DNA of 64,000 nt from an uncultured Pelagibacteraceae bacterium (GTDB taxonomy: Bacteria > Pseudomonadota > Alphaproteobacteria > Pelagibacterales > Pelagibacteraceae): contig CACFKI010000001.1 in NCBI GenBank assembly GCA_902566785.1, positions 1 through 64,000 of the forward strand. Reading direction: 5' to 3'. Below the pieces are notes generated by a model. It was not told the DNA's origin. It worked only from the letters and a program-made list of their open reading frames with translations, and did no database searches. Below are positions 1 through 64,000 of the stretch, one piece after another. Within the stretch, counting starts at the first letter, position 1, and every line of letters begins with the position of its first letter. The position numbers and the translations under genes are program-made.

Positions 1-777
1 AAGAATATTCTTGTAATTATTCTTAATTCCTAAATTAAAAAATTTAATCTTTTCATTAGTGCCTTTTTTATTAATAGCTTCGGGGAAACCTGAGGTATCT
101 TCCTCTTTTTTTAATTTATCAAAACTACAATTTTCAACACATTTTTTAGCTTTTGCTTTATCTATTAAGCTTGAGTCATTTCGTAAATTTTTAATGAATT
201 CTAAAATACTTATGAATGTTTCATATGTTTTTCTTTCTAGATCTTCATATTTTACTAAATAAACTGGAAAAGACTTTTGTTTTAACCAAGATTTATGATT
301 GAGACTCCAAGATAGTAAGGGTTGAAAACCAATATATCTGTTATTTATTTTAGAGACTATTCCTCTTTTTTCATCTTTCATAAATTGTAAAGCATCCTCT
401 TTGCTAATTTGATAATGATTAGCTAGAGATGTAATCACATTTCTTGGATCTCTTATTAAATAAACTGCCCCTAAAGTATTCTGTGAGTTTGTAAAAGTAT
501 AATTATTTATTTTACAAAATGCATTATGAGTTTTTAAAAATTTTACTTTTTTTGACTCATTAATTTTCTCTTGTTCTCTAATCCAATACTTTGCAGTATC
601 TTCAGGATTTTCAAATTTATCATCATAACTTTTAAAATTATTTTCGCTTGGAAATGAATTAATATTTTTTAACAAATTAAAGTTAAATGTTCCATCAACT
701 GAAAAGAAGTAATTACATAGCAAAGATCTAAGCCATGTATTTCCACTTTTAGGATATGATGCAATCCATATAATCAT
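1..777 (-). CDS. Sulfotransferase domain protein (partial, continues past left edge)
   Basis: Manual reverse translation from the ATG at 777 gives MIIWIASYPKSGNTWLRSLLCNYF..., with the PAPS-binding YPKSGNTWLR loop and a later VYLIRDPRNVITS motif. Not in the ORF list because it is open at the edge. Confidence 0.85.
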   Translation of the reverse strand, partial: MIIWIASYPKSGNTWLRSLLCNYFFSVDGTFNFNLLKNINSFPSENNFKSYDDKFENPEDTAKYWIREQEKINESKKVKFLKTHNAFCKINNYTFTNSQNTLGAVYLIRDPRNVITSLANHYQISKEDALQFMKDEKRGIVSKINNRYIGFQPLLSWSLNHKSWLKQKSFPVYLVKYEDLERKTYETFISILEFIKNLRNDSSLIDKAKAKKCVENCSFDKLKKEEDTSGFPEAINKKGTNEKIKFFNLGIKNNYKNIL

Positions 778-1820
778 GATAAATTAATTGCTGCTCCTAC
801 TGCAGGAACTTTTTTTATTGCTCCAAGATCTGAAATTAAATTGTCATATCTGCCACCATTTATTTCAATATTGTTTAATCTACTTTTAATATTAATCCTA
901 AAAACCATACCAGTATAATATTCAAGCTCTCTTCCAAATGAAGATGAAAACTTTATATTCAACTTTTGATATTTTTTTTTTGTAATAGGAAAATAATTTT
1001 TTTCTACTCTTAAATTAATTTTATTCTTTTTAAAAAAATTATTTAATTTAATTGCCGCTTTATCTATTGGACAATCTATATTTAAAAATTCTTTAATAAT
1101 TTTAGAAACATTTCGTCCCTTCTTAGTCCTTCTTGGATCCTTTATTTTATTATCAAACCTTTGAAGTATTTCTTCAACTGTCCTACCAGAAATCATTTTC
1201 GATTGATTTTCATTTAACATTTTTTTATATCTTTTCTTATCTATCTCTACAACTGTTGGGTCGACATCAGAATTTGTCTCTAATCTTTTTAACAAATCGT
1301 TAAAGTATTTTTCCCTCCAAAAATGTCTTTGAAGTCGTAACCTCCACCTTTTTGGAATATCAAGTTTGTTTAAAAGTAATTTAAATATTTCTACATTTCC
1401 AACAGTTAAACTTCCACTTTTGTAACCAAAATTTTTTATTGATTTTATTGAAGTCTCTAAAATATTTTGATCGTCTTTTTTTTCATTTTTTGAGCCTATG
1501 ATCTCAAAACCTATTTGATTTCTTATAATTGAATTTTTCTTATTAAATGTTTTCCTAAAAGCCTGCCCCTGATAATAAACTTTTTCTGTATCTGTAGTTT
1601 TTCTACTTAAATATCTAATACAAGATGCAATTGTCAAATCTGGTCTTAAACATAACTCTTTCCCCTTTTGATCATTAAAAGAAAATAAAAATCTTTTAAA
1701 AGTTTCGCCAGATCTTTCAATAATATGATTTGCCTCAATTACTGGAGGTAAATCAATATATTTAAATCCTTTAGATTTTATAGATCTAAGGATACTTTCA
1801 GATAATTTTTTTGATTTCAT
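774..1820 (-). CDS. hisZ: ATP phosphoribosyltransferase regulatory subunit HisZ (HisS-like paralog)
   Basis: 348 aa class II aaRS-like fold (LRPDLTIASCIRYL, GRELEYYTGMVFRI, GGRYDNLI); follows hisS. Confidence 0.85.
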   Translation of the reverse strand: MKSKKLSESILRSIKSKGFKYIDLPPVIEANHIIERSGETFKRFLFSFNDQKGKELCLRPDLTIASCIRYLSRKTTDTEKVYYQGQAFRKTFNKKNSIIRNQIGFEIIGSKNEKKDDQNILETSIKSIKNFGYKSGSLTVGNVEIFKLLLNKLDIPKRWRLRLQRHFWREKYFNDLLKRLETNSDVDPTVVEIDKKRYKKMLNENQSKMISGRTVEEILQRFDNKIKDPRRTKKGRNVSKIIKEFLNIDCPIDKAAIKLNNFFKKNKINLRVEKNYFPITKKKYQKLNIKFSSSFGRELEYYTGMVFRINIKSRLNNIEINGGRYDNLISDLGAIKKVPAVGAAINLS

Positions 1821-3192
1821 TTATTAAATTCTCTTTTGGAATTGTTTTGCTATTATCACCTTTTTCACCGAGAAGGTTTTTTACTGTTATTGTATTATCT
1901 TTAAATTCATTCTCCCCACAAATAATAGCAACTGGTAATCTTCTTTTATTTGCTTGGGTTAGTTGCTTTCCAAGATTTTTTTTACTATCTAAAAATATTT
2001 CAGAATTTATATTATTTTCTCTTAAAATATTAAGAATTTCATAATATTTTCTCAAATATTTTTTATCCATTACACAAACCATAACTGGCTTTTGTTGATC
2101 TATCTTAATCTGATCTAATTGCATCATCGCAAATAAAATTCGATCTACTCCAAAACTAATTCCAGTACCTGGTATATCTACTCCTTTAAATCTTGATATT
2201 AATTTTGCATAAGCTCCTCCTGAACAGATGCTACCTATATCTACTTCTTTACCTTTGACGTTGGTCACTTTGTAATTAAGATTAGTTTCAATTATAAATC
2301 CATCGTAATAATCTAAACCCCTAACTATTGTAAAGTTAGTTTTTACCAGCTCTTTGTAAGGTCCCATCTCAATTATTTCAAAAAAATCTTCTAATTCTTT
2401 TATTCCTTCTTTTGATAATGAGTTATTGAGATTATTTTTTAACTGTTTTAAATCCTTAATTTTTAGAAAGTTTAAGATTTTGATGACCTGCTCATCATTT
2501 AAATTAGCACCTTTGGTAACGGCACCACTAGAATCTTTTCTTTCTTTTCTTAATAAATCCTCTACGCCTCTAATTCCGAATCCAGGCTTATCAAGTTTAT
2601 CAATTGCTCTAATTACTTTTAATTGTTTGTCTTCTGTAATATTTAAATCATTAATAAGTCCCTGAACAATTTTTCTATTACTTACATTGATCGTAAATTG
2701 TGCTTTTTTTAATCCACAATTTAATAATGTGGTTGAAATTAAATCGCATAGTTCAGCATTTGCTTGTGCAGGATCTGTGTTTCCTATTATATCAAAATCA
2801 GCCTGAGTAAATTCCCTAAACCTTCCATTGCCAGGTTTTTCATTTCTAAACACATTTTGAATTGCATAACGTTTATAAATTGAAGGTAGTTCTTGGTTAT
2901 TTTGTGCAACAAATCTTGCTAGTGGACTAGATAAGTCATAGCGAAGTGTTATATTTTTTTCACCATCTTTGAATGTAAAAACATCTGACATAGGATTTTC
3001 TTGATCTTCACTTAAGAAAGATCCAATATTTTCACTTATTTCAAAAGAAGGTGTCTCAAGGGCTTCGGCTCCAAATTTTACAAAATTCTTTTCAATTATT
3101 TCTAAAAGCTTTTTTTTAAGTAAAATTTTATTGCCCCACCTATCCTCAAATCCTGAGGGTAAACCAGGTACTAGTTTTTTATCTTTATTCAT
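1798..3192 (-). CDS. hisS: Histidyl-tRNA synthetase
   Basis: VPGLPSGFEDRWGNK, motif 2 FRNEKPGNGRFREFTQADFDIIG, GLDYYDGFIIE. Start set at MNKDKKLVPG because the upstream part of the listed ORF overlaps the tRNA-His gene. Confidence 0.95.
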   Translation of the reverse strand: MNKDKKLVPGLPSGFEDRWGNKILLKKKLLEIIEKNFVKFGAEALETPSFEISENIGSFLSEDQENPMSDVFTFKDGEKNITLRYDLSSPLARFVAQNNQELPSIYKRYAIQNVFRNEKPGNGRFREFTQADFDIIGNTDPAQANAELCDLISTTLLNCGLKKAQFTINVSNRKIVQGLINDLNITEDKQLKVIRAIDKLDKPGFGIRGVEDLLRKERKDSSGAVTKGANLNDEQVIKILNFLKIKDLKQLKNNLNNSLSKEGIKELEDFFEIIEMGPYKELVKTNFTIVRGLDYYDGFIIETNLNYKVTNVKGKEVDIGSICSGGAYAKLISRFKGVDIPGTGISFGVDRILFAMMQLDQIKIDQQKPVMVCVMDKKYLRKYYEILNILRENNINSEIFLDSKKNLGKQLTQANKRRLPVAIICGENEFKDNTITVKNLLGEKGDNSKTIPKENLINEIKKII

Positions 3193-3196
3193 TTTT

Positions 3197-3271
3197 TGGT
3201 ACCCTGGCTTGGGATCGAACCAAAAACTAAAGTTCCACAAACTTTCGTGATAACCATTTCACCACCAGGGC
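3197..3271 (-). tRNA. tRNA-His(GTG), CCA encoded
   Basis: Cloverleaf folded by hand: acceptor GCCCTGG/CCAGGGT, D-stem GTGA/TCAC, anticodon stem AAAGT/ACTTT with loop TTGTGGA, T-arm TTCGATC, A73, CCA. Confidence 0.93.
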
Positions 3272-3326
3272 CTATGTTTATTTTATACTAATTGTTGTTA
3301 AATTAAAATTTTTAAATAATTAAATA

Positions 3327-3343
3327 GCTAGCGTGCAGCCAGC
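3327..3343 (-). other. GC-rich hairpin in the cspA/tRNA-His intergenic region
   Basis: Minus strand GCTGGC-TGCAC-GCTAGC; 6-bp stem with one G-U, 5-nt loop. Confidence 0.45.
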
Positions 3344-3437
3344 ATGAATATGATGTCTGTGTGTTTTTTTTGATGTATCAAATTTATTAATCATTGAGAG
3401 CTAAATAACATTTAATTAAATTATTGCAAGTAAGATC

Positions 3438-3484
3438 TGTATAGGAATTAATTAAGCCTAAAAAAGCTTAAAAATCCCTATACA
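3438..3484. other. Nested inverted repeat downstream of cspA
   Basis: Outer TGTATAGG...CCTATACA (8 bp) encloses inner TTAAGC-CTAAAAAA-GCTTAA (6 bp). Confidence 0.5.
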
Positions 3485-3500
3485 ATTATTTGAATTAGAA

Positions 3501-3710
3501 TTAAGAGGTTTTTTGCAGTTTTACTGCGGAAGGACCTTTTTCTCCGTCTTCAACTTCAAATGTAAGTTCGTCACCTTCGTTTAAATATCTTAAACCTGCT
3601 TCTCTTACAGCTGAAGCATGTACGAATACATCTTTTTCTTTATCTTCTCGTTCAATGAAACCATAACCTTTTTTTCCATTGAACCATTTTACTTTACCTT
3701 TTAGACTCAT
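3501..3710 (-). CDS. Cold-shock protein, CspA family
   Basis: 69 aa with [20 protein letters not shown] and DVFVHASAV, the RNP1/RNP2 cold-shock domain motifs. Confidence 0.96.
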
Positions 3711-3738
3711 TTTACTCTTTCTTTTATTGTTATTACTT

Positions 3739-3755
3739 AAGCTAAATATTAGCTT
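3739..3755 (-). promoter_or_regulatory. Perfect hairpin in the cspA 5' leader
   Basis: AAGCTAA-(3 nt)-TTAGCTT, 7-bp stem about 28 nt upstream of the cspA ATG. Confidence 0.4.
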
Positions 3756-3822
3756 GGTGACTTGTTATTAGATTTTAAAATTTATTGCAAGGTTATAATT
3801 GTTCAAAAGCTAGTAATTAAGG

Positions 3823-3895
3823 TGGGTCCCCCTGGAAACGAACCAGGTCCTAACGCTTTTCAGGCGTTCGTGCGCACCAGCTACACCAGAGACCC
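3823..3895 (-). tRNA. tRNA-Phe(GAA), CCA not fully encoded
   Basis: Acceptor GGGTCTC/GGGACCC, anticodon stem AACGC/GCGTT with loop CTGAAAA, T-arm CCTGG-TTCGTTT-CCAGG. Confidence 0.92.
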
Positions 3896-3901
3896 CATAA
3901 A

Positions 3902-4117
3902 TTAAAATCTAAATATAATTCTTCCCTTGGTTAAATCGTATGGTGTTACCTCAACAGTAACATTATCACCTTGCAAAACTCTTATGCGATTCTTTCTTAA
4001 CTTTCCTGCAGCATGTGCAGTTATAATATGATCATTTTCTAACTTAACTCGAAACATTGCATTTGGAAGAAGATCAATAATCTTTCCTTTAAATTCAAGT
4101 GTATCTTGTTTTGCCAA
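3902..4117 (-). CDS. infA: Translation initiation factor IF-1
   Basis: 71 aa; ...[55 protein letters not shown]. Confidence 0.97.
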
Positions 4118-4128
4118 ATTTAACCTCT

Positions 4129-5379
4129 TTACATTCTAGATTTAATACTTTGAGTATGAGCATATAAATTTTCATACTCAGACAGTTTTATAGCTGGATT
4201 CCCAATTTTTTCTACCCCTAATTTACTAAGAGTAACAATAGAAATTTTTTTAATAAATTCATTTATACTTAGGCCAGAACTAAATTTTGCACTTCCACTT
4301 GTTGGTAGAATATGATTAGTTCCTACTGTATAATCACTTAAACTCATTGGTGTGAATTTTCCATTACATATACTTCCAACATTATAAATTTTGTTAATAT
4401 ATTTTTTATAATTTTTAACATTAATCTCTAAATGTTCTGGTGCAATTAAATTAATAGTATCTACAATCTCTTTATCATTTTTTAATAATATCATTAATCC
4501 GTGGTTATTGAGTGATTGAGTAGCTATTTTTTTTCGAGGCAAAAGTTTAATTATTTTCTTAATTGTTAAATTAACTTTTGGTAATATAGTTTTATCTTTT
4601 GTTAATAAAATACATTGACTATTTGGATCGTGTTCTGCTTGAGAAACTAAAGATGTAGCAATTTGATTGATATTAGTAAATTTATCAGCAACAACACAAA
4701 TCTCTGAGGGCCCAGCAAACATTGACTCGGTTCCTACAATTTTTCCAGATATTTGTCTCTTCGCCTCAGCAACAAATTTATTTCCAGGGCCAACTATTTT
4801 GTCAACTTTTTGAATATAGGCTAAACTTGCGATTGCTTGTGCCCCACCCATGAAATAAATTTCTTTAATGCCTAATTTTTTTGCAGCGTACATAACTGCA
4901 GGATCAGGTTTGGGTGTTGCAAGAACTATTTTTTTTACATTTGAAACTTTAGCGGGAATTGCATTCATCAAGAGAGATGAAGGAAGATTGGCTGGCACAT
5001 ATATTCCAACTGATTGAATTGGAACTATATTATATTCAAGTTTATTTTTGTATTTGTCCTTATAAGAAATATTTTTCAAATTTTTTTTCTGAAGTATATG
5101 AAACTTATTTATTCTATCATATGCAAAATCTATGGATTTTTTAATTTGCATGTTAAGTCTTTTTATGGAATTACTGATTAGTTTTTTTGGTAAAGTAATT
5201 CTATTATTTTTACTAAATTTAACTTCATATTTTAGTAACGCTTTTTTTTTATCTTTTTTAATGTCGGTAATTATCTTTGATACTATTTTAGTATTTGAAT
5301 TGTCTAGTTTTCTTCTACGATTTAAAATGATTTCAAGTTTTTTATTAAAATTTGATTTTTTGCTATCAATTTTTATCAT
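4129..5379 (-). CDS. hisD: Histidinol dehydrogenase
   Basis: [67 protein letters not shown]. Confidence 0.95.
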
Positions 5380-5767
5380 TAATTTTCTGGTCCTCTAATG
5401 TAACTTCAATTATTTCTGCGGTAAGTGTTATAATTATATTATTCAAAAATAACAACGTTATTTCATAATTTCTATCTTTCTTGAAAAGATTTATCGAAAT
5501 TAATTCTAAAATTGTATCATTATTATTTTGATTGATATTCTTAGATTTTGAAGCGCTAATGTACTCAAATTTAAGAATACTTTTAACTTTTTGTTCTTCA
5601 TTAATAGACTCTTTATTAAATCGTTCTATCAATAATAGGAAAATCTTATTTTTTTTAAGAAATTTAATATTTCCAATTTTAATCTTAGATTCTGAACAAA
5701 TTGCAGATATAGTATTTAGGCCTAGTTGATCTTTTGCAATTATTTTTTTTAGAAACTTACTAACCAT
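5366..5767 (-). CDS. DUF2948-like protein (position between murA and hisD is typical of alphaproteobacteria)
   Basis: 133 aa, operonic overlap with hisD and murA; family call rests on gene order and weak similarity. Confidence 0.6.
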   Translation of the reverse strand: MVSKFLKKIIAKDQLGLNTISAICSESKIKIGNIKFLKKNKIFLLLIERFNKESINEEQKVKSILKFEYISASKSKNINQNNNDTILELISINLFKKDRNYEITLLFLNNIIITLTAEIIEVTLEDQKINDKN

Positions 5768-7029
5768 TAAGTTAATCTTTTAATTTTTACTCCTATTTGT
5801 TGTAATTTTTTTTCTATATTTTCATATCCTCTATCTAGATGGTAAATTCTATTAATTATTGATTTGCCACTCGAAACTATAGCTGCAAGAACGAGCGCTA
5901 CTGAAGCTCTTAAGTCACTAGACATCAATTCTGCTCCTACAAATTTAGTATTGCCCTCAATAATTGCTTTATTTTCTTTGATTAAAATTTTTGCTCCTAA
6001 TCTTCTAAGCTCTCCTACATGCATAAATCTATTCTCGAAAATACTTTCGGTTATTACACTTCTTCCTTTAGCTTTACACAATAAAACCATAAATTGGGCC
6101 TGTAAATCAGTTGGAAAATTAGGATATTCTTTAGTGGTAATACTGCTAATATTCTTAATATTTTTAGGTCCCATAATATGGATTTCATCTTTGGAAGTTT
6201 TAATTTTAGCACCAATTTTTTTTAAAATATTTATTTCGGTTTGAATAATTTTTGGATTAAAATTTTTTATCCTCAAATCTCCATTTGTAATTGTTGCAGC
6301 AACACAAAAAGTCCCTGTTTCAATTCTATCGCCCATAACTGAATATTCAGTTCCACTTAATGAGTCAACTCCAATTATTCTACAAGTTCTTTTACCAATC
6401 CATTTTATTTTTGCACCTCCAGATATAAGAAAATTTGTTAAGTCTTTAATTTCAGGTTCAATAGCGCAGTTTTTTAAAATAGTTTCCCCTTTTGCTAGGC
6501 ATGCCGCAATTATTGAGTTTTCAGTTGCTCCAACACTTATTTTTGGAAATTTAATTTTAGCACCTTTAAGTTTCCCTTTTGACTTTGCATGAATATAACC
6601 TTTTTTAATTTCGTATTTCATGCCTAATTTTTTAAGTGCATTTAAATGAAAGTTCACAGGTCTAGCCCCAATCAAACAACCTCCAGGTAGTGAGGTTATA
6701 GATTTATGATATTTTGAAATCATTGGTCCTAGCACTAAAATTCCAGCTCTCATTGTTTTTACTAAAGAATAAGAGGCAAGAAATTTTAATTTTTTGTTAT
6801 TTGAAATTCTTACAGTTCTTTTGTGTTTAAAAAGTTGAACCTTTAAACCTAATGATTTTAATAAATTGAGCATTGTGTCAATGTCTCTTACTCTGGGTAA
6901 ATTTTTTATAATTACTGGTCTATCAAAAAGAATTGTTGAAGCTAAAATGGGTAGAGCTGCGTTTTTGGATCCTTGAATATTGACTTGTCCTTCAATTCTG
7001 CAAGGACCATTAACCAAAAATTTATCCAT
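5767..7029 (-). CDS. murA: UDP-N-acetylglucosamine 1-carboxyvinyltransferase
   Basis: [15 protein letters not shown]-like start, [31 protein letters not shown]. Confidence 0.95.
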
Positions 7030-7588
7030 TTTTTTTTATTTTTGCTACCTGAATAGTTGTTTGCCCCTGATATTTTCCATTTTTGGATTTATACGTTGTC
7101 TCGGGTGGACTATCTGATTTAAAAAATAAAAATTGAGCAATTCCCTCATTTGAGTAAACTTTTGCAGGATTGGGTGTAGTATTTGATAACTCAATTACTA
7201 TGTTTCCTTCAAATTCATTTTCAATAGGAGTAACATTGCAAATAATACCTGTTCTAGCATAAGTACTTTTACCAACACATATGCATAAAACATCTTTTGG
7301 AATTCTAAAATACTCTATAGTTTTGGCTAGTACAAAAGAATTTGGTGGAATAATACAAAAAGGCCCTTTTCTCTCTATAAAATTATCTTCAGAGAAACTT
7401 TTTGGATCTACCAAAGAGGTATTCACATTTGTAAATATTCTATATTCATCAGAAATTCGAACATCATACCCCATGCTGCTTAAACCATATGAAATTTTAC
7501 CTTCTGATACTTGATGATCCAAAAAGGGATCAATCATATTGTGTTCCTTGCACATTTTTTTTATCCAAGTATCTGGTTGAATTGACAT
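7022..7588 (-). CDS. dcd: dCTP deaminase
   Basis: 188 aa; [51 protein letters not shown]. Confidence 0.95.
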
Positions 7589-7590
7589 AT

Positions 7591-7695
7591 TTATTTATTA
7601 TTTTTTTTTTGTTTTTTTTGAAAAACTTTTCTTTTTTTTAAGTTTTTACGCATAGCATTTTCCAACTTACTTAATTTATCCTTTTTACTTTTCAT
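7591..7695 (-). CDS. Very basic 34-aa small protein (hypothetical)
   Basis: Manual translation [34 protein letters not shown]; fills the gap between dcd and the next small ORF. Confidence 0.4.
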
Positions 7696-7700
7696 AATAT

Positions 7701-7901
7701 TTATTTTTTATCAGGATTTGTAAGATGGTCTAATGTTATAACTTGATCTAATGGAATTGTTTTGTCCTGCTCTTTTTCTTTTGGGTTTCCAGACTTTGCT
7801 TGTTTCTTGGCTCTTTTTTCTGCAAGTTTTTTTTCGCGCTTAGCCTGTTTTTCCATAGCCTTGGCTCCACGTGTGCTTTTATAATCGTAGTGAATTCCCA
7901 T
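7701..7901 (-). CDS. Small basic hypothetical protein
   Basis: 66 aa, MGIHYDYKSTRGAKAMEKQAKREKKLAEKRAKKQAK...; co-directional with dcd. Confidence 0.6.
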   Translation of the reverse strand: MGIHYDYKSTRGAKAMEKQAKREKKLAEKRAKKQAKSGNPKEKEQDKTIPLDQVITLDHLTNPDKK

Positions 7902-7993
7902 ATCATTTCCTTTATTAGATATAACCTATTTTTAGAAAAAAAAAATGGCAATAATTTGAAAAATTATAATTTATACACTAAATTTGTTTTTTT

Positions 7994-8067
7994 GCCCCTA
8001 TAGTTAAATGGCATAACGTGACCATGGTAAGGTTAAGTTTCAAGTTCGATTCTTGGTGGGGGCACCA
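7994..8067 (+). tRNA. tRNA-Thr(GGT), CCA encoded
   Basis: Acceptor GCCCCTA/TGGGGGC, D-stem GTTA/TAAC, anticodon loop ATGGTAA, T-arm TTCGATT, ACCA. Confidence 0.85.
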
Positions 8068-8075
8068 TTCTCTGC

Positions 8076-8795
8076 TTAATTAGTAGCGAAAAATTTTTTA
8101 ACTATAAAACCAATAAATATTAAAATACCAAAACCAATAATAGGTAAATATATTTCTTTTGTCATTATTAAATCAATGAAGTTAGGGAATTCCAAATTAT
8201 CATCAATTATTTTTTCTAATCCACTTCCAAGAGAAACCCATACAAATACCTGTGGAAACATTCCTATTAAGCTACCAAAAAAATAATTTCTAAATTTAAT
8301 ATTAAATAAAACTGGCAAAATATTTGAGATTTGAAAAGGAATACCACCAACAAATCTATAAATTAGAAAAAAAAGAAATTCATTCTTTTTAACTTTAGAG
8401 CTTAAATTTGAAAATTTTTTACTAAATTTCTCTTCTATCCAGTCCTTCACAAAATAATTTGCGAAAAAATATAATAATGTTGCACCAACAGTTAATCCAG
8501 TAACCGCAATCAAAGAACCTATCCAACTACCAAATATAAAACCTGAGGTTAATACAATTGGTATTCCAAAACCAAGCATTAGTACCCAAATAATAGTAAA
8601 TATAAAAAAAAATGTAGTTAATAAAATAAAGTTTTGTTCTTTTAAAAACGCAAGATTGTTTCTATTATTTTTTATAAAATCATAACTTGTAATTTCTTGC
8701 AAAGTGAAATGACTAAAAAATACCCACAAAAATATTGATAAAATTGAAATATAAAAAATACTTAAAAATAATTTAATTTTTATATCTTTTTTCAT
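8076..8795 (-). CDS. TVP38/TMEM64-type (VTT domain) membrane protein
   Basis: 239 aa multi-TM; GFGIPIVLTSGFIFGSWIGSLIAVTGLTVGATLLYFFANYF and FRYVGGIPFQISN-like core. Confidence 0.8.
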   Translation of the reverse strand: MKKDIKIKLFLSIFYISILSIFLWVFFSHFTLQEITSYDFIKNNRNNLAFLKEQNFILLTTFFFIFTIIWVLMLGFGIPIVLTSGFIFGSWIGSLIAVTGLTVGATLLYFFANYFVKDWIEEKFSKKFSNLSSKVKKNEFLFFLIYRFVGGIPFQISNILPVLFNIKFRNYFFGSLIGMFPQVFVWVSLGSGLEKIIDDNLEFPNFIDLIMTKEIYLPIIGFGILIFIGFIVKKFFATN

Positions 8796-8878
8796 AAATA
8801 ATACTTAAAATTAGCTGTACTTTATTATACTTATTTCTTATAACTACCGAAATTTTAGTAGTATTTTATTAACATATT

Positions 8879-9013
8879 ATGAAAAGAACATATCAACCGA
8901 GCAGATTAGTAAGAAAAAGACGTCATGGTTTCAGATCTAAAATGAAATCTAAAGGTGGCAGAAAATTATTAGCTAGAAGAAGATCAAAAGGTAGAAAAAA
9001 ATTAACAGTTTAA
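8879..9013 (+). CDS. rpmH: 50S ribosomal protein L34
   Basis: Manual translation [44 protein letters not shown]; too short for the ORF list. Confidence 0.97.
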
Positions 9014-9354
9014 TGAAAGTAAAAATATCTAGCCTTTCAAAGAGTGTTGAGTTTAAATCACTTATTAATGGAAAAAAAATAAATAATAAATATTTAACAA
9101 TTTTTTTTAAAAAACTATCCGGTAAAAGTAATAAGTTTTTAAATATAAGTTTTGTGGCTCAGAAAAAAATTGGTAACGCTGTAAAAAGAAATAAAATTAA
9201 AAGAAGACTGAGAAATATAGTAAATGAAGCTACTAAAAAAATAAAAATTAATTTCGAGTATAGTTATTTAATTTTAGCCAAGAAGAATGTATTGGATGAA
9301 AATTATAACGATATAAAGTCGACACTATTTAAAGATTTTGTAAAAATAAAATAA
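9013..9354 (+). CDS. rnpA: Ribonuclease P protein component
   Basis: 113 aa; KKIGNAVKRNKIKRRLRNIVNEA. Confidence 0.95.
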   Translation: MKVKISSLSKSVEFKSLINGKKINNKYLTIFFKKLSGKSNKFLNISFVAQKKIGNAVKRNKIKRRLRNIVNEATKKIKINFEYSYLILAKKNVLDENYNDIKSTLFKDFVKIK

Positions 9355-9596
9355 TGAATATTTTAAAAGTTGTTTTAATTGGTTTGGTAAAAATATATAA
9401 AATAATTATTTCTCCTTTTCTTGGAAATAACTGTAGATATTTACCAACATGCTCTGATTATTTTATTGATTGCTTAAATGAATATGGATTAATAAAAGGT
9501 ATTTTGAAAGGAACAAAAAGAATTTTTTCCTGCCATCCTATAAAGTTTTTAGGTGGAGGTGAGGGTTTTGATCCTGCAAAAAAGAAAGTTAAATAG
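9354..9596 (+). CDS. yidD: Membrane protein insertion efficiency factor
   Basis: 80 aa; YKIIISPFLGNNCRYLPTCSDYFIDCLNEYG...RIFSCHPIKFLGGGEGFDP. Confidence 0.96.
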   Translation: MNILKVVLIGLVKIYKIIISPFLGNNCRYLPTCSDYFIDCLNEYGLIKGILKGTKRIFSCHPIKFLGGGEGFDPAKKKVK

Positions 9597-9598
9597 TT

Positions 9599-11284
9599 AT
9601 GGATTCTAAAAATGTTATTGCAGCTATTTCATTGAGTGCTGCTGTAATTATATTATATGGACTTTTTTTTGCTCCTGAACCTCAACAAATAAGTCAGACT
9701 CAACAAGAAAAAAATAAAATTGTAGAAAGTTCTGAAGCCCCAAAATTAATGGATACAGAAGAAATTGACATAATTTCTAGAGATGATGCAATAAATAGCT
9801 CTAATAGAATTTTATTTGAAAATGAAAATATTTTTGGATCGATATCTTTGTCTAATGGAGGGGCAATAGATGACTTTACATTTAAAAATTATAACAAAGT
9901 TTTAAATGGAAAAGATAAAATAATATTATTAAATCCTATCAATATAAAAGATGGATATATATTTAATACAGGATGGGTTTCATCCGATGAAAACATTGAT
10001 ACCCCAAATTTAGAAACTAGATGGATCGTTTCTGGTAATTCCAAACTTTCACCCAACAATCCTGTATCGATTTATTATGAAAATAATCAAGGCTTAAGAT
10101 TTGAAAGAGTCATAAGTCTTGACGAAAAATATTTATTCAAAATAAAGCAAAAAATTATAAATAAATCAGATAAAAAATATAAATTTTACCCTTATGCTTA
10201 TTTGCATAGAAATAATGTTCCAGAGGATTTAACAGATTTTTATATTTTACATGAAGGTTTTGTAACAGTTTCTAATGATGAGTTAAAAGAAATTGATTAT
10301 GATGAAATTGATGAAAAAAGTTACTCAAAAAAATCAAATAAGGGCTTTATTGCAATAGGTGATAAGTATTGGGTTACATCAATTGTTCCACCACAGGATA
10401 GAGCTTTTAGAATAGATATCGATTATAAAAATAAATATAGAGCAAGCTATATAGACTCCGAAGGTATAATGTTGGAGCCGAATAGTTCAATTGAAAATAA
10501 TGTAAAATCAATTATTGGCGCTAAATCTGTGAGAGATATTGATGGATATGCAGAAAGTGAAAACATTGAAAAGTTTGATCTGGTAATAAATTGGGGAATA
10601 CTTTACTGGCTAGTAAAACCAATGTTTTTTATACTTGAATACTTTTTTATTTTTTCAGGTAATTATGGTTACGCAATAATATTACTGACTATTTTAGTTA
10701 GAATAGTCTTTTTTCCATTAAATCAATATGCATTTAAAAGTATGGGTAAAATGAAAGTTTTACAACCAGAGATGACGCGTTTGAAAGAACTTCACAAAAA
10801 TGACAAACAAGAACTCCAGAAATCTTTAATGAAACTTTACAAATCAGAGGGAATAAATCCTGCATCAGGATGTTTACCTATTCTGGTCCAAATTCCAATT
10901 TTCTTTAGCTTATATAAACTTTTATTGTTAGATATTTCTATGCGTCACGCACCATTTGTATGGATATGGGAAGATCTATCTGCCAAAGATCCAGTAACAA
11001 TATTTAATTTATTCGGCTTATTGCCTTATGATGTTCCATCCTTTCTAGAAATTGGTTTGCTACCACTTTTAATGGGTATCACTATGTTTTTACAACAAAG
11101 GTTAAATCCTTCCCCAATGACAGACCCTATACAAAAAAAAATATTTACTTTTTTTCCTTTTTTTATCACTATAATATTAGCTCCATTTGCTGCTGGTTTA
11201 ATACTCTATTGGACTATGACAAATATTTTAACAATAATCCAACAATGGATTATTCTTAGAAAAACAACAGTCAAGACTAAATAA
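9599..11284 (+). CDS. yidC: Membrane protein insertase
   Basis: 561 aa; SGNYGYAIILLTILVRIVFFPLNQYAFKSMGKMK, LPILVQIPIFFSLYKLL. Confidence 0.97.
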   Translation: MDSKNVIAAISLSAAVIILYGLFFAPEPQQISQTQQEKNKIVESSEAPKLMDTEEIDIISRDDAINSSNRILFENENIFGSISLSNGGAIDDFTFKNYNKVLNGKDKIILLNPINIKDGYIFNTGWVSSDENIDTPNLETRWIVSGNSKLSPNNPVSIYYENNQGLRFERVISLDEKYLFKIKQKIINKSDKKYKFYPYAYLHRNNVPEDLTDFYILHEGFVTVSNDELKEIDYDEIDEKSYSKKSNKGFIAIGDKYWVTSIVPPQDRAFRIDIDYKNKYRASYIDSEGIMLEPNSSIENNVKSIIGAKSVRDIDGYAESENIEKFDLVINWGILYWLVKPMFFILEYFFIFSGNYGYAIILLTILVRIVFFPLNQYAFKSMGKMKVLQPEMTRLKELHKNDKQELQKSLMKLYKSEGINPASGCLPILVQIPIFFSLYKLLLLDISMRHAPFVWIWEDLSAKDPVTIFNLFGLLPYDVPSFLEIGLLPLLMGITMFLQQRLNPSPMTDPIQKKIFTFFPFFITIILAPFAAGLILYWTMTNILTIIQQWIILRKTTVKTK

Positions 11285-12148
11285 ATGAAACTTGCTGAAG
11301 AAGAATTAAAAAAAATTCTTCCAGAAAATGGACCAACATTAGACGAAGTCCAAAAATATATTGAAAAATATAAAAACGATTTAATAGTTATTAAATATGG
11401 GGGAAATGTATTTATAGATAGAAATATATTCAATAATTTTATATCTGATTTAAGTATATTAAAAAAATTAGGCCTATCAATTATAGTAGTGCATGGAGGA
11501 GGTCCAAGAATTAAAAGAGAGTTGGATAAATCAAATATTCAATCTAAATTTATAAGAGGATTGAGAGTGACAGATGAAAAAATTATAAATATAGTTGAAA
11601 GTGTTTTAATTGATTTCAATATTGATATTGTTGATTCTCTAAAAAAAACATACACAGAAGGCATTTCAATTCATACCAAAAAAAATAATGTTATTAACGT
11701 GATACCCGAATCTAAAGAACTTGGCTTTGTGGGCAAACCAAATAAAATTAAAATCAATGTTATTAAAGAAATACTTGAAAAAAATATGATTCCAATAATC
11801 TCACCACTTGGTTTAGGAGAAAATAATCAAGCGTATAATATTAATGGAGATACTGCAGCAGGTGCTATAGCAAAATCTTTAAAATCAAGAAGACTAATTT
11901 TAATGACAAATATAGAGGGTGTTTTAGATAAAGAAAAAAAATTAATTGAAGAAATAACATCCTCAGAGATAATTAAAATGATCAAAGATGAGACTATTAC
12001 TGAAGGCATGATACCTAAAATCAATACATGCCTTGATGCTGTTAATAATGGGGTGACTGGAGTAGTTATAGTTGATGGTCGAAAGCAACATTCAATTTTA
12101 TTCGAGATATTTTCAGATAAAGGTGCAGGAACTTTAATTAGAAAATGA
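11285..12148 (+). CDS. argB: Acetylglutamate kinase
   Basis: IKYGGNVFID, VVHGGGPRIKRELD, NINGDTAAGAIA. Confidence 0.95.
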   Translation: MKLAEEELKKILPENGPTLDEVQKYIEKYKNDLIVIKYGGNVFIDRNIFNNFISDLSILKKLGLSIIVVHGGGPRIKRELDKSNIQSKFIRGLRVTDEKIINIVESVLIDFNIDIVDSLKKTYTEGISIHTKKNNVINVIPESKELGFVGKPNKIKINVIKEILEKNMIPIISPLGLGENNQAYNINGDTAAGAIAKSLKSRRLILMTNIEGVLDKEKKLIEEITSSEIIKMIKDETITEGMIPKINTCLDAVNNGVTGVVIVDGRKQHSILFEIFSDKGAGTLIRK

Positions 12149-12816
12149 TAGAATTAAAATATAAAAAAAATCTTTTGTTAGATCTTGATGGAACAGTGTA
12201 TCAAGATTTAGAGTCAGTTTTTGGACAGGTTTCTAAACTTATGACTAAATATATTTCAGAAAAGTTAAAAGTTAATTTAGTAAAGGCTAAAGAATTACAA
12301 ACAAATTATTTTTATAAATATAATACGAGTTTGAATGGTTTAATGATACATCATGATATTCCTCCATTAGAATTTTTAAATTATGTTCATAATATTGATC
12401 TATCTTTTATGAAAAAAGATTCAGTCTTAAGAGAACAACTTAAAAACCTAGATATGAGAAAGTTAATTTTTACAAATGGTAGTGCTGATCATGCTAAAAA
12501 TGTATTAAGTCACTTAGGCATTGAAGACTTATTTGAAGGAATATTTGATATTACTGATGCAAAATACCAGCCTAAACCTGAACCAAAAGCATTTGACTTA
12601 ATGGTTAAAAAATTTGGAATAAACCCAAAAGATACAATTTATGTTGAGGATATTGCAAAAAATTTATCTATTGGAAAAGAAAGAGGATGCTCAACTGTTT
12701 GGTTAAAAAATAATGAGCAATGGGGTAAAATTGATTCTGATAAGGACTACATTGACTATAAAATTGAAAATCTATCTTTATTTTTAAAAGAAATAAGGTT
12801 ATTAAAAAGTAATTAA
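12145..12816 (+). CDS. HAD-superfamily pyrimidine 5'-nucleotidase
   Basis: [36 protein letters not shown]. Confidence 0.8.
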
Positions 12817-12818
12817 TT

Positions 12819-13646
12819 ATGTCTATTGAAAAAATTATAAATGAAGCTTGGGAAAACAAAGATGAGATAAACCAGCATTCTAGTAAAACTATAAAAGATG
12901 CAATTAATCAAGTAATTGAAGACTTAGACAGTGGTAAATCTAGAGTAGCAGAAAAAATTAAAGGTGAGTGGGTTACTCATCAATATCTAAAAAAAGCTAT
13001 TATGTTAAGTTTCAGAATTTATCCTATGGAAAATTTAAATGGACCTTACTCTAGTTGGTTTGATAAAGCACATTTACTTAAAGGGAAAACAGCTGGGTGG
13101 ACTAAAGAACAACATGAGGCTGCAGGTTTTAGAATGGTGCCAAATAGTCCTGTGAGAAAAGGTTCTTTTGTTGGTAAGAATGCAGTTTTGATGCCATGCT
13201 ACGTTAATATTGGTGCATACATTGACTCTGGAACTATGATTGATACTTTTGCTAGGGCAGGAAGTTGTTGTCAAATTGGAAAAAATTGTCATATCTCTGC
13301 AGGTAGTGGTATTGGTGGCGTTCTTGAACCTGCTCAAGCATTACCCACAATTATAGAAGATAATGTATTTTTAGGTGCCATGTCAGAAGTTGTAGAAGGT
13401 GTAATAGTTGGTGAAGGTTCAGTTTTAAGTATGGGAATGTATATAGGACAATCTACTAAAATAGTAAATAGATCTACAGGGGAAATTATATATGGAAAAA
13501 TTCCACCCTATTCTGTAGTTGTGCCAGGTACACTCCCTGATAAAAAAAATTCAGCTGCTCCATCATTAAGTTGCGCGGTAATAATTAAACAAGTAGATGA
13601 AAAAACTAGATCAAAAACATCTATTAATGATCTTTTAAGAGAATAG
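12819..13646 (+). CDS. dapD: 2,3,4,5-tetrahydropyridine-2,6-dicarboxylate N-succinyltransferase
   Basis: 275 aa left-handed beta-helix; [32 protein letters not shown]. Confidence 0.96.
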
Positions 13647-13650
13647 ATTA

Positions 13651-14790
13651 ATGAAAATATATAATGATATAAAATTAGCTCAAGAGCTAATCAGGTTCCC
13701 AACAGTAAAAACTGAAGATAGGGGTATTATGAGATTTTTATCTAAAAAACTTGGTGATATTGGCTTTAAATGTAAAATAATAAAATCTAAAGGAACTGGA
13801 CCAAAACCCGCGTTAAATTTATATGCAAGATTTGGTAGAACAAAACCACACATAAATTTTTTAGGACATACTGATGTAGTAGCAAATCTTAATAATTGGA
13901 AAATTCCACCATTTAAAGCGATTATTAAAAAGGGATATTTAAATGGTAGGGGTTCTCAAGATATGAAAGGTGGTATTGCTTGTTGGATAAGTGCAATGAG
14001 TGATTTTATAAAAAATAATAGATTTAAAGGTTCTATCTCGATTATTATTACTGCTGACGAAGAAACGACTGGCTATGGTTGTCCAGCAGTTATGAAATAT
14101 CTAAAAAAAAAAGGTGAAAAAATAGATTTTACTGTTGTGGGAGAGCCATCATCAAATAATTCCATTGGGGATGAAATAAGAATTGGAAGGAGAGGATCTA
14201 TGAATGGAATTATAAATGTATATGGAAAAAGTGGTCACTCTGCATTTTATGGTTCTTACATAAATCCATGTACAGTTTTGGCTAAAATTATATCAAAATT
14301 GAAGAGTTCATCTTTAGATAATGGTACAAAATTCATGCCAAAATCTAATTTAGAATTTACAAAAATAAATGTTGATAATTTATCTGAAAATGTAGTTCCT
14401 CATACAGCTAGTGCAAAATTTAATGTTAGATTCAACTCAAAACATAATTCATCTTCTTTGAAAAAAAAATTAAATAAAATGATTCATGCTGTTGCAAAAA
14501 AAGGAAAATGTAGAGCTAAAATCGATTATAGAGTAAGTGGTGAAGCTTTTTATACTAAGCCAAATAAGGAAATCTATATGGTTAAAAAAATTGTCAAAAA
14601 AGTAACAGGCAAAAATGCAAAACTAAATTGTAGGGGAGGAACAAGTGATAGTAGATTTTTAGGTTCAATTCCAAGACTAGAGTTAGGATTAAGAAATAGT
14701 ACTATTCACATGGTAAATGAGAGGTCATCAATTTCAGATATGAAAAAATTGACTAAAATATATTATAATATTTTAGAAAATTATTTTTAA
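13651..14790 (+). CDS. dapE: Succinyl-diaminopimelate desuccinylase
   Basis: FLGHTDVV, GRGSQDMKGGIACW, TADEETTGYGC, CRGGTSDSRF. Confidence 0.94.
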   Translation: MKIYNDIKLAQELIRFPTVKTEDRGIMRFLSKKLGDIGFKCKIIKSKGTGPKPALNLYARFGRTKPHINFLGHTDVVANLNNWKIPPFKAIIKKGYLNGRGSQDMKGGIACWISAMSDFIKNNRFKGSISIIITADEETTGYGCPAVMKYLKKKGEKIDFTVVGEPSSNNSIGDEIRIGRRGSMNGIINVYGKSGHSAFYGSYINPCTVLAKIISKLKSSSLDNGTKFMPKSNLEFTKINVDNLSENVVPHTASAKFNVRFNSKHNSSSLKKKLNKMIHAVAKKGKCRAKIDYRVSGEAFYTKPNKEIYMVKKIVKKVTGKNAKLNCRGGTSDSRFLGSIPRLELGLRNSTIHMVNERSSISDMKKLTKIYYNILENYF

Positions 14791-15714
14791 ATGAAAACTG
14801 CAATAATTACTGCAAAATCATCACTAAATCATAATACTGGAAGTGGACATCCTGAAAGTATTTCTAGAGTCACTTCAATTATTAATAAATTAAAAAAAAA
14901 TAAGAAATTAATATGGAAAAGTCCAACTAGTTTTGAAAAAGATATAATTAAAAAAGCGCATTCCTCAAGTTACATAGATAATATTGAAAATGCTTTTCCA
15001 CAAAAAGGCCTAGTATTTTTAGATGGTGATACAGTTGTTTCACCAGGCAGTAAAGATGCAACATTTGATGCAGTTGGGTCAATAATAACTGCAATTGATG
15101 GAGTTGAAAATAATGAATTTAATGCTGCACACTGTGTGACTAGACCACCTGGACATCATGCAGAAAAAAGCAAAGCTATGGGTTTCTGTGTGATAAATAA
15201 TATAGGTGTTGCTGCAAACTATTTAATTTCAAAATATAAATATAAAAGAGTTGCAGTATTAGATTGGGATTGTCATTTTGGAAATGGAACTTATGATATT
15301 CTCAGGTCAAATGAAAAAGTTTTCTTCTCAAGCTTACATCAATACCCTTATTATCCAGGTGGAGGAACAGAACATGAAAAAGGTGATCATAATAATGCTT
15401 TAAATATACCATTGCCTGCAGGAACAAATTCCAAAGAATATTTTGATGCATATGAACATATGCTAAAAAGATTAAAAGAATTTAGACCTGAGTTTATATT
15501 GATGTCAGCAGGTTTTGATGCACATGAAGATGATCCTTTATGCCAATTAAATTTAAAATCCAGGGACTATTATGAAATAACTAGAAGAGTGTTGGAAATT
15601 ACAAAGCAGTTTTGTAATGGAAAAGTTGTTTCAATCCTGGAGGGTGGATATGATCTTAATGCTTTAGCAGATAGTGCTAACGAACATGTTAACGCACTTA
15701 TAGAATTTGGTTGA
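14791..15714 (+). CDS. Class II histone-deacetylase-family deacetylase
   Basis: TRPPGHHAE, VAVLDWDCHFGNGTYD, SAGFDAHEDDPL, LEGGYDL. Confidence 0.9.
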   Translation: MKTAIITAKSSLNHNTGSGHPESISRVTSIINKLKKNKKLIWKSPTSFEKDIIKKAHSSSYIDNIENAFPQKGLVFLDGDTVVSPGSKDATFDAVGSIITAIDGVENNEFNAAHCVTRPPGHHAEKSKAMGFCVINNIGVAANYLISKYKYKRVAVLDWDCHFGNGTYDILRSNEKVFFSSLHQYPYYPGGGTEHEKGDHNNALNIPLPAGTNSKEYFDAYEHMLKRLKEFRPEFILMSAGFDAHEDDPLCQLNLKSRDYYEITRRVLEITKQFCNGKVVSILEGGYDLNALADSANEHVNALIEFG

Positions 15715-15744
15715 TTAAAAAAAATTTTTTTATAAGTAGTTAAT

Positions 15745-16233
15745 ATGCCTTTATATAAAATCAAAAAAACAAATATTGATAAAAAAGGGCTCGGACTTTA
15801 TGCTGCACAGAATATTAAAAAAGGAACAAAAATCATAAATTATATTGGAAAAATTATTACTAAAAAACAAACTGAGCAATCACAGAAGTATGATAATGCA
15901 AAACCCATATATCTATTTAATTTAAATAATAGATATGATTTAGATGGAGATTATTCTTTTAATACAGCGAGATTAATAAATCATTCTTGTTCAAATAATT
16001 GTGAATATGATGGTAAAGGTCTAAAATTGTGGGTAACTGCAATTAGAGATATTAAAAAAGGTGAAGAATTGACTTGTGATTATGGTTTTAGTTATGATGA
16101 AGACTATAAGCAATTTCCATGTAATTGTGGATCAAAAAATTGCTGTGGATATATTGTAAGAGCAGAGTCAAGATGGAGAATAAATAAAAAATTTAGTTTG
16201 GGATATCAAAAGAATATTCGGATCAATAAATAA
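15745..16233 (+). CDS. SET-domain protein lysine methyltransferase with post-SET motif
   Basis: GLGLYAAQNIKKGTKIINYIGKI, RLINHSCSNNCEY, KKGEELTCDYGFSY, post-SET CNCGSKNCCGYI. Confidence 0.92.
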   Translation: MPLYKIKKTNIDKKGLGLYAAQNIKKGTKIINYIGKIITKKQTEQSQKYDNAKPIYLFNLNNRYDLDGDYSFNTARLINHSCSNNCEYDGKGLKLWVTAIRDIKKGEELTCDYGFSYDEDYKQFPCNCGSKNCCGYIVRAESRWRINKKFSLGYQKNIRINK

Positions 16234-16963
16234 CTTTTTCTAAATATAACCCATGAGGAGGTGCAGGTGGTGCACAAAAAGATCTTTTTCTTGAATTCAT
16301 AACTATCTTAAATTTTTCCAAACTCCATTTTTTTTCACCTAAATACTTTAAACAACCAACCATTGATCTAACCTGTTGTTTCAAAAAGGATTTGGATTTG
16401 AATTGAATTTCAATTTTTTCTCCTTTGACTTGTATTTTAACAGATTTAAGAGTTTTTATCGAACTTTTAGCTCCACAATTAGAAGCTCTAAAAGTTGCAA
16501 AATCTTTAGTGCCTAAAAGCATTTTGCCACCAATCCTCATTAATTTAATATCTAATTTTTTTTTTATGTGCCATCCTCTCAAATTGTTTAAAGATAACCC
16601 ACTTGACCTATTAAAAATAACATACCTATAAATTCTCTCTTTTGCGGAAAATCTTGCATGAAATTTATTATTTTTTTTATTTATTTTTAATATAGATATG
16701 TCTTTATTTTTTAAAAAAAAATTAATTGTTTCTAAAAATTTGTTCAAATCGGAGATTTTTTTGTCTAAATCAAAATGAGCAGATTGTTCAATTGCATGAA
16801 CTCCTGTATCTGTTCTTCCAGATCCAAATAATTGAATTTTCTTATTAAAAATTTTTTTTAAAACTATTTGTATGGTTTTTTGAACTGTTTTACCTTTTTT
16901 TTGAATTTGCCAACCTAAATACTTTGTACCTACGTACTCTATCCTTAACTGGTATCTATGCAT
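16223..16963 (-). CDS. truA: tRNA pseudouridine synthase A
   Basis: RIEYVGTKYLGWQIQKKGKTVQ, FGSGRTDTGVHA, RSMVGCL. Start assigned at MHRYQLRIEY. Confidence 0.94.
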   Translation of the reverse strand: MHRYQLRIEYVGTKYLGWQIQKKGKTVQKTIQIVLKKIFNKKIQLFGSGRTDTGVHAIEQSAHFDLDKKISDLNKFLETINFFLKNKDISILKINKKNNKFHARFSAKERIYRYVIFNRSSGLSLNNLRGWHIKKKLDIKLMRIGGKMLLGTKDFATFRASNCGAKSSIKTLKSVKIQVKGEKIEIQFKSKSFLKQQVRSMVGCLKYLGEKKWSLEKFKIVMNSRKRSFCAPPAPPHGLYLEKVIY

Positions 16964-17888
16964 TATTAAGATTGCAATCTTTCTTAATAGATGATCCAAG
17001 TATAAATTCTCGGATATTTTGTATATTTTTACCTTGCCTCTGTATTTTAATTACCTTTATAGATTTATTATTTCCACAAGCGATTTCTAAATTATTATCA
17101 AGAACTTTTCCAGCCTGATCAGACTTAAAACCTAATTCTGCTTCTAAAATCTTATATCGTTCACCATTAAACATAAACCATGCACCTGGGAAGGGATTTA
17201 AGCCATTTATTTTGCCTAAAATATTTTCAGCATTTTCACTCCAATTTATCTCACCTTCAGACTTAATTATCTTATTAGCGTAGGAAGCCTCATTGTGCTT
17301 TTGCTCTTCATATGAAACTTTTTCTTCAAAAATATCATCTATAATATCTAGTATTTTTTCTGAAGCTAAAGAAGACAATTTATCAGATAAAGTCTCATAG
17401 TTATCTTTTTTATCAATTTTAATTTTAAATTTTTTGCATACTGGGCCCTCATCTAATTTTTTAACTAATTTCATAAAGCTTAAACCAGTTTCTTCATCTA
17501 AATTTATTATTGATCTTTGAATTGGAGCAGCACCTCTCCATTTTGGAAGTAAGGATCCATGTATATTTATAAATCCATATTTAGTAAGATTTAGATATTC
17601 CTCAGGAATTATTTGGCCATATGCAACTACTATTGCTAAATCAGCATTTAAACTTTGAAAATAATTAAATTCCTCTTTATTGTTCTTTAATTTTTCAGGG
17701 GTTCTAACCTCTAGATTTAAAATTTCAGACATATTTTGAACTGGTGAATTTTTTAATTTTTGACCTCTTTGAGATCTATTTGGTGGTTGAGTATAAACAA
17801 CTGAAACTGGATATCCATTTTGATATAAAGATTTTAATATAGGCACTGCAAATAATGGTGTACCCATAAAAATAATTTTTTTTTTCAT
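16956..17888 (-). CDS. fmt: Methionyl-tRNA formyltransferase
   Basis: IIFMGTPLFAVPIL, INIHGSLLPKWRGAAPIQRSI, NGLNPFPGAW. Confidence 0.96.
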   Translation of the reverse strand: MKKKIIFMGTPLFAVPILKSLYQNGYPVSVVYTQPPNRSQRGQKLKNSPVQNMSEILNLEVRTPEKLKNNKEEFNYFQSLNADLAIVVAYGQIIPEEYLNLTKYGFINIHGSLLPKWRGAAPIQRSIINLDEETGLSFMKLVKKLDEGPVCKKFKIKIDKKDNYETLSDKLSSLASEKILDIIDDIFEEKVSYEEQKHNEASYANKIIKSEGEINWSENAENILGKINGLNPFPGAWFMFNGERYKILEAELGFKSDQAGKVLDNNLEIACGNNKSIKVIKIQRQGKNIQNIREFILGSSIKKDCNLNNA

Positions 17889-17891
17889 GAT

Positions 17892-18416
17892 TTAAAAAGT
17901 AATTCTATCAGATTTATTTTTATCTTTAGAAAGCTTTTTTATAATCATTGATTTTTTAAGTTTTGAAAGATAATCAATAAATAATATGCCTTGTAAATGA
18001 TCCATTTCATGTTGTATACAGGTTGCTAGCAAGCCCTCAGCTTTTATTATTTTTTTTTCACCGTCGTAGTCCAGGTATTCAACCTCACAGGTTTTTGGCC
18101 TTTCAATTTCAGCAAATTGATTAGGCACAGAAAGACATCCTTCTTCATATTTAGAAAAATTTTGATTTTTATTTTTGATTACAGGATTTACAAAATACAT
18201 AGGTTTTTTTTCTTCTTCTTTTTTTGACAAATCCATGACAATAATTCTTTTTGGTACACCAATTTGAATTGCAGCTAAACCTATTCCATTAGCATGATAC
18301 ATTGTATCGAGCATGTCATCCATGAGTTGTCTTTCGGCTTGTCCAACTTTTTCTACAGACTTAGAAACTTGTCTTAAGATTTTATTTGGCTCAGTTAATA
18401 TTGTTTTAATAGACAT
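17892..18416 (-). CDS. def: Peptide deformylase
   Basis: NGIGLAAIQIG, EEGCLSVP, CIQHEMDHLQGILFIDYLS. Confidence 0.96.
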   Translation of the reverse strand: MSIKTILTEPNKILRQVSKSVEKVGQAERQLMDDMLDTMYHANGIGLAAIQIGVPKRIIVMDLSKKEEEKKPMYFVNPVIKNKNQNFSKYEEGCLSVPNQFAEIERPKTCEVEYLDYDGEKKIIKAEGLLATCIQHEMDHLQGILFIDYLSKLKKSMIIKKLSKDKNKSDRITF

Positions 18417-18437
18417 TATTTAATTTTAATATAATTT

Positions 18438-20189
18438 TTAAACTTTTAAAGGAAGAACTTTTAATAATATATCATTTCTTATTTGATCAATATCTAGGGT
18501 ATTTAAAATAGTGCTTATAAAATACAGAGTGTCTGGATCTAAAAGTTCAATATTATCCTGCCCTATTATTTCAACAAGTCTTAATAAAACTAGTCCAATT
18601 TCATCATTACTAATAAGTAACTGAATGTCAGTTGGAATATTGGATTTTCCAAATTCAAATAAATTTTGATATTTTTTTGGAATTTCAAGGCCATCAGAAA
18701 TTAAGGCTTCCATTAAGACTAAATCTTTAGTTGTAACAATATATTTTTTATTTTTTCTTACAGATTTCAATATGTTAATTAAATCTTTATCAATATCTTT
18801 AATAGATTTTTTTCCATTCAAGTAATTTAATAATTTTGACTGATGTATAATTTTATTATTAATTTTAATATTTTTTTTAATTAATTCCTCTTTCTGCATA
18901 TTTTTTGAGTAAAAAGTAGAATAGTCTGAAGGAACATCTAAAATATCTATTTTTTCTAAGAATTTCTTTAATTCTAAATTAAATGCATTTTCTAAATTAT
19001 CATTATTGAACGAATTTTTAAGTAATTGTGAATATTCTAAAATTTTTTCAGGGTCATTTGATAAAAGTAATTTTTGGTATATTAAAGCTCTTCCTTCAGA
19101 TAAGGGTAAATCTTTATAAAAATCTTTTGCATTTAAAAGTTGGTTAATATTGAATTGAAATCTTTTATATAATTTAAATAATTCATCCTCGTTGTAAATA
19201 CCTTCATGAGTTGCTTGTTCAATTAAAGAAATTTGTTCGTAATCTTCAATGTTAATTAGCTCGGTGTTTTGCAATAAATTTGCATTAGATAAATATTTCC
19301 ATATAAACTGGGGTGTTTCTTTTTGAGGTTGAAAATTAAAATCTGTGTCTACTTTATATGATAAATGAAAGTCTAGAATAGTATTTTCAGAGATTTCCTT
19401 TTTAACGTCCGACTTATAATTCATAAGAAAAAAAAACTTATCTTCAAAAATTTTATCATTAAATCCTCTTTCGATTAATAAGTCATAAATTAGTTGGGCC
19501 TGCTCTCTCTCATTATCAATTAAAAGACAATAAATTTTAAACTTACTCAGATAATCATCATTAAGAATATCAATATTATTTAGTAATTCACAAGATTTTT
19601 TAATTTCATTACCAATTAAGTAATCATCAACATAATGTTTTATGAGTTTCAAATTATAAATATTACTCTTATTTTTTTCCAAATAATCCTTAATTAATTT
19701 TTTGTTATTTTTTTTTATTAAATAGTCAATTTTAAAATTTACAAATTCATCTTCAGTTATATTTTTATTTGGAATTTGGGAATTAGTTAAAAGTGTAATT
19801 TCTAATATTTTTTGGGCATCCTCAGATAATTCAAGTAAATTTATTTTATTTATAATATTTTTAATTTCATTTCCATCAGATTTAGTCCACATTTCCAATT
19901 TTAGGCCATTATCAGAAGGATCGTATAAACCAACTATTAAATCTTTTTCATCTAAGGATGTATTGCTTATAATTTGTGTATCTTGGTTTGAGGAATTATT
20001 AATTATTATAGAAGTTTGATTTTTAGTATCATCTTCAATTTCATTGTTCGCTTCAATTGTATTATCTTTTTTTTCAATTTTCCAAATATCAATTGGTTCA
20101 TCCTCAGCAACAACACTTGATAAAAATACAATTAAAATTATTAAAGATTTATAAAAAATATCTCTACTTAACAGTCTTAAAGTTTTCAT
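18438..20189 (-). CDS. Uncharacterised 583-aa exported protein
   Basis: Signal-peptide-like N-terminus (FYKSLIILIVFLSSVVAEDEP), long Leu/Ile/Asn/Lys-rich helical body; no motif recognised. Confidence 0.65.
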   Translation of the reverse strand: MKTLRLLSRDIFYKSLIILIVFLSSVVAEDEPIDIWKIEKKDNTIEANNEIEDDTKNQTSIIINNSSNQDTQIISNTSLDEKDLIVGLYDPSDNGLKLEMWTKSDGNEIKNIINKINLLELSEDAQKILEITLLTNSQIPNKNITEDEFVNFKIDYLIKKNNKKLIKDYLEKNKSNIYNLKLIKHYVDDYLIGNEIKKSCELLNNIDILNDDYLSKFKIYCLLIDNEREQAQLIYDLLIERGFNDKIFEDKFFFLMNYKSDVKKEISENTILDFHLSYKVDTDFNFQPQKETPQFIWKYLSNANLLQNTELINIEDYEQISLIEQATHEGIYNEDELFKLYKRFQFNINQLLNAKDFYKDLPLSEGRALIYQKLLLSNDPEKILEYSQLLKNSFNNDNLENAFNLELKKFLEKIDILDVPSDYSTFYSKNMQKEELIKKNIKINNKIIHQSKLLNYLNGKKSIKDIDKDLINILKSVRKNKKYIVTTKDLVLMEALISDGLEIPKKYQNLFEFGKSNIPTDIQLLISNDEIGLVLLRLVEIIGQDNIELLDPDTLYFISTILNTLDIDQIRNDILLKVLPLKV

Positions 20190-20349
20190 TAGAAATTACT
20201 TTTTCTATTTTTTTGATAGGCGAAGGAAAATCAATTCTATCAAGCAAAATAATCCCAACAAATAGTACTAATAATATTAGAAAAACTTTAATTAATAATT
20301 TTATAATCCCACCTAAATTTCCAAATCTTGTTTTTTTTTGAAATTGCAT
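20164..20349 (-). CDS. Small single-TM protein upstream of the 583-aa exported protein
   Basis: MQFQKKTRFGNLGGIIKLLIKVFLILLVLFVGIILLDRIDFPSPIKKIEKVISNENFKTVK; overlaps the start of the next gene. Confidence 0.65.
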   Translation of the reverse strand: MQFQKKTRFGNLGGIIKLLIKVFLILLVLFVGIILLDRIDFPSPIKKIEKVISNENFKTVK

Positions 20350-20404
20350 ATACTGTTAAATAATTTCAAATTAAGACATATTTGTGTTTTTTCAATAAAG
20401 AATT

Positions 20405-20917
20405 ATGCAATTAAATAAAAGTATTGTTTTGGTAGGTATGATGGGATCTGGAAAATCTACTATTGGCTACCTTTTATCCAAAAAATTAGCTTTAAAGTTT
20501 ATCGATATTGACCGAGAAATAGAAAAAGAAACTAATGAAAAAATAGTAAATATTTTTAAGTTTCAAGGCGAAGAGAACTTTAGAAAGATTGAAGAAAAAA
20601 TTACTTTAAAAATTTTAAAATCTCAAAATAGCGTTATAGCATTAGGTGGTGGTGGATTTATAAATGCAAATATTAGAAAAGAAGCGTTGTCAAAATGCAT
20701 TACTATTTGGCTTAGTTGGAATAATTCAACAATCTTGAAAAGAATAACAAAAAGTAAGAAAAGACCTATTGCTTATGATGCTAGCAACTTTGAAATAACG
20801 CGAATGATCACTGATAGATCAAAAATATACTCATTATCAAAATTTAAGATAAATTGTGAAAAAATAACTAAAAGTATGATAGTAAAAAAAATATCTAAAA
20901 TTTATGAAAGATTATAA
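20405..20917 (+). CDS. aroK: Shikimate kinase
   Basis: VLVGMMGSGKSTIGYLLSKKL, FIDIDREIE, ALGGGGFIN. Confidence 0.95.
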   Translation: MQLNKSIVLVGMMGSGKSTIGYLLSKKLALKFIDIDREIEKETNEKIVNIFKFQGEENFRKIEEKITLKILKSQNSVIALGGGGFINANIRKEALSKCITIWLSWNNSTILKRITKSKKRPIAYDASNFEITRMITDRSKIYSLSKFKINCEKITKSMIVKKISKIYERL

Positions 20918-22010
20918 ATTAGTAATAAATACAAGAAATAAAAAATACCCAATTTATATTGGGTATAATATTTTAAAGACATCTAATAAAATTTTTAGAA
21001 ATAATAAGATAAATATTAAAAAATGTTTAATTGTTGTTGACAAAAACGTTCCTAGAAAAAATTTGTTAGTTTTAAAAAAAAATATTAATTCAAGTAAAGT
21101 TTTTATTCATTATTTTAACTCAAATGAAAAAAATAAAAATTTTAATAATGTTAATTCTATTCTTAATGTTTTATTTAAATATAATTTTAATAGAGAAGAT
21201 TATATATTTGCTTTGGGTGGTGGTATTACAGGAGATCTTGTTGGTTTTGTTGCAAGTATATTCAAAAGAGGGATTAAATTTATAAACTTACCAACAACCT
21301 TATTATCTCAAGTTGACTCCTCTATCGGTGGTAAAACTGGAGTTAATAATATTTTTGGAAAAAATCTTATTGGATCATTTTATCAACCAGAACTAGTAAT
21401 TTCGGATGTAAAAATTTTAAGCTCTTTAAATCAAAGAGAAATTATTTGCGGTTATGGTGAACTTCTTAAACATTCAATAATCTCAAAAAAAGGAAGCTTT
21501 GGTTATTTAAATAAAAATAAATTTAAAATTTTAGGTTTAAAGTCTCCTTTTGTCGAAAAAGCTATTTATGAAAGTTGTAAAATAAAAAAAAAAATTGTTG
21601 AAAAAGACGAAAATGAAAAGAATTTGAGGAAAATTTTAAATCTTGGCCATACCTTTGGGCATGCATACGAAGCATCTAATAAATATAATAAGAATTTAAA
21701 TCATGGAGAAGCAGTAATTTTGGGTATTATTTCATCTGCAAAATTTAGTTTATTAAATAGAATATTGTCACAAAGTATTTATGATAAAATTATTGATCAC
21801 GTAAAAGAACTTAACTTATCTTTCAATTTAAATAAGTTTTTTAAACGAAAAGATATTAAATTAATTTTAAGATATATGAAATCAGATAAAAAAAATAATA
21901 ATAATCAAATCAATTTAATATTGATAAAAAATTTTGGAAAAATTCTTTTAAATAAAAGATTTAGTGAGAAGCAAATCATAAATTTCTTAAAATTAGAATT
22001 AGATAATTGA
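20904..22010 (+). CDS. aroB: 3-dehydroquinate synthase
   Basis: ALGGGITGDLVGFVASIFKRGI, LPTTLLSQVDSSIGGKTGVN, LNLGHTFGHAYE. Confidence 0.96.
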   Translation: MKDYKLVINTRNKKYPIYIGYNILKTSNKIFRNNKINIKKCLIVVDKNVPRKNLLVLKKNINSSKVFIHYFNSNEKNKNFNNVNSILNVLFKYNFNREDYIFALGGGITGDLVGFVASIFKRGIKFINLPTTLLSQVDSSIGGKTGVNNIFGKNLIGSFYQPELVISDVKILSSLNQREIICGYGELLKHSIISKKGSFGYLNKNKFKILGLKSPFVEKAIYESCKIKKKIVEKDENEKNLRKILNLGHTFGHAYEASNKYNKNLNHGEAVILGIISSAKFSLLNRILSQSIYDKIIDHVKELNLSFNLNKFFKRKDIKLILRYMKSDKKNNNNQINLILIKNFGKILLNKRFSEKQIINFLKLELDN

Positions 22011-22259
22011 AATTTGAATTGAATGGATATACTTCTTTAATTCAACATCCAAAATTTTGTATATTAATTTAGTAGATTGAATTTTATTTAATTCTTTAAG
22101 TTTTTCAGACCTTAAAATTAACTTTATATGGAATTTGTTTTTGTCAAATTGAGCATGAGATTTGTGCAGAAAAGTTTTATCTTCGATAATAATTTCTTCA
22201 CACTTTAATTTTTCATAAATTTTTTTTTTTACAATTTCTATGAGTTGATTTATATCCAT
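21999..22259 (-). CDS. BolA-family protein
   Basis: MDINQLIEIVKKKIYEKLKCEEIIIEDKTFLHKSHAQFDKNKFHIKLI...; start reassigned to the internal Met. Confidence 0.8.
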   Translation of the reverse strand: MDINQLIEIVKKKIYEKLKCEEIIIEDKTFLHKSHAQFDKNKFHIKLILRSEKLKELNKIQSTKLIYKILDVELKKYIHSIQISII

Positions 22260-22281
22260 AATATAAATAATATTATATATC

Positions 22282-22809
22282 ATGAAAAATATTTGTGACT
22301 GGAATAATTGCTCAAATGAAGGTGCTTATAAAGCACCTGTAGAGAGAGATAATAGTAGAAAATATAGGATGCTATGCTTAACTCATATCAAAGAATTTAA
22401 TAAAAACTGGAATTATTTTGAGGGTATGAATGATGATCAAATTTGTGAGTTTATAAAATCAGATATGACATGGCATAAACAAACGCAAAGTTTTAGCTCA
22501 TCAGATAATTTTTTTAAAATATTATGGAATAATGCATTGAACGATGAGGTTCAAAAAATGAATTTAAAGAACCAAAATGGTAATATGCGTCAATTTAAAT
22601 TTGATAACAATGATATAAAAGCTTTTGGTATTCTTGGTTTATCTATTGGAATTGGATGGACAAAAGTTCAGCAGAAATTTAAAAAACTTGTTAAAAAATT
22701 TCACCCTGATATGAATTCAGGTAATAAAAGATTTGAAGATAAGCTTAAAATTATAACTCTAGCTTATACTCAATTAAAAAATACGTACAGGATTAAAATT
22801 GACAGCTAA
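22282..22809 (+). CDS. J-domain (DnaJ-like) protein with N-terminal Cys-rich segment
   Basis: C-terminal FKKLVKKFHPDMNSGNKRFEDKLKIITLAYTQLK (HPD motif); N-terminal CDWNNC...MLCLTH. Confidence 0.88.
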   Translation: MKNICDWNNCSNEGAYKAPVERDNSRKYRMLCLTHIKEFNKNWNYFEGMNDDQICEFIKSDMTWHKQTQSFSSSDNFFKILWNNALNDEVQKMNLKNQNGNMRQFKFDNNDIKAFGILGLSIGIGWTKVQQKFKKLVKKFHPDMNSGNKRFEDKLKIITLAYTQLKNTYRIKIDS

Positions 22810-23773
22810 TTTAGATATAAAACCAGATATTAAATTATCAGTAAAACAAACTTTTGGAATAGATAGCGATATGGAAGTGGACGCATTTTCAAAAAAAAAC
22901 GAATTTGTTCCTGAGATTGACAAAGATTACAAATTTGACAGAGATACAACTCTCGCAATTTTAAGTGGTTTTTTATATAATAAAAAAGTTATAGTTCATG
23001 GTTATCATGGTACCGGTAAAAGCACTCATATAACTCAAGTTGCAGCAAGATTAAACTGGCCATGTGTTAGAATTAATCTTGATTCTCATGTGAGTAGGAT
23101 TGATTTAATAGGAAAAGATGCAATTGTTATAAAAGATGGAAAACAAATAACAGAATTTAAAGAAGGTATATTGCCTTGGTCATTTCAAAATCCCATTGCT
23201 CTTGTTTTTGATGAATATGATGCTGGTAGAAGTGATGTAATGTTTGTTTTACAAAGAATTCTTGAGAGTGATGGTTTTTTTACTCTATTAGACAAAAATA
23301 AGGTTGTTAAGCAAAATAAATTTTTTAGACTTTTTGCAACGGCAAATACTATTGGTTTAGGAGACACGACAGGATTATATTCTGGTACAAACCAAATTAA
23401 TCAAGCCCAAATGGATAGATGGGAAATAGTTACCTCTTTGAATTATTTAAGTTTAGAAAAAGAAATGGAAATCATTTTAGCAAAGAATAAAAACTTAAAT
23501 AATACTAAGGGTAAAGAAAAAATAGCTAATATGATTAAAGTTGCAGCATTAACCAGAAAAGGTTTTATAGCAGGCGATATCTCGACGGTAATGAGTCCAA
23601 GAACTGTGTTAAATTGGGCATCTAACAGTGAAATATTTTTAGATACAGGGTATGCATTTAGAGTAACCTTTTTAAACAAGTGCGATGAAACTGAAAAAAG
23701 TATTATATCCGAATATTATCAACGGTGCTTTGGTGAAGATTTACCAGAGTCAATGGTTAATATTCAGATTTAA
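22799..23773 (+). CDS. cobS: CobS-like AAA+ ATPase (cobaltochelatase subunit family)
   Basis: VHGYHGTGKSTHITQVAARLNWPCVRINLDSHVSRIDLIGKDAI, ALVFDEYDAGRSDVMFVLQRILE. Start uncertain (TTG). Confidence 0.9.
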   Translation: MTANLDIKPDIKLSVKQTFGIDSDMEVDAFSKKNEFVPEIDKDYKFDRDTTLAILSGFLYNKKVIVHGYHGTGKSTHITQVAARLNWPCVRINLDSHVSRIDLIGKDAIVIKDGKQITEFKEGILPWSFQNPIALVFDEYDAGRSDVMFVLQRILESDGFFTLLDKNKVVKQNKFFRLFATANTIGLGDTTGLYSGTNQINQAQMDRWEIVTSLNYLSLEKEMEIILAKNKNLNNTKGKEKIANMIKVAALTRKGFIAGDISTVMSPRTVLNWASNSEIFLDTGYAFRVTFLNKCDETEKSIISEYYQRCFGEDLPESMVNIQI

Positions 23774-25576
23774 ATGAAAAAAGACCATAATATCAAAGAA
23801 AAATTTAAACAAGCTTTAATATCAACAATTAAGGTAATATCTGACGATTTTATAACTGACCCAAAAATTAAAAAAAATTCAAAATCAAATAATTTTGATT
23901 TTATAGAAATTGATAATTTAGAAAATAAACAAAATTATATAAAATTTCGAGCTGAAGCAGACTCCGAAGCTCTTAAACTAAAATTTTCAAATAAAGATAT
24001 CTATAATCAAAATATTCCAAAAAATACAGTTTGTAAAAAGCTATACGATATTTCAGAAAAAATGAGATATGAAATTCTTGGTTCAAAAATGTTAAGTGGA
24101 GTTTCTAAAAACTTAAAAAATAATTATAATTACTTATTATCTTTAAAAAGAAAAGATCAAATAAAATCTAAAGATGATGTTCCAGTATCTGAAGCTTTTG
24201 AGCTTTATATGCTAAAAAATTTTTTTGATGTTAAGCTTAATACTTTGTCTCAAAATATTTTAAAATTTTGGGAGAAAGATTTTGACGCCTCACTAGGCAA
24301 ACACGTTAATTTTCTAAAAAAAAATGTTGAAAATCAAAGTATTTATAATTCAAAAATATCAGAAATACTTGAGAGTATGGAGATATTAGCCTCAGAAAAA
24401 GATGAAGAAGATGATCATAACGAGGAAAATAAAAACGAGCAAGAAGATACTTCAAATAAGGAAGCAAGCGATCAGTCAGGTGGGGATCAAGAGAATGATG
24501 ATTTTAAAGAAGATCAAAGCGGTGTTGACACTGAATATGATGTAAGTCAACATGATATTAATGATCAATTAGTAGATACAGACTCAGAAAAAGCTAGTTC
24601 TGAAAACATATCACATAAAGCAAATGTTGAAGTTGGAGATAAAGAATATAAAATATTTACAAATAAGTTTGACGAAATAGCTAAAGCAGAAAATTTAGAC
24701 ACAAAAGAAGAAATAAATAAATTAAGAAAAAATTTAGATCATCAATTAATTAATTTTCAGGATTTAATTACTAAATTAGCCAACAAACTTCAAAGACAAC
24801 TATTAGCTAAACAAAATAGAGCATGGGATTTTGATTTAGAAGAAGGTTTGCTTGATAGTTCTAAATTACCAAGAATAGTTTTGGACCCTTTTAATTCATT
24901 ATCATTTAAAAAAGAAAAAGATTTAGATTTTAAAGATACAGTTGTAACACTTTTAATAGATAATTCTGGAAGTATGAGGGGAAGACCGATAACTATTGCA
25001 GCAATATGTGCAGATATATTGTCCAGAACTTTAGAGAGATGTTCTGTTAAAGTTGAAATACTTGGCTTCACTACTAAAAATTGGAAAGGTGGAAAAAGTA
25101 GAGAGGAATGGAATAAGAACAATAAACCTAAAAATCCAGGCAGACTAAATGATTTGCGTCATATAATTTACAAATCAGCAGATACTCAATGGAGACAGTC
25201 TAAGAAAAATTTAGGATTAATGTTGAAAGAAGGACTTTTAAAAGAAAATATCGATGGTGAAGCTATTTCTTGGGCTTTCAGTAGATTAAAAAAAAGGAAG
25301 GAAGAAAGAAAAATTTTAATGGTTATTTCTGATGGCGCTCCAGTTGATGACTCAACTTTATCAGTCAACTCGGGAGATTTTTTAGAAAAGAATTTAAAAA
25401 AAACCGTAAAATTTATTGAGAACAAAAGTGATATAGAAATATTAGCAATTGGTATAGGTCACGATGTTTCAAGATACTATGAAAAAGCAATTAAAATTAC
25501 AGACGTCCAAGAACTTGGTGATGTAATGATTGGAGAACTTAGTGGTCTTTTTGATAATAAAAAAAATCTCAATTAA
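23774..25576 (+). CDS. cobT: CobT-like VWA protein (cobaltochelatase subunit family)
   Basis: Acidic middle, then [73 protein letters not shown]. Confidence 0.92.
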
Positions 25577-26853
25577 ATTAATTTTAAATCTTTATTTTTC
25601 CAAAAAATTTTTACTTCTGCCCCTCCTCTTGTTTTAGAGTTTCTACAAATCAATTGAGCATTATTTTTTTCTAATAATGTTTTTCCAATAAATATTCCTA
25701 GTCCTAATCCCCTTTTATTTTTATCAATAGACTCTGATACTTTTAAATAAGGTTCTCCAATTTTATTTATAATATCTTTTGGATATCCTTTTCCATCATC
25801 CTCTATAATTATTTCTGAAAACTGAGAGTCACTTTTAATTGTTATAAATATTTTATTTTTTGCAAATTTATTTGCATTTCCAATGAAATTTCTAAAACCA
25901 TAAACAAGCTCTATAGATTTCCTTATTGGAAATGAATTTGAATTTTGTTCAATATTAATAATAAATTTTTTATTTGATATTTCTTCAAAAGATTTGATTA
26001 TTTCATTAACATACTCAAATAATGATAAATCTTTGTCGATGAATTCATCTTCATAAATTGGGTTTAATGTAAGCTTCCTGAGAATTTGATTACACCTCTC
26101 AACTTGACTAACAAGTAAATCTAAATCTTTGTTAAATTTGTTATCATTTTTAAACTCATCAAATAATTCTTGAGATATAATTTTAATAGTTGATAACGGT
26201 GTTCCCAATGAATGTGCAGCAGCAGCTGCTTGTCCACCTAATGAAACTAATTCATGTTCTTTAGCGATAACCTCCTGAATTTTGTCTAAAGCTTCTTTTC
26301 TTAATCTTGATTCTTTACCAAACGTAATTGCAAAATAATTAAGGAATATAAGAGCTACAATTAATGATAGAGGTATTGAGAAATAATAATATTCGTCAAT
26401 ATTTAACTTTTCATTCATGGGGTATGGAAGTTCATAAGAAAAAAATGTCAAAAAAATAATTATTATAAGAGTGATGGTTATTAAAGTTAAATTTGTTTTA
26501 ATATTCAAGTTTGATGAAGAAAAAATACTAGGAATGATTAAAAAAATTGAGAATGGATTTAAAACTCCACCAGTTAAATAAAGTAAAATACTTAATTGAA
26601 GTATATCTATTAATAAATAATTAAATGAAGATCTATTTGATATTTGAAGATTATTGTCAAAATAATATAAGTATAAATTGCTTAATACTCCTAAAATAAT
26701 TATTATGTTTGCATAAATATAAGGAAAATCAAATCCTAACAAAAACTTTACAGAATTGATTGTAACTAATTGACCAATTATTGCTATCCATCTTAAATTT
26801 ATGTAAGTAGATCTATCTAAATAATAGGACTTTGAAGCTTGAAGAAAGTCCAT
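25573..26853 (-). CDS. regB: RegB/PrrB-type redox-sensing sensor histidine kinase
   Basis: GGVLNPFS (GGxxNPF quinone motif), [22 protein letters not shown]-box, VERCNQIL, C-terminal HATPase motifs. Confidence 0.88.
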
Positions 26854-26854
26854 T

Positions 26855-28972
<2,118 letters not shown>

Positions 28973-29110
28973 CTAAAATATGTGCTCAAATTCACATTGA
29001 TAGGTAATAATTTTAATCTATTATCAATTTTTTTTTTGTTTATTTCGAAAAAGCATTAAAATTTGATTTTTTTTGATATTTTATTTAAATTTAAATTAAT
29101 AATTATTCAT

Positions 29111-29896
29111 ATGTCTGAAATTCTAAACTTTTTTTATAAAACTAAAAATCAATCTATAAAATATAAAAAATATTTTCATGTATATGAGTCTATTTTTAAA
29201 AGATTTAAAAACAAAAATATTACTTTTGTTGAAATTGGGTTATTTCATGGAGGGTCTCTTGAAATTTGGAGAAATTACTTTGGTAAAGAAGCTAGAATAA
29301 TAGGTATAGATAATAATCCAGATTGTAAAAAGTTTGAAAAAGACGGTTTTGAAATTTTTATTGGAGATCAAAAAAGTGATTTATTTTGGAATGATTTTTT
29401 TAAAAAGGTTGGAAATGTTGATATTATTTTAGATGATGGAGGTCATTCAAATGATCAGCAAATTTCAACCACAATAAATACAATTCCAAACATTAATGAT
29501 GATGAATTATTAGTAATTGAGGATACACATACCTCTTACATGCAGCAATTTGGTAATCCCCACAAATATAGTTTCATAAACTTTTCAAAAAAAATAATTG
29601 ATGAAATTAATTTCAAATTTTTTAAATCAAAAAATGAAGAATATTTTTTTAATAAATATATTTATTCGACACAATTTTATGAGAGTATTTGTATATTTTA
29701 TATAAATAAAAAATTTTGCACAAATAACGAAATATTAATAAATCAAGGAAAAGCTACAATTTCAACAAATTTAAAAAAATTGAAAAGTTTCGATAAGATT
29801 AAGGAAAATGTTAAAAAAAATAAAATTTTAATTTATTTGTATCAAAAGATTTTTCTTCATTTAAAAAATTTTAATTTAAAAAAATATTTTAATTAA
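29111..29896 (+). CDS. Class I SAM-dependent methyltransferase-like protein
   Basis: FVEIGLFHGGSLEIWRNYFGKEARIIGIDNNPDCKKFE, VDIILDDGGHSNDQQ. Start reassigned to MSEILNFF. Confidence 0.75.
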   Translation: MSEILNFFYKTKNQSIKYKKYFHVYESIFKRFKNKNITFVEIGLFHGGSLEIWRNYFGKEARIIGIDNNPDCKKFEKDGFEIFIGDQKSDLFWNDFFKKVGNVDIILDDGGHSNDQQISTTINTIPNINDDELLVIEDTHTSYMQQFGNPHKYSFINFSKKIIDEINFKFFKSKNEEYFFNKYIYSTQFYESICIFYINKKFCTNNEILINQGKATISTNLKKLKSFDKIKENVKKNKILIYLYQKIFLHLKNFNLKKYFN

Positions 29897-29901
29897 AAAA
29901 T

Positions 29902-29991
29902 TGGCGGAGAGAGTGGGATTCGAACCCACGAAAGAGTTTCCCCTTAACACGCTTTCCAAGCGTGCGCCTTAAACCGCTCGGCCATCTCTCC
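29902..29991 (-). tRNA. tRNA-Ser(GGA), CCA encoded
   Basis: Acceptor GGAGAGA/TCTCTCC, anticodon loop TTGGAAA, long variable arm, GTTCGAATCC T-arm, GCCA. Confidence 0.95.
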
Positions 29992-30031
29992 TAAATAAAT
30001 TAAAGTTCAAAAAACTATAATATAAATATAA

Positions 30032-30901
30032 TTATTTTTTTTCTCTTTCTCTTTGAGATTTACCTGTTCTAAAGAATTTTTTTTCAATTTTTTTAATACT
30101 TTGATAAAAATTAAATCTTCTTAAAAAATCTTTAAAACTTTCATTTTTTTTATTCGTTTCGTTTATAAAACCTTCTCTATCTTTAAAATTAGTTCTATTT
30201 TTTAATTGTCTACTTATAATTTCTTCTTTAGGTCTTCCATCTGAATAATAATAAGTAGCTAGAGATTTTCTCGATCTATCATTTGGACAAGTTAAAGGAT
30301 CAGGATGACCGTGATTACTAAAATCTGTTGTACCGAATATTACCATTGAATTAAAATTGGGAAGATATTTTTTCTTACAATATTTCATATCTTTATCCCA
30401 TAATTGTAAGTGACCACCATAACTTTCCTCCCAATCTTTATTTAAATATATCAAAACATTTAACCTTCTATCTAACTCCAAAGATGGATGTCTATTAAAA
30501 TCAGTATGAATTTTTAACAGACCGCCCCTTTTAATTTCATGAAGACCTCCTCCATTGAAAGCTTGATCTCCAATTAATTTTTCCTTAATTGAAGTTATAC
30601 TTTGTAAGAATAAGATAAATTCTTCTGAATTTAAATAATCAAAAATATATTTTATATTTGGAGAAAAGTTTTTATAATCATTATTTGCAAATTTAATTTC
30701 ATTTTTATTATTATAATTTTCTGATTTTTTTTGACTCAAATCTGGAAATTCACTTAATACTTTATTTAGAAACTCCTCGTTAAAAAAATTTTTTAGTTCT
30801 ATGTTGGGAAAAGGTTCTTCATTTATATAGCTTTTTTTAATTGCTATATAATCTCCATTTAATTTTTTATAATAGTTATTTACAATTTCACTTTTAAGCA
30901 T
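30032..30901 (-). CDS. 2-oxoglutarate/Fe(II)-dependent oxygenase
   Basis: LLKIHTDFNRHP (HxD), RLNVLIYLNKDWEESYGGHLQLWD, SNHGHPDPLTCPNDRSRKSLATYYY. Confidence 0.85.
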   Translation of the reverse strand: MLKSEIVNNYYKKLNGDYIAIKKSYINEEPFPNIELKNFFNEEFLNKVLSEFPDLSQKKSENYNNKNEIKFANNDYKNFSPNIKYIFDYLNSEEFILFLQSITSIKEKLIGDQAFNGGGLHEIKRGGLLKIHTDFNRHPSLELDRRLNVLIYLNKDWEESYGGHLQLWDKDMKYCKKKYLPNFNSMVIFGTTDFSNHGHPDPLTCPNDRSRKSLATYYYSDGRPKEEIISRQLKNRTNFKDREGFINETNKKNESFKDFLRRFNFYQSIKKIEKKFFRTGKSQREREKK

Positions 30902-30983
30902 AGTTTTAAAATAGAAAAATTTATTTAACTTTATTACTAATATTTTGATTTTATCAAATAAAATAAAAAGATATATATAAAAT

Positions 30984-31784
30984 ATGAAAATATATGATTG
31001 CTTTGGATTTAATGATGAAAATCATTTGCTTGAAATAAGATTAAATGAACTCAATGAATACATAGATTATTTTATAATTGTAGAATTTGGAGAAACTCAC
31101 CAAGGAAATAAAAAAAATCAAAATATAGACATGAATTTAATACAAAAATTTAAAAATAAAATTAGATATTATTTTGTTGATAAGTTTGAAAATATTGCAG
31201 AGCCACATGGCAGAGACCAATATCAAAGAAATTATTTAGCTAAAGGATTATTTGATGCTGAAAAAAATGATTTAATTTTACTATCTGATATTGACGAGAT
31301 TCCAGATTTAAATAAAATTGAAATAAAGAATGTTGAAAATAACATTATTGCTTTTTCCCAAGTACATTCGATGTATAAACTAAATTTGTGTTTAAATGAA
31401 AAGTGGATTGGATCAAAAATTTGCAAATTTAAAAATTTAAAATCTCTTCAATGGCTCAGAAGTTTAAGATCTAAAAAATATAGTTTTTTAAGAGTGGATA
31501 AATTATTTTCACCTAGATATTCAAGAAATATTAAAATAATTAATAATGGTGGTTGGCACTTTGGGTGGTTAAGAAGTTCTGAAAGTATTATTAATAAGTT
31601 AGAGTCTTATGCCCACTCAGAGCATAACAATGAATATTATAAAAATAAAAAATTACTGGAGGAATGTATAAAAAATAAAAAGAATTTTTTTAATAAAAAT
31701 GAAACTCTAAGAGTGGCTCCTTTAGACGAATTACCAAATTACATTAAAAAAAACTCAGAAAAATTTAAGGATTGGTTGGTTTAA
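30984..31784 (+). CDS. GT17-like glycosyltransferase
   Basis: MKIYDCFGFNDENHLLEIRLNELNEYIDYFIIVEFGETHQG, LLSDIDEIPDL, GGWHFGWL. Confidence 0.8.
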   Translation: MKIYDCFGFNDENHLLEIRLNELNEYIDYFIIVEFGETHQGNKKNQNIDMNLIQKFKNKIRYYFVDKFENIAEPHGRDQYQRNYLAKGLFDAEKNDLILLSDIDEIPDLNKIEIKNVENNIIAFSQVHSMYKLNLCLNEKWIGSKICKFKNLKSLQWLRSLRSKKYSFLRVDKLFSPRYSRNIKIINNGGWHFGWLRSSESIINKLESYAHSEHNNEYYKNKKLLEECIKNKKNFFNKNETLRVAPLDELPNYIKKNSEKFKDWLV

Positions 31785-34324
31785 TTTTTTAGCTCAGATA
31801 TAGATACAAAGTTTTTTGACAAGTTTTGATTATTTTTTTTAATTTCATTAAAGAAATTCCAAGCTAGAACTAAAATACAATCAGGATTTTTTTTAATATC
31901 TTTTTTGGAAACTATTGGTATTTTTACTCCTGGTATAAATTTTCCATGTTTAAGCTTATTATCCTCAATAATACATTCAATTTCATTTGAAATACCAAAA
32001 AAATTCAAAGCTGTTGTGGCTTTAGCAGGAGAACCATAACCTACTATTTTTTGGTGATTGTTTAGCAATTTTTTTAAATTATTTCTGACATTTTTTTTTA
32101 TTTGTAAAATTTGGTTTTCAAAATTCTTGTAGGTTTTAAATTTTTTAATTCCAAACTTTTCCTCTTCTTTTAATATTTGTTTTACACTACTATGAATTTT
32201 TATTTTTTTATTCTTTGATATATAAATTCTCAAAGAGCCACCATGGGTATTTATTTTTTCCACCTTGTAAATTTGAGACGAAGTAGATTTAAAAAAATAA
32301 TCTAAAGATGTTAAAGACCAGTAGTTATAATGTTCATGATAAATATTATCGAAAGTTAGATCTTTTAACGTATTTACTAGATATTGAACCTCAACAATAA
32401 TTGTACCATTTGGCTTTATCAATTTAAGCATACAATTTGCCATATTTTTTAAATCATCTGAGTGAGCAAAAACATTTGAAGCCAAGATAAGATCAGCACC
32501 CTTTTTTATTTTTTTAAGACTATTCTCATTTAAAAATGAATTGATAGTCTTTATTTTTTTTTTATTAGATATTTTTGCTAAATTTTTTGCAGGTTCTATA
32601 CCTAAAATTTTTTTAAATTTAAGATCTTTAAAAGGTTGTAATCCAATACCATCATTACTTCCTACATCGATAATATATGATTTTCTTGGATTTAAATTAA
32701 ACTCTTTTATATATTTATTTGCAGCATTTTTAAAATGTTCTTTAAATGTATTAGAAGTTGAAGAAAGATAAAAATAGTTTGAAAACATCTTTTTTGGATC
32801 TACAGCAACAGACAACTGACAATTATGGCATTTGCTACAATAATTTATTTCCAAAGGGTAAAGTTCTGTTTTTTGGTCTTTTTTAGATAACAAATTATTT
32901 GCTAAAGGCTGGTAACCTAAGGAAATAACTCTTTTTAATTTTGTATTACCACAACATCTACAATTAAATTTATAACAATTTAGCAATAAGTTTTTTTCTT
33001 TTTCGTCTACAAGAACATGTTTTATAGTATGAGTAATTCCATAATTTTCGTGTTCTCTCTCACCTCTAACTAAATTCAAAAATATTGTATCTTTAGAGAA
33101 AACCATAGTATGTGCAACATTTGGCTTAATTATTGATTGTTGACCTTCATCTACTACCTGTGTGATCTTTGGAGATCCAGGATTTAACAAATCTTGAAAT
33201 ACTTCTATTATTTGTCCTTTTATAAATAAACATTTTTGTTCTTGCTGTGGGTGAAAGTGATTAGCTCTTATTGTTCCTTTTTTTGAATCAATTAATCCAA
33301 TCATATTAATAGGTTCGGTGAGCTCATGATTGCTAATTTTTCCTCGGGCATCCACATACTCATTTTGACCATCTACAACATATTCTAGTTCTTTAGTTAT
33401 ATTATGATCTGACCATTTAAAAATCATTTCTTTTATGCTCTCTTCAAGATTGTAAAGAAATTTAAATCCTGTGGTTAAGATTTTTTTGTTTGATAAAGAA
33501 AAACCTAAGTTAGGAATTTCATCATTGGTTTCAGTAAGTTGAATTTTTGGATTGAATTTTTTACAAATTTCAGCAACTTCCTTGACCGTCACTGTATCTT
33601 TTGTAAAATTAAATAATTCATTATTTATATCTTCTCTTTCCTCCATAAATTTAAAACATCTTGCAACATCTATTAATGGAACTAGACTTTTTAATTGTCT
33701 TCCACCTCCAAATAATCTTAACATTCCATTTTGAGAAGCCATTTTTGAAAAAAAATTAACCATAATATCTATTCTCGCTGTATCGGTTGAATATCCGTAT
33801 ACTGATCCCAATCTAATTATTATAAAATTTTTACCTGAATCTTTTAGTTGTTTTTCGTTGTAATCTTTTGATTTTCCATATGCTAAAACTGGGAAAGTTT
33901 CTTCATCCTCTAAAATATCTTTCCTTACCTCATTTATACCTTCATATACAACATGGGTAGATGGCATTATAATTTTACAATTATCATTAATTGCATCTAA
34001 AATATTTTGTGTCCCTTCTTCAGCTACTTTTTTTATTTTTTGCTCTTTTTTATCGTTAGCCTCACTTTTTACTCTTGGGACATCAGTAATGCCAGCTAGG
34101 TGATGAACTATATCTGCATCATGACAGTATTTATTTATTATTTCTTTATCTAAAATATCACCATGAATAAAATCCATATTCCATTTTCTGAGTTGATTAA
34201 CTCTTTCTGAAATAAATCTATTATCAATTACTATAATTTTATCATTCCAACTATATCCAGAATATATTTTACATAGTTCAGTACCGATATAACCTAAACC
34301 ACCTGTTATAATTATTTTTTTCAT
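31781..34324 (-). CDS. Trifunctional sugar-modifying fusion: SDR epimerase/dehydratase + cupin + C-methyltransferase
   Basis: N-term KIIITGGLGYIGTELCK; middle IRANHFHPQQEQKCLFIKGQ (cupin); C-term CRCCGNTKLKRVISLGYQPLANNL...INYCSKCHNCQLS, IIDVGSNDGIGLQPF, DNIYHEHYNYWSL. One uninterrupted 847-aa frame. Confidence 0.85.
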   Translation of the reverse strand: MKKIIITGGLGYIGTELCKIYSGYSWNDKIIVIDNRFISERVNQLRKWNMDFIHGDILDKEIINKYCHDADIVHHLAGITDVPRVKSEANDKKEQKIKKVAEEGTQNILDAINDNCKIIMPSTHVVYEGINEVRKDILEDEETFPVLAYGKSKDYNEKQLKDSGKNFIIIRLGSVYGYSTDTARIDIMVNFFSKMASQNGMLRLFGGGRQLKSLVPLIDVARCFKFMEEREDINNELFNFTKDTVTVKEVAEICKKFNPKIQLTETNDEIPNLGFSLSNKKILTTGFKFLYNLEESIKEMIFKWSDHNITKELEYVVDGQNEYVDARGKISNHELTEPINMIGLIDSKKGTIRANHFHPQQEQKCLFIKGQIIEVFQDLLNPGSPKITQVVDEGQQSIIKPNVAHTMVFSKDTIFLNLVRGEREHENYGITHTIKHVLVDEKEKNLLLNCYKFNCRCCGNTKLKRVISLGYQPLANNLLSKKDQKTELYPLEINYCSKCHNCQLSVAVDPKKMFSNYFYLSSTSNTFKEHFKNAANKYIKEFNLNPRKSYIIDVGSNDGIGLQPFKDLKFKKILGIEPAKNLAKISNKKKIKTINSFLNENSLKKIKKGADLILASNVFAHSDDLKNMANCMLKLIKPNGTIIVEVQYLVNTLKDLTFDNIYHEHYNYWSLTSLDYFFKSTSSQIYKVEKINTHGGSLRIYISKNKKIKIHSSVKQILKEEEKFGIKKFKTYKNFENQILQIKKNVRNNLKKLLNNHQKIVGYGSPAKATTALNFFGISNEIECIIEDNKLKHGKFIPGVKIPIVSKKDIKKNPDCILVLAWNFFNEIKKNNQNLSKNFVSISELKN

Positions 34325-34383
34325 GAGTAATGTGAATTATCATATTTATATTTATTTTCATAGAATATATATATTGTATTAAT

Positions 34384-35253
34384 ATGAAAATTTTAGTTGT
34401 TTCACCCTATAGAGGGATTGGAGATTTAATATTTCATTTACCATTGCTAAGATTTCTTAAAAAAAAATATAAAACTAAAATTAATTTAATTACAGTTCAT
34501 AACTCAAAAGCAAAATTTATTTTAAAAGGTGAAAATTTAGTATCAAAAATCATATATGGAGATTTTAATAGACAAAATATTCTACAAAAGGTAGTAGCCC
34601 TTAAAAATGAAATAAATAAATTTAATTCTGATCTAACTGTTTTATCTGCATCGAGTAAAAGATTAAAAGCATCATTGATACTATCAAATGCTAAAAAAAA
34701 AATAAGTTTTTCAAAAACCAATGAAAAAGATTTATCTAAATATATATACAATGAAACTAAAAAGAAGTTTAATTTAAAGAAGTTAGAAAAAAATTATACA
34801 TTAAAATCAAAATCTTTTACAAAAAAAAAAAAAATTTTTTTAAATGTTGATTCTTTTCATAATCAAAATAATTGGGGTGAACAAAATTATTTAAAACTTA
34901 TAAATAAAATTACCCATAAGAAAAAAAAGTTATTTATTAATTTCTCTCCTAGAAATAAAAAAAAATTTCGATCAATAATTTCAGTGTTAAAAAATAAACC
35001 TAATGTTGAATTTACATATAATAAAAATTTTAAATCTGTATTAAAAATAATTAGAGAATGTGATTATATAATCGGAAATGAATCTGGTCCAATATGTTTA
35101 GGTGCTGCTTTTAAAAAGAAAGTTTTGAGTATTTACAATCCAAATACGACACCAAAATCAAGTAAAACTATTTATAATAAAGTTAGTTTTATAAATTCAA
35201 CAAAACTAAATAATTTATTTATTCAAAAAAAGATTTTAAAATTTATCAATTAA
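34384..35253 (+). CDS. GT9/heptosyltransferase-like glycosyltransferase
   Basis: VVSPYRGIGDLIFHLPLLRFLKKKY, CDYIIGNESGPICLGAAFKKKVLSIYNPN. Confidence 0.75.
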   Translation: MKILVVSPYRGIGDLIFHLPLLRFLKKKYKTKINLITVHNSKAKFILKGENLVSKIIYGDFNRQNILQKVVALKNEINKFNSDLTVLSASSKRLKASLILSNAKKKISFSKTNEKDLSKYIYNETKKKFNLKKLEKNYTLKSKSFTKKKKIFLNVDSFHNQNNWGEQNYLKLINKITHKKKKLFINFSPRNKKKFRSIISVLKNKPNVEFTYNKNFKSVLKIIRECDYIIGNESGPICLGAAFKKKVLSIYNPNTTPKSSKTIYNKVSFINSTKLNNLFIQKKILKFIN

Positions 35254-35259
35254 ATTTAT

Positions 35260-37071
35260 TCAAATATCTTTGTTTATTTTTAAAACACCAATAAAAGCTT
35301 CTTGAGGAATTTCAACTCTTCCAAATTGTTTAGATTTTGCTTTTCCTTTTTTTTGTTTATCCAAAAGTTTTCTTTTTCTATCTCTTGCACCACCACCATG
35401 AATTTTTGTTAAAACATCTTTTTTAAATCCTTTTATTGTTTCCCTGGCAATTATTTTTCCACCTATTGCTGCTTGAACAGGAATCATAAAATTATGCCTT
35501 GGAATTAAATCTTTTAATTTTTCACAAACCTCTTTGCCGATTGATTGAGCAAAATCTTTATGAACCATCATCGATAATGCATCCACTGGTTCAGAGTTAA
35601 CCAGTATTGACAACTTTACTAGATCGCCTTCTTTATGATTTAACATCTCATAATCAAAACTTGCATAACCACTTGTCATAGATTTTAATCTATCATTGAA
35701 GTCAAAAACAACTTCATTAAGTGGAAGTTCGTAACTTAAAACTGCTCTATTACCAGAATAAGTAAGATTTGTTTGTATTCCTCTTTTATCTTGGCAAATT
35801 TTAATTATTGAACCTAAATATTGATCAGGTGATATAATTGTAGCTTTAATCCATGGTTCCTCAATTAATTTAATAAAAGTAGGGTCAGGTAGGCTTGATG
35901 GATTTTGAAGCTCAATTATCTCTCCTTTATTTAGGTGAACTTTATACACAACACCTGGAGTAGTTGTTAATAAATTAATATCAAATTCTCTTTCTAATCT
36001 TTCTGTAATAATCTCTAAGTGCAATAAGCCAAGAAAACCACAACGAAAACCTAATCCAAGCGCAGAAGAAGATTCAGCTTCATATGAAAAACTGGCATCG
36101 TTTAATTGAAGTTTTGCTAAACCATCTTTTAATTTTTGATATTCAGAACTATCAACTGGAAATAAACCACAAAATACGACTGGTTTACTTGGTTTAAATC
36201 CTGGTAGAGCTTGCACCAAAGGTTTATCTGCTTCACAGATTGTATCACCAACTTTTGTATCAGATAAATTTTTTATTCCAGTAATAATAAAACCAATTTC
36301 ACCTGAATTAAGCTCATTAACATCTTTTGCTTTTGGAGTAAAAACTCCAACTTTTTCAACAATATATTCTTGCTTAGTTGAAATCATTTTTATTTTCATA
36401 TTTTTGATAATTTTTCCATCAATAACTCTTACTAGAATTACAACACCTAAATATGAATCATACCAGCTATCTACTAATAAACATTTAAGATACTCCTCTT
36501 TCTGCCCTTTAGGTGATGGTAATATTTTGACAATAGACTCCAAAATTTCATCAATTCCCTCACCAGTTTTACCAGAACATGAGACAGCATTTGAAGTATC
36601 TATACCTATTACATCTTCAATTTGTTTTTTAGTTCTATCAATTTCTGATGCTGGTAGATCAATCTTATTTAAAATTGGAATTATTTCATGATTAATATCT
36701 AGTGCTTGATAAACATTTGCAAGTGTTTGGGCTTCAACTCCTTGCGTACTGTCCACTATCAAAATTGATCCTTCACAAGCATAAAGTGATCTGCTTACTT
36801 CATAACTAAAATCAACATGTCCAGGTGTATCAATAATATTAAGAATATATTCTTTGCCATTTTTTGCTTTATAATTTAATTTAACAGTTTGGGCTTTAAT
36901 TGTAATTCCTCTTTCTCTTTCAATATCCATGGAGTCTAAAACTTGAGCTTTCATCTCTCTTTCTGTCAGTCCTCCACAACGATGAATAATTCTATCAGCA
37001 ATAGTAGATTTACCATGGTCAATATGAGCAATTATTGCGAAATTTCTTATATTATCAATTGGAGATGACAT
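35260..37071 (-). CDS. lepA: Elongation factor 4
   Basis: [37 protein letters not shown]-term [36 protein letters not shown]. Confidence 0.98.
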
Positions 37072-39480
37072 TTAAGATCTTATTTTTGCACCAGATTTCT
37101 TTTCTACCTCAGAAATTATTAGATTACTTATATGATCTAAATCTTTTTCATTAAGTGCTTTATCTAATGATTGTAAATTAACATTTATAGCAATTGATTT
37201 TTTTCCTGATGGAATATTTTCCCCCTCATAAACATCAAAAACATTAATTGATTTAATTAAATTTCTATCTACTGATGAAATAATATTTACCAATTCCTGA
37301 ACTTTAAAATGTTTATCAACTATAAATGCAAAATCTCGTTCTGATTTTTGGAAATCAGAAAAATGATAGGATGACTTCCTTTCTCTTAATTTTCTTTTAG
37401 TATCCTTTATATAATCTAAATATATTTCAAAACCAACCAAACTATCAGTTTTGATATCTAAATTTTTAATTATATTAGGATGGATCTCCCCAAAAAATGC
37501 AACTGGCTTGTCCTCATTCTTGCTCAGGAAAACCTTCCCGGATTTACCTGGGTGGTAATAAGAAGGTGCTTGGTCGATGAAATGAAGTTTTTCTCTACTA
37601 AAACCAGTCTCAACCAATGTTTGAACTAAATCTCGTTTTGCGTCATAAACATCTATAATTCTGTCTTTTTCAATCCAATTTGATCTATTAGCCCTTCCAG
37701 ATTTTAAAGCACCTAAAACAGTTAATTGTTCCCCTGGTTTTTTTCCAAAGAAAATTGGACCTATTTCAAATAGAGATAAATCATTAAACCCTCTATCTAT
37801 ATTTTTTTTTAGATAAAATATTAAATTTGAAAAAATAGAGTTTCTAAGAACATTTAGATCTGAACTAATGGGATTTATAATATCAATTTGATCCTTATTC
37901 TCCCTAAAGTGATTATTAATTTTCTCATCAGTGAATGACCAAGTTACTGTTTCAAGATAACCTTTGGATGCAACTGATCTTTGTAAAAAATGAAATAGTT
38001 TTTGACTTTTGTTTAATGTGGATTTAGATCTTGTTTTTTCTGGATCAATTGTCTTAATATGATTATATCCTTTTATTCTAACTATTTCTTCAACTATATC
38101 TATTGGTTGAGTTATATCAGGTCTCCAAGAAGGTATTTTTAGTTTAAATTTACTATTTTTTACTTTAGTCTCAAATCCAAGATTATTTAGGATATTAATT
38201 ATTTCTTTTTCTTTAATCTTAAAACCTGAAACTTTTTCGAACAACGAAATTTCAAATTGAATATAATTACTTTTAAAATTTTTTATTTTTTGATTATTAA
38301 ATTTACTAACTTTTCCTCCACATATTCTAACAATTAGTTCAGCTGCTTTTTCTAAGCCTGCTAAATTTGAATTTGGATCTATGCCTCTTTCAAACCTAAA
38401 TTTTGCATCTGTTTCTATATTTAGAGCTTTAGATGTCTTCCTTATTGATCTCGGATTAAAGTATGCTGATTCTAATAATATATTTTTTGTATTTTTCTCA
38501 GTACCTGATCGAGTACCACCAATAATCCCTCCAAGCCCTAAAACTCCAGATCTGTCAGATATTACACACATGCCATCTTCTAGGATATATTTTTTATTAT
38601 CTAACCCGTCAAATGTTTCTCCTTTTTTTGAATTTCTGACTATGATCTCTTTATTAATTTTATCAGCATCGTAAGCATGAAGTGGTCTATTAAGATCTAT
38701 CATCACATAATTTGTAATATCAACAACTGCTGATATTGGTTTTTGTCCTAATGATATAATTTTATCTTTTAACCATTTTGGGCTTTCCACATTCTTTATC
38801 CCTCTAATAAGACAACTTCCAAAAGATTCACAGCCCTGATTTTTATCTTTTTTTATAGAAACTTTTATATTTTGGTTACCTGCTAATTTTAATTTTTTTT
38901 TACTTAAACTTATTAAATTTCCTGTCCCTGCTGCAGCAAGATCTCGGGCAACTCCCCTGACGCCTAAACAATCAGGTCTATTAGGTGTAATTGATAAATC
39001 AATTATTTTAGGACTAGTATTTTTAAAATATTTATTACCAATTTTATTTTGGTATTTTTTTGAAGAAAGCTCAATAATTCCCTCACTTTCTTTGGAGATA
39101 TTTAATTCAGCCTCAGAACATAACATTCCATAAGAGGTTATTCCTCTTATTTTGCTAATTGATAGTTTCATTTTATTTTTTGGAATAATACTTCCTGGAG
39201 AAGCATAAATTGTTAAAAGATTTTTTTTTGCATTTGGGGCTCCACATACAACTTTTATTAAATCTTTCTTACCTATATCAACGTCACAAACTTTTAATCT
39301 ATCTGCATTAGGATGTTTATCTGCATTTACTATTTTGCCAACAATAAATTGGTCAAGCTCATTAGGTATGTTTTCGAAACTTTCTACTTCAAGTCCTATG
39401 GAAGTTAAATTTTCAATTATTTTGTCATCGCTAAGCTTTGTTTCTAAATGATCTTTAAGCCATTGAATAGTAAACTTCAT
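37072..39480 (-). CDS. pheT: Phenylalanyl-tRNA synthetase beta subunit
   Basis: 802 aa; [51 protein letters not shown]. Confidence 0.97.
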
Positions 39481-40544
39481 CTACTCAACCCTCTATAGCT
39501 TGATGGCACATCTAAAGGATCGAAACCAAAATGATTTAGCCACCTATAATCAGTTTCAAAAAAAGCTCTTAAATCATTAATTCCATACTTTAACATTGCC
39601 AAACGATCTATACCAATTCCAAACGCATAACCTTGATATTTTCTGGGATCAACTTTTACATTTCTTAAAACATTTGGGTGCACCATTCCACAACCTAAAA
39701 TTTCTAACCATTTATCTCCATCACCAATTACAATTTTTCCATCTTTTATTTCATATCCAATATCAACTTCAGCTGATGGTTCAGTGAACGGAAAATGACT
39801 GGGCCTAAATCTCATATTTATTTTTTTTACTTCAAAAAACTCTTTTATAAAATAATTTAAACAACCTTTTAAATGTCCCATATTTATATTTTTATCTATA
39901 TGCAAACCTTCAACTTGATGAAACATAGGGGCATGTGTTTGATCACTATCTGACCTATAAGTTCTTCCTGGTGCGATTATTTTAAATGGTGGTTTTCCTT
40001 TTTTCATAGTTCTTACTTGAACAGGTGATGTATGGGTCCTCAAAAGATAATCTTTTTCCTTATTTAAATAAAATGTGTCATGCATATCCCTCGCTGGATG
40101 ATTGTCTGGAGTATTTAATGCCGTAAAATTATTATATTCATTCTCAACATCAGGCCCCTCTTCAACACTAAATCCTATTTCGGAAAATATTGAGGAAATT
40201 TCATCAATTACCTGAGAGACCGGGTGTACTTTTCCTTGATTAAAACTTCTCTCTGGTAAAGTAATATCTAATTTTTCGTTTTGTAGCTTTGAATTGATTT
40301 TTTTATTTTCGATTTCTTCAAATCCTATATTTAATTGATTTTGTAATTCATCTTTTATAAGATTAAGTTCAGATGCAAACTTTTTTCTTTCTTCAACAGA
40401 TATAGATCCAATTTTTTTAAATTCTAATGCAATGACTCCATTTTTTCCAAACAGCTCAGTTTTAATTTGATTTAAATTATCAAAACTATCATTATTCTTA
40501 ATTTTACCTATATATTCATCTTTTATTTTTTTAATATCCGACAT
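39477..40544 (-). CDS. pheS: Phenylalanyl-tRNA synthetase alpha subunit
   Basis: 355 aa; [54 protein letters not shown]. Confidence 0.97.
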
Positions 40545-40587
40545 TTCTGTAGATTATTTGTATAATTAAGAAAAACAATAGTGAAGA

Positions 40588-40944
40588 TTAATTCAGTGCT
40601 GCTTGTGCTTTTTTTACTATGATTTTAAATGCCTCTGGACTATCGTATGCTATTTCAGCTAAAATTTTCCTATCCAATTTTATGCCAGATTTATTTAGCC
40701 CATTAATAAATTTTGAATATGTTAATCCTTCAGATCTAACACCTGCATTTATTCTTTGTATCCATAAAGATTTAATATCTCTTTTTTTATTTCTTCTATC
40801 TCTGTAAGCATATTGCATAGCCTTTTCCATTGCTTGGCGAGCTACTCTTATTGTGTTTTTTCTTCTTCCCCACTGACCTTTTACAGCTTTTAAAACTTTT
40901 TTATGTTTTGCTCTACTTGTTACACCTCTTTTTACTCTAGCCAT
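40588..40944 (-). CDS. rplT: 50S ribosomal protein L20
   Basis: 118 aa; [38 protein letters not shown]. Confidence 0.98.
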
Positions 40945-40945
40945 T

Positions 40946-41152
40946 TTATCCTCTTAAATTATAAGGCATATAAGATTTTACAATTTTGCTGTCCTGTTTA
41001 GACATTATAGTAGTGCCTCTTTGTTTTCTAATTTGTGAATTAGTTCTTTTAATCATTCCATGCCTTTTACCAGCTTGAGCCATTACAACTTTTCCTTTGG
41101 AGGTAATTTTAAACCTTTTTTTTGCTGAGCTTTTTGTTTTTAGTTTTGGCAT
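40946..41152 (-). CDS. rpmI: 50S ribosomal protein L35
   Basis: 68 aa; [33 protein letters not shown]. Confidence 0.97.
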
Positions 41153-41205
41153 AATTGAGTGGGGTTATACAAATATTAATATTAATTTACAACTAGAAAT
41201 ATTGA

Positions 41206-41751
41206 TTATAATGGTTGAATAACCATAATCATTTGTTTTCCATCGAATTTTGGCTGAAGTTCTACTTTTCCCATGTTTTGCATGTCTTGCTTGATCTTAT
41301 CCATAAGCTCATTTCCTAAGTGTGAATGTTGAAGCTCTCTACCTTTGAATTTAATTGTGAACTTAACTTTATCTCCTTTGGATAAAAATTTTTGTGCATT
41401 TTTGATTTTAAAAGTATAATCATGAACTTCTGTCACTGGTCTAAGTTTGATTTCCTTTAATTCAATTTTCTTTTGTTTTTTTTTTGCTTTATTTGCTTTC
41501 TTTTGAGCATCATATTTGTATTTACCCATGTCCATGATTTTACAGACTGGTGGTTTAGCGTTTGGAGCAATCTCGATTAAATCTAATCCCTCATTTTTGG
41601 CTTTATTAATTGCTTCATTGAGATTTAAAATCCCTAAATTTTCCCCATCACTTGATATCACCTGAACCTCTGATGAAATAATTCTGTTATTTGATCTAGG
41701 CCCTCGATCTTTGGTTCGTCTTTGAAAATAATTTTGTTTGAAATCTGCCAC
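41206..41751 (-). CDS. infC: Translation initiation factor IF-3 (GTG start as read)
   Basis: KICKIMDMGKYKYDAQKKANKAKKKQK-type IF3 motif, VKFTIKFKGRELQHSHLG. Confidence 0.96.
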   Translation of the reverse strand: MADFKQNYFQRRTKDRGPRSNNRIISSEVQVISSDGENLGILNLNEAINKAKNEGLDLIEIAPNAKPPVCKIMDMGKYKYDAQKKANKAKKKQKKIELKEIKLRPVTEVHDYTFKIKNAQKFLSKGDKVKFTIKFKGRELQHSHLGNELMDKIKQDMQNMGKVELQPKFDGKQMIMVIQPL

Positions 41752-43668
41752 TTAATTTGAATTCGCTTTATTTAACGCAGAATATTTTTTTAAGAATAAT
41801 TTTAATTCCATATTTTCTTGTTTATTAGAATCCAATCTTCTAATAGTTACTGTGTTACTGTCAACTTCTTTTTTTCCACATATAAGCAGAATTGGTATCT
41901 TTGATAAAGAATGTTCCCTTATTTTGTAATTTAAATTATGATTTTTTAAATCAACAATAGATGAAATACCATTTTTTTTAATTTCTCGACTAACTTGTTT
42001 TGCATACGCATCGAAATCACTTGACACAGGAATAACGACTGTCTGAAGTGGAGAAATCCAAAAAGGTAGTTTACCAGCATAATTTTCAATTAAAATACCA
42101 ATAAATCTTTCTAAAGATCCAAACAAAGCTCTATGTAACATAACTGGAATTTTTTTTGATCCATCTTTATCTACAAAAGTTGCTCCAAGGCGGCCAGGTA
42201 AATTTAAATCTACTTGTAAAGTTCCACATTGCCAATCTCTTCCAATTGCATCTCTTAAAACAAATTCTATTTTTGGTCCATAAAATGCACCTTCACCTTT
42301 GTTAATTGAATACTCTAGCTTAGATGCTTTAATAGCTTCTAACAAAGCTTTTTCAGATTTATCCCAAACATTATCATCTCCAACTCTTAAATCTGGTCTA
42401 TCAGAATATTTTAAAATTACATTTTCAAATCCAAGATCTTTGTAAATTTCTAAAATTAAATTTGTAACACTTAAACACTCTTCCGTTATTTGTTCCTCCG
42501 TACAAAAAATGTGTGCATCGTCTTGTGTAAAGGCCCTTACTCTTAAAAGACCATGCAACGCTCCAGAGGGTTCGTATCTATGAACCTTGCCAAATTCTGA
42601 CATTTTTAAGGGTAAATCTCTATAACTTTTAAGTCCTTGATTAAATACCTGAACACATCCTGGACAATTCATAGGTTTTATTGCGAATATTTTTTCATCA
42701 GGTGTAGTAGAGGTGTACATATTAGCGCCAAACTTTTCCCAATGTCCTGATTTTTCCCATAATGATCTATCAAGTATTTCGGGAGTATTTATTTCTTTGT
42801 AACCTGCATCGTCTTGTTTTGATCTCATATAGGAAATTAGTTTTTGAAATAAATTCCAACCTTTTTCATGCCAAAATACTGATCCTGGACTTTCTTCTCG
42901 AAAATGAAATAAATCCATTTCTTTTCCTAATTTTCTATGATCCCTTTTTTCAGCTTCTTCAATTCTTTTTAGATAGTCATCTAATTCTTTCTGTGATGAC
43001 CAACTTGTTCCATAAATTCTTTGAAGCATTTCATTAGTTGAATCACCTCTCCAATATGCACCTGCAACTTTAGTTAATTTAAAATATTTTCCAATTTTTC
43101 CAGTTGATGCTAAATGCGGTCCTCTACATAGGTCATGCCATTTTCCATGAAAATAAATTGAAACTTCCTCACCCTTCGGAATATCTTTTATAATCTCTGA
43201 TTTATAATTTTCTCCAATTTTTTTAAAATGTGTAATTGCTTTTTCTCTATCCCAAACTTCTCGATAAGTTGGCTCATCCCTATCAACTATTTCTGACATT
43301 TTTTTTTCAATTTTTTTTAAGTCATTTTCAGTAAAAGGTTCTTTTCTTGAAAAATCATAGTAAAAACCATTTTCAATAGTAGGTCCTATAGTTACTTGTG
43401 TTCCGGGAAACAATTCTTGGACAGCCATGGCTAATATATGTGCAGTATCATGTCTTATCGTATCTAAACCATCTTTGTCTTTTGCTGTTAAAATTTTTAC
43501 AGTACAATCTTTTTCAATTTCAAAGCTAAGATCTTTTAAATTGCCATCTACACTCATTAGTAAAGCCTCTTTAGCTAAAGACTTACTTATTTTTTCTGCA
43601 ATCTTAATTCCTGAAACTTTTTTCTCAAAAGTTAACTTTTTTCCATCTGGTAAAGTTATGTTAAGCAT
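41752..43668 (-). CDS. thrS: Threonyl-tRNA synthetase
   Basis: 638 aa; TGS domain start, RHDTAHILAMAVQELFPGTQVTIGPTIENGFYYDF, KPMNCPGCVQVF. Confidence 0.98.
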   Translation of the reverse strand: MLNITLPDGKKLTFEKKVSGIKIAEKISKSLAKEALLMSVDGNLKDLSFEIEKDCTVKILTAKDKDGLDTIRHDTAHILAMAVQELFPGTQVTIGPTIENGFYYDFSRKEPFTENDLKKIEKKMSEIVDRDEPTYREVWDREKAITHFKKIGENYKSEIIKDIPKGEEVSIYFHGKWHDLCRGPHLASTGKIGKYFKLTKVAGAYWRGDSTNEMLQRIYGTSWSSQKELDDYLKRIEEAEKRDHRKLGKEMDLFHFREESPGSVFWHEKGWNLFQKLISYMRSKQDDAGYKEINTPEILDRSLWEKSGHWEKFGANMYTSTTPDEKIFAIKPMNCPGCVQVFNQGLKSYRDLPLKMSEFGKVHRYEPSGALHGLLRVRAFTQDDAHIFCTEEQITEECLSVTNLILEIYKDLGFENVILKYSDRPDLRVGDDNVWDKSEKALLEAIKASKLEYSINKGEGAFYGPKIEFVLRDAIGRDWQCGTLQVDLNLPGRLGATFVDKDGSKKIPVMLHRALFGSLERFIGILIENYAGKLPFWISPLQTVVIPVSSDFDAYAKQVSREIKKNGISSIVDLKNHNLNYKIREHSLSKIPILLICGKKEVDSNTVTIRRLDSNKQENMELKLFLKKYSALNKANSN

Positions 43669-44833
43669 TTATTAATTTTTTATATTCTGAATAAGTAGAA
43701 AAACACATTTTTTCAACATTAAATTTGTTTATAACGTTTTTTCTACCCTCATTGCCCATAGATTTCAATGTTGTTTCGTCTAATTGAAATATGTGTGAAA
43801 GTTTATTGCTTAGATCATTAGTATCATTTGCTTTGAATAAAAAACCAGTCTTATTATCTACAATTGTTTCTTTTGCTCCCCCAAGATTACTCGCTAATAT
43901 TACTTTTTCCATTGCTTGAGCTTCCACTGCCACTCTGCCAAAAGCTTCTGGTTCAATTGCACAATTTACTACTATATCAGAAATTTTATATGCTAAAGGC
44001 ATATTTTTACAGTGTTCTATAAATAATATATCCTGAATTAATCTGTATTGTTCCACTAATCTTTGTATTTTTTTTTTATATATTTTCCTTCCTTGATCGC
44101 TACCTAGTATAATAACAAAGAATAATTTATCTGGATTTTTTTGTTTGAATTTATTCAATGCCTCAATGAACATTTCGTGACCTTTCCACGAGGTAAGTCT
44201 ACCTGGAAAAAGAATAATTTTTTTTTGGTAAAAACTTAAACTTTTATCTATTTTCCACTCATTCATAATTTTTAATTCTTCATTATTTTTAATTTTTGAT
44301 GAGTCAAAATATTCTAAGTTTATGCCTCTAAAAATTGTTAATAATCTCTGGTTTTTATTTAAATATTTTAAGTAATTCTCTTTAATGTGAGAAAAAATAA
44401 AATTAGAACCAGCTATAATCAAATCTGATTTTACCATTACAGAATTATAATATTTTTTTATTGAACTATTGAACTTATAAGTTCCATGAAATGTTGTAAC
44501 AAACTTTATTCTTGTAATTTTTGAAGCCATCAGACAAGACCAGCCAGGCGCACGACTTCTAGCATGTATAATGTTAATTCTAAATAAAAGAATTAAAAAA
44601 ATAATTATTATTGTATTTATTAAGATTAAAATTGGATTCTTGCTTTGAACAGGCAGTCTTATTAATTTAACTTTATTTTTATCAATATATTTTAAAAGAG
44701 GACCACCACTAGTGACAATATAAGATTTTGAACCTTGTTCGTTTAAATAATGAGCTAAATCATAACATCCAGTTTCAGCTCCCCCATAACCCAATTTAGG
44801 AATAACTTGTAAAACTTTTAATTTAGATGACAT
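43661..44833 (-). CDS. Group 1 / GT4 glycosyltransferase
   Basis: VIPKLGYGGAETGCYDLAHYL, HARSRAPGWSCLMA, LFPGRLTSWKGHEMFIEAL, EPEAFGRVAVEAQAMEKVILAS. Confidence 0.88.
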   Translation of the reverse strand: MSSKLKVLQVIPKLGYGGAETGCYDLAHYLNEQGSKSYIVTSGGPLLKYIDKNKVKLIRLPVQSKNPILILINTIIIIFLILLFRINIIHARSRAPGWSCLMASKITRIKFVTTFHGTYKFNSSIKKYYNSVMVKSDLIIAGSNFIFSHIKENYLKYLNKNQRLLTIFRGINLEYFDSSKIKNNEELKIMNEWKIDKSLSFYQKKIILFPGRLTSWKGHEMFIEALNKFKQKNPDKLFFVIILGSDQGRKIYKKKIQRLVEQYRLIQDILFIEHCKNMPLAYKISDIVVNCAIEPEAFGRVAVEAQAMEKVILASNLGGAKETIVDNKTGFLFKANDTNDLSNKLSHIFQLDETTLKSMGNEGRKNVINKFNVEKMCFSTYSEYKKLINA

Positions 44834-44875
44834 TTGATAAGATTATATATTAAGAATTAATCTATATAAACTTTA

Positions 44876-45631
44876 ATGAATAATTTTAAATTTTTAAAAG
44901 TAGCTTCTAATATAAAAATAAGGTTTTTAAGGAATAAATACAAAAATTTGCCATTTGTAGTTTTTTTACATGGATTCAAATCAGACTTGGAGGGAAAAAA
45001 ACCTTCTACATTAGTCAAATATTGTAATTCAAAAAAAATAGGTTTTTTAGCATTGGAATATTCGGGACATGGAAAATCTTCAGGTAAATTTATAAATGGA
45101 AATATTACTAAATGGTCAAATCAAACTACATATGTAATAAAAAAAATAGTAAAAAAAAATGACTTTATTTTAGTTGGTTCAAGTATGGGATCGTGGATAT
45201 CAATGAAACAATTTAGAATTTTTAAAAATCAAATTATTGGATTTTTAGGTATTGGTTCAGCACCAGAATTTCTAGAACATTTAATGTGGAAAAAATTTTC
45301 AAAGAAAATCAAAAAAGAAATTATTAAAAATAAAGTTTATAACTTAAAACATGGAAGTTATGAATATCCAATAACTTATCAATTAATTAAAGATGGAAGA
45401 GATAACAAAGTGCTCAATAAAAAAATTGATTACTTAAAAAATGTTACTATGATACATGGAAGTAAGGATGAAGTAGTTCCGATAAGTTTTTCAAGAAAAA
45501 TATTAAAAATATTTTCAAAATCAAAAAAAAAATTGCTTATCATTAAAAATGGAGATCATAGTTTATCTTCAAAGAAAAATTTAAAAAAAATTATAAGAGA
45601 ATTAGACTTGATTGTTTCTACACAATCTTAA
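44876..45631 (+). CDS. Alpha/beta hydrolase
   Basis: VVFLHGFKSDLEGKK, LALEYSGHGKSSGKF, LVGSSMGSWISM, MIHGSKDEVVPI, NGDHSL. Confidence 0.85.
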   Translation: MNNFKFLKVASNIKIRFLRNKYKNLPFVVFLHGFKSDLEGKKPSTLVKYCNSKKIGFLALEYSGHGKSSGKFINGNITKWSNQTTYVIKKIVKKNDFILVGSSMGSWISMKQFRIFKNQIIGFLGIGSAPEFLEHLMWKKFSKKIKKEIIKNKVYNLKHGSYEYPITYQLIKDGRDNKVLNKKIDYLKNVTMIHGSKDEVVPISFSRKILKIFSKSKKKLLIIKNGDHSLSSKKNLKKIIRELDLIVSTQS

Positions 45632-48600
45632 ACTGCAATATCAACCTTAGATTTTAGTGAAATTGGATTTTTAAGTTTGTTTAACATTTCTTTCGGGCAC
45701 ACTTGAAAAAAACTATCTTTTTCAATATCAAAATTCTCTAATATATTTTTAGCTATCTTTGAGCCAGTTTCTTCAAAATGTCTTTTAATTAAATTTTTTA
45801 AATAGTTTTCCCAATATTCTGTTTCTATTCTTTGCCATATAACTGTTTCAGGGTTTACTTTTTTTTCAAAATCATTTGTTTTATCATATATAAATGCCAT
45901 TCCTCCAGTCATGCCAGCTGCAAAATTATCTCCAACATCACCTAAAATTACGACATTCCCACCAGTCATATACTCACAACCATTAGAGTCACATCCTTCA
46001 ATTACAGAAGTTGCTCCAGAATTTCTTACCGCAAATCTTTCCCCTGCCTGACCTGAGGCAAATAAATAACCAGATGTAGCACCATACAATACAGTATTTC
46101 CAATAATAGTATTTTGATTTGAAATAAGATTACTTTCATCTTGTAATTTTATAGCAATTGTTGCTCCTGACAATCCTTTAGCAACATAATCATTAGCATC
46201 ACCTTTTAAATTTAATTTAAGGCCTTTTATTCCAAAAGCACCAAAAGACTGCCCTGCAGACCCTTTGAAATTTAATGTATATTTATTTTCATGTAATTTA
46301 TTGTCTCCAAATTTTTTATACAATTCATATGATATTCTTGTACCTACTGCACGATCTGTATTTTTAATTTCATAAATTTTTTTGAAATTTTCATTTTTAT
46401 TTATTAATTCATTAATTTCAGGCCATATTTTTTGATCAATAGTTTCTGGAACCTGAATTATTGAATTATCTTCACAATATCTTTTTTTTTCACCTGGATC
46501 AGTCTGCACAAATAGTGGGTTTAAATCTAAATCATCTAAATTTGGAGATCCTTTGCTTATCTGTTTAAGTAAATCAGTTCTACCTATAATTTCATTTAAA
46601 TTTTTAAAACCTAATTCTGCTAAAATTTCTCTTACCTCTTGCGCAACAAAAGAGAACAAATTTACAACCTTTTCAGGTGTTCCACTAAATTTTTTTCTTA
46701 ATTCTTCATCCTGGGTACATACTCCAACTGGACATGTATTTGAGTGACATTGTCTAACCATAATACATCCCATCGCAACAAGTGCCGTAGTAGCAATACC
46801 AAATTCTTCAGCTCCCATCATTGCTGCAATAACTACATCCCTTCCAGTTTTAATACCTCCATCAGTTCTTAAAGTCACAGAATGTCTTAAATTGTTTAGA
46901 GTTAAAACTTGGTTTGCCTCTGTTAAACCCATCTCCCAAGGTACTCCGACATATTTAACACTTGTTTGGGGTGTAGCACCAGTTCCTCCATTATGACCTG
47001 AAATTAAAATTATATCAGCTTTTGCCTTTGCAACACCTGCTGCAATAGTTCCAACGCCAGAAGAGGCAACAAGCTTTACTCCTACTCGCGCTTTAGGATT
47101 AATTTGTTTCAAATCATAAATCAATTGCGCAAGATCTTCTATTGAATAAATATCATGATGAGGCGGAGGAGAAATTAATGTAACACCTGGCGTTGAATGC
47201 CTTAATTTTGCAATTTCCTCTGTAACCTTAAAACCAGGTAATTGACCCCCTTCTCCAGGTTTCGCTCCTTGAGCAATTTTAATTTCTATTTCATTACAAT
47301 TATTAAGATAATCTATTGTAACTCCAAATCTTGCTGAAGCTATTTGTTTAACTCTAGAATTTGCTGAGTCACCATTTTCTAAAACTTTGAATCTATTTTT
47401 ATCCTCTCCACCCTCTCCACTGCAAGAAGCACCTTTAATTCTATTCATGGCTATTGCTAGTGTTTCATGTGCTTCTTTAGACAATGCTCCATGTGACATG
47501 CTCCCACTTCCAAATCTTTTAAGAATATTATTAATTGGCTCAACTTCATTTATGTCAATTTTAGTTTCTTTTTTAAAATCAACAAGGTCTCTTAAATTTA
47601 TTGGAGGTAAATCATAAATACCTTTGGCATATTTTTTATACAAATCATAAGAATTTTTTGTTACCGCTGTTTGCAATAAATGAATTAATTTTCCTTGGTA
47701 TTGGTGTGTTTCACCATTTTTTCTATATCTATACAAACCACCTATTGGAAGAACATTGCTTTTATTTTCAAAAGCTTTTTCATGGTTTGCTCTAATTTTT
47801 TTTTCTATTCCAATTAAGCCTATACCAGATATCTTTGATAAAACTCCTGGGAAATAATCGTTAACAATTGATCTGCTTAATCCTACTGTTTCAAAATTAC
47901 AACCACCCCTATACGAACTAATAACAGAAATACCCATTTTTGACATGATTTTTAAAAGACCAGAATTAATTGATTTGATGTATTTACTTACACATTCATC
48001 GTAATTAAGTTTTCCAAATAGATTTTTCGAAAATCTACTAAAAATACTATCTAATGCTAAATAAGGATTTACAGTGGTTGCACCAACTCCAATCAAAGTA
48101 GCAAATGAGTGGGTATCTAATGCCTCACCAGATTGAACATTTATAGAAACATAGCCTCTTAATTTTTGGTTAATTAAATAAGTATTTATAGCACCAACGC
48201 ATAAAAGCATCGGAACTGGTAACAAATCTATTGAAACATTTTTATCAGAAAGAACTAATTGGGTAATCCCTTTTCTAACAGCTATTTCTGCCTCACTTTT
48301 AATTCTATTAATTGAGTCCTCTAAATTCTCCTCACTCTTAAAAGTACAATCTATAACCTCATAATTATTTCCAAAATAATTTAAAAAATTACTAAACTGC
48401 GAATTCGATAAAATTGGACTTTCTAATACGTAGATATTTTTTTCTGTAAGATTATTAAAGTCTAGTATATTCCCTAAATTACCAAATCTGGTTTTTAAAC
48501 TCATCACTTTATTTTCCCTGAGAGAGTCAATCGGAGGGTTCGTAACCTGACTAAAGTTCTGTCTAAAAAAATGATAAAGTGGTCTATATTTATCTGATAA

Positions 48601-50127
48601 TACTGCTAATGGGGTATCATCACCCATCGATCCAGTAGCCTCTTTAGCGTCCTCTACCATTGGATGTAAAATTAATTCCAGATCTTCTAAACTAACTCCA
48701 AAGCAATGTTGCTTTTGCCTTAGATCCTCTCCCTCGAACAAGCTTTTTTCGTTCTTAATTGTTAATTTTTTATCAAGATCAATTATTTGGTTATTAAAAT
48801 GTTTATATTCTTTAGCTAAAAAATTTTTAATTTGATTATTTTTATATATTTTTCCTTTTTCTAATCTTACACCCAGCACATCCCCTGGTCCCAGTCTTCC
48901 TTTTGAAATTATTAATTTTTCATTGAACTCTATCATTCCTGTTTCCGATCCAGCGAATAACAATTTATCTTTCGTAATTGAATATCTCAAAGGTCTAAGA
49001 CCATTTCTATCATTTGCAACAATTGCCCATTCATTATCTGTTGCTGCTATAGCAGCAGGTCCATCCCATGGTTCCATTGTACTATTTAAAAAATTAAATA
49101 ATTGTTGTTGATCTCTTGATAAAATTTTACTTTTTTTTGACCAAGCATCAGGTATTAACATGAGTTTTGCTAAAGGTGCTGATTGACCAGATACATTCAA
49201 TAGTTCAAAAACATTATCTAATGAAGCAGAGTCTGAATTTCCAGATGGAATGACTGGTTTTAGATTTTCCATATCCTCAAATAATGGACTGAACATTTCT
49301 TGTTCATGAACCTTCATCCAATTAATATTTCCTTTTAGGGTATTTATTTCTCCATTATGTGCTAAAGATCTAAAAGGCTGAGCTAAGTCCCAACTAGGAG
49401 CTGTATTCGTAGAAAATCTTTGGTGAAATATTGCAAACCTTGATATAAATCTTTTATCTTTCAAATCAACATAAAAATCAGATAAAGCCTCAGCAAGAAA
49501 CATGCCTTTATAAATAATTGATTTAGAACTAAATGAACAAATATAAAAATTATTTAAATTACTTTTTGTTGCCTCTTTTTCAATTATTCTTCTAGCTTCA
49601 TACAACTTTACATCTAAATCTTTTCCTATTTTAGATTTATCATTATGTTTAAATAAAACCTGTGCTATTTCTGGTCTTGTAATTTCTGCTTTTTCTCCCA
49701 GGACACTTGGATTAACTGGCACCTGTCTCCATCCATAGATATTAAAATTTTTTTTTGTAAGAACACTCTCGATAATTGTTCTACATTGCTCTTGCGCAGC
49801 ATAATTATTTCTTGGAAGAAAGACCATCCCTACGCATACCTCGCTATTATCATGTTTGTGACCAGTGTTTTCTATTTTCTCAATAAAAAAATCTTGTGGA
49901 ATTTCTATATGAATTCCTGCACCATCTCCTGTCTTGCCATCAGCATCAACTGCACCTCTGTGCCATACAGCTTTGAGAGCTTCAATTCCATATTCTACTA
50001 CTTTTCTTGACTTCCTACCCTCAGTTGATGCTACTAAACCTACTCCACACGCATCATGCTCTTGGTTTTCATGATAAATATTATTTTTTTTTAATAAATT
50101 TTGGTTTTTTTTTCTTAAATTTTTCAC
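45628..50127 (-). CDS. gltB: Glutamate synthase large subunit
   Basis: 1499 aa; HDACGVGLVASTEGRKSRKVVEYGIEAL; FMN/Fe-S and GXGXG C-terminal motifs. Confidence 0.98.
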   Translation of the reverse strand: MKNLRKKNQNLLKKNNIYHENQEHDACGVGLVASTEGRKSRKVVEYGIEALKAVWHRGAVDADGKTGDGAGIHIEIPQDFFIEKIENTGHKHDNSEVCVGMVFLPRNNYAAQEQCRTIIESVLTKKNFNIYGWRQVPVNPSVLGEKAEITRPEIAQVLFKHNDKSKIGKDLDVKLYEARRIIEKEATKSNLNNFYICSFSSKSIIYKGMFLAEALSDFYVDLKDKRFISRFAIFHQRFSTNTAPSWDLAQPFRSLAHNGEINTLKGNINWMKVHEQEMFSPLFEDMENLKPVIPSGNSDSASLDNVFELLNVSGQSAPLAKLMLIPDAWSKKSKILSRDQQQLFNFLNSTMEPWDGPAAIAATDNEWAIVANDRNGLRPLRYSITKDKLLFAGSETGMIEFNEKLIISKGRLGPGDVLGVRLEKGKIYKNNQIKNFLAKEYKHFNNQIIDLDKKLTIKNEKSLFEGEDLRQKQHCFGVSLEDLELILHPMVEDAKEATGSMGDDTPLAVLSDKYRPLYHFFRQNFSQVTNPPIDSLRENKVMSLKTRFGNLGNILDFNNLTEKNIYVLESPILSNSQFSNFLNYFGNNYEVIDCTFKSEENLEDSINRIKSEAEIAVRKGITQLVLSDKNVSIDLLPVPMLLCVGAINTYLINQKLRGYVSINVQSGEALDTHSFATLIGVGATTVNPYLALDSIFSRFSKNLFGKLNYDECVSKYIKSINSGLLKIMSKMGISVISSYRGGCNFETVGLSRSIVNDYFPGVLSKISGIGLIGIEKKIRANHEKAFENKSNVLPIGGLYRYRKNGETHQYQGKLIHLLQTAVTKNSYDLYKKYAKGIYDLPPINLRDLVDFKKETKIDINEVEPINNILKRFGSGSMSHGALSKEAHETLAIAMNRIKGASCSGEGGEDKNRFKVLENGDSANSRVKQIASARFGVTIDYLNNCNEIEIKIAQGAKPGEGGQLPGFKVTEEIAKLRHSTPGVTLISPPPHHDIYSIEDLAQLIYDLKQINPKARVGVKLVASSGVGTIAAGVAKAKADIILISGHNGGTGATPQTSVKYVGVPWEMGLTEANQVLTLNNLRHSVTLRTDGGIKTGRDVVIAAMMGAEEFGIATTALVAMGCIMVRQCHSNTCPVGVCTQDEELRKKFSGTPEKVVNLFSFVAQEVREILAELGFKNLNEIIGRTDLLKQISKGSPNLDDLDLNPLFVQTDPGEKKRYCEDNSIIQVPETIDQKIWPEINELINKNENFKKIYEIKNTDRAVGTRISYELYKKFGDNKLHENKYTLNFKGSAGQSFGAFGIKGLKLNLKGDANDYVAKGLSGATIAIKLQDESNLISNQNTIIGNTVLYGATSGYLFASGQAGERFAVRNSGATSVIEGCDSNGCEYMTGGNVVILGDVGDNFAAGMTGGMAFIYDKTNDFEKKVNPETVIWQRIETEYWENYLKNLIKRHFEETGSKIAKNILENFDIEKDSFFQVCPKEMLNKLKNPISLKSKVDIAV

Positions 50128-51551
50128 GCTACAATTTTACTTTCTTTAGCTTTAGATTTTAAATATTGATCAATAGATATTGCTACGTCCCTTCCATCTT
50201 TAATTGCCCATACGACTAATGATGCACCTCTGACTATATCTCCCGCAGCGAAGACACCAGACAAATTTGTTTCCATTGAATTAAAATCTATTTTCACTGT
50301 TCCCCATTTGGTAACTTGTAAATCTTTTTCATTAAATAAATAAGGAAGATCCTCTGGATCAAAACCAAGAGCTTTAATTACCATATCAGTTCTTAGTTTA
50401 AATTCTGAATTTTCATCTACTATAGGTTTTCTTCTTCCAGAATCATCTGGATCTCCAAGTTTCATTTTATTAACAACTAAATTTTCAATTTTATTTATAC
50501 CTTCAAATTTTTTTGGTCCTGATAGCCAAATAAATTCTACACCTTCTTCTTCGGCATTTGACACTTCTCTTGCAGAACCTGGCATATTTTCTTTATCTCT
50601 TCTATATAGGCATTTTACAGACTTTGCATTTTGTCTTATAGAAGTTCTCACACAATCCATTGCAGTATCTCCTCCTCCAATTACGATTACATCCTTACCC
50701 TCAGCATTTAAAGCTCCATTATCAAATTGCTCTACTTTGTCTCCTAAACCTTTTTTATTTGAAGCAGTTAAAAAATCCATTGCAGGAAAAATATTATTTA
50801 GGTCACTTCCTGGAATTTCTATTTCTCTAGGTTTATACACTCCCGTAGCAATCAAAATTGCATCATGTTTTGCTCTTAATTCTTTTAGAGTTGCATCTTT
50901 ACCAACCTCAAAATTTTGAATAAATTTAATTCCACTGTCCTTTAATAAATTTGTTCTTCTCTCAACAACAAATTTTTCTAATTTGAAGTTAGGTATTCCA
51001 TAAATTAAAAGTCCTCCAGGGCGATCATATCTATCGTAAATTGTAATTTTATATCCATCTTTTCTTAATTGTTCTGCACAAGCAAGTCCTGCTGGACCCG
51101 CACCGATTATTCCAATAGATTGACTCTTTTCTTGTTTAATTTTGATTGGTTTAACCCAATTCTTCTCCCATGCATTTTCTGTTATAAATTTTTCTATTGA
51201 TCCTATAGTAACTGTACCGTGTCCTGACTGTTCAATAACACAATTTCCCTCACATAACCTATCCTGAGGGCAAATTCTTCCACAGACTTCAGGCATATTA
51301 TTAGTGCTTTGAGATAGTTCGTAAGCCTCTTGAAGTCTTCCCTCTGCAGTTAATTTTAACCAATCAGGTATATTATTACTTAAAGGACAATGAACTTGGC
51401 AAAAGGGCACTCCACACTGAGAACATCTACTGGATTGTTCTTTTGCTCTATCTTGAATAAATTCATTATATATTTCATTAAAATCATCTTTTCTATCCAA
51501 AACTTCCCTTTTAGGTGGGTTTTGTTGACCTAATTTTGTAAATTTTAACAT
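50124..51551 (-). CDS. gltD: Glutamate synthase small subunit
   Basis: CSQCGVPFCQVHCPLSNNIPDWL, IIGAGPAGLACAEQLRKDGYKITIYDRYDRPGGLLIYGIP. Start set at MLKFTKLGQQ. Confidence 0.97.
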   Translation of the reverse strand: MLKFTKLGQQNPPKREVLDRKDDFNEIYNEFIQDRAKEQSSRCSQCGVPFCQVHCPLSNNIPDWLKLTAEGRLQEAYELSQSTNNMPEVCGRICPQDRLCEGNCVIEQSGHGTVTIGSIEKFITENAWEKNWVKPIKIKQEKSQSIGIIGAGPAGLACAEQLRKDGYKITIYDRYDRPGGLLIYGIPNFKLEKFVVERRTNLLKDSGIKFIQNFEVGKDATLKELRAKHDAILIATGVYKPREIEIPGSDLNNIFPAMDFLTASNKKGLGDKVEQFDNGALNAEGKDVIVIGGGDTAMDCVRTSIRQNAKSVKCLYRRDKENMPGSAREVSNAEEEGVEFIWLSGPKKFEGINKIENLVVNKMKLGDPDDSGRRKPIVDENSEFKLRTDMVIKALGFDPEDLPYLFNEKDLQVTKWGTVKIDFNSMETNLSGVFAAGDIVRGASLVVWAIKDGRDVAISIDQYLKSKAKESKIVA

Positions 51552-51739
51552 TTTTTCAGGCATTTCGGCTGCAACATATATCAAATTTAGATCAGATAAA
51601 CACCTATTTAGGTAATAAAAACTGTCCTTTATTTGTTAAAATACCTAATTTATATGCGCTTTTTAACTATTTTGCATGGCTGTTATGCATTCATGTAATT
51701 GCTTTATTTTGCAAATAAATTGTTTAGGAAGAGTAATTA

Positions 51740-52507
51740 ATGATTTCTGATTATTTACAAGCAATTTTTTTAGCTTTTGTGCAAGGGGTTTCTGAATTTA
51801 TTCCTGTGAGTTCCTCTGCTCATTTAGTCATCTTTTCTGAGTTTTTAAATTTTAATGGTCAATCTTTGATTTTCGATGTTGGTCTACACCTTGGATCATT
51901 AATAGCAATAATATTCTTTTTTAGAAATGATCTGCTTAAAATTAAAAGTAATAAGAAACTTTTAAAACTAATAATAATAGGATCTTTGCCTTTAATAATA
52001 TTTGGTTATTATTTTATTAGTTTTGGAATAATTAATATTTTAAGAAATATTGAAGTAATAGGTTGGTCTACTTTAGTTTTTGGTTTACTTTTATATTATG
52101 CTGATAGTTTTAAGGTTGCAAAAAATTTAGATAAAGACCTCAATACAAAGAATATTCTTATAATCGGAATGATGCAGGTTTTATCTTTAATGCCAGGGGT
52201 GAGTAGATCTGGAATTATTATTACTGTAGGAAGATTGTTAAATTTTAATAGGGAAGACTCTGTCAAAATTTCTTTTTTTTTATCAATACCTGCTCTTTTA
52301 GGTGCAAGTATAATATCAATCAAAGATGTTACTAATGAAAGTTTTGAATTTAATATGTTATTATTAATTTCAATATTAGTTTCGTTTATATTTTCATATT
52401 TAACTATTAAATATTTATTAATTTACGTCCAAAAATTTTCTATGAAGATATTTGTAGTTTATAGAATAATATTATCTTTTTTTATTTTTTTTATTATTTA
52501 TACTTAA
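51740..52507 (+). CDS. uppP: Undecaprenyl-diphosphatase (BacA/UppP)
   Basis: FVQGVSEFIPVSSSAHLVIFSEFL, LMPGVSRSGIIITVGRLL. Confidence 0.96.
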   Translation: MISDYLQAIFLAFVQGVSEFIPVSSSAHLVIFSEFLNFNGQSLIFDVGLHLGSLIAIIFFFRNDLLKIKSNKKLLKLIIIGSLPLIIFGYYFISFGIINILRNIEVIGWSTLVFGLLLYYADSFKVAKNLDKDLNTKNILIIGMMQVLSLMPGVSRSGIIITVGRLLNFNREDSVKISFFLSIPALLGASIISIKDVTNESFEFNMLLLISILVSFIFSYLTIKYLLIYVQKFSMKIFVVYRIILSFFIFFIIYT

Positions 52508-53391
52508 TTTTTTTTAAATCCTGGAGCCAACTGAGAAAATAATACTCCAACTAATATTAATGAACATCCTATAATATTGTTTATATTTAAATATTGACTT
52601 AATAAAATCCAAGCCGCAAGCGTAGCGATTACACCTTCTAATGAAAAAATTATAGCTGCTGGTGCAGGAGTTATATTTTTTTGTGCATATATTTGTAAAA
52701 CAAAAGCTATTCCTCCAGAAAGAACTCCAGCATATAATATTTGTATTTTTTGCGCAAAAATATTTGAGAAAATAAATTCTTCAAAAATTAAAGCTAGTAT
52801 AATTGAAAAAAAAGATACTATAAACGTTTGTATTATTCCAACAAAAATTGGAATGTCAAATTTTTGGACTATTTTGCCGATAAAAATAATATGTAAACTC
52901 CAAAACAAAGCTCCGATAATTACTAGTAAATCTCCAAGTCTTACAGTTGAGTCATAAAAATCAGTTAAGAAATATCCTCCTACTACGCAGATAACTACTG
53001 AAGGCCAAATGCTCCAATGAATTGGAAACTTATATAAAAAAAAAATTATTATAGGTACCATTGGCACATAAAAAATTGTAAAAAATGCAGCATTTGCAAC
53101 ATCTGTGTAAAGAAGTGCGATTTGTTGAAATACAGTTCCACCAAAAAGAAAAAGTCCAACTAAAAAGGTATTTACTACAAAATATTTTTTATCTTTATTA
53201 ATTTCTTGGATAATTTTCTTACTCTCAAAAATTAAAAAAAAAGGGACCAGAGCTAATAAACCAGCAAAAAATCTGATACCATTAAAAACATATGGCCCAA
53301 TTAATTCCATTCCTGTATCTTGAGCTATAAAAGTAGTCCCCCAAATGAAAGTGCAAATAAGTGCACTTAATAATGATATAGATTTTGACAT
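52504..53391 (-). CDS. EamA/DMT-family transporter
   Basis: About 10 TM; LICTFIWGTTFIAQDTGMELIGP, FSLEGVIATLAAWILLSQ. Confidence 0.9.
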   Translation of the reverse strand: MSKSISLLSALICTFIWGTTFIAQDTGMELIGPYVFNGIRFFAGLLALVPFFLIFESKKIIQEINKDKKYFVVNTFLVGLFLFGGTVFQQIALLYTDVANAAFFTIFYVPMVPIIIFFLYKFPIHWSIWPSVVICVVGGYFLTDFYDSTVRLGDLLVIIGALFWSLHIIFIGKIVQKFDIPIFVGIIQTFIVSFFSIILALIFEEFIFSNIFAQKIQILYAGVLSGGIAFVLQIYAQKNITPAPAAIIFSLEGVIATLAAWILLSQYLNINNIIGCSLILVGVLFSQLAPGFKKN

Positions 53392-53394
53392 AAA

Positions 53395-54327
53395 TTAAAA
53401 AGCAAGGTTATAAGCAAAATTACTACCTAAAATTTCTTTCAAAGCATTACAAAATTTTGCAGCCTCAGCTCCATCTATAATTCTGTGATCATAAGATAAA
53501 GAAATTGGAAGAACAGTTCTAGGGTGAAAACTGTTTTTAAAATATAGTTGTTTTTTATAAGATCGCCCTATTCCTAAAATTGCAACCTCTGGAAAATTTA
53601 TTATTGGTGTAAAGTATGTACCTCCAATTCCTCCAAGACTAGTTATAGTAATTGATCCACCAAAAAATTCTTTTTTATTAATTTTTAATTTTCTACTTAA
53701 ATCACTAATTTCTTTTAGTTCATTTGCGATTTCTTTTATTTTCTTTTGATCAACATTTCTTATCTTTGGAACCATTAAACCGTGTGGAGTATCAACAGCA
53801 ATACCTATATGAAAATATTTTTTAATTGTAATTTTCCCGTTATCAATATCATCAATTGATGAGTTGAATGATGGAAAATTTTTTAAATTGTTAGTCAAAG
53901 CTTTTGCAATAAAAGCTAAAGGTGTTATTTTAATTTTTTCTCCAGTGACTGAATCAAATAAACTATTTCTGAATTCCTCTAGTTCAGTAATGTCAATTTC
54001 ATCATGGTGTGTTACATGAGGAATAGTATTCCATGAATTTGTTAAATGCGGAGCTGCAATTCTTTTTACTCTTGGAATATCTTTGATTTCAACTTTACCA
54101 AAATCAGAATGCTCATATTCTGGTTTTATATTTTTTTTTTCGCTTTTTACATTTGGTATATTTAATTCACTGGTATTTTTGATTTTAGAATTTATATAAT
54201 TTTTTATATCCTGTTCTGTTACTCTTCCACCTCTTTCAGAGCCAACGATTTGATTTATGTTGGCACCAAGTTCTCTTGCAAACTTCCTTACTTTTGGGCT
54301 TGCAGAGATTTTTTTTGTGTCTGACAT
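53395..54327 (-). CDS. Pyruvate dehydrogenase E2 (dihydrolipoamide acetyltransferase) lacking a lipoyl domain
   Basis: 310 aa starting directly with the peripheral subunit-binding domain (ASPKVRKFARELGANINQIVGSERGGRVTEQDIKNYI), then catalytic domain to LPISLSYDHRIIDGAEAAKFCNAL. Confidence 0.9.
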   Translation of the reverse strand: MSDTKKISASPKVRKFARELGANINQIVGSERGGRVTEQDIKNYINSKIKNTSELNIPNVKSEKKNIKPEYEHSDFGKVEIKDIPRVKRIAAPHLTNSWNTIPHVTHHDEIDITELEEFRNSLFDSVTGEKIKITPLAFIAKALTNNLKNFPSFNSSIDDIDNGKITIKKYFHIGIAVDTPHGLMVPKIRNVDQKKIKEIANELKEISDLSRKLKINKKEFFGGSITITSLGGIGGTYFTPIINFPEVAILGIGRSYKKQLYFKNSFHPRTVLPISLSYDHRIIDGAEAAKFCNALKEILGSNFAYNLAF

Positions 54328-57300
54328 TATAGTTTTGTAGGTATCGGTTTCTCTGGGTCTATGTTATATTTTTTAATTGCATCTTTCGCATATTTTGATG
54401 GTATTAACTGCTCCTTAGCTAATACACTTAAAGAATAAGTAACTATATGTTCTTTATCCACCTCAAAAAATTTTCTTAAATTTTGTCTAGTATCACTTCT
54501 TCCATATCCATCTGTACCAAGAGAATAAAAGCTTTTTTCAAGGTATGGTCTAATTTGATCAGAATATAACCTCATATAATCAGATGATGCCAAAATAGGT
54601 CCGTCTTCATTAGAGAGACATTCCTCAAGATAGCTTTTTTTATTTTCCTTATCTGGATTTAGCAAATTAAATCTTTCGACTTCTATAGCATCTTTTCTTA
54701 ATTCGTTATAACTTGTAACACTCCATACATTACTATCAATTTTATAATCTCTCTCCAAAATTTCAGCTGCAGCAATAACTTCTCTTAAAATTGCACCTGA
54801 TCCTAATAATTGAATCTTTGTTTTTTTATTTTTGTTAAAACTTTTAAATTTATACATCCCCTTTAAAATTCCTTTTTCAACATCTTTATCTTTTGGCATT
54901 TCTGGGTGGGGGTAATTTTCATTCATAGTTGTTATGTAATAAAAAATATTTTCCTGTTTTTCATACATTCTTTTCAATCCCTCTCTAAAAATTGTTGCCA
55001 ATTCATAACCAAATGTAGGATCGTATGAAATACAATTAGGAACTACAGATGACAGAACATGACTATGTCCATCTCCATGTTGTAATCCTTCTCCTGCTAA
55101 AGTTGTTCTTCCTGCAGTAGCTCCAATTAAAAAACCTCTTGTTTGATTATCACCAGCTGCCCAAACAAAATCTCCTGTCCTTTGAAAACCAAACATAGAA
55201 TAAAAAATATATATAGGTATCATTGAAATATCATGATTTGTATATGCTGTACCTGCTGCTATCCATGATGACATTGCTCCAGCTTCAGTTATACCCTCCT
55301 CTAAAACTTGGCCTTTTATATCCTCTCTATACGAACTCAGTTGTTCTGAGTCGACTGGTTCATATTTTTGTCCCTCGTGAGCATAAATTCCTATTTTTTG
55401 GAAAAAACCTTCCATACCAAATGTTCTGGCTTCATCTGGTATTATTGGAACTAATCTAGGAGATACATTTTTATCTCTCATTAAATTAGTTAGCATTCTA
55501 ACTAAAACCATTGTTGTGGACATTTCTTTATCTCCTGTTGACTCTTTCATTTTGTCAAAAATATCTTTAGGTGGTGTTTTTATAGCTTTAGCAAAAGATG
55601 ATCTCTCAGGTAAATATCCACCAAGTTTAATTCTACATTCTTTTAAATATTTAATTTCTGGTGAGTTTTCGTCAGGTCTATAGTATTGGATATTTTTTAC
55701 CTGTTCATCAGTTAAAGGTACATCAAATCTGTCTCTATAATACAATAAATCTTTTTCATCTAATTTTTTCTGTTGATGGGTTGTATTCATACTTTCCCCT
55801 GACTTACCCATTCCATAACCTTTTATAGTTTTAGCTAAAATTACAGTTGGTGTTCCTTTGTTTTGCATTGCTGAGTGATAAGCTGCATAAACTTTATGCG
55901 GATCGTGGCCGCCTCTGTTTAATTTCCATATATCTCGATCGGTCATCTGCGATACTAATTCCAAAAGTTCAGGATATTTTCCAAAGAATTTATCTCTTAC
56001 ATATTTTCCTCCTTTGGCTTTAAAAGCTTGATATTCACCGTCTACTGCTTCTCCCATTCTTTTAATCAATAAACCTGATTTATCCTTTGCTAATAATTGA
56101 TCCCAGTAAGATCCCCATATTACTTTAAGTACATTCCATCCTGCTCCTCTAAAAATACCTTCAAGTTCTTGAATAATTTTTCCATTACCTCTAACTGGTC
56201 CATCTAATCTTTGAAGATTACAATTAATAACAAAAATTAAATTGTCCAATTTTTCCCTTGCAGCTAAACCTATAGCTCCTAACGACTCTGGTTCGTCAGT
56301 TTCTCCGTCACCAAGAAAACACCAAATTTTTCTTCCTTCATCTTTTAATAACCCTCTATTAATTAGATATTTATTAAATCTAGCTTGATAAATCGACATG
56401 ATAGGACCAAGTCCCATTGAAACTGTAGGGAACTGCCAAAACTTTGGCATCAGCCATGGGTGTGGATATGACGAAAGACCTCCTGGTTTAACTTCCTGTC
56501 TGAATCGATCCATTTCTCTTTCATTAACTCTCCCTTCTAAAAAAGCTCTAGCATACATACCAGGTGCACTATGACCTTGAAAATAAACTAAGTCTCCACC
56601 AAATTTATTATTTTTTGCTCTCCAAAAATGATTCATTCCAACATCATATAATGTCGCTGCAGATGCAAATGTACCAATGTGACCACCAAGTTCAGGATTT
56701 TTTTTATTTGCCCTAACAACCATAGCTGCTGCATTCCATCTAATTAAAGATCTTATTTTTCTCTCCAAATTTTGATCTCCTGGGGATTGCACTTGATCTT
56801 CTGGATCAATAGTATTTATATAAGGAGTATTTCTTGAAAGAACTAAATCTGAACCTCTCTTATATGAATAATCAATTAATTGCTTTATAATAAATTGAGC
56901 TCTTTCTTTTCCATCATTTTCTAACACTGATGATAAAGATTCTATCCATTCATTTGTCTCTAGAGGATCTATATCTCCTGCTTGATTTACTACCTTTATA
57001 ATTGGATCTTTATTAATAATTCTATCTTTAACTTCATTAACAGATTGTTCAGATTTCTCTATTATATTTTCTATATTTTTTTTTGGTAAATTAGTTTCAG
57101 CCTCTTGAATAATTTTCTCAGTATCAACTGGAATCTTTTTAATTTCTTCTTTTTGATTAGATTTTCCAGAAATTGAAATTAATGAATCACCTTTGGAAAC
57201 TTTATCTCCAATATTTACATCTATAGTTTCTACAATTCCTTCTTCGGTGGAAGGGACTTCAACGCTAGATTTATCACTTTCTAATGTAACTATAGAATCA

Positions 57301-57395
57301 TTTTTTTTTATTTGATCTCCTTTTTTGACCAAAATTTCTATAATTTCTACACTCTCAAAATCACCTATATCTGGAACAGTTATTTTGTTAATCAT
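54327..57395 (-). CDS. aceE: Homodimeric (AceE-type) pyruvate dehydrogenase E1 with N-terminal lipoyl domain
   Basis: aa 1-80 lipoyl domain (VTLESDKSSVEVPS); rest AceE-like (SYPHPWLMPKFWQFPTVSMGLGPI, GDGETDEPESLGAI, GYGRSDTRQNLRKFFEVD). Confidence 0.95.
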   Translation of the reverse strand: MINKITVPDIGDFESVEIIEILVKKGDQIKKNDSIVTLESDKSSVEVPSTEEGIVETIDVNIGDKVSKGDSLISISGKSNQKEEIKKIPVDTEKIIQEAETNLPKKNIENIIEKSEQSVNEVKDRIINKDPIIKVVNQAGDIDPLETNEWIESLSSVLENDGKERAQFIIKQLIDYSYKRGSDLVLSRNTPYINTIDPEDQVQSPGDQNLERKIRSLIRWNAAAMVVRANKKNPELGGHIGTFASAATLYDVGMNHFWRAKNNKFGGDLVYFQGHSAPGMYARAFLEGRVNEREMDRFRQEVKPGGLSSYPHPWLMPKFWQFPTVSMGLGPIMSIYQARFNKYLINRGLLKDEGRKIWCFLGDGETDEPESLGAIGLAAREKLDNLIFVINCNLQRLDGPVRGNGKIIQELEGIFRGAGWNVLKVIWGSYWDQLLAKDKSGLLIKRMGEAVDGEYQAFKAKGGKYVRDKFFGKYPELLELVSQMTDRDIWKLNRGGHDPHKVYAAYHSAMQNKGTPTVILAKTIKGYGMGKSGESMNTTHQQKKLDEKDLLYYRDRFDVPLTDEQVKNIQYYRPDENSPEIKYLKECRIKLGGYLPERSSFAKAIKTPPKDIFDKMKESTGDKEMSTTMVLVRMLTNLMRDKNVSPRLVPIIPDEARTFGMEGFFQKIGIYAHEGQKYEPVDSEQLSSYREDIKGQVLEEGITEAGAMSSWIAAGTAYTNHDISMIPIYIFYSMFGFQRTGDFVWAAGDNQTRGFLIGATAGRTTLAGEGLQHGDGHSHVLSSVVPNCISYDPTFGYELATIFREGLKRMYEKQENIFYYITTMNENYPHPEMPKDKDVEKGILKGMYKFKSFNKNKKTKIQLLGSGAILREVIAAAEILERDYKIDSNVWSVTSYNELRKDAIEVERFNLLNPDKENKKSYLEECLSNEDGPILASSDYMRLYSDQIRPYLEKSFYSLGTDGYGRSDTRQNLRKFFEVDKEHIVTYSLSVLAKEQLIPSKYAKDAIKKYNIDPEKPIPTKL

Positions 57396-57460
57396 TAAAA
57401 GTTAAATTTATGACATAATTATATCTTTTTTTAGTCAATCTTAAATGTGTAAAATGTTCT

Positions 57461-57580
57461 ATGTTTAAAAAGTTCTCTAAATATATAAAAAATATAACAA
57501 TAAATAATAAAATCCAAAAAATTGATGCAAAACTTTGGGTTCAAATGCATTTATTAAAAAAAAGATATAAGATAATTTAA
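57461..57580 (+). CDS. 39-aa hypothetical small protein
   Basis: Manual translation MFKKFSKYIKNITINNKIQKIDAKLWVQMHLLKKRYKII*; in the gap upstream of tRNA-Arg. Confidence 0.3.
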   Translation: MFKKFSKYIKNITINNKIQKIDAKLWVQMHLLKKRYKII

Positions 57581-57634
57581 AAATTAGCAGATTATTGTTT
57601 AAAATTATATTTATTTATCTATATTAATTATATA

Positions 57635-57711
57635 GGGCTGCTAGCTCAATTGGATAGAGCGCAGAGCTACGGACTCTGAGGTTGAGGGTTCAAGTCCTTC
57701 GCGGCCCACCA
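57635..57711 (+). tRNA. tRNA-Arg(ACG), CCA encoded
   Basis: Acceptor GGGCTGC/GCGGCCC, anticodon stem CAGAG/CTCTG with loop CTACGGA, T-arm GGTTCAAGTCC, ACCA. Confidence 0.94.
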
Positions 57712-57722
57712 GAAAGTAAAAA

Positions 57723-57806
57723 ATGAAAGTATCTTTAGAAAAATCTGTAATATATTTTTTTATTCTAATTATATTCTTATTAATATTCTTAACTATATTT
57801 CTTTAA
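57723..57806 (+). CDS. 27-aa predicted single-TM peptide
   Basis: Manual translation MKVSLEKSVIYFFILIIFLLIFLTIFL*; lies between tRNA-Arg and the thioesterase gene. Confidence 0.4.
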   Translation: MKVSLEKSVIYFFILIIFLLIFLTIFL

Positions 57807-57807
57807 A

Positions 57808-58209
57808 ATGAGTAAATTTGAACAAATAAGTATCCATCCAGGATTTATGAAACATAATGGTGGTTTATTTTTTAAGGTAATTTCTAAAACCGAAAGTCAA
57901 TTTAAAACTACAGTCAACGAAAATCATTTAAATCGAGCTGGTATAACACATGGTGGATATATAGCGTCTATAATTGATGCAGGTATAGGAACAGGTGTTC
58001 ATAGAACCACTAGTAAAAATATATTTGTTACAATTTCTTTAGATATAAAATTTATTGGATCTTCAAAAATAGGTGACGAGATAATTGGAAAAGTTAAAAT
58101 TGAAAAAATTACTAACTCTTTAGTATTTGCAAGCTGTAAGCTTGAATGTGAGGATAAAATAATTGCTTCAGCTTCAGGTGTATGGAAAAAAACAGCAAAA
58201 CAATTTTAA
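57808..58209 (+). CDS. PaaI-type hotdog thioesterase
   Basis: 133 aa; NRAGITHGGYIASIIDAGIGTGVHR, TISLDIKFIG. Confidence 0.85.
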   Translation: MSKFEQISIHPGFMKHNGGLFFKVISKTESQFKTTVNENHLNRAGITHGGYIASIIDAGIGTGVHRTTSKNIFVTISLDIKFIGSSKIGDEIIGKVKIEKITNSLVFASCKLECEDKIIASASGVWKKTAKQF

Positions 58210-58216
58210 AGGGTTA

Positions 58217-60541
58217 TCATTCAATTTTTCTTTTATAATTTAAATAACCAAAGAATAAAAAAATAACCAGTGCTATTGGATAAATAAACATTTTATTTGG
58301 TCTATCTAAATTTTCAATTTTTAATTCACTAACTATATCATCTAATTCCAATCCTGCTTTCTTTGCAAGACCATTCCAAACTAAGCTGTCCACAATAATT
58401 TTATTTTTGTTTTCAATTAAAGATATTCCAAAATCATCAAATTTAAAATCTTGTTCAAAAGAATTTTTGTTAATTACAAACAATTTATATCTCTCACCAT
58501 ACTCACTCAATCTTGTGATTTTTATATGAACATCTCTATCTTTATCAATAGAAATAGATTTATAGTTTTTTAAGTCTAAAAATTCAAATTTAGGATAAAA
58601 TTTATTTAAAATAAATTCAGGAGCAAGAAAGCATATGGAAAGAAACAAAAATATAAATATTTCATAAATTTTTAATTTGCTAAAAAACCATCCTTGAGTA
58701 GCAGAAGTAAATATTAATATACCTATAAGTGATGTGACTATTACTAATAAAGCATGCCAAAAATTATCTATACCTATTAATAATAGTTCATGATTGAATA
58801 AAAATACAATTGGAAGTATTCCTGTTCTTAAACTATACCAAAATGCTTGAACACCAGTTTTCAATGGATCACCACCAGAAATACCTGCAGCAGCATAAGA
58901 TGCTAATCCAACTGGGGGAGTAACATCAGCCATTAAACCAAAGTAAAAAACAAACAAATGAACTGCTATTAGTGGAAAAATATATCCAGATGCATTTCCA
59001 ACATCAATTAATACCATTGACATTAATGAAGCAACCACAACATAATTGGCTGTAGTTGGCAAACCCATTCCCAATATTAAACACAAAACAATTGTTAACA
59101 ATATTAAAATGATAACATTATCTCTTGCAACTGCCTCTATAACAATTATCAAGTTTGTACTTAAACCAGTTGAACCGACTGCTCCTACAATTACACCGGC
59201 GGTTGCTATGGCAATTCCAACAGCAACCATATTAATTGCACCTTTCTGAAAACCTTTATTAGTTTGATCAAACCAAATTTGTAATGCTTCAAATTTATTA
59301 GGGAGCTTTATTATTTTATCTAATAAATTAACAAAAATTAAGGCTATGGTTGCATAAAAAATAGAATATGAAGCAGTAAATCTAAAATAAACTAATAATA
59401 TAATAAGTACGAAAATAGGTATTAAAAAATGTAAACCAGAAAAAAAAGTTTGTTTTAAATTAGGTACATCTTTTTCCTCCATACCTTTTAAATTTAATTT
59501 TAATGCCTCTAAATGAGAAATATAAAATAATGCTATGTAAGAAATTATAGCAGGTAAAAAAGCATGCTTAACAACCTCAAAATAAGTTACTCCAATAAAA
59601 CTTGCCATAACAAATGCAGCGGCACCCATAACAGGAGGCATAATTTGTCCATTTACAGATGATGAAACTTCAATTGCCCCAGCTTTTTCTTTAGAAAAGC
59701 CAGTTTTTTTCATAATAGGTATTGTGAAAGTTCCTGTAGTTACAGTATTGGCAACTGAGGAACCCGAGATTAAACCAGTCATCCCAGAACCTAATATTGC
59801 AGCTTTTGCTGGACCACCTTTCATTTTTCCAACCATTGCAAAAGCCAAGTTGAGAAAATATTGACCCCCTCCTGCTGTTTCTAAAAGCCCACCAAATAAA
59901 ACAAACAAAAAAATAAAATCAACAGATACCCCTATAGGTATTCCAAATATTGCTTCTTGATCAAACCATTGAAAGCCAATTAATCTATTTAAAGATAATC
60001 CGCCATGAGAAATTATTTCTGGAGCATATCTTCCAAAATAAGAAAATAATAAAAAACATACTGCTATTATTACCAAGGGAATCCCAATAACCCTTCTAGT
60101 CGCTTCTAATAGTATTAAAATCCCACAAATACCTATAATTAATTCAATGGGTATAATTGTTTCTCCGAAATTTAATTTGAGTAAGATGCCTCCTCTATCT
60201 ACAAGTTGATCATAAAAAAAATAAATATATAAGCATGATAAGGCTCCTATAATTCCAATTAAAATATCAAAAATTGAAATTTTTTTTGATCTGCTTATTG
60301 GAAAAATTAAAAATGCCAATAATAATGCAAAGCCTAAATGAATTGCTCTTGCAGGCAAACCTTTAAACATTCCAAAATTAAAAATGAAAGGGAAAGGAGA
60401 CGCGTACCAAAGTTGGAAAAAAGACCAAATTACAGCAATAATTAAAACTATTTTAAGATGTAATCCTTTTAATTTTTTTGTTGGGGATATATCCTCGTTA
60501 ATTTTACTCTCTATATTTGAGTTAGAGTCTTGATTTATCAT
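58217..60541 (-). CDS. TRAP transporter fused permease (TAXI type) with C-terminal soluble segment
   Basis: 774 aa; GSGMTGLISGSSVANTVTTGTFTIPIMKKTGFSKEKAGAIE, GLPTTANYVVVASL, LMADVTPPVGLASYAAAGISGGDP. Confidence 0.93.
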   Translation of the reverse strand: MINQDSNSNIESKINEDISPTKKLKGLHLKIVLIIAVIWSFFQLWYASPFPFIFNFGMFKGLPARAIHLGFALLLAFLIFPISRSKKISIFDILIGIIGALSCLYIYFFYDQLVDRGGILLKLNFGETIIPIELIIGICGILILLEATRRVIGIPLVIIAVCFLLFSYFGRYAPEIISHGGLSLNRLIGFQWFDQEAIFGIPIGVSVDFIFLFVLFGGLLETAGGGQYFLNLAFAMVGKMKGGPAKAAILGSGMTGLISGSSVANTVTTGTFTIPIMKKTGFSKEKAGAIEVSSSVNGQIMPPVMGAAAFVMASFIGVTYFEVVKHAFLPAIISYIALFYISHLEALKLNLKGMEEKDVPNLKQTFFSGLHFLIPIFVLIILLVYFRFTASYSIFYATIALIFVNLLDKIIKLPNKFEALQIWFDQTNKGFQKGAINMVAVGIAIATAGVIVGAVGSTGLSTNLIIVIEAVARDNVIILILLTIVLCLILGMGLPTTANYVVVASLMSMVLIDVGNASGYIFPLIAVHLFVFYFGLMADVTPPVGLASYAAAGISGGDPLKTGVQAFWYSLRTGILPIVFLFNHELLLIGIDNFWHALLVIVTSLIGILIFTSATQGWFFSKLKIYEIFIFLFLSICFLAPEFILNKFYPKFEFLDLKNYKSISIDKDRDVHIKITRLSEYGERYKLFVINKNSFEQDFKFDDFGISLIENKNKIIVDSLVWNGLAKKAGLELDDIVSELKIENLDRPNKMFIYPIALVIFLFFGYLNYKRKIE

Positions 60542-60560
60542 TTAATTACTTTACCATAAA

Positions 60561-60590
60561 AAAAGGCCCAATACTTATGTTGGGCCTTTT
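60561..60590 (-). terminator. Intrinsic terminator between TAXI SBP and TRAP permease genes
   Basis: 11-bp perfect stem AAAAGGCCCAA / TTGGGCCTTTT, 8-nt loop, followed on the minus strand by a T-tract. Confidence 0.88.
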
Positions 60591-60612
60591 AATTTTGAAT
60601 ATTTGATTAAAA

Positions 60613-61620
60613 TTACATTAATCCAGCTTCTTTGTAATATCTAATGGCACCTGGATGTAAAGGTGCAGATAAACCATCAGCAATCATATCTTCTTTTTTC
60701 AAAGGGGCAAAAGCAGGATGTTGTTTTTTGAAATCATCAAAATTTTCAAAAACTGCTTTAACTACAAGGTATACTAATTCCTCTTCAATAGCGTTACTTG
60801 TTACAACAGTAGCTTTAACTCCAAAAGTAGTTACATCTTTTTTTTGACCTGTGTATGTACCTTTTGGAATGATTGCTTGGGCATAATAATCAGCACCATC
60901 AATTAAGCCTTGTACAGGACCACCAGTAAGATTGATTGGCATTGCTTTTGCTGCACAAGTCGCTGCTTGCTCCATTGCACCATTTGGAAATCCAACAGAA
61001 TATCCATAAGCATCTATCTTACCATCACATAAAGCTTTTACTTGTTCAGAAGATGTAAGTTCTGTAACAGATTTAAAGTAACTATTATCTACTCCCATAG
61101 CTTTCATTAGCTCTTCCATTGTTCCTCTTTGACCTGAACCTGGATTACCAATATTTACAACTTTACCTTTCAAACCTTTAAAATCTTTAACTTTTGCTTT
61201 TTTTCTCGCCCAAATTTGAAAAGGCTCGTTATGAACTGAAAAGACAGCTCTTAATCCATCAAACTGTTTTCCTTCCCATTTACTTGAACCATTAAAAGCA
61301 TGATACTGCCAGTCTGACTGAGCTACTCCAAATTGGAATTCTCCAGCTGCTATCTGACCAATGTTATAATTCGATCCACCTGTAGATGGAGCAGTACATC
61401 TATATTGTTTATCAGTTACTGCTTTACTTCTTCCATGCTCAGAACTTGTTGCGTATTTATGCAACATTTTACATATTGCGTTACCTGTCTGAAAATACAC
61501 TCCAGTAGGTCCCCCTGTTCCTATAGTGAAAAACTCCGCTGATTTTGAAACTGCAGTCATTGAAAATGTAGCTGCAAAAAAAACTAGAGCACTAGACAGA
61601 GATGTGATTATTTTTTTCAT
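60613..61620 (-). CDS. TAXI-family TRAP solute-binding protein
   Basis: 335 aa with signal peptide; FFTIGTGGPTGVYFQTGNAICKML, GFPNGAMEQAA, LHPGAIRYYKEAGLM. Confidence 0.95.
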   Translation of the reverse strand: MKKIITSLSSALVFFAATFSMTAVSKSAEFFTIGTGGPTGVYFQTGNAICKMLHKYATSSEHGRSKAVTDKQYRCTAPSTGGSNYNIGQIAAGEFQFGVAQSDWQYHAFNGSSKWEGKQFDGLRAVFSVHNEPFQIWARKKAKVKDFKGLKGKVVNIGNPGSGQRGTMEELMKAMGVDNSYFKSVTELTSSEQVKALCDGKIDAYGYSVGFPNGAMEQAATCAAKAMPINLTGGPVQGLIDGADYYAQAIIPKGTYTGQKKDVTTFGVKATVVTSNAIEEELVYLVVKAVFENFDDFKKQHPAFAPLKKEDMIADGLSAPLHPGAIRYYKEAGLM

Positions 61621-61709
61621 GTCTCCTCCATTATTAAATTAAACAAATCTAACCATCTAAAAATTGATGTGTCTAGTAAATAAAAGTTAAGTATTTTAAT
61701 ATTAATTTA

Positions 61710-62933
61710 TTAAGATTCAACCCAAGCTTTAAGTCTTTTCGTACCTTCAACAACTTTTGGGGCATACTTATTTAAGAGTTTATCATCAATATTTGTATTT
61801 TCTGAAATATTGTTCATAAAATCTTTTCCATCAAAATCTGTAAAACTTAATCTTACAATCATTTTATGTGAATTAAATCCAAAATCAGAACCAGGCAAAG
61901 ATGCAACTCCAGTATTATCTAATATATCTTCACACAATTTTTCAGCAGAAATAAATTTTTTATTCAAAAATTCTGGCATTATATAGAATCCTCCTTGGGG
62001 TTTTGAAATTAAAACATTATTTGACCTTAAATTTTCAAACATATAATTACCTAATGTCTTAAGAATATTTCTGGATTTTTTTAAATACAGATTATGATCA
62101 TTTTCAAAAGCAGTAATTGCAGCATACTGTATTGGAGAGCTTACAGAAGTAAATGTTTCACTGGCTAAGACTTTTAAAGAATTAATAAGATTTGATAATT
62201 TATTTGGTATCACAAAATACCCTAAACGCCATCCTCCTGCTCCACACCATTTACTAAGACCATTGCTTATTATGGTTTGATCAGGACAAAATTCTGATAT
62301 TGATTGATAATTATTTTCAAATGTTAAATTAGAATAAATTTCATCTGATAACACAGTTAAATTATATTTTTTTATTACAGAGCTTAGCTCCTCTAGATTT
62401 TCACAATTTAGACCACATGGATTATTTGGAGAATTTAAAAATAATAAATATTTTTTATTTTTGTTTTGTGAAACTATTTTTTCAATTGAATTAGGTGATG
62501 GGAACCAATTATTATCTCTATTTGTATCTATAAAATGAAATTTATTTCTACCTATTATTGCCTGTGGTTTATATGAAACCCAGCTAGGAGCTGGCAATAA
62601 AATTTCACCATCAAATAATAATTGTAATAAAAACATCAATTCTTTAGAGCCAGGGCCAATAATAATATTTTGAGATTTATAAATATTATTTTTTTTTTTA
62701 CTTTCAAACTTTGCTATTGACTCTCTTAATTCAAGCAGTCCTTGCATCGGTAAATATTTATTTTGAAAAGAATTTTTTTTTAGACTAGCTTCAACATCAT
62801 CTGGAATTGGAAATGGAGATTGACCAAAACCAAATTTAAAAATTTTTTTTCCTTGATTTTCCAGATCCTTTGAAATTTCATTAATTTTTAAAGTAGATGA
62901 GGTTTTTAAATTTTGTAAGATGTCTTTAATCAT
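61710..62933 (-). CDS. PLP-dependent class I/II aminotransferase
   Basis: KFGFGQSPFPIPDDV, LNSPNNPCGLN, LSDEIYSNLTF, NGLSKWCGAGGWRLGYFVIP. Confidence 0.92.
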   Translation of the reverse strand: MIKDILQNLKTSSTLKINEISKDLENQGKKIFKFGFGQSPFPIPDDVEASLKKNSFQNKYLPMQGLLELRESIAKFESKKKNNIYKSQNIIIGPGSKELMFLLQLLFDGEILLPAPSWVSYKPQAIIGRNKFHFIDTNRDNNWFPSPNSIEKIVSQNKNKKYLLFLNSPNNPCGLNCENLEELSSVIKKYNLTVLSDEIYSNLTFENNYQSISEFCPDQTIISNGLSKWCGAGGWRLGYFVIPNKLSNLINSLKVLASETFTSVSSPIQYAAITAFENDHNLYLKKSRNILKTLGNYMFENLRSNNVLISKPQGGFYIMPEFLNKKFISAEKLCEDILDNTGVASLPGSDFGFNSHKMIVRLSFTDFDGKDFMNNISENTNIDDKLLNKYAPKVVEGTKRLKAWVES

Positions 62934-64000
62934 TAATATTTTAATTCCTTTATATTTTTAAATTCATTTAAAACTTTTGGATTTGATATTGCTTCTATAT
63001 TTTTAATTTTGTTACCATCAATTATATTTTTAACTGCTAACTCTACTATCTTTCCATTTTTAGTTCTAGGAATGTCTGAAACTTCTATAATTTTTGAAGG
63101 AACATGTTTTGGTGAAGCGTTAGTCTTAATCTCTTTTTTTAACATATTTATTAGATTTTGATCTAACGATGAATTTTTGTTTAGTACTACAAATAATATA
63201 ACTCTAACATCATTATCCCACGGCTGTCCAACAACTATAGACTCGTTTATTTCTTCAAATTTTTCAACTATTGAATATATTTCTGAAGTGCCTAGTCTGA
63301 CTCCGCCTGGGTTAAGAGTTGCATCCGATCTTCCATAAATAATATATCCACCAGAATTTTTTTTCTCTGCGTAATCACCGTGATGCCAAATATTTTTAAA
63401 TCTTTTAAAATATGCATTTTTGTACTTTAGGTCTTTTTTGTCGTTCCAAAATTTTAGCGGCATTGATGGAAATGATGATTTACAAACTAATTCTCCTTTT
63501 TTATTTTTTATTGATTTGCCATTAGAATTAAATACGGTGACATCCATACCCAGACCATTATTTTGTATTTCGCCAGACCTAACTGGTTCATAAATATTTC
63601 CTAATACAAAACAGGAAATAATATCTGTTCCTCCAGAAATAGATGATAAATGAACATTCTTTTTTATATTTTTATAAACAAACTCGAAACCATCTTTTGA
63701 TAAAGGTGAGCCAGTTGAACAAATTGTTTTTAATTTTTTAAGTTTATATTTTGAAATAGTCTTAATTCCAAATTTTTTTAATGAGTCAATGTATTTTGCA
63801 CTTACTCCTAAAAGTGTAATTTTCTCCTTCTCAGCAATTTTAATTAGTAAGTCTTTATTTTTATACATTGGTGAGCCATCAAAAAGTACTATTGATGCTT
63901 TGGATGCTAAAGAGCTAACTAACCAATTCCACATCATCCACCCACATGTAGTAAAATAAAAAATATTGTCTCCAGGATTAATTTCACAGTGCAGTTGATG
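62933..64000 (-). CDS. Acetoacetyl-CoA synthetase (partial, continues past right edge)
   Basis: Frame stays open past the listed start (GDNIFYFTTCGWMMWNWLVSSLAS...); HHGDYAEKKNSGGYIIYGRSDATLNPGGVRLGTSEIYSIVE, DIPRTKNGKIVELAVK. Confidence 0.88.
   Translation of the reverse strand, partial: HQLHCEINPGDNIFYFTTCGWMMWNWLVSSLASKASIVLFDGSPMYKNKDLLIKIAEKEKITLLGVSAKYIDSLKKFGIKTISKYKLKKLKTICSTGSPLSKDGFEFVYKNIKKNVHLSSISGGTDIISCFVLGNIYEPVRSGEIQNNGLGMDVTVFNSNGKSIKNKKGELVCKSSFPSMPLKFWNDKKDLKYKNAYFKRFKNIWHHGDYAEKKNSGGYIIYGRSDATLNPGGVRLGTSEIYSIVEKFEEINESIVVGQPWDNDVRVILFVVLNKNSSLDQNLINMLKKEIKTNASPKHVPSKIIEVSDIPRTKNGKIVELAVKNIIDGNKIKNIEAISNPKVLNEFKNIKELKY

Follow-up and report, generated by a model that had tools for sequence, protein, structure and literature searches.

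The window, a 64,000-nucleotide stretch of DNA, originates from a SAR11 bacterium (Pelagibacteraceae), and within the species-level genome collection every one of its relatives belongs to Pelagibacteraceae. Its own assembly comprises 0.94 Mb in 58 contigs and is 78% complete. On the minus strand, genes occur in the order hisD, infA, tRNA-Phe, a cold-shock protein gene (csp), tRNA-His, hisS, and hisZ. The features at and around the junction of tRNA-His and hisS are as follows:

774..1820, minus strand: hisZ, ATP phosphoribosyltransferase regulatory subunit (open reading frame; NF008953, 368 bits, and TIGR00443)
1798..3192, minus strand: hisS, histidyl-tRNA synthetase (HisRS), 464 amino acids, ATG start (TIGR00442, 339 bits, cut-off 286.75)
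3193..3196, minus strand: four-nucleotide linker AAAA from CCA to the hisS ATG (sequence)
3197..3271, minus strand: tRNA-His (GTG) (ARAGORN; Rfam RF00005, 58.6 bits; encoded CCA, A73, G1-U72, canonical D- and T-loops)
3202..3205, minus strand: AGGG, Shine-Dalgarno (SD)-like tetramer in the 3' acceptor strand, 9 nt 5' of the ATG (sequence; anti-SD duplex of -5.2 kcal/mol)
3282..3287, minus strand: TATAAA, probable -10 element of the tRNA-His promoter (conservation among relatives)
3327..3343, minus strand: terminator-like hairpin in the interval between csp and tRNA-His (pattern scan, one found vs 0.2 expected)

The minus-strand letters across the junction read ...CCAAG-CCAGGGT-A-CCA-AAAA-ATGAATAAAGAT. 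The initial annotation had described exactly this order, i.e., tRNA-His, AAAA, and the hisS ATG, with AGGG 9 nt before the start codon, and the sequence, ARAGORN, and Rfam all agree with it. Its interval for the junction ran to 3272; the gene does adjoin hisS at four nucleotides, but its 5' end lies at 3271. Position -1, a G at 3272, is g, t, or a in relatives, in keeping with a tRNA-His of the alphaproteobacterial A73 type, which lacks G-1. Downstream, hisZ overlaps the end of hisS by 23 nt, and the NF008953 match of hisZ falls just under the cut-off of 384.

The tRNA-His is of the A73 type: it combines A73 and G1-U72 with no conserved G-1, and the motif-2 loop of the HisRS (RNEKPGNGRFREF) carries Gly at the position of the E. 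coli Gln. This Gly is the state of alphaproteobacterial A73-type HisRS (PMC3937112). The gene evolves fast in this clade, with two-sided (compensatory) changes in 17 of its 21 stem pairs among 11 distinct relatives. It is present as a single copy in the available assembly of the window (78% complete), and no second tRNA-His was found in this assembly, in the closed genome of a relative (G010), or in seven other relatives, most of these genomes being incomplete. Judged from stems kept by compensatory changes, and with no second copy found, the tRNA-His is functional.

Linkage and spacing of tRNA-His and hisS among relatives

We compared the junction across the family. A tRNA-His gene precedes hisS in 80 of 80 other family species, at a gap of 4 nt in 76 and 5 nt in four (two of these tRNA genes were missed by ARAGORN but are visible in the sequence), and the claim that the four-nucleotide spacing is conserved in close relatives is thereby upheld. 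Among 40 further stretches, the gap was 4 nt in 35, 5 nt in four, and 23 nt in one. In a divergence set of 30 genomes, covering seven genera of Pelagibacteraceae and a sister family, the gap was mostly 3-6 nt across very different tRNA-His sequences. Variable spacing, named by the initial annotation as evidence against its model, was not seen in close relatives but does occur farther away: seven divergent lineages have gaps of 23, 27, 28, 29, 29, 31, and about 47 nt, the last value depending on the hisS start codon chosen. No tRNA-His lies upstream of hisS in the three loci read from the sister (outgroup) family. As far as these genomes indicate, the linkage is a trait of this family, in which short spacing is the usual but not the sole state.

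Several of the divergent loci are unusual in other respects. The linkers of 23-31 nt in L144, L149, L150, L153, L156, and L170 contain apparent small hairpins by eye; one carries TTGGAGG and one AGGA in the loop region. The tRNA-His at L147:1415-1490, unlike that of all relatives, has no encoded CCA directly after A73 and ends ACGCCCAAA before the ATG. In L154/L192 (G109:C2:150463-150536), hisS is preceded at about 47 nt by a very divergent tRNA-His-like gene with G73 and the T-loop AGAGTTA, whose D-loop lacks GG.

Close packing of tRNA genes against open reading frames is not confined to this junction. In G010, eight of 32 tRNAs, tRNA-His included, end no more than 11 nt before an open reading frame; the seven others lie 2-11 nt away, and the tRNA-then-ATG arrangement recurs for tRNA-Leu, Gln, Pro, Glu, and Thr. 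Examples at G010:C1:139117-139201, 764510-764595, 1061694-1061767, and 535520-535604 stand 3-10 nt before frames that, by sequence, appear to encode an acyl-CoA synthetase, NAD kinase, tRNA nucleotidyltransferase, and trigger factor. Such packing is, to judge from these gene maps, a general trait of these compact genomes. The pair could accordingly be a pure accident of streamlining, in which independent genes drifted together for want of intergenic space and their pairing has no functional meaning; both the frequency of tight pairs in G010 and the toleration of 23-47-nt linkers in some lineages are consistent with this. However, the linkage and the 3-6-nt spacing persist across seven genera despite strong divergence of tRNA and HisRS, and the gap is too small for a separate hisS promoter. 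We therefore regard an accident as rather unlikely. On present comparisons, tRNA-His differs from the other packed tRNAs in standing next to its cognate synthetase and in keeping that partner throughout the family, which may reflect regulation, shared dosage, or history.

Window positions 774-5379 (infA-tRNA-Phe-csp-tRNA-His-hisS-hisZ) form a mosaic among relatives, with identity to the window changing independently from gene to gene. In L152, for example, identity to the window is 97% for the cold-shock protein, 56% for HisRS, and 48% for HisZ. Distances of HisRS correlate with those of HisZ (r 0.76) and weakly with those of tRNA-His (r 0.32), and HisRS proteins that are only 50-59% identical can have near-identical tRNA-His genes next to them. 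The low correlation and several discordant pairs led us to reject strict co-inheritance of the tRNA and HisRS types. The pattern fits repeated recombination at the locus, apparently with breakpoints also between the tRNA and hisS.

Shine-Dalgarno matches at the hisS start

The initial annotation had identified AGGG as the only SD-like motif before hisS, and in the window this is correct: the sequence contains no SD outside the tRNA. We assessed its significance with genome-wide counts from G010 (1,199,990 bases) rather than from the window's own assembly, using 835 genes with an unambiguous ATG whose starts were taken from long open reading frames and not from a trained gene finder. The 3' end of the G010 16S rRNA has a normal anti-SD (GGATTACCTCCTTT). 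A duplex of -4 kcal/mol or stronger within 20 nt upstream was found for 19% of these genes, vs 13% for shuffled sequence. SD-like matches are thus only slightly above chance genome-wide; most genes do without an SD, and hisS does not stand out in this respect.

A point in favor of the AGGG is its duplex, which at -5.2 kcal/mol is stronger than or equal to that of 88% of genes in a relative. This value arises largely because tRNA-His itself keeps G71, U72, and A73. Several lineages with the same architecture have no SD-like match: in canonical-type relatives with acceptor ends CCCGTGTACCA or CTGCTGTACCA, and with acceptor ends CCCGTGT or CTGCTGT, the duplex is only -0.4 to -0.5 kcal/mol, while the four-nucleotide gap and the ATG are unchanged. 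An SD 5-10 nt from the ATG is present in the window and lost elsewhere in the same architecture, and what persists, while the acceptor sequence varies widely, is the short A-rich gap and the ATG. We rejected an acceptor-stem SD as a conserved start signal on the basis of those lineages.

These observations also bear on the proposal that hisS is translated only from an unfolded or unprocessed transcript via the acceptor-stem AGGG, with tRNA folding excluding initiation. The position of the motif 9 nt before the ATG and its duplex strength would suit such a switch. It draws its match, however, from invariant nucleotides of tRNA-His, lineages without the match retain the gap and start codon, and the genome-wide SD excess is small. 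We consider this switch extremely unlikely. The AGGG did not hold up as a working SD site, being unconserved in genomes where SDs are barely enriched, and for the same two reasons folding of the tRNA and SD-led initiation do not form a conserved switch. A good SD (TTGGAGG) does occur in the long linker of L156/L180, where, by its sequence, an SD-led hisS start can also be used.

A putative operon headed by tRNA-His

On balance, we think it probable that the locus forms one short operon, i.e., promoter, tRNA-His, hisS, and hisZ, from which the tRNA is excised to leave a near-leaderless hisS mRNA with an SD-independent start. The three genes would be read together from a promoter just 5' of tRNA-His: TAGTATAAAA or AATATAAAA occurs about 9-20 nt 5' of the tRNA in almost every one of 31 distinct lineages. 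A generic sigma-70 scan made no call at TATAAA on this strand, and the element is a probable promoter by virtue of its conservation, in AT-rich DNA. The hairpin at 3327..3343 points to a start of tRNA-His-hisS transcription independent of csp. The tRNA and the open reading frame lie on the same strand, four nucleotides apart, with no intervening terminator. Given this gap, the only place for a separate hisS promoter would be within the tRNA gene; such an internal promoter, or initiation of hisS from a codon further downstream, is possible. Our literature searches found no transcription-start map of SAR11 for this locus.

In the operon as proposed, the tRNA, which heads the transcript, would be matured by RNase P at G1 and then by an endonuclease right after CCA. 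The latter is most likely RNase E, cutting in the A-rich linker, because RNase E/G was over cut-off in five of five near-complete genomes in a profile search and RNase Z (TIGR02651) was under cut-off in six of six genomes searched. The product would be a hisS-hisZ mRNA whose AUG lies no more than about 4 nt from its 5' end. The four-nucleotide leader envisaged by the initial annotation is in this sense a reasonable reading of the gap, with a 5' end that we infer. Translation of hisS would then be SD-independent and near-leaderless, on an A-rich unstructured start, and there is indeed no SD outside the tRNA and only a few nucleotides between the predicted 5' end and the start codon. The close packing would stem from genome streamlining, and cognate pairing would place the supply of tRNA-His and HisRS on one promoter and allow joint inheritance or recombination of the pair. 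Against the excised-tRNA operon stand the seven lineages with 23-47-nt linkers, one of which has a good SD.

The arrangement has counterparts elsewhere. As in the tRNA punctuation of mitochondria, excision from a compact transcript would put the mRNA 5' end at or beside the start codon and lead to leaderless initiation; unlike in mitochondria, processing, which we infer here, would fall to the bacterial RNase P and RNase E/G of a free-living host, and a single tRNA with its own promoter heads an operon with the cognate synthetase downstream. Bacterial tRNA-mRNA co-transcripts include E. coli thrU-tyrU-glyT-thrT-tufB and secG-leuU, in which a tRNA and a protein gene likewise share one transcript and are parted by tRNA processing. 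The tufB gene has a normal leader with an SD in between, whereas the SAR11 locus has a 4-nt gap, no SD outside the tRNA, and a tRNA cognate to the synthetase. Leaderless and near-leaderless bacterial mRNAs have been reviewed (PMC9031893). They share with the predicted hisS mRNA an AUG at or very near the 5' end and no SD; most known examples arise at the transcription start, whereas the hisS end would arise by tRNA excision. The conserved arrangement is best seen, from its gene layout, as tRNA punctuation heading a synthetase operon, i.e., a variant of a known arrangement.

Synthetase genes can also be controlled by tRNA-like leaders, as for E. coli thrS and the T-box, and E. coli ThrRS binds the tRNA-like leader of thrS. 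In SAR11, too, a synthetase gene has a tRNA-like RNA as its leader. It differs in being no mimic but the true and sole tRNA-His gene, and a regulatory role for it is hypothetical. With ThrRS as precedent, free HisRS might bind the tRNA-His part of its own transcript and delay cleavage or block the start codon, so that HisRS level or tRNA charging would tune hisS expression. The cognate pairing is kept in seven genera, and among the roughly eight tight tRNA-ORF pairs of one genome a chance cognate pair would be unlikely (by our reckoning, roughly 8 in 1300). However, judging from sequence, the protein partners in the other tight pairs (NAD kinase, trigger factor, tRNA nucleotidyltransferase, and others) are not cognate to their tRNAs, and the leader has no additional conserved structure beyond the tRNA and linker and no conserved alternative fold. 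This feedback seems to us quite improbable. The more specific idea that maturation of the sole tRNA-His gates hisS translation, with HisRS on its own transcript controlling release of the near-leaderless mRNA, is very improbable; if true, one RNA would balance the supply of tRNA and synthetase, with a genuine tRNA as the regulatory leader.

Other leader structures received no support. Rfam searches of window positions 1-9000 (E up to 0.1) returned tRNA matches only and no T-box riboswitch or other known leader. A hairpin of the tRNA 3' strand with hisS codons, present in the minimum-energy fold, was rejected as a conserved attenuator, as own pairs were no better than cross pairs (permutation p 0.81). 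For this AT-rich tRNA-His-hisS RNA, the minimum-energy fold differs from the cloverleaf, so that arguments from folding are of limited force.

If processing occurs as proposed, a very abundant group of free-living bacteria makes the mRNA 5' end of an essential synthetase by tRNA excision, as animal mitochondria do, and ties the supply of a tRNA to that of its synthetase through a single promoter. The four G010 tRNAs with gaps of 3-10 nt given above are candidates for this kind of 5' end, and with this packing mRNA ends made by tRNAs could be general in SAR11. The tRNA-His-hisS junction would provide a clean, testable case of SD-independent initiation.

An exchange at the tRNA elbow

A side finding may be more surprising than the tRNA-His-hisS arrangement. 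Position 55 has been described as universally conserved U (PMC4810234). Over 35 distinct tRNA-His sequences, 20 combine GG in the D-loop with U55, 14 combine AG with G55, and one has neither. By this perfect covariation, the near-universal tertiary G18-U55 pair of the elbow is swapped for A18-G55 in many SAR11 tRNA-His genes. A literature search returned no report of this exchange, which is not proof that it is unreported. The window's own tRNA-His is canonical and does not carry it.

Carriers of A18-G55 include L025:1422-1496, L060:1422-1496, L057:1423-1496, L212 (G010:C1:205065-205138), and L267-L303. In G010, the A18-G55 gene is the only tRNA-His found, and ARAGORN gives 31 other tRNAs, none of them for His. 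We rejected the idea that the odd tRNA-His of some relatives is a decoy for a true gene elsewhere, as neither G010 nor seven other relatives nor the window's assembly, mostly incomplete genomes, showed a second copy. The same exchange occurs in two further tRNAs on C1 of this genome, tRNA-Phe(GAA) at 204435-204509 and tRNA-Val(GAC) at 1027217-1027291, which have AG D-loops and the T-loops TGCGAAT and AGCGTAA.
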